Under the pieces are notes generated by a model that saw only the letters and a program-made list of their open reading frames with translations, was not told where the DNA came from and did no database searches. 26,811 nucleotides of DNA from an uncultured delta proteobacterium (GTDB lineage Bacteria; RBG-13-61-14; DRUE01). The position numbers and the translations under genes were made by a program. Positions within the stretch are counted from its first letter, which is position 1. Each line of letters begins with the position of its first letter. Of the stretch, positions 1 to 26,811 are shown piece by piece. Location: NCBI GenBank assembly GCA_903930515.1, contig CAIYYW010000154.1:1-26811 (forward strand), given 5' to 3'.

Positions 1-7
1 AATAGGA

Positions 8-1060
8 ATGAAGAAGCTGATCAAAGGCAATGACGCGATCGCGATGGCCGCGATTGAGGCCGGCTGCCGTTATTACTACGGCTACCCGATCACTCCCCAG
101 AACGACATCCCGGAATATTTCGCGCGAGAGTTCCCCAAGATCGGAGGCGTATTCCTCCAGGCCGAAAGCGAGATCGGCGCGATCAATATGGTCCTGGGAT
201 CGGCCGCGGCCGGGAAGCGGGCGATGATCAGTTCCAGCGGCCCCGGGATCAGCCTGATGCAGGAAGGGATCAGCTATATGTCCGGCTCTGAAGTCCCGGC
301 CGTGATCGTGAACATCCAGCGCTCCGGTCCGGGCCTGGGCGGGATTTCCCCCAGCCAGGGCGATTATTTCCAGGCCACCCGCGGAGGCGGCCACGGCGAT
401 TACCGGACCCCGGTTTTTGCCCCGGCGTCCGTCCAAGAGATGTATGACTTGACCTTTCTCGCCTTTGATGTGGCGGACGATTACCGGAACCCGGTGGTGA
501 TCCTGGCCGACGGAATGCTCGGCCAGATGAAGGAGCCGTTGGACCTGCGCCATCCGAGCGGGCGCGAGCTGGCGCCCAAGACCTGGGCCTTGACCGGGTG
601 CGCGGGCAGGAAGCCGCAACTATTGAAATCGCTCTACCTCGGGCATCGCGAGCTGGACAAGCATTGCTGGCATCTCTGGGAGAAGTATCAGAAGATCCGG
701 GAAAAAGAAATCCGCTTTGAAGAGGTTTTGACCAACGACGCGGATTTGATCCTGGTCGCGTTCGGGAGCGCGGCCCGGATTTCCAAAACCGCGGTGATGG
801 ACGCGCGGAAGGACGGACTCAAGGTCGGATTGTTCCGGCCCATTTCGCTGTTCCCGTATCCGGAGAAAAGGCTGGAAGAGCTGGCGAAAAAGGCAAAGGC
901 GTTTTTGGTGGTTGAGTTGAATACCGGACAGATGTTGGAAGATGTGAAGATGTCGGTGGGGAAAGACAACCCGATCCATTTTTACGGACGACCGCCGGGA
1001 GCGGACGCTCTGCCGATGCCGGTTGAAATCCTGGACCAGATCCGGGAGGTTTACCCTTGA
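8..1060 (+). CDS. vorB: 2-oxoacid:ferredoxin oxidoreductase alpha subunit (VorB/KorA type)
   Basis: This subunit belongs to an enzyme that oxidatively decarboxylates 2-oxoacids to acyl-CoA in the cytoplasm and reduces ferredoxin. The 350-residue protein opens with the family's [14 protein letters not shown] segment, followed by YYGYPITP near residue 25. It carries the acidic E-SEIGAINM segment around residues 52-61 and the [12 protein letters not shown] stretch around 76-87, all typical of the pyrimidine-binding domain of VorB/KorA alpha chains. A C-terminal transketolase-C-like domain follows residue 240. The length is normal for the separate alpha chain. It overlaps the beta gene by 4 bases. 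The window opens only 7 bases upstream of its ATG, so its start region is incomplete, and the usual small ferredoxin subunit may lie just outside. Branched-chain 2-oxoacid specificity is inferred from overall resemblance; 2-oxoglutarate (KorA) remains possible. Confidence 0.9.
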
Positions 1061-1833
1061 GCCAGGACAAGCCCAAAGAACCCCGGCTGATCAATCCTCG
1101 TCCGAGGACCTTGATTGACCGGCCGTCTCATTTCTGCCCCGGGTGTCATCACGGTCTCATCCATCGGCTGGTGGCCGAGGCGATTGATTATTTCGGCATC
1201 CGCGAAAGATCCATCGGCGTGGCCTCGGTCGGATGCTCGGTCTTCCTTTATGATTTTATGGACACCGATGTCTTGGAGGCCCCGCACGGAAGGGCCGCGG
1301 CAGCCGCCACCGGGATGAGACGCGCCCAGCCGGACAAGGTGGTCTATACCTACCAGGGAGACGGAGACCTGGCCGCGATCGGCACCAGCGAGATCATCCA
1401 TGCCGCCAACCGCGGGGAGACCATCACCGTGGTCTTTGTCAACAACACCAATTACGGAATGACCGGCGGACAGATGGCGCCCACCACCTTGCTCGGACAG
1501 AAAACCACCACCACCCCCTACGGACGCGATTTCAAGCGCGACGGCTACCCGATCCGGATGACGGAATTGCTGGCCACCCTGGAAGGAGTGGCCTTTGCCG
1601 CAAGGGGAGCGGTGAACAAGCCGGCCAATCTTCGGAGGACTCGCGAACTGATCCGGAGGGCGTTTGAGGTCCAGCTCAAGGGGATTGGACTCGGGTTCGT
1701 GGAAGTGCTCTCGGCCTGCCCGACCGATTGGGGACTGAAGCCCCTGGACGCGATCAAGCGGGTGGAGGAAGAGCTGATCCCCTATTACCCGCTGGGGATT
1801 TTCAAGGATAAAAAAGAAGCGGATCATCTATGA
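1057..1833 (+). CDS. 2-oxoacid:ferredoxin oxidoreductase beta subunit (thiamine-diphosphate-binding)
   Basis: This is the catalytic TPP-binding subunit partnering the alpha chain encoded immediately upstream. The 258-residue protein has FCPGC at residues 26-30, the TPP/Mg signature GDGD at 101-104 with its partner NN at 129-130, and the following [12 protein letters not shown] segment typical of these beta subunits. The start is TTG at 1057, which shares bases with the TGA of the alpha gene (TTGA overlap). A GGGAGGT Shine-Dalgarno sequence lies at 1044-1050, six bases before it, which settles the start. The 4-base overlap implies translational coupling and equal subunit production. Substrate specificity cannot be read from this subunit alone. 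Confidence 0.9.
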
Positions 1834-1852
1834 AGATAGTTTTGGGAAAAAG

Positions 1853-2407
1853 ATGTATGCAGATGTGATGATGGCGGGTTTCGGCGGGCAGGGGATTCTC
1901 CTGATCGGGAACCTTTTGGCCGAGGCCGCGCTGCTGGAAGAATTGAATGTGACATATCTACCCAGCTACGGCGTGGAGATGCGGGGCGGAACCGCCAATT
2001 GCACGGTGGTGATCTCGGACCAAGAGATCGGCTCGCCCCAGGTGAGCGCGCCGGAAGTGATGCTGGTGATGAGCGAGCAGGCAAGGGAAAGGTTTGAGGC
2101 GAATGTAAAGCCGAACGGGCTTCTGATCGTCAATTCCACCCTGGTGGATACGGGCAAGCTATCCCGCAAGGACCTTGAGATCATCAACATCCCCTTCAAC
2201 CAGGTCGCCTCGGAAATGGGCAATGCCAAGTTCGCCAATATGATCGCGCTCGGGGCATACCTGGGGAAAAGGCCGGTGGTGAAAACCGAAAGCATAGAAA
2301 AAATGCTCAAGGAGCAATTGACCGGGAAAAAAGCGGAATTTGTTCCGATGAACCTGAAGGCTATTGCCAGAGGGATTGAACTCGCGAACCAATCGGGAGG
2401 GAGATAA
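1853..2407 (+). CDS. 2-oxoacid:ferredoxin oxidoreductase gamma subunit
   Basis: This third subunit of the oxidoreductase is 184 residues long, normal for separate gamma chains. The glycine-rich GFGGQG motif sits at residues 9-14, followed by LPSYGVEMRGGTANC around residues 36-50, both hallmarks of the gamma domain of pyruvate/ketoisovalerate oxidoreductases. It lies 19 bases after the beta gene and completes the alpha-beta-gamma order. Its TAA stop shares one base with the ATG of the downstream regulator gene (TAATG), so the whole block is probably one operon. No small ferredoxin (delta) subunit is found between or after these genes. Confidence 0.9.
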   Translation: MYADVMMAGFGGQGILLIGNLLAEAALLEELNVTYLPSYGVEMRGGTANCTVVISDQEIGSPQVSAPEVMLVMSEQARERFEANVKPNGLLIVNSTLVDTGKLSRKDLEIINIPFNQVASEMGNAKFANMIALGAYLGKRPVVKTESIEKMLKEQLTGKKAEFVPMNLKAIARGIELANQSGGR

Positions 2408-2988
2408 TGGAAGAAAGATTTGAGGAAATCAAAGTCGGAGAAAAGATCAAGCAAATCCGGGAAGATCAGGCTGTCAGCCTGGAACAACTGGCCCAGCGGA
2501 TCGGGGTCAGCCCCTCGGTGTTGAACCAGATTGAAAACCATCTGGTCAGCCCCCCGCTCGGGACCCTGATCAAGATCGCGCACGCCCTCAACATCAGCGT
2601 GAGCGACTTCTTCGGCGGGGAAGCCATCTCCTACTCCCTGGTCCGCAAAGACGAGCGCAAGAAAGTGTCCCGCTTCGCCAGCAAGGACGGCATCAGCTAC
2701 GGGTATTCCTACGAGTCGCTCGGGTTTGACAAGAAAGACCGCCAGATGGAGCCCTTCCTGGTCACCCTCCAGCCCAGTCCGATGGAAGCAACCTCCTTAT
2801 CCTCACACCCGGGCGAGGAATTTATCTTTGTCCTGTCCGGAAAAGTACAAGTCCAGCTCGGAGACCATACCGACATCTTGGAACCATACGACTCCATCTA
2901 CTACGACGCCACCCTCCTCCACCGCGTCAGCGCCTTTGAATGCGAAGAGGCAAGGATTGTGGCGGTGATCTGGGCGCCCAAAGAATGA
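2407..2988 (+). CDS. XRE-family transcriptional regulator with C-terminal cupin domain
   Basis: The 193-residue protein is a predicted cytoplasmic DNA-binding regulator. Residues about 10-66 form a helix-turn-helix of the XRE/SinR type (IKQIREDQAVSLEQLAQRIGVS then VLNQIENH), and residues about 110-190 form a cupin_2 barrel with HPGEEFIFVLSGKVQVQLGD and a later LLHRVSA segment. Regulators of this architecture usually sense a small molecule through the cupin. The gene is the last member of the oxidoreductase block and overlaps gamma by one base, so it probably controls this operon or related acyl-CoA metabolism. That target is inferred from position only; the ligand is unknown. Confidence 0.88.
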   Translation: MEERFEEIKVGEKIKQIREDQAVSLEQLAQRIGVSPSVLNQIENHLVSPPLGTLIKIAHALNISVSDFFGGEAISYSLVRKDERKKVSRFASKDGISYGYSYESLGFDKKDRQMEPFLVTLQPSPMEATSLSSHPGEEFIFVLSGKVQVQLGDHTDILEPYDSIYYDATLLHRVSAFECEEARIVAVIWAPKE

Positions 2989-3021
2989 GCAGCTAGTAGA
3001 TAGCATGCAATGATCAAGCAG

Positions 3022-3039
3022 GCCTGCGGCGCGGCAGGC
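3022..3039. repeat. GC-rich inverted repeat between convergent genes
   Basis: GCCTGC and GCAGGC form a perfect 6-bp stem around a 6-base GC loop, in the 89-base gap between the regulator stop and the convergently oriented doc gene. No T-run follows directly on either strand; the nearest is about 35 bases on. It may help end or stabilise transcripts from both sides, but it is not a standard intrinsic terminator. Confidence 0.35.
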
Positions 3040-3077
3040 GTGGAAGGATAGAGTTGGGCGGGTACGGCCTGAAATTT

Positions 3078-3482
3078 TTATTCCTTTTTGATTTTCTGAA
3101 CGGACGAATATTTTCTGAAGAATCCCGCGATTTCCAGCCGATCAGATTTTCCTTCTGCGGCCTTGATCGCCAAGGCCTCAAATAAATTTTCCGGCGCATC
3201 AAGTTCGATTCCGTTCAAATCCAGGAACACGACCGCGGAAACCACGCCGGCGCGTTTGTTGCCGTCAACAAACGGATGGTTCTTGATGAGATAAAACATA
3301 TAAGCGGCGGCCATTTCATAAAGGTCTTTGTTGAAATACTGGTCAAATACCCCGGCGCCGGGCATTGCGATGGCGGACTGCAACAGCCCCAGGTCTCTGA
3401 TCCCGGCTGAGCCGCCATACCTCTGGATCTGGTCATTATGGATTTCCAGAACCTCGGATAGTTCCAGAAAAACCGGATTCAT
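3078..3482 (-). CDS. doc: Death-on-curing (Doc/Fic-fold) toxin
   Basis: This predicted toxin of a type II toxin-antitoxin pair is 134 residues long, the usual size. The active-site loop HPFVDGNKRAG occupies residues 69-79. Lysine replaces the second glycine of the AMP-transferring Fic motif, which is the Doc variant. Doc of phage P1 is known to phosphorylate EF-Tu and so arrest translation, and the same chemistry is inferred here. The N-terminus resembles Doc proteins (V-EIHNDQIQRYGG around residues 11-24). It is encoded 3 bases downstream of an AbrB/MazE-type antitoxin on the same strand, so the pair is surely cotranscribed. No truncation or missing catalytic residue is seen. Confidence 0.9.
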   Translation of the reverse strand: MNPVFLELSEVLEIHNDQIQRYGGSAGIRDLGLLQSAIAMPGAGVFDQYFNKDLYEMAAAYMFYLIKNHPFVDGNKRAGVVSAVVFLDLNGIELDAPENLFEALAIKAAEGKSDRLEIAGFFRKYSSVQKIKKE

Positions 3483-3485
3483 CGT

Positions 3486-3713
3486 TTATCCGGCAAGCCG
3501 CTTGAGCATTTTTCCGTATCTAGCGTTGGCTTTGGTCAGACCGGCCTGGAACCTCTTCCTCCGTTTCTGGCTCCGCAAAGGATTGATGATGATCAGGTTC
3601 CCGTCGGTGGAAATCTCCAGAGGCGTTTCCGAATCAATCTTCAATAGCTCCAGCACCCCCTTGTCAATCACCAGGGCCAGGGAATTCCCGTGTCTGGTAA
3701 GTTTCTTGATCAT
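3486..3713 (-). CDS. AbrB/MazE/SpoVT-family antitoxin
   Basis: The 75-residue protein has an N-terminal swapped-hairpin DNA-binding domain at about residues 1-47 (IKKLTRHGNSLALVIDKGVLELL, then a short LEIS-DGNLIIINP strand pair). A very basic tail follows (RSQKRRKRF onward), probably the toxin-binding and neutralising segment. The start ATG is supported by GAGGAGG shortly upstream. It is encoded directly before doc, the usual antitoxin-first order, and should repress its own promoter through the palindrome at 3729-3758. Doc is classically paired with Phd, so the AbrB-type partner is a swap worth noting. Confidence 0.88.
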   Translation of the reverse strand: MIKKLTRHGNSLALVIDKGVLELLKIDSETPLEISTDGNLIIINPLRSQKRRKRFQAGLTKANARYGKMLKRLAG

Positions 3714-3728
3714 TTGCCATCCTCCTCT

Positions 3729-3758
3729 GGTATTACTTTGTAGTTACATTATGATACC
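3729..3758. promoter_or_regulatory. Imperfect palindromic operator of the antitoxin-doc operon
   Basis: A 30-bp dyad is centred between 3743 and 3744. The outer arms are GGTAT and ATACC, the inner arms TGTA and TACA, with a further symmetric A/T pair between them; 10 of 15 positions pair. It covers the -10 element and the predicted start of the antitoxin transcript, where an AbrB/MazE-type autorepressor would be expected to bind. Binding is inferred, not shown. Confidence 0.55.
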
Positions 3759-3776
3759 ACAAAATCGCCCGGTCAA
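3748..3776 (-). promoter_or_regulatory. Promoter of the antitoxin-doc operon
   Basis: Reading the minus strand, TTGACC (3771-3776), a 17-base spacer and CATAAT (3748-3753) match the sigma-70-type consensus at 5 of 6 positions in each box. The predicted transcript start near 3741 leaves a leader of about 28 bases that contains the GAGGAGG ribosome-binding site. The -35 box lies within a GCCCGG/CCGGGC inverted repeat at 3767-3784. Confidence 0.6.
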
Positions 3777-3796
3777 GTCCGGGCTGAGCCGCCTTT

Positions 3797-3826
3797 TTGA
3801 CATTCAAAAATCAGGGCGGCTATAAT
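3797..3826 (+). promoter_or_regulatory. Near-perfect sigma-70-type promoter for the two lipoprotein hydrolases
   Basis: TTGACA (3797-3802) and TATAAT (3821-3826) are both exact consensus hexamers, separated by 18 bases. Transcription would start near 3833, just ahead of the GAGGTGG ribosome-binding site at 3834-3840 and the ATG at 3849. It stands back to back with the antitoxin promoter, the two -35 boxes being 20 bases apart. Confidence 0.75.
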
Positions 3827-3848
3827 CATTTATGAGGTGGAAAGGAAG

Positions 3849-4805
3849 ATGAAAAAACTTTTGCTGGTTTCAGTTTTTGCGGTGATCTTGAGCGGATGCG
3901 CAGTCCGTGCCCCGCGCGGGCCGATCAAGGGGCCGGTGTATCCGCTCCAGGAGAATTCCGCCGAGCTGTTGGGGACGAGGGTTGTTTATGTTGAAGGCGG
4001 GGTTGGCGAGACCGTGATTTTCGTGCACGGGGTGGGCGGGGCGCTGCTGGACTGGGAAAAGGTCCTGCCCTATTTTGCCCGGCGCTATCATACCATTGCC
4101 TTGGACCAGCCCGGGTTCGGCAAGTCGGAGAAGCGAATGGACTATCATTATTCCATAGGCAACAACGCGAAGGTCCTGCTCGCGTTGATGGACGCGAAAG
4201 GGATTCCCAAGGCATACATCGTCGGGAATTCCATGGGCGGGGAAGTGGCGGCGTATTTCGCGATCCACTATCCGGAGCGGGTGGACAAGCTGGTATTGGT
4301 GGACGCGGCCGGCGCTCTGAATCTTCCCGATTTGCCTTTTATTCCAGAACTGATCTGGCTGTTGGCCAAACCCATTGACAGCCTGTCCAACCGATCCGGG
4401 TCCAACGACCCGCACACTTCCGACCCGGAGCGGGTTCAGCCCAATATCGCGCAGGCGATTTACAACTCGGATGAGTGGTGGGCCTGCCGGGAGGCCTGGC
4501 GGGACGAGGTGTATGACATCTTCCGGCTGGATTTAAAACCGGAACTGAAAAAAATATCCGCGGCCACTTTGGAAATCTGGGGATCAAACGATCCTTTGCT
4601 CAAGGCCTATTCCAAGTGGTATTTCTGGGAGCAGATCCCGGGCTCCGAACTCCTGATTATCCCCGGGGGCGACCACACCCCCCAGCTTTCCCAGCCCCGC
4701 GCCTTTGAATCAGCGGTGGACGGGTTTCTGCAAGGGAAACCCAACCCGGCTTACGCGAAGAGGGGCGAGAAGGTGAGGCTGGAGAAAAAATCAGCCGGCA
4801 ATTAA
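3849..4805 (+). CDS. Alpha/beta-hydrolase lipoprotein
   Basis: This 318-residue serine hydrolase is anchored to the cell envelope. The signal peptide MKKLLLVSVFAVILSGC ends in a lipobox with the lipid-modified cysteine at residue 17. The fold follows: oxyanion loop HGVGG at 60-64, DQPGFGKS at 86-93, nucleophile elbow GNSMGG with Ser128, and probable acid Asp248 (WGSND) and His276 (GGDHTPQL). A GTG at 3837 would extend the N-terminus by four residues, but the ATG at 3849 gives the standard charged lipoprotein start with GAGGTGG eight bases before it. The substrate is unknown; esterase, lipase or C-C hydrolase activity is possible. The next gene, 31 bases downstream, encodes a second lipoprotein esterase. 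Confidence 0.85.
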   Translation: MKKLLLVSVFAVILSGCAVRAPRGPIKGPVYPLQENSAELLGTRVVYVEGGVGETVIFVHGVGGALLDWEKVLPYFARRYHTIALDQPGFGKSEKRMDYHYSIGNNAKVLLALMDAKGIPKAYIVGNSMGGEVAAYFAIHYPERVDKLVLVDAAGALNLPDLPFIPELIWLLAKPIDSLSNRSGSNDPHTSDPERVQPNIAQAIYNSDEWWACREAWRDEVYDIFRLDLKPELKKISAATLEIWGSNDPLLKAYSKWYFWEQIPGSELLIIPGGDHTPQLSQPRAFESAVDGFLQGKPNPAYAKRGEKVRLEKKSAGN

Positions 4806-4836
4806 GTTTTTCGCCGCGGATACTAAAGGGGAAATA

Positions 4837-6477
4837 ATGAGAGGCTGGAAAATTTCCGCAATCATCTTGCTCTCAATCCTTGCGGTCGGCTGCCCGACCC
4901 CGCAAAAAGTTTCTTCCAATCCTGCGGCTGATGAAATTTGCGTCAAGCCGGTGAAGACCGACTCCGGGCTGGTGGAAGGGCTTGCGGAAATCGGGACCGA
5001 GAGTTGCGTCTGGCGGGGGATTCCTTATGCCGCGCCGCCGGTCGGGGATTTGCGCTGGAAAGCTCCTCAGCCGGTCAAGGCCTGGAACGGGATCCGGAAC
5101 GGATCTCTCTGGGGGAACCGGTGTATGCAGATTGATAATTTTATGATGAATTTTTTCAACTCCGATCCTTCCGGCGCGATGAGCGAGGATTGTTTGTATT
5201 TGAATATCTGGCGGCCGAAGACCCAGGGCGGCCTGCGGCCGTTTCCGGTGATGTTTTTCCTCCACGGCGGGGGCCTGGGACTGGGCACCGGCAATACCCC
5301 CACTTACTGGGGAGACCGCTTGTCCGAGACCGGCGGGGTGGTGGTGGTCACGATCAACTATCGGTTGAGCCTGCTCGGGTTCTTGACCCTGCCGTCCCTG
5401 CGGGCGGAAGACCCGAACCGGAGCTCGGGCAATTACGGAATTTTGGATCAGATCGCGGCGCTCAAATGGGTGAAGCAGAACATTGAAAAGTTCGGGGGCG
5501 ATCCCGCCAACCTCACCATCTTCGGAGAATCCGGAGGGGGCTGGAGCGTCTGCGCCCTGGCCGCGACCCCGCTCGGGAAGGGCCTGTTCAAAAACGCAAT
5601 TATGGAAAGCGGCGGGTGCGATCGCGCTCAAACCATGGACCGGGGATTTCAGCAGGGCACGGAACTGGCTGGAAAAGTGGGATGCAAACCCGAAAACCTG
5701 GATTGCCTGCGCAAGGTTCCGCCTGAAAAAATACGGGACGCGAGCCCGGAGCCGACCTTCGCCCGGTTCTCGGCCGGGCCGCATATTGACGGATACCTGC
5801 TCAGCGCGACTCCGCTGGAAATAATCCGGGCCGGGAATTTCAATCCGGCATCCTGGATCGTCGGCAACAACCGAGACGAGCTGTCAATGAATCTCTGGTC
5901 CATCCGGAAGGATTTGCGCAAGACCCCTTTGGAAAAATATCCGGAGGCCTTGCGCGGTTTCCTGTCCCTTTCCGAACCCGAAGCCAAAGAGCTGGCGCGC
6001 CTTTACCCGCTGAGCGAATTCTCGGATACGCCGATGAAAGCGTATCAAAGGATGGCGAGCGATTTTTCCCTGATCTGCCCGAGTTATCAAGGCATGGTCG
6101 CGGCCGCGGCAAACGGCGCTCAAACTTATTTATACCGTTTTGATTACACCGATTTCCGGATGTCCAAAAACGCCGGGGCAATGCACGGGATTGAACTGCC
6201 GTTCGTGTTCAACAGCTTTGACCGGAAGATGTTCATTATTTTTTTCAGCAACGGGATGCGGGAAAGGGCTGAACCGCTTTCCAAAATCATCCAGTCTTAC
6301 TGGATCAATTTCGCCAAGACCGGAAATCCGAACGGGCCGGGCTTGCCGGAATGGCCGGGGTTTGATCCGGAAGCCGGGAAGGCGCAGATCCTGGATTTAC
6401 CGGTCCGGACCGAGGGTTGGGACATTTCCGACCGGTGCCGATACTGGCAGGATCATCCGACCCAATTGGATTGGTGA
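4837..6477 (+). CDS. Type-B carboxylesterase lipoprotein
   Basis: This 546-residue protein belongs to the carboxylesterase/lipase family that hydrolyses carboxylic esters. The signal peptide ends in LAVGC, with the lipidated cysteine at residue 19, so it is predicted to be membrane-anchored outside the cytoplasm. Family marks are GIPYAAPPVGDLRW at 61-74, SEDCLYLNIW near 116-125, the oxyanion HGGG at 143-146, nucleophile Ser232 in GESGGG, Glu348 in NNRDE and His450 in AMHGIELPFVF, a full Ser-Glu-His triad. The length is normal. A GGGG ribosome-binding site precedes the ATG by about 5 bases. It is probably cotranscribed with the preceding hydrolase, so the two may act on related ester substrates; that is inference. 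Confidence 0.9.
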   Translation: MRGWKISAIILLSILAVGCPTPQKVSSNPAADEICVKPVKTDSGLVEGLAEIGTESCVWRGIPYAAPPVGDLRWKAPQPVKAWNGIRNGSLWGNRCMQIDNFMMNFFNSDPSGAMSEDCLYLNIWRPKTQGGLRPFPVMFFLHGGGLGLGTGNTPTYWGDRLSETGGVVVVTINYRLSLLGFLTLPSLRAEDPNRSSGNYGILDQIAALKWVKQNIEKFGGDPANLTIFGESGGGWSVCALAATPLGKGLFKNAIMESGGCDRAQTMDRGFQQGTELAGKVGCKPENLDCLRKVPPEKIRDASPEPTFARFSAGPHIDGYLLSATPLEIIRAGNFNPASWIVGNNRDELSMNLWSIRKDLRKTPLEKYPEALRGFLSLSEPEAKELARLYPLSEFSDTPMKAYQRMASDFSLICPSYQGMVAAAANGAQTYLYRFDYTDFRMSKNAGAMHGIELPFVFNSFDRKMFIIFFSNGMRERAEPLSKIIQSYWINFAKTGNPNGPGLPEWPGFDPEAGKAQILDLPVRTEGWDISDRCRYWQDHPTQLDW

Positions 6478-6493
6478 TCCCAAGAGGAACGGT

Positions 6494-7312
6494 TCAGGAT
6501 AAATCCACCGCCTGATGGATCCGGCTGATCGTGTCCTGCAGGAACCGCTCATTGTTGAAGGAAATATTGATCGCGCCCTGATCGCACGCGTCCACGCACC
6601 TCCCGCATCCCTTGCACAAGGTTTCGTTGATCACCGCGAGCTGATCGTACATCCTGATCGCGCCGGCGAAGCAGACCTTTTCCGCGCACGCGCCGCAGCC
6701 GGTGCATTGGTCATTGACAAAAACTTTCACCCCCGGCAGCCGGGTGACCTTGTTCGCGATCTCAGGGGAAAGAAGCGGCAAATTTTTCCAGATGCAGCAG
6801 CAGGGGCAGCAGTTGCAGACGGTGAGCAATTTCCCCCCCGGGCCGACATCCAGCCAGACCGCATCCAGCTTGTTCCTGCCGATCATATGCACCAGACCCG
6901 CCTCCCGGCATTTGCGGGCGTGCGCAATCGCTTCCTCTTTGCTCACCCGCCGGCCCAGCGCCGGGTTGATCTTGACTGCGGCTTCGCCCAGGAACAGGCA
7001 GCCCAGGTCCCTCGGGTAATCCTTGCATTGCAGGCCCTCGCGGCAGATGCACTCGTTCATAATCCAGTGGTAATCGGTCTGGTTGATGAAATGCTCCACC
7101 ACCTGCGAGGGCAAACACATCTGGCCGGGCAAGGCTACCGACTGGTTGACCGGGATCAGCTTGTCCCGGGTGAGGAAGAGAATATCGTCCCCGCGGAACA
7201 GCCAGTTGTCAATAAACTTTCCGATCAGCGGCCATCTGGTCATCCGCGCGATGATCGGGTTCCAGCGGTAGGATTTGGTCAAGAGCTTGTTGCCAAAAGC
7301 GGAACGCGGCAT
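6494..7312 (-). CDS. Cysteine-rich 4Fe-4S ferredoxin-domain protein
   Basis: The 272-residue protein has three cysteine groups. The N-terminal one is C88, C90, C96 and C105. The middle one is the dense CNCCPCCC block at 166-173. The C-terminal ferredoxin domain has C203-C206-C209-C214 and C233-C236-C239-C243. In the first ferredoxin cluster four residues rather than three precede the last cysteine. Soluble proteins of this kind occur in anaerobes as predicted redox proteins of unknown partner, and I do not know the reaction. An AACGGAGG ribosome-binding site lies just before the ATG. It follows hisD by 73 bases on the same strand and may be read from the murA-hisD promoter. The opposite strand is open but is a shadow. 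Confidence 0.8.
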   Translation of the reverse strand: MPRSAFGNKLLTKSYRWNPIIARMTRWPLIGKFIDNWLFRGDDILFLTRDKLIPVNQSVALPGQMCLPSQVVEHFINQTDYHWIMNECICREGLQCKDYPRDLGCLFLGEAAVKINPALGRRVSKEEAIAHARKCREAGLVHMIGRNKLDAVWLDVGPGGKLLTVCNCCPCCCIWKNLPLLSPEIANKVTRLPGVKVFVNDQCTGCGACAEKVCFAGAIRMYDQLAVINETLCKGCGRCVDACDQGAINISFNNERFLQDTISRIHQAVDLS

Positions 7313-7385
7313 TTTTCCTCCGTTTAAACTGACGGCCCTTTCTTGGGCAAAGATGAAACCGGCTTATTCAGCATTCTCCCGGAAT

Positions 7386-8639
7386 TTATTTTTCAAACCG
7401 GATCTTAAGCGACCGGCTGTGCTCTTTCAGGCCCTCCAACTCGGCGAATTCCGCGGCCGGCTTTCCCAGTTGACGCATCATCTCCGAGCAGATCCGGACC
7501 ACGCTCTGCCTTTTCATAAAATCCCAGACCCCGAGCGGCGAATCAAACGCGGCCCGGCCCCCGGTGGGGAGGCAATGGTTGGGTCCGGCGAGATAATCCC
7601 CGATCGCGACCGGGGAATCGGCTCCCGCATAAATCGCCGCGGGACCGGTCAGTCCGGCGAGCAATTGTTCCGGCTCCGCGGTATGTATTTCCAGGTGCTC
7701 GGGCGCGATCCGGTTGGAAAGCTCAATCATCTCCGGGTCGCTCCGGGAATGGATCAGGAATAAATTCTTGCCCCGGAGTTTTAAGCCGGCTTTGATCTTT
7801 TCCAGGTAGTCCGCGGAAGTGGAAAGCAAGAACGCCCAGCCCCCTGGGCCGTGCTCAAGTTGGGCGGAAAGGTCCGCGATTGCGTATTCCGCGGGAGCCG
7901 AGCCGTCGGACAGGATCACGATCTCGCTGGGGCCGGCAAAGGTGTCAATCCCGATCAGGCCCTTGCTCTGGCCGTAAACCTTGGCCGCGCTCACCCAGGG
8001 CCCGCCCGGGCCGACCACCTTGTCCACCTTCTGAATCCTGCCCGCGCCGAGAGAGAGCAGCGCGATCGCGTGCGCTCCCCCGACCCGGTAGATTTCCTCC
8101 ACCCCGGTCAGCTTGGCCGCGAATAAAATCGCCGGATGAATTTTTCCGGTCCGGTCCGCGGGAGTGACCATCGCGATCCTTTTCACCCCCGCGATCTGGG
8201 CCGGGATCGCGGTCATCAACACCGTGCTCGCGAGCGGCGCCTTTCCGCCCGGAATGTAAACGCCCACGCTCCGGAGCGGAATCCAGCGTTCCTCAAAAAA
8301 GCTGTCCGCCTCCTTGAGGATGTATCCGTCCGGAACCTGGCCGCGATGAAAGCGCTCAATCCTCTTGACCGCCAGCCGGATCGCCTGGATTTGACCCGGG
8401 CTAAGTTCTTTTTCCGCGCGGTTAAGCTCCTTTTCGCTCACCCGCAATTCTTTTTCGGTCCCGGAAAACCCGTCAAATTTTTTCGCAAATTCCAAAACCG
8501 CCCGGATCCCCCGTTTCTCAAGCGCGGAAAATATCCCGGCGACTTTTTCTTCCAGACCGAGCTTGAACCCGGCTCTTTGTTTGAGCAGACGGCTGAACTC
8601 CCCCGCAAATTTCTTGTCCCTGGTGTTCAGGATCTTCAT
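7386..8639 (-). CDS. hisD: Histidinol dehydrogenase
   Basis: HisD carries out the last two steps of histidine synthesis, oxidising L-histidinol to L-histidine with two NAD and a bound zinc ion. The 417 residues fit the family length. Zinc and catalytic positions are kept: Gln260 and His263 (AQLEHG), Glu314 and His315 (APEHLEIH), Asp348 (GDYLAGPNH) and His407 (LEGLKEHS). VYIPGG at 127-132 is also typical. Some normally constant spots differ: GPGG replaces GPGN near 210-213, EHG replaces EHD, and GIDTFAGPSE carries Thr where Met is usual, so this is a divergent member. The start overlaps the murA stop by 4 bases (ATGA), implying coupling. A HisD-like alcohol dehydrogenase with another substrate is less likely, because hisF is also present in the window. 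Confidence 0.88.
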   Translation of the reverse strand: MKILNTRDKKFAGEFSRLLKQRAGFKLGLEEKVAGIFSALEKRGIRAVLEFAKKFDGFSGTEKELRVSEKELNRAEKELSPGQIQAIRLAVKRIERFHRGQVPDGYILKEADSFFEERWIPLRSVGVYIPGGKAPLASTVLMTAIPAQIAGVKRIAMVTPADRTGKIHPAILFAAKLTGVEEIYRVGGAHAIALLSLGAGRIQKVDKVVGPGGPWVSAAKVYGQSKGLIGIDTFAGPSEIVILSDGSAPAEYAIADLSAQLEHGPGGWAFLLSTSADYLEKIKAGLKLRGKNLFLIHSRSDPEMIELSNRIAPEHLEIHTAEPEQLLAGLTGPAAIYAGADSPVAIGDYLAGPNHCLPTGGRAAFDSPLGVWDFMKRQSVVRICSEMMRQLGKPAAEFAELEGLKEHSRSLKIRFEK

Positions 8640-9907
8640 AATTCCTTCGCCCTCCTGATCCTCGCTCCCGCCGCGTTTAATTTTTCCTCCATCCGCTCGT
8701 ATCCCCGGTCCAAATGATATACCCGAGAAACCTCGGTGGTGTTCTCGGCCGCCAGCCCGGCCAGAACCAAACTCGCGCTCGCGCGCAGGTCGGTCGCCAT
8801 CACGGTGGCGCCGGAAATTTTTTTCACCCCCGTGACCAAAGCCCGGTTCCCCTCCAGCTTGATGTTCGCGCCCATTCTTTGCAATTCCAGCGCGTGGAGG
8901 AACCGGTTTTCAAAAATAGTTTCCGTGATCATACTGACCCCGCCCTCAACCAGGGAAAGCAGCGCCATCATCTGCGCCTGCATATCGGTGGGGAACCCGG
9001 GATAGGGCGCGGTCCGGACATCCACTCCCCGCAGTTTTCCATCGCGCCAGACCCTCAGGCCTTGACCGGTTTCTTCAATCCTGACCCCGGCCTCGTGCAG
9101 CTTGGCAATCACCGATTCCAGATCATTGGGATGTGCGTTCCTGAGCAAAAGGTCTCCGCCCGTGATCGCCCCGGCCACCAGGTAAGTCCCGGTCTCAATC
9201 CGGTCCGGCATAATCCGGTGGGATTTCGGAGAGAGCGTTTCCACGCCGGTGATTTCAATCCGGTCGGTTCCCGCGCCCTTGATTTTGGCGCCCATCTTGA
9301 GCAGGTATTCGGCCAAATCAACCACTTCCGGCTCCTGGGCGCAATTGAGCAGAACCGTCTTGCCCGGAGTGAGCGTCGCGGCCATCATCACATTTTCGGT
9401 CCCGGTGACCGTGACGATGTCAAAAGTAATTTCGCTCGGATGCGACTCCTGCTTCTGGGCGTAAATGTATCCGTGCTCCACGCTCACCTTCGCCCCCAGC
9501 ATCTCCAATCCCTTGAGATGAAGGTCCACCGGTCTCGCCCCGATCGCGCACCCGCCGGGGAAGGATACCTCCGCGCAGCCGAACCTTGCGTAAAGCGGCC
9601 CGAGCGCCAGGATGGACGCGCGCATGGTCTTGACCAATTCGTAGGGCGCGCGTTTGCTCTGGACCCCCGTGGTGTCTATTCCGAGAATTTTTCCAGAGTC
9701 CAGCTTTGACCGGTCCGCCTTCGCGCCCAGTTCTTCCAATAACTCGCACATGGTATCAATGTCGCGCAGGTTGGCCACATTCTCCAGCAGATGTTTTCCA
9801 GGCGCCAAGATCGTGGACGCCATCAGGGGGAGCGCGGCGTTTTTCGCTCCGGAGATTTCAATTTCTCCTTCCAACCGGTGTCCGCCTTCAATGATCAGCT
9901 TGTCCAT
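8636..9907 (-). CDS. murA: UDP-N-acetylglucosamine 1-carboxyvinyltransferase
   Basis: MurA transfers enolpyruvate from PEP to UDP-GlcNAc, the first committed step of peptidoglycan synthesis in the cytoplasm. The 423-residue protein begins MDKLIIEGG, has the SGAKNAALP loop with Lys22 and Asn23, and the catalytic loop GGCAIGARPVDLH with Cys120, equivalent to Cys115 of the E. coli enzyme. The cysteine suggests the fosfomycin-sensitive form. A TTG nine bases upstream (9916) is also in frame, but the ATG at 9907 matches the family start. No Shine-Dalgarno sequence precedes either; the promoter at 9918-9945 would put the transcript start only 3-4 bases before the ATG. hisD follows with a 4-base overlap. 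Confidence 0.93.
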   Translation of the reverse strand: MDKLIIEGGHRLEGEIEISGAKNAALPLMASTILAPGKHLLENVANLRDIDTMCELLEELGAKADRSKLDSGKILGIDTTGVQSKRAPYELVKTMRASILALGPLYARFGCAEVSFPGGCAIGARPVDLHLKGLEMLGAKVSVEHGYIYAQKQESHPSEITFDIVTVTGTENVMMAATLTPGKTVLLNCAQEPEVVDLAEYLLKMGAKIKGAGTDRIEITGVETLSPKSHRIMPDRIETGTYLVAGAITGGDLLLRNAHPNDLESVIAKLHEAGVRIEETGQGLRVWRDGKLRGVDVRTAPYPGFPTDMQAQMMALLSLVEGGVSMITETIFENRFLHALELQRMGANIKLEGNRALVTGVKKISGATVMATDLRASASLVLAGLAAENTTEVSRVYHLDRGYERMEEKLNAAGARIRRAKEL

Positions 9908-9917
9908 TCGCGCCAAG

Positions 9918-9945
9918 ATTCTAGCATAAGGGATAGTTAAGGCAA
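9918..9945 (-). promoter_or_regulatory. Promoter of murA-hisD, near-leaderless
   Basis: On the minus strand, TTGCCT (9940-9945), a 16-base spacer and TAGAAT (9918-9923) form a promoter, with a TGC extension directly before the -10 box. It overlaps the stop codon of the upstream glycosyltransferase gene. The expected start near 9910-9911 leaves almost no leader before the ATG at 9907, in keeping with the missing ribosome-binding site. Confidence 0.5.
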
Positions 9946-11979
9946 ACTATTTTTATTGACCCGATAAAGATAAACCCCCGGGGGATCGAATTTTATGACC
10001 GGCTCCAGGCATCGGCCGCCAAAGAACTGCTCAAGCCTGGTTTTGCCCGAGGCGGTGAGTTGGTTGGCTGGGTAATTACCGGACAACCGGTCCAGGTCCG
10101 CGGGCTGAAAAACCAGGTAGCGGATTGAGTCATCATTTAAACTTCGGCAAATCTCCCCGGGAGATTTGTTCAAATTGAAAAGCAGGATCAGGGGATTCCA
10201 GTCAATAAACGAGCTGGCAACCGCCTTTCGCTCCAGGTAGAAAAAACAGGTGGGCCCGAGCAAAACCACCTGGTCTTCCGGCCGGGAGTTATGGTTTAGC
10301 CAATCAAAAGCCGGATACGCCCCCAGTTGAAGAGAATATGCCTGGCTCAGCCGGTAGAGATACTGCGCCTCGCTTTCGCGCCGGGTCAGCATTTTCCAGC
10401 CGGTCTCTCTCGCGCCGGAGAGTAATTCCAGGATCAACCCGATCAGAACCGCCAATGTCAGGGCCGCGGCAACCAATTTTTTGAACCATTTGCCCTTGTC
10501 CAGCAGCAGGGAAAATCCGCCGGCGGAGAGGATGGCCAGGAGGATCCAGAGGCCGAGCGCGAAGCGGGAGAGCCGGAAGCTGAAGGCAAAAGCGAGGTAA
10601 AAGGTCAGGCAATATAAAAAAACCGGGATCAATTTCTTGCCCGGCTTTTTAAGCAGGAGCAGGATCAATCCCGCGGGGAAAACGGTTCCGAAAAAAACCG
10701 CCGGGTGCGGCTGGCCGATCCGGTAGAGCGGCTCATAAAAGAACCCGTGCGGGATCTTGAACAGCTCCTTGATCAAGCCGACGGAATATTTTACCCCCAC
10801 CGCGTCATCCCAGATTGCCTGAGACTGCGCCGGGGACAGGGGACCGCCCAGGAGATTGGCCAGGGCCGGGAAGAGCGGGTTGCCGACCGTGACCATGTTC
10901 CGGACCCAGAAGGAACCGCAGATGATCACAAAGCCCAGGGCCGCGATTGAGCCGTTGCCGAGGAATTTCTTTCGGTCGGCTTTGATCAGAAGATATGCCA
11001 GCCAGAGCGATTGCGGGAGAAGCAGGTAGAGATATAAAGTGAGCTTGACCGAACAGCCCAGCCCGGCGATCAGCCCGAACAGGAAAGCCCGGCGGGGTTC
11101 CCCGAGATCGTCCCGGATCAGGAGATAGACCCCGGCCAGCACAAAAAACGCGGCGATGATGTCATTGGTGATGATGTGGGTCAGGTATCCGAAAATGGGA
11201 AGGGAGATCAGCATCATTGTGGGTAAAAATTTTTTCCCCGGCCCGAATAGGATCTGAAAAACCTCGCGGCCGAGCAGGATGATCGCGAGCCAGAAGATCA
11301 GGTTGACCAACTGGGCCGAGACCTGGCCGGAAACCGCGAGTCCGGTCAGGTAGAGCATCTCCGCGATTTGAGGGAAATGGGAATAAGTGATGCCGGGGAT
11401 CGGCGCGATGGAGTTCCGGAGCAGGTATTGCCGGGGCAAGGAAAAATGATAGGAAACCGTATCGTAGAAATAAGTCGGGTGAACCAGGACCAGGGCAAGG
11501 CTGGTCCCGAAGACCACGATCAGGACCGCCTCCAGAACCCGGGCGTTGCCGCCCGATTTCCACACGCCCCTCCTGGAGAAGCAGCAGTAGATTCCGGGCA
11601 GAGCCAGGATCAAAATCAAAACCCGGATCAAATTCGGGTAAAGCAGATGGAGCGCCCCCATCCAGAAGATGATCAGGCCCGACATTCCCATTCCGGCTCC
11701 GAGCAAAAAACCGACCGGCAATCTCGCCTTGAGGATTTTCCCCAAAATCAAAAAGGCGGCCCCGATCCCGGAGAGAGCGATCAAGGCGGCCCAGAAGAAT
11801 TCCATAAAATGACGGATGAAAAAAACCAGGAGCCCGAGGAGCGCGGCCGGGAGGTTGGCGAAATAAGGAAACTCCCCGTCCTGGAGCGGCTGGTAAAGGT
11901 AAGATAAGTATCCGGCTGAAAGCGCCAGGGCCGCGAGGATGATTGCGGGCGGGAAAAATCTTTTTATCTGTCCCGCCAT
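9937..11979 (-). CDS. GT-C-fold membrane glycosyltransferase (PMT/ArnT/RgtA-like)
   Basis: This 680-residue polytopic membrane protein has roughly a dozen hydrophobic segments in the first 515 residues and a soluble C-terminal domain of about 160 residues (DWLNHNSRPEDQVVLLGP onward). An acidic extracytoplasmic loop, YDTVSYHFSLP near 172-182, follows the early membrane segments, as in dolichyl/polyprenyl-phosphate-sugar-dependent GT-C enzymes. It therefore probably moves a sugar from a lipid carrier onto an envelope glycan, lipid or protein outside the membrane; donor and acceptor are unknown. Its ATG shares one base with the rsmB stop (TAATG), and a GGAGG lies just upstream. It closes a four-gene minus-strand block headed by a flippase-like protein, which supports a glycolipid role. 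Confidence 0.78.
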   Translation of the reverse strand: MAGQIKRFFPPAIILAALALSAGYLSYLYQPLQDGEFPYFANLPAALLGLLVFFIRHFMEFFWAALIALSGIGAAFLILGKILKARLPVGFLLGAGMGMSGLIIFWMGALHLLYPNLIRVLILILALPGIYCCFSRRGVWKSGGNARVLEAVLIVVFGTSLALVLVHPTYFYDTVSYHFSLPRQYLLRNSIAPIPGITYSHFPQIAEMLYLTGLAVSGQVSAQLVNLIFWLAIILLGREVFQILFGPGKKFLPTMMLISLPIFGYLTHIITNDIIAAFFVLAGVYLLIRDDLGEPRRAFLFGLIAGLGCSVKLTLYLYLLLPQSLWLAYLLIKADRKKFLGNGSIAALGFVIICGSFWVRNMVTVGNPLFPALANLLGGPLSPAQSQAIWDDAVGVKYSVGLIKELFKIPHGFFYEPLYRIGQPHPAVFFGTVFPAGLILLLLKKPGKKLIPVFLYCLTFYLAFAFSFRLSRFALGLWILLAILSAGGFSLLLDKGKWFKKLVAAALTLAVLIGLILELLSGARETGWKMLTRRESEAQYLYRLSQAYSLQLGAYPAFDWLNHNSRPEDQVVLLGPTCFFYLERKAVASSFIDWNPLILLFNLNKSPGEICRSLNDDSIRYLVFQPADLDRLSGNYPANQLTASGKTRLEQFFGGRCLEPVIKFDPPGVYLYRVNKNSLP

Positions 11980-13304
11980 TATTTTCTCCTGAGCCGGAAC
12001 GCGGTGAAAGCGTCGGTGGAGTGCCTCTGCGGCCAGGTTTTCATAATTTTATCATTGACCAGCAATTTCGCGGAATCAGCAAGGAGCGGTTTGGGATCGT
12101 CCAATTCAAACCCTCCGTCCGCGATCAATTCGGCGACCACCTCCTGATTTTCCTCTTTAGTCCAGGTGCAAGTGGAATAGACCATAATTCCGCCCGGCTT
12201 GAGATACCGGGCCAGGTTCCGGATCAGCCTGGTCTGCAAATCCTTGAGCGTTAAAAGGTCCTTTGGTTTCCGTTGCCACTTGATCTCCGGGTGTTTCCGG
12301 ATCGTGCCCAGTCCCGAGCAGGGGGCGTCAAGCAAGATTTTATCAAAAGGCGCCTCTGCCTCCGAAAGCTTCAATGGCTGGGTCAAGTCCTGAATCAGGG
12401 TTGAGAATCCGGTCAGGCCCAGCCGCTCTGCTTCCGGATGGATCTGTTTAAGCCGGTTGCGATTCAGGTCCGCGGAGATCAAGGTTCCGGATTGTTCCAT
12501 CATTTGCCAAAGCTGGAGCGTCTTGGTCCCGGGCGCGGAACAGGCGTCCAGAATCCGCTCCCCCCTCTTCGGATCCAGGATCATCACCGCCAATTGGCTC
12601 GCCTCGTCCTGGACCGCGAAGCATCCTTGCTCAAAACCCGGCAAGAGCCTGGGAGATTTCATCTCCTGGATCCGGACCGCCAGCTCCGAAAATGTTCCCG
12701 CCTCCGCCGGCACTCCCTCTTGTTCCAGACGCGCGAGCAAATCCGGACGGGTGGAGCGCAGGGGATTGGTCCGGAGCGTGAGCCGCGGCCTCTGATTGTC
12801 AGCCTCCAGCAGTTGTTCGGCCTCGGGCTCGCCCAACTCCCGGATCGCGTATGCCACCATCCAATCCGGACGCGAATATTTGATCCCGAGCCTTTGCACC
12901 GGATCAACGGTTTGGTCCGGAGATTTCAGCCGGTCTTTCCTCTCGCTCAACCTCCGAAGGATGGCGTTGATCAGGGGCTTTAAATGTTTCGGCGCCAGCT
13001 TCACGGTCTCGTTGACCGCGGCGTGTTTTGGAACCCGGTCCAGGAATAACAGTTGATACGCGCCCAGCCTGAGTAAATTGCGCGTGTCCGGGTCGGTGCG
13101 CCCGGGCCGCTCCAGGAATTGGTCCAGGAAAAAATCCAGCAGCCGTTTATGCCGGATCACTCCATAAGCCAGCTCCGAGAACAGCGCCCGGTCGCGCGGG
13201 TCAGCTCCGGCCTGGTCCTGGCTATGGTCCAGATATGCCTGATCCTGGTCCACCCGCCCGATCGCCTCCAGGGCCAAGGCTCGGCTGGATTTTATTTCGG
13301 ACAT
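11979..13304 (-). CDS. rsmB: 16S rRNA (cytosine-C5) methyltransferase RsmB
   Basis: RsmB methylates C967 of 16S rRNA using S-adenosylmethionine. The 441-residue protein has an N-terminal NusB-like helical RNA-binding domain (about 5-125) and a Rossmann methyltransferase domain with DACSAPGTK at 253-261, DAPCSG at 326-331 (Cys329) and STCT with Cys379. These are the two cysteines used in catalysis and product release. A TTG one codon upstream is in frame, but the ATG at 13304 sits six bases after GGAGGT and is preferred. It overlaps the rlmI stop by one base and the glycosyltransferase start by one base. Length and motif order are normal. Confidence 0.93.
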   Translation of the reverse strand: MSEIKSSRALALEAIGRVDQDQAYLDHSQDQAGADPRDRALFSELAYGVIRHKRLLDFFLDQFLERPGRTDPDTRNLLRLGAYQLLFLDRVPKHAAVNETVKLAPKHLKPLINAILRRLSERKDRLKSPDQTVDPVQRLGIKYSRPDWMVAYAIRELGEPEAEQLLEADNQRPRLTLRTNPLRSTRPDLLARLEQEGVPAEAGTFSELAVRIQEMKSPRLLPGFEQGCFAVQDEASQLAVMILDPKRGERILDACSAPGTKTLQLWQMMEQSGTLISADLNRNRLKQIHPEAERLGLTGFSTLIQDLTQPLKLSEAEAPFDKILLDAPCSGLGTIRKHPEIKWQRKPKDLLTLKDLQTRLIRNLARYLKPGGIMVYSTCTWTKEENQEVVAELIADGGFELDDPKPLLADSAKLLVNDKIMKTWPQRHSTDAFTAFRLRRK

Positions 13305-14467
13305 CAATTCACCTCCAGAACCAATCCCTTCAGATACCAGGTCTCGGGCATATTCAATAGAACCGGATGATCCCCCGCCTGGGTCTGAATTTCAAGCAAG
13401 CGGCCGGTCCGTCCCGAATCCGCCAATGCCCAACGCGCCGCCTCCAATAATTCCGAAAGCGAAAAATTATAGGAGCAGGAATAGCTGAGCAGGATCCCGG
13501 ACGGACAAAGCAGGCTCACTGCCCGGCGGTTGATCTCGGCATATCCCCTCCGGGCGGAATGCAGGTCTTTTTTGCTTTTGGCGAACGAGGGCGGGTCGAG
13601 CGCGATCAGGTCGAATTTTTCACCCGCTCTCTCCAGTTCGGGCAGCAATTCAAAAATGTTTCTCTTGACCGGCTTCACATTTTTGATCCCGTTTAACTCC
13701 AGATTCTTTTCCAAAACCGACAACGCCGGCGCCGAGCTGTCCACCGCCATCACTTGCTCCGCCTTGGCCGCCAGGTGCAAGGCAAACCCTCCCTGAAAGG
13801 TGAACGCATCCAGGCATCTGCCCCGCGAGAGCTCTCCGGCCCGAAGATGGTTCTCCGCCTGGTCCAGGTACGCCCCGGTCTTATGGCCCTCTTTCAAGTC
13901 AACCTCAAACCGGACTTGTCCCTCCCGGAACACCACCCGGGGATCGGCGTTGCCTTTCCATAAAAAAACCTCCTCGGGCAGGCCCTCCATCCCCCGCCCT
14001 CCCGAGTCGTTCCGGAACCAGATCGCTTCCGGCTGAAATTCTTCCTGCAAAATGTCCGCGATCATTTCTTTAAGCCGGTCGGTCCCGGGGATCAGGCACT
14101 GGATCACGATCCGGCCGGCATACCAATCCGCGATCAGTCCCGGGAGCAAATCTCCCTCCGCGTTGATCAGCCGGACCGCCTGCTCCGGACCAATCCGGCC
14201 TTCCCGTTTCTGTCCCGCCAGTTGGATCCGGTCCCGGAAAAATTCCCGGCCGATCGCTTCCGGCGATTTGCCGAGCAGGCGGAAGGCGATCCTGGAACGG
14301 GAGTTGAAAAATCCCTGGCCGACAAATTCCCCGGAATCGCTTTCCAGCGCCACGATCGTCCCGTCCATTTCCGGCCTGGGGTTTTCAATCTCCTCCGAGT
14401 ACACCCAGAGATGGCCGGTCCGGAGCCGGTTGAGCGTCTTGTTTTTGATTCGGATCCGGGAGGGCAT
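13304..14467 (-). CDS. rlmI: Class I SAM-dependent rRNA methyltransferase, RlmI/RlmK family
   Basis: The 387-residue protein has an N-terminal PUA domain (about 1-75, with GHLWVYSEEIENP), a linking domain and a C-terminal methyltransferase domain. GAYLDQAENHLRAGEL and LDAFTFQGGFALHLAAKA form the SAM-binding part, and LDPPSFAKSK is the motif IV signature. The best characterised relative, RlmI of E. coli, makes m5C1962 in 23S rRNA; that exact target is inferred. It starts one base after the flippase-like gene stop and shares one base with rsmB, so two rRNA cytosine-methylation genes are translationally linked. Family confidence is high and target confidence moderate. Confidence 0.87.
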   Translation of the reverse strand: MPSRIRIKNKTLNRLRTGHLWVYSEEIENPRPEMDGTIVALESDSGEFVGQGFFNSRSRIAFRLLGKSPEAIGREFFRDRIQLAGQKREGRIGPEQAVRLINAEGDLLPGLIADWYAGRIVIQCLIPGTDRLKEMIADILQEEFQPEAIWFRNDSGGRGMEGLPEEVFLWKGNADPRVVFREGQVRFEVDLKEGHKTGAYLDQAENHLRAGELSRGRCLDAFTFQGGFALHLAAKAEQVMAVDSSAPALSVLEKNLELNGIKNVKPVKRNIFELLPELERAGEKFDLIALDPPSFAKSKKDLHSARRGYAEINRRAVSLLCPSGILLSYSCSYNFSLSELLEAARWALADSGRTGRLLEIQTQAGDHPVLLNMPETWYLKGLVLEVN

Positions 14468-14468
14468 T

Positions 14469-15398
14469 TCAACCCGACCTGAATTTCCGGATCGTGAGCA
14501 GGCTCATCAACGAGCGCAGGATATTGGAGCTGGTTCCCCAGAGGAAGGAAAAAGCCACCAGCCCGGACTCGGGAGCCCAGGTCCGGAAGAGCAAAAGGAA
14601 TGAGCCTTCGTTGATCCCGTATCTGCCGGGAGTGGGCAAAGCAAACGCGACATTCTGGATCGGGAGCAGGCTGAACAGGGCCGGGAAGGGGACGCTGAGC
14701 TTAAAGGACGGGAGCGCGAGCCAGACGAAGAAGGAGATAATGCTCAGCATCAGGACCCGGAGCGAAATCAGCTTGAGGTAAAGCAGGGGTTTGCCCCGGT
14801 CAAACCCGAGCAGGATCCCGTCGCGCAAAATTTGGGGGACGAACTTCTTGAACCGGCTCTGCCAGAAGCCGATCCATACCAAGAACAGGACCCAGTTCGG
14901 GACGATCCAATACCAGAGCCAGTGGAATTTTTCCGACACTCCGAGCATCGGCAGAAAAATCGCCGCGCCCAGGGTGATGAAGAGCAAGGTCGCGTGCAAG
15001 GTGTTAAAGAAGAGGAATGCCAATAACCCGACCACTTCGGCCACCGGCCGGCGGGCGTGCTTGCTGATGATATAAGCGATCCCGCCCTGGCCGTAAAAAT
15101 ATCCCAGGCTCACGAACAGCATGGTGGCGAGCCTTAGCTCAAAAACCCTCCGGAGTTTGAGTTGATACCCGAAATTGCGGATTAAAACAAAATGGGTATA
15201 GGCGTCCGCCAGAAAGGCCAGCAGGACAAACAGGGCCGAGCATAAAAAAAACCGGATCGGCTCCACCTGCTTGAACGCGCTCAGGACCTGCTCAATCGGC
15301 ACCTTGCGGAAGATCATCCAGAAGATGAAGGCCACCAGCAGCAGGAAAAAAATCCTCTCCAGGATCCGTCTCAATTTGGTTTTTTCCCGAGGCTTCAT
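14469..15398 (-). CDS. Flippase-like membrane protein (LPG synthase TM / UPF0104 family)
   Basis: The 309-residue integral membrane protein has about seven or eight hydrophobic segments beginning at residue 16, after a strongly basic N-terminus (MKPREKTKLRRILER). The C-terminal region LPTPGRYGINEGSFLLLF matches the conserved G-x-x-E-G segment of lysylphosphatidylglycerol-synthase transmembrane and UPF0104 proteins, which are predicted to move lipids or lipid-linked sugars. There is no soluble aminoacyl-transfer domain, so it is not an LPG synthase. The ATG is fixed by an in-frame TAA only 4-6 bases upstream. No ribosome-binding site exists, and the promoter puts the transcript start at the ATG. 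It heads the rlmI-rsmB-glycosyltransferase operon. Confidence 0.75.
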   Translation of the reverse strand: MKPREKTKLRRILERIFFLLLVAFIFWMIFRKVPIEQVLSAFKQVEPIRFFLCSALFVLLAFLADAYTHFVLIRNFGYQLKLRRVFELRLATMLFVSLGYFYGQGGIAYIISKHARRPVAEVVGLLAFLFFNTLHATLLFITLGAAIFLPMLGVSEKFHWLWYWIVPNWVLFLVWIGFWQSRFKKFVPQILRDGILLGFDRGKPLLYLKLISLRVLMLSIISFFVWLALPSFKLSVPFPALFSLLPIQNVAFALPTPGRYGINEGSFLLLFRTWAPESGLVAFSFLWGTSSNILRSLMSLLTIRKFRSG

Positions 15399-15405
15399 TG
15401 TTTAT

Positions 15406-15433
15406 AATTTATTCCCGGCCCGGGCTTTGTCAA
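15406..15433 (-). promoter_or_regulatory. Promoter of the flippase-rlmI-rsmB-glycosyltransferase operon, leaderless
   Basis: On the minus strand, an exact TTGACA (15428-15433), a 16-base spacer and TAAATT (15406-15411, 4 of 6 matches) precede the gene. Counting six to seven bases from the -10 box puts the transcript start at 15398-15399, on the A of the ATG or one base before it. Confidence 0.5.
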
Positions 15434-15464
15434 ACCGCCTCCGGCGGACCGGCCGGACCGGAAA

Positions 15465-15493
15465 TGGATATTTGGGCGGGGAAATGATATAAT
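15465..15493 (+). promoter_or_regulatory. Extended -10 promoter for the small membrane protein gene
   Basis: TGATATAAT (15485-15493) is an exact -10 hexamer with the TGn extension. The -35 candidate TGGATA (15465-15470), 17 bases upstream, is weak at 4 of 6 matches. The predicted start near 15500 leaves a leader of about 32 bases that includes AGGAGGTGG before the ATG. It diverges from the flippase promoter about 30 bases away. Confidence 0.55.
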
Positions 15494-15531
15494 TTTAAAT
15501 ATAGAAGCGGAAGCTCTTCAGGAGGTGGAAG

Positions 15532-15861
15532 ATGATCAGGTGGTTTTTAAGCACATTGCTGATCGCGGTGGTGGTGGCGGGGGTGATGATTGTTTATTTA
15601 AGCCCGGACCTGCGCGGGAAAGCGGTCGGCTGGTTCAAAGAGAAGAACCAGATCGTGGAAAAGCGGGTGAAGGCGGTCAAGGATTCCCTGCCCGGGGAAT
15701 CCAAGTTGAGCCAAGTCAAAGAGTTGCTCTGGCCGAAAACCAAGCCGTTCTCGGACCAGGCCCAAAAACCATCGTCGGATCAGATCACGGACCAGGACCG
15801 GAAGCAATTGGAGCAGGTCCTGGAGCAGGCTGAAAAAGTCAACCCGGGTCAAAAGAAATAA
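15532..15861 (+). CDS. Small single-pass membrane protein of unknown function
   Basis: The 109-residue protein has one strong N-terminal membrane segment (residues 4-24, FLSTLLIAVVVAGVMIVYL) and a hydrophilic, lysine- and glutamine-rich remainder with heptad-like stretches (NQIVEKRVKAVKDSL, then RKQLEQVLEQAEKV), suggesting a helical domain on one side of the membrane. I do not recognise a family. An excellent ribosome-binding site (AGGAGGTGG) and an extended -10 promoter show that it is a real expressed gene. It lies divergent from the flippase operon and is separated from the zinc-ribbon cluster by a possible terminator, so membership in either unit is uncertain. Confidence 0.7.
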   Translation: MIRWFLSTLLIAVVVAGVMIVYLSPDLRGKAVGWFKEKNQIVEKRVKAVKDSLPGESKLSQVKELLWPKTKPFSDQAQKPSSDQITDQDRKQLEQVLEQAEKVNPGQKK

Positions 15862-15862
15862 A

Positions 15863-15884
15863 GGTCCGGGCCGGCCGTTTTTTT
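15863..15884 (+). terminator. Possible weak intrinsic terminator
   Basis: Directly after the small membrane protein gene, GGTC pairs with GGCC (one G-U pair), with an inner G-C pair across a bulge, and a run of seven T follows at 15878-15884. The stem is short, so termination efficiency is doubtful, but the position between two separately promoted units fits. Confidence 0.4.
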
Positions 15885-15955
15885 CCGGTCGATCCCGCTT
15901 GCCCGGCAACGGAGGGTGGCGCGCAAAACTCGCGACCCTGGCGGGATTGCCGCGA

Positions 15956-15984
15956 TTGCCTTGGATCAAGAGGGTGGATATAAT
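15956..15984 (+). promoter_or_regulatory. Promoter of the zinc-ribbon cluster, leaderless
   Basis: TTGCCT (15956-15961), a 17-base spacer and an exact TATAAT (15979-15984) precede the GTG start at 15991 by six bases. Transcription would then begin at or next to the start codon. A GAGGGTGG stretch upstream is too far away, and lies upstream of the predicted transcript start, so it cannot serve as ribosome-binding site. Confidence 0.5.
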
Positions 15985-15990
15985 AAGTCC

Positions 15991-16734
15991 GTGGAGATCA
16001 AGTGCAGTCAGTGCGGAGCAGGGCTTGAGGTTAGCGAGGAAAGCGGATTTATCGGTTGTCCTTATTGCGACTCCCGGCTTTATATTGAAACGGCGCAGTC
16101 GGTTCAACATTCCTATCTCAAGCCCGGGATCAACCCGGAGCAGGTTGCCGGGGTAATCGCGGAGGAATTGTCCAAGCGGGAGTTGACCCAGCCGGTGAGC
16201 GTGATCCAGAGCGAGCTGGTGTTCGTGCCGTTCTGGCTGATCAAGCTCAAAAACGGACTGCTCCGGTTTCCGGCCTCGGAACTGGAAATAGCGGAACTTC
16301 GGGATTTTTCCATCCCGGTGGGAGCGGTGATCCCTTATGACCCGGAGATAGAGGGAAAGGCCAAAGTGGAGATGCCGGAACTGAGCCTGGATGATATTTT
16401 GGCGGGGCCGAAACTGGAGAAGCGTAAGGACGAGATCGTAAAATCGGAGCTGGTTCATATTCCGTTTTACAAGACGGATTATAAATATCTGGACCAGGTA
16501 TTTTCGGCCATGGTGGATGCGGGGGCGGGAAAGCTGTATGCGGATAGTTTGCCGGTTTCCGCTTCCCCTCAAAAGGATCGGTATTTTTTGACGCTGTTTG
16601 CGATTTTGAGTTTGATCTTTCTGCTGGAGGCGTATCTGATTCCGAAATTCTGGGTTTTGATTCTGGTTTATCTTGCGACCGGAGCCGGGGCCTGGTATTT
16701 AATTCAGGCTAACATCAAACAGAAGGGATATTGA
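15991..16734 (+). CDS. Zinc-ribbon membrane protein, first of three relatives
   Basis: This 247-residue protein is of no family I can name. An N-terminal four-cysteine zinc ribbon has C5-C8 and C23-C26 (KCSQCG, GCPYCDSR). A SYLKPGI segment at 41-47 follows. Two similar blocks come next, SELVFVPFW at 74-82 and SELVHIPFY at 152-160, suggesting an internal duplication. Two C-terminal membrane helices lie at about 199-218 and 220-238. The frame stays open upstream to a GTG at 15916, but the two sister genes start 8-9 residues before their first cysteine, and the promoter's -10 box lies inside that extension, so the GTG at 15991 is chosen. It begins a run of three genes with 1-base gaps. A role in membrane sensing or envelope stress is only a guess. 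Confidence 0.75.
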   Translation: MEIKCSQCGAGLEVSEESGFIGCPYCDSRLYIETAQSVQHSYLKPGINPEQVAGVIAEELSKRELTQPVSVIQSELVFVPFWLIKLKNGLLRFPASELEIAELRDFSIPVGAVIPYDPEIEGKAKVEMPELSLDDILAGPKLEKRKDEIVKSELVHIPFYKTDYKYLDQVFSAMVDAGAGKLYADSLPVSASPQKDRYFLTLFAILSLIFLLEAYLIPKFWVLILVYLATGAGAWYLIQANIKQKGY

Positions 16735-16735
16735 A

Positions 16736-17860
16736 TTGGCCAAGATTTATCGCCTGAACTGTCCCAACTGCGGCGGGTTGATTTCCTCGCGCGGGGAGCG
16801 GGTGGTGGAATGCAAGTTCTGCAATTCCCGGAGCCTGGTGCTAATTCCGGACTGGACTCCGAAATATTATGTGAAGCCCGGTCTGGATTTTAGTCAGGCG
16901 CGAAGGGCGATGGTGGATCTGTTCAAGCGGGATGAGGTTGAGACCGGATTATTAAAGACGGCGCGTTTTGAATCCGCGGACCTGTTCCTGGCGCCGTTTT
17001 ATTTTTTGAGGGCGAAGCGGGTCGGGGTTTTCACTTCCTTTGGCCAACCCCAGACGATGGGCGCGGAGGCGATCTGGAGTATGGGCAACGAGGGTTTAAA
17101 TTACCGGCAATTGGTAAAAAAGCAGAGATTGGAGGAGCAGAGCAAAACCGATTCGCGGGTGATTTTCAATGATGTGGAGCGGAGCTTTCCCGCGGTGAAT
17201 CTGGAGGACTGGGGGCTGAATGAATTTGAGCCGGACAAGGTGATTGTGGCGAATGAGTTGGAGCTGAATCGGTATCGGAGGGATGAGCTGGATAAGCTGG
17301 GCGTGGTGCTGGAGCCGAGGCTGTCTGCAAAAGAGCGGGTGGAGCAAATTTTCAAGACGCCGGAGCTGGCTTCGGTTAAGGACAATACGCAGGTGGTTGA
17401 GCAGAGGGTGGAGCTGATTTATTACCCGGTCTGGAGAATCCGCTGGCGCTACCGGGGCAGGGCCTTTCAGACCACCATTGACGGCGTGACCGGGAAATTT
17501 TTATTCACCCGGGTCCCGGCCAAGGAGCGGGCCCGAGTGGTCTGGCTGTTGGCGGTGTCCGCGGCCGTGGGCCTGAGCATCGGCAAACTGCTCAAGATCC
17601 CGCACTTGATCCTGGCGACCGGGTTGGTGGGGATCTGGGTGATCCCGATATTTTCCCTGGTAATGTTGTTCTTTGTGGCGTTCGGTTGGAATATGTTCCG
17701 CTACAGCACCGAGCTGATCGTTTGCGGGGATACTTTAAGCGCGGAGATGATCGGGAGGCCGAGGGAAACGGTGTTTGATAAAATGGCCCTGGGGCTGAGC
17801 CGGTTTTTAGACAAGGGTTTGAAAGAGGCGGAACGGAGAAGGGAAAGGTTCTGGTTTTAA
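16736..17860 (+). CDS. Zinc-ribbon membrane protein, second of three relatives
   Basis: The 374-residue protein is the largest of the trio. The zinc ribbon has C9-C12 and C26-C29 (NCPNCGG, ECKFCNSR). YYVKPGLDFSQARRAM at 44-59 and ADLFLAPFYFLRAKR at 81-95 mirror the first gene product. A long charged middle follows. Then VELIYYPVWRIRWRYRGRAF (225-244) and TTIDGVTGKFLF (246-257) recall PepSY-like strand-turn segments. Two hydrophobic stretches at about 266-285 and 288-317 suggest membrane insertion, and the basic tail ends RRRERFWF. The start is TTG at 16736, one base after the preceding stop. Function is unknown. Bacillus YdjG-type zinc-ribbon membrane proteins have a comparable layout, but I cannot show homology by eye. 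Confidence 0.75.
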   Translation: MAKIYRLNCPNCGGLISSRGERVVECKFCNSRSLVLIPDWTPKYYVKPGLDFSQARRAMVDLFKRDEVETGLLKTARFESADLFLAPFYFLRAKRVGVFTSFGQPQTMGAEAIWSMGNEGLNYRQLVKKQRLEEQSKTDSRVIFNDVERSFPAVNLEDWGLNEFEPDKVIVANELELNRYRRDELDKLGVVLEPRLSAKERVEQIFKTPELASVKDNTQVVEQRVELIYYPVWRIRWRYRGRAFQTTIDGVTGKFLFTRVPAKERARVVWLLAVSAAVGLSIGKLLKIPHLILATGLVGIWVIPIFSLVMLFFVAFGWNMFRYSTELIVCGDTLSAEMIGRPRETVFDKMALGLSRFLDKGLKEAERRRERFWF

Positions 17861-17861
17861 G

Positions 17862-18521
17862 ATGGCGATCAGGGTTATACCTTTGAAATGTCCGGCCTGC
17901 GCCGGGGTTTTAACCGGGTTTGAGACGGATCAGATTTTTTTCTGTCCGACTTGCCCGGGCGGCTGGGATTTTTCCGGGGCGGCGCCCAGTCCGATCAAGC
18001 TCAGCTATGCTCAGGCCGACCTGATTCCGCGTCAATACCGGCGGATTTTTTATCTGCCCTTCTATTATTACCGGATTTCATCTTTTGCCTTGAATGGCGG
18101 GGACCGGATTCAGATTCAGGAGCGGGTGATCGGGGCATTGAATGAGCTGAAGGGGTTGTATGTTCCGGGGTATCAGTTGCTGCGGGAGAGCTATTTCGGG
18201 GATCTGGGTTTGATCTATACCGAGAGGAAGATTGAGATGGAAGAGGATACGAATCGCGGGAACCCGGCCTGGCAAAGGTTCGGGTCTGCGACCCGGAGCC
18301 TGAAAGAGGCTGAGGCTTACCTGAAACATTACCCGCTCCTGATCATTGACAAACGGCAGGACATCACGGGAATGGAGTTGAGTATGGAATCCAACCTTGA
18401 GCGGGTCTGGGCGGTTCCGTTCTTTGACCTGGGCAAGCAAATTCAGGACGGGATTCTGGGCAAGGGCTTTTCCGCGTTTGCCCTGGATACGATAGATGAA
18501 TTCCGGAAGATCAATTACTGA
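17862..18521 (+). CDS. Soluble zinc-ribbon protein, third of three relatives
   Basis: The 219-residue protein has a zinc ribbon with C10-C13 and C28-C31 (LKCPACAGVL, FFCPTCPGGW). Then come LSYAQADLIPRQ and IFYLPFYYYRI at about 62-72, the counterpart of the FVPFW/LAPFYF block in its two neighbours. It lacks their C-terminal membrane helices and is probably cytoplasmic or peripheral. The start ATG lies one base after the previous stop, so the three genes are one transcript and likely one complex. No enzyme motif is visible and no family name can be given. The ribbon could bind zinc for protein-protein contact rather than nucleic acid. Confidence 0.72.
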   Translation: MAIRVIPLKCPACAGVLTGFETDQIFFCPTCPGGWDFSGAAPSPIKLSYAQADLIPRQYRRIFYLPFYYYRISSFALNGGDRIQIQERVIGALNELKGLYVPGYQLLRESYFGDLGLIYTERKIEMEEDTNRGNPAWQRFGSATRSLKEAEAYLKHYPLLIIDKRQDITGMELSMESNLERVWAVPFFDLGKQIQDGILGKGFSAFALDTIDEFRKINY

Positions 18522-18638
18522 TCGGCCACGGCCGGAAAATGGCTTTCCCGGAACGGAACCGGCAGAGCAAAAGCGCGGGCGTTGAAGTCGGGGAAAATCC
18601 GTGTAGTCTACTTAATCAGCTTTTAAAGGGAGAACCTG

Positions 18639-19643
18639 ATGCCGGAACTGAGAAAAGATCCAGTAATGGGAAGGTGGGTGATCATATCCACCGAACGCGC
18701 CAAGCGGCCGAGCGATTTTAAGGTGGAGCCGGAACCGAAGTCCAATTCCGATCAATGTCCGTTTTGCGAAGGCCACGAGCAGATGACCCCGCCCGAGATT
18801 TTGGCCTATCGGAATGACGGGTCCAGCAGGGACGCGCCCGGATGGCGGGTCCGGGTGGTGCCCAATAAATTCCCGGCGCTCCGGATTGAAGGCTCGCTGG
18901 ACCGGCACGGGGAGGGAATGTTTGACACCATGAGCGGGGTGGGCGCCCACGAGGTGATCATTGAAAGCCCCCAGCATCACGAGGACATAACCGGATTGTC
19001 ACAGCACGCGGTGGAGGAGCTGATCTGGATGTATCACGACCGGGTGATAGACCTGAAAAAAGATCCGCGCTTCAGATATGTGATGATCTTCAAGAACAAG
19101 GGGCTGGCCGCCGGAGCCAGCCTGGAGCATACCCATTCCCAGTTGATCGCGCTCCCGGTGGTGCCCAAGCGGGTGAGTGAGGAGATGGCGGGTTCGCGCG
19201 AGTATTATTCGTTCAAGGAACGGTGCGTGTTTTGCGATATGATCCGCCAGGAACTAAGGGACGGGGCCCGGGTGGTGGCCGACAACGCGAGCTTTGTTGC
19301 GATTGAGCCTTATGCCCCGCGCGCCCCGTTTGAAACCTGGATCATCCCGAAAACCCACAACCCCAACTTTGAAAACGCCCAGAAGCAGGAATACGAACAA
19401 CTAGCCCGGATCCTGTTGTTGGTTCTGAAAAAAATCTCCGTGACCCTGAATCAACCTTCATATAATTATATGATCCACACCACTCCCTTTCATCACGAGG
19501 CTTTGGCTTACTATCATTGGCACCTGGAAATTATGCCCAAGCTGGTCAAATTCGCCGGCTTTGAACTCGGCTCCGGCTTTTACATCAACCCCACTCCGCC
19601 GGAACAGGCCGCGGAGTTCTTGAGGGAAGCGAAGGTGGAGTAA
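18639..19643 (+). CDS. galT: Galactose-1-phosphate uridylyltransferase family protein (GalT-like)
   Basis: The 334-residue protein is a duplicated HIT-fold nucleotidyltransferase. GalT exchanges UMP between UDP-glucose and galactose-1-phosphate in the Leloir pathway. The start RKDPVMGRWVIIS is typical. Metal-site cysteines are C40-C43 (CPFC) and a second pair C196-C199 (CVFC). The active-site motif is H164-T-H166-S-Q168, the nucleophile being His166 at the same number as in E. coli, where the motif reads HPHGQ. HHEALAYYHWHLEIMPK lies near the C-terminus. GGGAGAAC precedes the ATG. No galK or galE is nearby, so a related phosphorylase acting on nucleotide sugars or dinucleotides cannot be excluded. 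The 117 bases before it hold only a weak possible promoter. Confidence 0.82.
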   Translation: MPELRKDPVMGRWVIISTERAKRPSDFKVEPEPKSNSDQCPFCEGHEQMTPPEILAYRNDGSSRDAPGWRVRVVPNKFPALRIEGSLDRHGEGMFDTMSGVGAHEVIIESPQHHEDITGLSQHAVEELIWMYHDRVIDLKKDPRFRYVMIFKNKGLAAGASLEHTHSQLIALPVVPKRVSEEMAGSREYYSFKERCVFCDMIRQELRDGARVVADNASFVAIEPYAPRAPFETWIIPKTHNPNFENAQKQEYEQLARILLLVLKKISVTLNQPSYNYMIHTTPFHHEALAYYHWHLEIMPKLVKFAGFELGSGFYINPTPPEQAAEFLREAKVE

Positions 19644-19652
19644 AAATCGGAA

Positions 19653-19681
19653 TTGACCAAAGCTGAATGATTCCATAAAAT
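19653..19681 (+). promoter_or_regulatory. Promoter of the DUF433-DUF5615 operon, near-leaderless
   Basis: TTGACC (19653-19658), a 17-base spacer and TAAAAT (19676-19681) each match consensus at 5 of 6 positions. The expected transcript start near 19688 leaves about five bases before the ATG at 19693. Confidence 0.6.
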
Positions 19682-19692
19682 AGGGTATCGCG

Positions 19693-19947
19693 ATGGGAAA
19701 AAAGAATAAAACCGCCCGAATCGTTTCTGACCCCAAAATCCTTTTGGGCAAGCCAATTGTCAAAGGAACCCGACTCTCCGTGGATTTTATTCTTTCCCTG
19801 CTCGGAGCCGGCTGGACCGAAAAGCAGGTCTTGGATAATTATCCCGTGCTAACCCGGGAAGATCTGGTTGCGGTATTTAATTACGCCGCCACAATCCTGG
19901 AAGAGGAAAAGATTCTACCGCGCCCCAAAAAAGCTCATAGTAGATGA
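19693..19947 (+). CDS. DUF433-family antitoxin
   Basis: The 84-residue protein has the DUF433 pattern almost throughout: RIVSDPKILLGKPIVKGTR at 9-27, then FILSLLGAGWTEKQVLDNYP and LTREDLVAVFNYAA. This family is a small winged-helix-like DNA-binding fold, commonly encoded before a DUF5615 PIN-like protein and treated as the antitoxin and autorepressor of that pair. Its stop overlaps the next start by 4 bases (ATGA). The promoter lies immediately upstream and there is almost no room for a ribosome-binding site. Its role as antitoxin is inferred from family pairing. Confidence 0.87.
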   Translation: MGKKNKTARIVSDPKILLGKPIVKGTRLSVDFILSLLGAGWTEKQVLDNYPVLTREDLVAVFNYAATILEEEKILPRPKKAHSR

Positions 19948-20336
19948 GAGTTATTCCCCATCCAGACCCGGCAAAGCCCCGATTGCTCTTGGATGAATGT
20001 ATACCCCGATCAGTGTTCTTCAGCCTTCAAGATCACAAATTTAATGCCAAATGGATTGGAGAAGAATGCCCAAGCGCCTCAGACCGGGAAGTGATTGAAT
20101 TGGCAAAACGGGAAAGGAGAATCCTGGTCACTCTTGACAAGGAGCACTTTGGGGCAATCTTAATGAGAAATCGGCTGGAGCTCACTGGGATGGTTTTATT
20201 TCGGATTGAAGCGAAGCCGATTGATCTGATGAAATCAATCTTCATAGATTTTTTCGAGGAATATGGCAGTCGCCTGGAGGGCAAGATAACGGTCTATAAA
20301 GAAAATCAAATCAGGCAGAGATCATTGGAATTCTAA
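19944..20336 (+). CDS. DUF5615 PIN-like toxin
   Basis: The 130-residue protein carries the acidic residues expected of the PIN-like ribonuclease fold: D17-E18 in LLLDECIP, D47 in SASDREVIELA, and D65 with K66 in RRILVTLDKEHFG, followed by the ELTGMVLFRIE strand. DUF5615 proteins are predicted metal-dependent RNases that act as toxins beside DUF433 antitoxins. The first about 12 residues (MRVIPHPDPAKP) extend beyond the family's usual start. The 4-base overlap with the antitoxin gene makes the assignment of the ATG secure. The RNA target is unknown. Confidence 0.84.
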   Translation: MRVIPHPDPAKPRLLLDECIPRSVFFSLQDHKFNAKWIGEECPSASDREVIELAKRERRILVTLDKEHFGAILMRNRLELTGMVLFRIEAKPIDLMKSIFIDFFEEYGSRLEGKITVYKENQIRQRSLEF

Positions 20337-20345
20337 CTTAAACTT

Positions 20346-21116
20346 TCAGTTCATCCTCACCCTTACGCCTTTTTTCGCCAGGTATTGTTTGCAATCCTGA
20401 ATGGTGTATTCGCCGTAATGGAAGATGCTGGCCGCGAGCGCCGCGGATGCTTCGCCTTGGGTCAATCCTTCATAAATATGCTCCAGAGTGCCGACTCCGC
20501 CCGAGGCGATCACCGGGATTTTGACCGCGCGGGAAATGGTCCGGGTCAATTCCAGGTCAAACCCGAGCTTGGTCCCGTCCCGATCCATACTGGTGAGAAG
20601 GATTTCGCCCGCGCCCAGTTTTTCCACCCGCCTCGCCCATTCCACCGCGTCAAGGCCGGTCGGGGTCCTTCCGCCGTGGGTGTAAACCTCAAACTTGAGC
20701 GGGTCCGAGGCCGGAACCCTTCTTGCGTCTATCGCCGCCACAATGCACTGGGAGCCGAATTTTTCCGCGGCCATTTTGACAAACTCCGGGTTCTTCACCG
20801 CGGCCGTATTAACGCTGGCCTTGTCCGCGCCCGCCTTGAGCAGCTTCCGGATATCCTCAAGGGCGCGGATGCCTCCCCCGACCGTGAGCGGCATAAACAC
20901 CTGTTCCGCGGTGCGCGCCACTACTTCCAGGATAATCTCGCGCTCCTCGTAACTGGCCGTGATGTCCAGGAAGCAAAGCTCGTCCGCGCCCTGGCGGTCG
21001 TATTCAATCGCGCTTTCCACCGGGTCGCCCGCGTCGCGCAGGTTGACGAAGTTCACTCCCTTGACTACCCGTCCGGCCATCACATCCAGGCAGGGTATGA
21101 TCCGTTTGAACAGCAT
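20346..21116 (-). CDS. hisF: Imidazole glycerol phosphate synthase cyclase subunit
   Basis: HisF uses ammonia delivered by HisH to close the imidazole ring, giving imidazole glycerol phosphate and AICAR. The 256-residue TIM barrel shows both catalytic aspartates: Asp11 in IPCLDV and Asp130 in VAAIDARR. The phosphate-binding loops LTVGGGIR at 77-84 and ASGGVG in the second half-barrel are intact. The length is normal. hisH, hisA and the rest of the pathway are not adjacent; hisD lies about 12 kb away on the same strand. No clear ribosome-binding site is seen. It lies 52 bases downstream of a ferredoxin gene and may share its promoter. Confidence 0.95.
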
Positions 21117-21168
21117 CTTTGGAACCGAATCCTAACCGGTTGAAAATTTCTTGCCGGACCGTCGGGAC

Positions 21169-21348
21169 TTATTTCTCCGGGCCTTCTATGCATTCCTGCG
21201 GGCAGACTTCTTTGCAGCTCCCGCAGTCGTTACACGCCTTGGTGTTGATCACATAGCAATCCTTGGCCTCGCAAATCGCCTCAGTCGGACATTCCGCCGC
21301 ACAAGAACCACAAGCGATGCAATCCTCGGCAATGATCTTATGCGCCAT
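21169..21348 (-). CDS. Clostridial-type 2[4Fe-4S] ferredoxin
   Basis: The 59-residue electron carrier has cluster I ligands C10, C13, C16 and C20 (CIACGSCAAECP) and cluster II ligands C39, C42, C45 and C49 (CNDCGSCKEVCP), with the last cysteine of each set serving the other cluster. The frame stays open to an ATG at 21447, but the conserved ferredoxin starts at MAHKIIAEDC. ATG 21348 has GGGGGAAG about five bases upstream, and a promoter lies inside the would-be extension. It is a plausible acceptor for the 2-oxoacid oxidoreductase encoded at the start of the window, though no direct link is shown. Confidence 0.9.
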   Translation of the reverse strand: MAHKIIAEDCIACGSCAAECPTEAICEAKDCYVINTKACNDCGSCKEVCPQECIEGPEK

Positions 21349-21394
21349 CCAACTTCCCCCATCAAAAACTTCATTAACAAACACTCCCGCTTTG

Positions 21395-21422
21395 AGTTTA
21401 GCCCCAAAATCGCTCCCGTCAA
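21395..21422 (-). promoter_or_regulatory. Promoter of the ferredoxin gene
   Basis: On the minus strand, TTGACG (21417-21422, 5 of 6 matches), a 16-base spacer and TAAACT (21395-21400, 4 of 6) would start transcription near 21388, giving a leader of about 40 bases before the ATG at 21348. The long 5' extension of the open frame would then not be fully transcribed from here. Confidence 0.4.
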
Positions 21423-21578
21423 GCATCATTTTTCTCTTGCCCGTCATTTTTAATCAGCTTAAGCGAATGGCCGGCGATCAAGCTCCCAATTCAATTGACT
21501 TTCATTATTTTATGAGCATCTTAAATACCAAGGGATTGCAATGACTCTGGTTTGGAGAACTAAATCAAAGGAAGCCCA

Positions 21579-22493
21579 ATGAGCAGAAAGCTGATGGCAG
21601 TTTGGGTCGGCGTTGTTTTAATCCTATTTTCCGCCGGCTGCGGGTCCAGTGAATCACTGATCCCGGAGGGGGAAACCGCCCAGGTTCCCGGCAACCAGTC
21701 CGGCCCGGTTAAGATCAATCTGATGAGAAAGCTGGGGCACTCCCAGGCGATCCTGGCGGTGGTGGGCGATTCCCGGAAAGGGGATAGCACTTTTGAGGAC
21801 ATTGAGGAAGACATCTATTGGATCAGGCCGAGTCCGGACCTGGTGGCGCATACCGGGGATATGATCAATAATCCCGGGAGCGGGATTGAGTGGTATAATT
21901 TTCACAAAATCGCAAAAACGCTCACGGACCATTTCTCTTTTTACCCGGTTCCGGGCAACCACGATGTTGATGATGAGGTCAGCCAGAAAACCTATCAGCA
22001 TCAATTCCCGGCTCCGGTCAGCAACCTTTATTATGAGCTTGAGTATGGCGACCTGCTTTTGATCTTTCTGGACACGGAGCTGGCAGGCCAGAGCGCGCAA
22101 ATCACCGGAGACCAGTTTGCCTGGCTGGAGCGGGAGCTTCGGCAAAAAGGAGACAATTTCCGCTACCGGATGGCTTTTCTCCACGAGCCCCTTTTTCCCA
22201 CGGCCAATCATCTGGAGGATTCGCTGGACAAACATCCCCAGGCGCGGGATCGTCTGCACCGGCTGTTTATCAAGTATCGGGTCAACCCGGTTTTTGTCGG
22301 TCACGAGCATATCTACGACCGCACCAAAGTTGATGGCGTCACTTATATCACGACCGGCGGAGCCGGCGCGGAGTTGAATAATGATTCGCGGGGTTTTTAT
22401 CATTTTGTCTATGTCGCGGAAACCGACCTGGGGCTTCAGGGCTATTGCTTCACCGTTGATGGGATCAAGAAAGATCAGTTCGTGATCAAATGA
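21579..22493 (+). CDS. Calcineurin-like metallophosphoesterase lipoprotein
   Basis: The 304-residue protein has a lipoprotein signal peptide ending LFSAGC (lipid cysteine 21), placing a phosphoesterase outside the cytoplasm. Metal-site motifs run in order: GDSRKG with Asp64, HTGDM with Asp94, GNHD at 126-129, FLHEP with His202, and GHEH with His242 and His244. The first motif is D-S-R instead of the usual D-x-H, so one metal ligand is replaced by arginine, as in some GDSR-type members. AAAGGAAG precedes the ATG. The next gene, 34 bases downstream, encodes a beta-barrel-like protein, probably on the same transcript. The substrate (nucleotides, phospholipids or phosphoproteins) cannot be told. 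Confidence 0.87.
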   Translation: MSRKLMAVWVGVVLILFSAGCGSSESLIPEGETAQVPGNQSGPVKINLMRKLGHSQAILAVVGDSRKGDSTFEDIEEDIYWIRPSPDLVAHTGDMINNPGSGIEWYNFHKIAKTLTDHFSFYPVPGNHDVDDEVSQKTYQHQFPAPVSNLYYELEYGDLLLIFLDTELAGQSAQITGDQFAWLERELRQKGDNFRYRMAFLHEPLFPTANHLEDSLDKHPQARDRLHRLFIKYRVNPVFVGHEHIYDRTKVDGVTYITTGGAGAELNNDSRGFYHFVYVAETDLGLQGYCFTVDGIKKDQFVIK

Positions 22494-22527
22494 AATCGCC
22501 GGGCCGTTCCAAAGGAGGCAACCAAAC

Positions 22528-23133
22528 TTGAAGCCGCTGAAAATCATTCCTATTTTTCTCGCGGGATTGATCCTCGCCACCCTGATCTTTTCCAGCCGGG
22601 CTCAAGCCCTGGAAACCGAGCTGGGAGCCAACCTTTATTATTTTGACCCGGAGGATGATGTGTTCCGGGAATTTTATGGCGCCGGCCTGAGCTACGGCCT
22701 GGACAGCCGGCTCTGGTTTGAGAATGGGTTTGGGCTTGGCTCCGAGCTTTTATACTTCACCCAAAGCAGATATTACGCCGGAGACGATTTCCAGGTGCAG
22801 GCTTATTCCTGGCAGGGCGCTTTAAATTATTCAATGAAGGGCAACCCCTGGCTCCGGCCCTATTTCGGGGTCGGCCTGTCCGTGAATTATGTCCTGGAGC
22901 AAAACTTATCGGGCAAGGACACGGTGGCTAATACCACTTTCGGATACCTGGCTGGCGCCGGCCTGGAATTCAAGCTGAAATATGTCCATCCCTATGTGCA
23001 GATTGCTTATCGCGACATTCCCGCGGAGGGAGAAGAACTTGACCTTACCGGATGGATGACCGGAGCCGGGATTCAGATCCCAATTCCGTTCAAGAAAAAA
23101 ACGCCCGCCCCTGACCCGGGTCTGGAGCATTAA
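22528..23133 (+). CDS. Predicted outer-membrane beta-barrel protein
   Basis: The 201-residue protein has a signal peptide with cleavage probably after SSRAQA (residue about 27). A run of short amphipathic strands follows, rich in aromatic and glycine residues (GANLYYF, GAGLSYGL, FGLGSELLYF, PYFGVGLSVNYVL, GYLAGAGLEFKL, VHPYVQIAYRDI, MTGAGIQIPIPF). This pattern fits a small eight-stranded OmpA/OmpW-like barrel. It does not end in the usual aromatic residue; a charged tail KKKTPAPDPGLEH follows the last strand. The start is TTG, supported by AGGAGG ten bases upstream. It sits behind the phosphoesterase gene. Function is unknown. Confidence 0.75.
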   Translation: MKPLKIIPIFLAGLILATLIFSSRAQALETELGANLYYFDPEDDVFREFYGAGLSYGLDSRLWFENGFGLGSELLYFTQSRYYAGDDFQVQAYSWQGALNYSMKGNPWLRPYFGVGLSVNYVLEQNLSGKDTVANTTFGYLAGAGLEFKLKYVHPYVQIAYRDIPAEGEELDLTGWMTGAGIQIPIPFKKKTPAPDPGLEH

Positions 23134-23376
23134 CCTTGAGCCATAGGCAAAATCCCAAAATCCGCATCACTTAACATCTGTCAATTCATCCAACCAGGTC
23201 GGATTAAACACTGATCTTTTCATTTTATACGCCTTCCCCGGAATGCTTATAATTAGTTTGAGTCGCCGATCGCTTGAGTCAAGTTTCCGGAAAGCGCCGG
23301 CCGGGGGCCGGACGGTCAATTGTTATTTGGATTACAAAAACTTGATCGGGGAATCGGAAGGGGTCGGGTGGGCGGA
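23134..23376. other. Intergenic region with a GC-rich hairpin
   Basis: No gene is seen in this stretch. It contains a TATAAT at 23248-23253 without a good -35 box, two copies of TTGAGTC (23257-23263 and 23274-23280), the dyad CTTGA-g-TCAAG at 23273-23283, and a strong CCGGCC/GGCCGG hairpin with a 3-base loop at 23297-23311 that has no T-run after it. The open frame of the M50 gene extends back to a TTG at 23320, but that extension shows no family similarity. Confidence 0.4.
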
Positions 23377-23405
23377 TTGACAGCCGGGTTCTTTTCTGCT
23401 ATTCC
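23377..23405 (+). promoter_or_regulatory. Promoter of the M50 protease gene, near-leaderless
   Basis: An exact TTGACA (23377-23382), a 17-base spacer and TATTCC (23400-23405) with a TGC extension form a plausible promoter, although the -10 box is poor (3 of 6). The start expected at 23412-23413 is 3-4 bases before the ATG at 23416. Confidence 0.45.
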
Positions 23406-23415
23406 AGATGCGGAA

Positions 23416-24078
23416 ATGTGGGCAGACCCGTTAAAATTTATTTTATTTCTGCCGATGATGCTGTTCTCCCTCTCGTTCCACGAGTGCATGCACGCGCTCG
23501 CGGCTTTTTACCGGGGGGATGACACCGCGTCGCTCCAGGGCCGGATCACCCTGAACCCGTTCCGGCATATTGACCCGCTCGGGCTGGTGGCGTTTTTCCT
23601 GATCGGGTTGGGATGGGCCAAGCCGGTCCCGATCAACCCGAACCGGATGAAGGACATCCGGTGGGACCCGGCGCTGGTGGCGATGGCCGGGCCGGCGAGC
23701 AACCTTTTCCTTTGCGCGGTGTTCGGGCTGGGCCTGCGGGTGTTCTGGAACCCGATTATGAATCTGGACCCGACCCTGTCGGAGGGTCTGGTGAAATTCC
23801 TGGCGATCGGGGCGCAGTTGAACGCGGCCTTGGCGTTTTTCAATCTGATCCCGATCCCTCCCCTGGACGGCTCGCACCTGCTGGCGGCTGTTTTGCCGAC
23901 CCCGGTCCTGGAGAGGTACGAGCGTTTTTCCAAATACGGACTTTTGTTTATCCTATTTATATTGTTTTTCGGCGGGGGCCTGAGATATGTGATAGGGTAT
24001 CCGATCCAGGCGGTGTTGCATTTGCTGTGGGGATCGGAGCTGATGAGCAGAATTTATGAGATGATCAGGATGTTTTAG
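23416..24078 (+). CDS. Site-2 protease family protein (M50 metallopeptidase)
   Basis: This 220-residue intramembrane zinc protease, of the short FtsH-like-fold-free class, cleaves substrates within the membrane. The zinc motif HECMH lies at 22-26 in the first helix (LSFHECMHALAA). GRITLNPFRHIDPLG at 42-56 is the conserved NP-x-x-HIDP loop, and NLIPIPPLDGS with Asp151 supplies the third ligand. About five membrane segments are visible. Earlier TTG and GTG codons in the same frame (from 23320) are rejected because the family starts close to the first helix and because of the promoter position. It lies 11 bases before trpS and probably heads the trpS-scpA-scpB transcript. Its substrate is unknown. 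Confidence 0.87.
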   Translation: MWADPLKFILFLPMMLFSLSFHECMHALAAFYRGDDTASLQGRITLNPFRHIDPLGLVAFFLIGLGWAKPVPINPNRMKDIRWDPALVAMAGPASNLFLCAVFGLGLRVFWNPIMNLDPTLSEGLVKFLAIGAQLNAALAFFNLIPIPPLDGSHLLAAVLPTPVLERYERFSKYGLLFILFILFFGGGLRYVIGYPIQAVLHLLWGSELMSRIYEMIRMF

Positions 24079-24089
24079 GAGAGCGGGAG

Positions 24090-25073
24090 ATGACTGAAAA
24101 ACTGAGAATCCTGAGCGGGATTCGGCCAACCGGGCCGCTGCACCTGGGCAACCTTTACGGCGCGCTCAAGAACTGGGTCAAGCTCCAGGACCAATACCAG
24201 TGTTTTTATTTCATCGCGGACTGGCACGCGCTGACCACCGAGTTTGAAAACACCGGGATCATCAAGCCCTCGGGCAAGGACATCATCACCGATTGGCTGG
24301 CAACCGGGATTGACCCGGAGCGGAGCGTGCTCTTCATCCAATCGGAGGTAAAGGAACACGCGGAACTGAGCCTGCTGCTCGGGATGCTGGTGACGGTGAG
24401 CCGTTTGGAGCGGATGCCCAGCTACAAGGATTTCCAGATCGCCACCGGCAGGGAGCTGAGCAATTTCGGGTTCCTGGGATACCCGGTGCTGCAGTCCGCG
24501 GACATTTTGATGTATCGCGCGCACGGGGTTCCGGTGGGGGAAGACCAGGTGCCGCATATAGAATTGACCCGCGAGATCGCGCGCCGCTTCAACGGTTTGT
24601 ACCGGGAGGTTTTTCCGGAGCCGAAGCCGATCCTGACCGAGGCGCCGAGGGTGCCGGGCACGGACGGACGGAAGATGAGCAAGAGCTATCAAAACGCGAT
24701 CTTCCTTTCGGACCCGAGCCCGGTGATTGAGCATAAGATCAAGACCATGATCACCGACCCGGCCCGGAAACGGCGCAAGGACCCGGGGGACCCGCAGAAA
24801 TGTCCGGTCTGGGATTTCCATAAAATATACAGCGACGAGGACACCAGGAATTGGGTGACCCAGGGATGCGCCAGCGCGGGGATCGGATGCCTGGACTGCA
24901 AGGGAGCCTTTATTCCCAAGGTGATCGCGGAGCTGGAGCCGATCCGGGATCTGCGGAGATATTTTGACGAGCATCCGGGCGAGGTCTTGGAGATCATCCA
25001 GGACGGATGCGGCCGGGCGCGGAGTTTCGCGGTGGAGACGATGAAGATGGTGCGGGAGGCGATGAAGATTTGA
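24090..25073 (+). CDS. trpS: Tryptophanyl-tRNA synthetase, [4Fe-4S]-type
   Basis: This class I aminoacyl-tRNA synthetase charges tRNA-Trp with tryptophan in the cytoplasm. The 327-residue protein has the HIGH-type motif PTGPLHLGN at 13-21 and KMSKS at 195-199. Four cysteines, C238, C260, C267 and C270, are spaced C-x21-C-x6-C-x2-C. This is nearly the spacing of the Thermotoga maritima enzyme, whose cysteines bind a [4Fe-4S] cluster near the anticodon-recognition region. A cluster is therefore predicted here. AGGAGAGCGGGAG supplies the ribosome-binding site. Its TGA stop shares one base with the scpA ATG. It is the only tRNA synthetase in the window. Confidence 0.95.
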   Translation: MTEKLRILSGIRPTGPLHLGNLYGALKNWVKLQDQYQCFYFIADWHALTTEFENTGIIKPSGKDIITDWLATGIDPERSVLFIQSEVKEHAELSLLLGMLVTVSRLERMPSYKDFQIATGRELSNFGFLGYPVLQSADILMYRAHGVPVGEDQVPHIELTREIARRFNGLYREVFPEPKPILTEAPRVPGTDGRKMSKSYQNAIFLSDPSPVIEHKIKTMITDPARKRRKDPGDPQKCPVWDFHKIYSDEDTRNWVTQGCASAGIGCLDCKGAFIPKVIAELEPIRDLRRYFDEHPGEVLEIIQDGCGRARSFAVETMKMVREAMKI

Positions 25074-25903
25074 TGCTGGAGCATACGGAATCATACCGGG
25101 TTCAGCTCCCGATCTTTGAGGGGCCGCTGGACCTGTTGTTATACCTGATCCGGAAGAACGAGTTGGATATTTATGACATCCCGATCAACCTGATCGTGGA
25201 GCATTACCAGCGATACCTGGAGTTGATGCGCACGCTCAGTTTGGAAGTGGCCGGGGAATTCCTGGTGATGGCCGCGACCCTTTCGCTCATCAAGAGCAAG
25301 ATGTTGCTGCCGCGGCAGGAGGAGGAATCGGAGGAAGAGGATCCCCGGAAGGAATTGGTGGCTCGGTTGTTGGAGTATCAGAAGTATAAGGACGCGGCGA
25401 ACCTGTTGGTCAGCCGGGAGCAGATGGGCAAGGATATTTTCGTCCGGGAGTTCGCGGAGGACGATTTAAAGGAATTGGCCGGGGAGGTCCAGGCGGACCA
25501 ACTGGAGTTTGAAGAAGTGGATTTGTTCCAGCTTTTGGACGCGTTCCAGGATTTGCTCAAGCGGAGCGCCCCGGAAGACTTCCGCCGGATCGTGGTGGAG
25601 CAGGTCCGGGTGGTGGACCGGATTGCGTATATCCTGGAGACCTTGCGGGAGCGGGAAACGGTCGGGTTTGAAGAGTTGTTCCAGGCGGTCAAGACCCGGA
25701 TGGATTTGGTGGTCACTTTCCTGGCGCTTTTGGAATTGATCCGGCTCCAGGTGATCAAGGCGTTCCAGCCCGCTAATTTCGGGCCGATCCAGCTTAGGCG
25801 CGCGGTGGGCTTGGAGGATGAGCGGATGAAAGCGGAGTATCTCACCAGTCTGGTGGACAAGGAGGCGAAATTTGGAAAAGGAGAGAATCCGGTCAATCAT
25901 TGA
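25073..25903 (+). CDS. scpA: Segregation and condensation protein A
   Basis: ScpA is the kleisin subunit that bridges the SMC dimer and binds ScpB, compacting and separating the chromosome. The 276-residue protein starts with the family's N-terminal block YRVQLPIFEGPLDLLLYLI at 8-26, then IYDIPI and the helical AGEFLVMAATLSLIKSKMLLP. An acidic linker (EEESEEEDP) follows, and a C-terminal winged-helix region ends the protein. The frame is open back to 25007, but the ATG at 25073, one base overlapping the trpS stop, matches the family start. It overlaps scpB by 32 bases. Confidence 0.95.
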   Translation: MLEHTESYRVQLPIFEGPLDLLLYLIRKNELDIYDIPINLIVEHYQRYLELMRTLSLEVAGEFLVMAATLSLIKSKMLLPRQEEESEEEDPRKELVARLLEYQKYKDAANLLVSREQMGKDIFVREFAEDDLKELAGEVQADQLEFEEVDLFQLLDAFQDLLKRSAPEDFRRIVVEQVRVVDRIAYILETLRERETVGFEELFQAVKTRMDLVVTFLALLELIRLQVIKAFQPANFGPIQLRRAVGLEDERMKAEYLTSLVDKEAKFGKGENPVNH

Positions 25904-26615
25904 AAGCCTGATGTTCATTTCCGGGGAGCCGCTTGGGCTGGATCGGATCTCGCAGGTGATCAAGGAAGCGGATCGGAAGCAGATCCGGGAGGCCTTGGAA
26001 GAGTTGAGGGACGACTTCCTCAGCCAGGGCCGGGGATTGCGGATTGCGGAGGTGGCCGGAGGATACCAGGTTGAGACCGCCAAGGAAAATGCGGAATTTT
26101 TGGCCCGGCTGGTCAAGACCCGTCCGATCCGTCTGACCCGGCCTTCGCTGGAAACCCTCGCGATCATCGCCTACCGTCAGCCCCTGACCCGGCTGGAGGT
26201 GGATCAGATCCGGGGGGTGGATTCAAGCGGGGTGGTCAAGACCTTGCTTGATTACGGGTTCATCCTGGTGGTTGGCCGGAAGGATGTTCCGGGCCGGCCC
26301 CTGATTTACGGCACCAGCAAGAGGTTCTTGGAATTCTTCCGGCTCAACCACCTTTCCGACTTGCCCAGCCTGGAAGAGTTTTTCAGCCAGGCCGAAGAGC
26401 AGACCGGGGAGGGGGGAGACCTGTTCGCCAGCCGTTACCAGGAAACTCCGGGCGGAGAAAATACGGAAGCGAAGCCGGAGGGAAATCCGAACCCGGAAGC
26501 GGCCCCCAATCCGGAGGCGTCCGCGCAAGCCGCGGGCGGGGATGGCTCCGGCGAAACCGGCCGGATGCCTTCGGCGGGTGATTCCCGGGAGGATCCCGGG
26601 GAGGGAGAGCAATGA
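25872..26615 (+). CDS. scpB: Segregation and condensation protein B with acidic C-terminal tail
   Basis: ScpB is the winged-helix partner of ScpA in the SMC-ScpAB condensin. Residues about 1-170 contain the family's two winged helices: IRSIIESLMFISGEPL, then VAGGYQVET, ETLAIIAYRQPLTRLEVDQIRGVDS and GRPLIYGTSKRFLEFF. The last about 75 residues are an extension rich in Glu, Gly, Pro, Asn and Ala, with repeated NPEA units (PNPEAAPNPEA), likely disordered and longer than in typical ScpB proteins. The start is TTG with GGAGG seven bases upstream, inside the scpA coding region. Its TGA overlaps the next ATG by 4 bases. Confidence 0.92.
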   Translation: MEKERIRSIIESLMFISGEPLGLDRISQVIKEADRKQIREALEELRDDFLSQGRGLRIAEVAGGYQVETAKENAEFLARLVKTRPIRLTRPSLETLAIIAYRQPLTRLEVDQIRGVDSSGVVKTLLDYGFILVVGRKDVPGRPLIYGTSKRFLEFFRLNHLSDLPSLEEFFSQAEEQTGEGGDLFASRYQETPGGENTEAKPEGNPNPEAAPNPEASAQAAGGDGSGETGRMPSAGDSREDPGEGEQ

Positions 26616-26811
26616 TAAAATGCCGGCTGGGATTGGCCGCGGCGGCATTTTTTTTATTGTGTTCAGGCGCGACCGCGTTCGATCCGCTGGCCAACGCTGA
26701 CCGGCGGATCCGGGAATATCGGACGCGGGAAGTGACGGTTCGGCTGGAGGATGAAAACGGGAAGCGGCTGAAGGAATCTCAAGTGCGGATCAATATGCAG
26801 CGGCATCAATT
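26612..26811 (+). CDS. Secreted protein with GH10-associated N-terminal segment (partial, runs off the window)
   Basis: Only the first 66 codons are present. An N-terminal signal peptide (MIKCRLGLAAAAFFLLCSGATA) is followed by ADRRIREYRTREVTVRL, then DENGKRLKESQVRINMQRHQ. This R-x-R-x-x-x-V-T-V...D-x-x-G-x-x-x...V-x-x-x-x-x-R-H pattern is what I associate with the beta-sandwich segment preceding the catalytic barrel in many bacterial GH10 endo-1,4-beta-xylanase-like proteins. The enzyme domain itself would lie outside the window, so its activity is a prediction. The ATG overlaps the scpB stop by 4 bases, with GGGAGGGAGAG just upstream, so it is cotranscribed with a chromosome-segregation gene. 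A lipobox reading of LLC is possible but less likely. Confidence 0.6.
   Translation, partial: MIKCRLGLAAAAFFLLCSGATAFDPLANADRRIREYRTREVTVRLEDENGKRLKESQVRINMQRHQ

Follow-up and report, generated by a model that had tools for sequence, protein, structure and literature searches.

Membrane recruitment of SPFH (flotillin/stomatin-like) proteins that carry no membrane helix has been studied, according to the literature found, in Bacillus subtilis. YdjI of this bacterium is an SPFH protein of that kind, which needs YdjG and YdjH for the membrane; deletion of either ydjG or ydjH leads to loss of the foci and of the membrane recruitment of both YdjI and PspA, and in two-hybrid assays YdjH, but not YdjG, contacted YdjI and PspA (PMC8581546). 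SPFH-ribbon proteins have also been described in archaeal loci (PMC10936438).

Here, we analyzed three consecutive genes, P1, P2, and P3 (the trio), in a 26,811-nt stretch of DNA (the window) from an uncultured delta proteobacterium. An earlier note on this sequence had read them as a membrane system loosely recalling the Psp-like loci of Bacillus that contain YdjG. This lead was right because P1 and P2 are related to Bacillus-type YdjG, and we consider it fairly probable that the trio anchors an SPFH scaffold to the membrane independently of PspA.

Sequence features of the trio and relationship to YdjG

The three genes are located on the plus strand and are separated by 1-base gaps (Table 1). 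Each product has a Cys4 zinc ribbon, as the earlier note had stated, and all 12 ribbon cysteines are invariant in the 15 to 17 homologues compared for each protein. The aromatic blocks listed in the note (VPFW, APFYF, and LPFYYY) are also present, but every protein has a second such block (HIPFY, YYPVW, and AVPFF in P1, P2, and P3, respectively). The YxKPG-type segment said to precede the blocks is real in P1 (YLKPG) and P2 (YVKPG), but its conservation is not strict and P3 does not have it. The proposed division into two membrane parts and one soluble part agreed with hydropathy across orthologues: C-terminal hydrophobic stretches were found in the P1 and P2 orthologues, and no membrane segment was detected in any of the 15 P3 orthologues.

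Table 1. Coordinates of the trio genes, their predicted domains, and the upstream hexamer in the window
Feature	Position	Strand	Basis
TATAAT hexamer	15979-15984	+	Pattern match only
P1 gene, 247 aa, GTG start	15991-16734	+	ORF; orthologues; profile homology to P2 and YdjG
P1 Cys4 zinc ribbon, C5/C8/C23/C26	16003-16068	+	Invariant in 16 orthologues
P1 core domain with VPFW and HIPFY aromatic blocks and VDAGAGK motif	16096-16560	+	hhalign without ribbon
P1 C-terminal hydrophobic stretch, probable helix hairpin	16579-16710	+	Hydropathy across orthologues
P2 gene, 374 aa, TTG start	16736-17860	+	ORF; homologue alignment; AlphaFold model (pLDDT 75)
P2 Cys4 zinc ribbon, C9/C12/C26/C29	16760-16822	+	Invariant in 17 homologues
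P2 core domain with APFYF and YYPVW blocks and TIDGVTGK motif	16862-17521	+	hhalign; AlphaFold model; structure comparison
P2 predicted membrane hairpin, two helices	17525-17701	+	Hydropathy; AlphaFold model
P2 C-terminal tail, two strands and a helix, in close relatives only	17702-17857	+	Homologue comparison; AlphaFold model
P3 gene, 219 aa, ATG start	17862-18521	+	ORF; orthologue alignment; AlphaFold model (pLDDT 80)
P3 Cys4 zinc ribbon, C10/C13/C28/C31	17889-17954	+	Invariant in 15 orthologues
P3 putative core with LPFYYY and AVPFF blocks	17994-18473	+	AlphaFold model; core sequence homology not significant

The TATAAT hexamer is located 6 bases from the GTG start of P1, and a TTGCCT sequence (positions 15956 to 15961), likewise a pattern match only, is found 17 bases upstream of it; a leaderless P1 transcript from TATAAT is possible on the basis of the pattern match. 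Upstream of these elements, positions 15532 to 15858 (plus strand) encode a 109-amino-acid protein with an N-terminal membrane segment. This gene was rejected as a member of the system, the best family match having an E value of only 0.26; the genus mate of the window's genome has an unrelated opposite-strand gene at the corresponding place. Elsewhere in the window, a DUF433 gene overlaps a DUF5615 (PIN-like) gene (Pfam; positions 19693 to 20336, plus strand), which we take to be the layout of a toxin-antitoxin pair, and a Fic/DOC family gene of the short death-on-curing type (PF02661; E value, 8e-18) is found at positions 3078 to 3482 (minus strand).

Searches with P1, P2, and P3 against Pfam, NCBIfam, PADLOC, and PDB sequences gave generic ribbon matches only, all of them below the cut-off, and the best were those to RNA polymerase subunit P/Rpo12 and L37Ae, under the curated cut-offs. 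No link of the three proteins to phage defense was found in the PADLOC and family searches. The earlier statement that they belong to no named family is thus true in Pfam and NCBIfam, but P1 and P2 do have relatives in the Bacillus-type YdjG proteins.

Profile-profile comparisons (hhalign) were carried out with full-length profiles and with the ribbons removed, and reversed profiles were used as controls. The YdjG comparisons were made with real sequences, an approximate YdjG query having served as bait only, and the reference locus (L107) was checked to have the pspA-ydjGHI arrangement (PspA, YdjG, TPM protein, and SPFH). P1 and P2 matched each other at 99.9% over the full length and at 99.3% without the ribbons (reversed controls, <2.5%). 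The corresponding matches to YdjG were 99.6% and 98.6% for P1 and 99.7% and 99.1% for P2 (reversed controls, <1%). These profile comparisons show homology of P1 with P2, and of both with YdjG, that extends beyond the ribbon. The P3 ribbon matched at ~97%, whereas the similarity of P3 beyond the ribbon was not significant (72% with P1, 4% with P2, and 29.9% with YdjG), and at the sequence level P3 is for certain related to P1 and P2 in the ribbon only. In the AlphaFold models, however, the main strands of P3 are in the same order as those of P2, which suggests the same core in both, and we infer that P3 shares the core domain of P1 and P2. The origin by duplication proposed in the earlier note is accordingly strong for P1 and P2 but weakly supported for P3 beyond its ribbon, and the profile-profile comparisons that the note had called for did not place the three proteins in different known families. 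In the tree, P2, P3, and YdjG formed one clade each (support, 0.96 to 0.97), as did P1 minus one member (support, 0.92), with P1 to P3 placed outside the YdjG clade; these separate clades point to an old divergence of the trio paralogues and set them apart from YdjG.

Foldseek searches with the AlphaFold models of P2 and P3 gave nothing at an E value of ≤0.001. In the structure comparison, the P2 model came closest to the YpeB C-terminal domain (5boi; Z score, 6.1; root mean square deviation, 2.5 over 70 residues), a PepSY-like domain, with 10% identity, a Foldseek E value of 1.5, and only part of the core covered. The second was 4exr (Z score, 5.8), and both Z scores are below 8 and just above those of the unrelated rows. 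The weak fold resemblance of the P2 model to YpeB, which implies no common function, agrees with the published statement that a domain of YdjG is YpeB related (Ravi et al., PMC11237479). The structural matches of P3 were mainly to its ribbon, and therefore no fold is claimed for P3.

Distribution of the trio and linkage to SPFH and COIL genes

The genus mate (G001, locus L116) has the same trio in the same order, on one strand, and with the same 1-base gaps, at 62% to 68% identity, and a genome of a different phylum (G037) has it in the same order and strand at 25% to 27% identity. Divergence at codon position 3 of the trio genes is about twice that at position 2, a pattern as in genes under selection. 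Conservation in the genus mate and in another phylum, together with this codon pattern, is better than expected by chance. A first scan of genome contigs with P2 alone gave no match, and a P2 profile matched in 19 of 386 genomes; the 19 include weak matches, possibly to other ribbon proteins, and the trio or part of it was identified in 15. Further trio genes were found in Chloroflexi, Acidobacteriota, Thermoanaerobaculia, Ignavibacteria, and Candidatus Edwardsbacteria and, among the archaea, in Candidatus Methanoperedens and a member of the Thermoplasmata. The order P1-P2-P3 on one strand is found in every locus where all three are together; the gene neighborhood survey suggested in the earlier note thus revealed a three-gene order kept in bacteria and archaea and relatives that do occur together. 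There are also some divergent arrangements: (i) P1 is unlinked from the rest of the trio in one genome (G247); (ii) P3 was not found beside P1-P2 at loci L046, L098, and L110; and (iii) P2-P3-like fusion genes are present at loci L051, L100, and L108. In addition, a Thermococcus metagenome-assembled genome (MAG) has two P2-like genes in tandem (L131, positions 3394 to 5381), an archaeal two-gene version.

The earlier note had stated that neither a PspA nor an SPFH gene is present. No SPFH gene was found within the window, and no PspA was detected in the whole genome (93% complete; controls positive), but the genome does have an SPFH gene on another contig (C283). This gene, unlinked from the trio, encodes a YdjI-type SPFH protein with C-terminal ribbons (PF13421; E value, 2e-60) and is located directly downstream of a gene for a 169-amino-acid protein, here designated COIL. 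PspA was found in 2 of the 15 trio genomes and was absent from 13, and with PspA missing from the window's genome and from most trio genomes, it was rejected as a partner of the trio.

COIL is a soluble, probably coiled protein of ~170 residues. Searches of Pfam and NCBIfam placed it in neither a PspA nor an ESCRT-III family, and the one match of note, a weak one, was to NCBIfam NF047596 (LIMLP_15305 family), a Leptospira family of uncharacterized function. For the COIL proteins encoded by the window's genome and by Methanoperedens, this match covered nearly the full length (E values, 5e-10 and 9e-11, respectively); at ~40 bits, with the cut-off at 210, the likeness is distant. The distant likeness to NF047596 was noted for COIL at locus L057 (positions 6348 to 6857, minus strand).

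COIL adjoins the SPFH gene in 21 of the 24 surveyed genomes holding both, and the pair immediately precedes the trio in at least six genomes. Contiguous COIL-SPFH-P1-P2-P3 sets were identified in the CSSED10-310 bacterium, a Clostridia MAG, a Thermoanaerobaculia MAG, two Candidatus Methanoperedens genomes, and a Thermoplasmata archaeon, and an Ignavibacteria MAG has COIL-SPFH-P1-P2, with the contig end falling within P2. In the window's genome, as well as in that of its genus mate and in the trio genomes G037, G246, G137, and G111, the COIL-SPFH pair is located away from the trio. The SPFH orthologues have no membrane segment, as judged by hydropathy. With relatedness ignored, full-length PF13421 proteins were present in 18 of the 19 P2-profile genomes versus 42 of the 367 others (Fisher test, 4e-15), and COIL was present in 13 of the 19 versus 14 of the 367 (Fisher test, 8e-13). 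When one genome per family was counted, PF13421 and COIL were found in 14 and 10, respectively, of the 15 P2-positive genomes. Of the 15 genomes with a complete or partial trio, 14 have an SPFH gene; no full-length PF13421 protein was found in the trio genome G084. Pairwise tree distances of P1 to P3 showed no correlation with those of SPFH (only 7 to 8 loci) and, for SPFH and COIL taken together, no relation beyond noise (6 to 8 loci).

Possible functions of the trio

As the simplest model, we propose that the trio consists of three YdjG-like proteins that became paralogues long ago, each composed of a zinc ribbon and a YdjG-type core. P1 and P2 would reside in the cytoplasmic membrane through their C-terminal helices, with the ribbon and core on the cytoplasmic side, and P3 would be the soluble third subunit completing the receptor. 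Together, they may form a membrane receptor for the YdjI-type SPFH protein, itself devoid of a membrane helix, so that the SPFH scaffold could assemble on the membrane via the trio with COIL as a small coiled companion. We infer direct SPFH binding, this topology of P1 and P2, and a PspA-free role in maintaining the envelope or in its stress response. In favor of the model are the linkage and strong co-occurrence of the trio with COIL-SPFH, the membrane segments of P1 and P2 as opposed to their absence from SPFH, the homology of P1 and P2 to YdjG, and the effects of the ydjG and ydjH deletions in B. subtilis. Several points count against it: YdjH, and not YdjG, made the two-hybrid contacts in B. 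subtilis, and no YdjH-like gene was seen beside the trio; the trio and COIL-SPFH are unlinked in the window's genome; the pairwise distances of P1 to P3 do not correlate with those of SPFH; G084 showed no full-length PF13421 protein; and the P3 core similarity is not significant.

If the trio is an SPFH anchor, it would be a candidate dedicated SPFH receptor in distant bacterial phyla and in archaea. Since the trio occurs mostly in genomes without PspA, SPFH recruitment could then be investigated separately from the phage shock response, and several gene families unnamed in Pfam and NCBIfam would obtain a function.

At locus L051 (positions 4015 to 9738), genes for COIL, a YdjI-type SPFH protein, a fused P2-P3-like protein, an NfeD1b protease, and a slipin are arranged in a row. 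SPFH proteins of other subfamilies are known to bind FtsH (PMC2636767). Both observations would fit a trio that acts as an adaptor or substrate recognition module in membrane protein quality control, capturing substrates for an SPFH-bound FtsH or NfeD-type protease. However, the NfeD adjacency was seen at this one locus only and no protease was a regular neighbor of the trio at the loci read, and we regard such a function as unlikely.

The small, soluble, and probably coiled COIL, with its position beside the SPFH gene, could also be likened to PspA, which heads the pspA-ydjGHI operon, and the trio would then anchor a PspA replacement in another version of the Psp response. This is quite unlikely, given the lack of a COIL match to PspA or ESCRT-III families, the weak match to NF047596 being the only one, and the absence of PspA itself from most trio genomes.

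A regulatory role has been proposed for YdjG on the basis of its TFIIB-type ribbon (Popp et al., PMC9239133), and the best ribbon matches of the trio are to transcription and translation ribbons. A membrane-tethered regulator with nucleic acid-binding zinc ribbons nevertheless seems improbable, as the ribbon similarity is generic, none of the matches reaches the curated cut-offs, no further DNA-binding part was identified, and the genes linked to the trio encode SPFH proteins and not regulators. Finally, three unrelated zinc ribbon proteins merely sharing an operon, as the ribbon-only similarity of P3 might indicate, are highly improbable and, for P1 and P2, already contradicted by the profile homology to each other and to YdjG beyond the ribbon (with negative reversed controls); moreover, the trio stays together across phyla and in archaea, and the modeled strand order of P3 is that of P2.

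Comparison with the pspA-ydjGHI system

Among the known systems, pspA-ydjGHI is one of the closest to the trio. YdjG, annotated as a TFIIB-type zinc ribbon-containing protein, resembles P1 and P2 in the succession of a zinc ribbon, a core that contains a TG motif as well as two aromatic blocks, and a C-terminal membrane helix, the last of which is absent from P3. The YdjG gene also has a YdjI-type SPFH gene adjacent or close by, as does the trio in at least six genomes. However, YdjG (L107) has two N-terminal ribbons, whereas P1, P2, and P3 have one each. YdjG is encoded by a single gene beside those for PspA and the TPM protein YdjH, whereas here there are three paralogues and a COIL gene instead; no YdjH-like TPM domain gene was observed next to the trio at the loci inspected.

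The SPFH protein of the window's genome is similar to YdjI-type SPFH proteins (PF13421, Band_7_1) in its C-terminal zinc ribbons and in having no membrane helix, but it scored ~200 bits versus >300 for the best PF13421 members of the survey, and its gene lies beside COIL on a contig other than that of the trio. The pspA-ydjGHI operon is headed by PspA, whereas the window's genome lacks PspA. The YdjI-type SPFH gene is within that operon and likewise accompanies the trio in the six or more genomes with the contiguous arrangement, whereas it is unlinked in the window's genome.

The five-gene COIL-SPFH-P1-P2-P3 set was undescribed in a full-text literature search (subscription journals and preprints were mostly outside it), and the trio system is probably a cousin of the Bacillus stress system that is undescribed within the literature covered. 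It is conceivable, although doubtful, that COIL-SPFH-P1-P2-P3 represents a separate membrane scaffold system of bacteria and archaea, in which COIL replaces PspA and a three-subunit zinc ribbon receptor replaces YdjG/YdjH.
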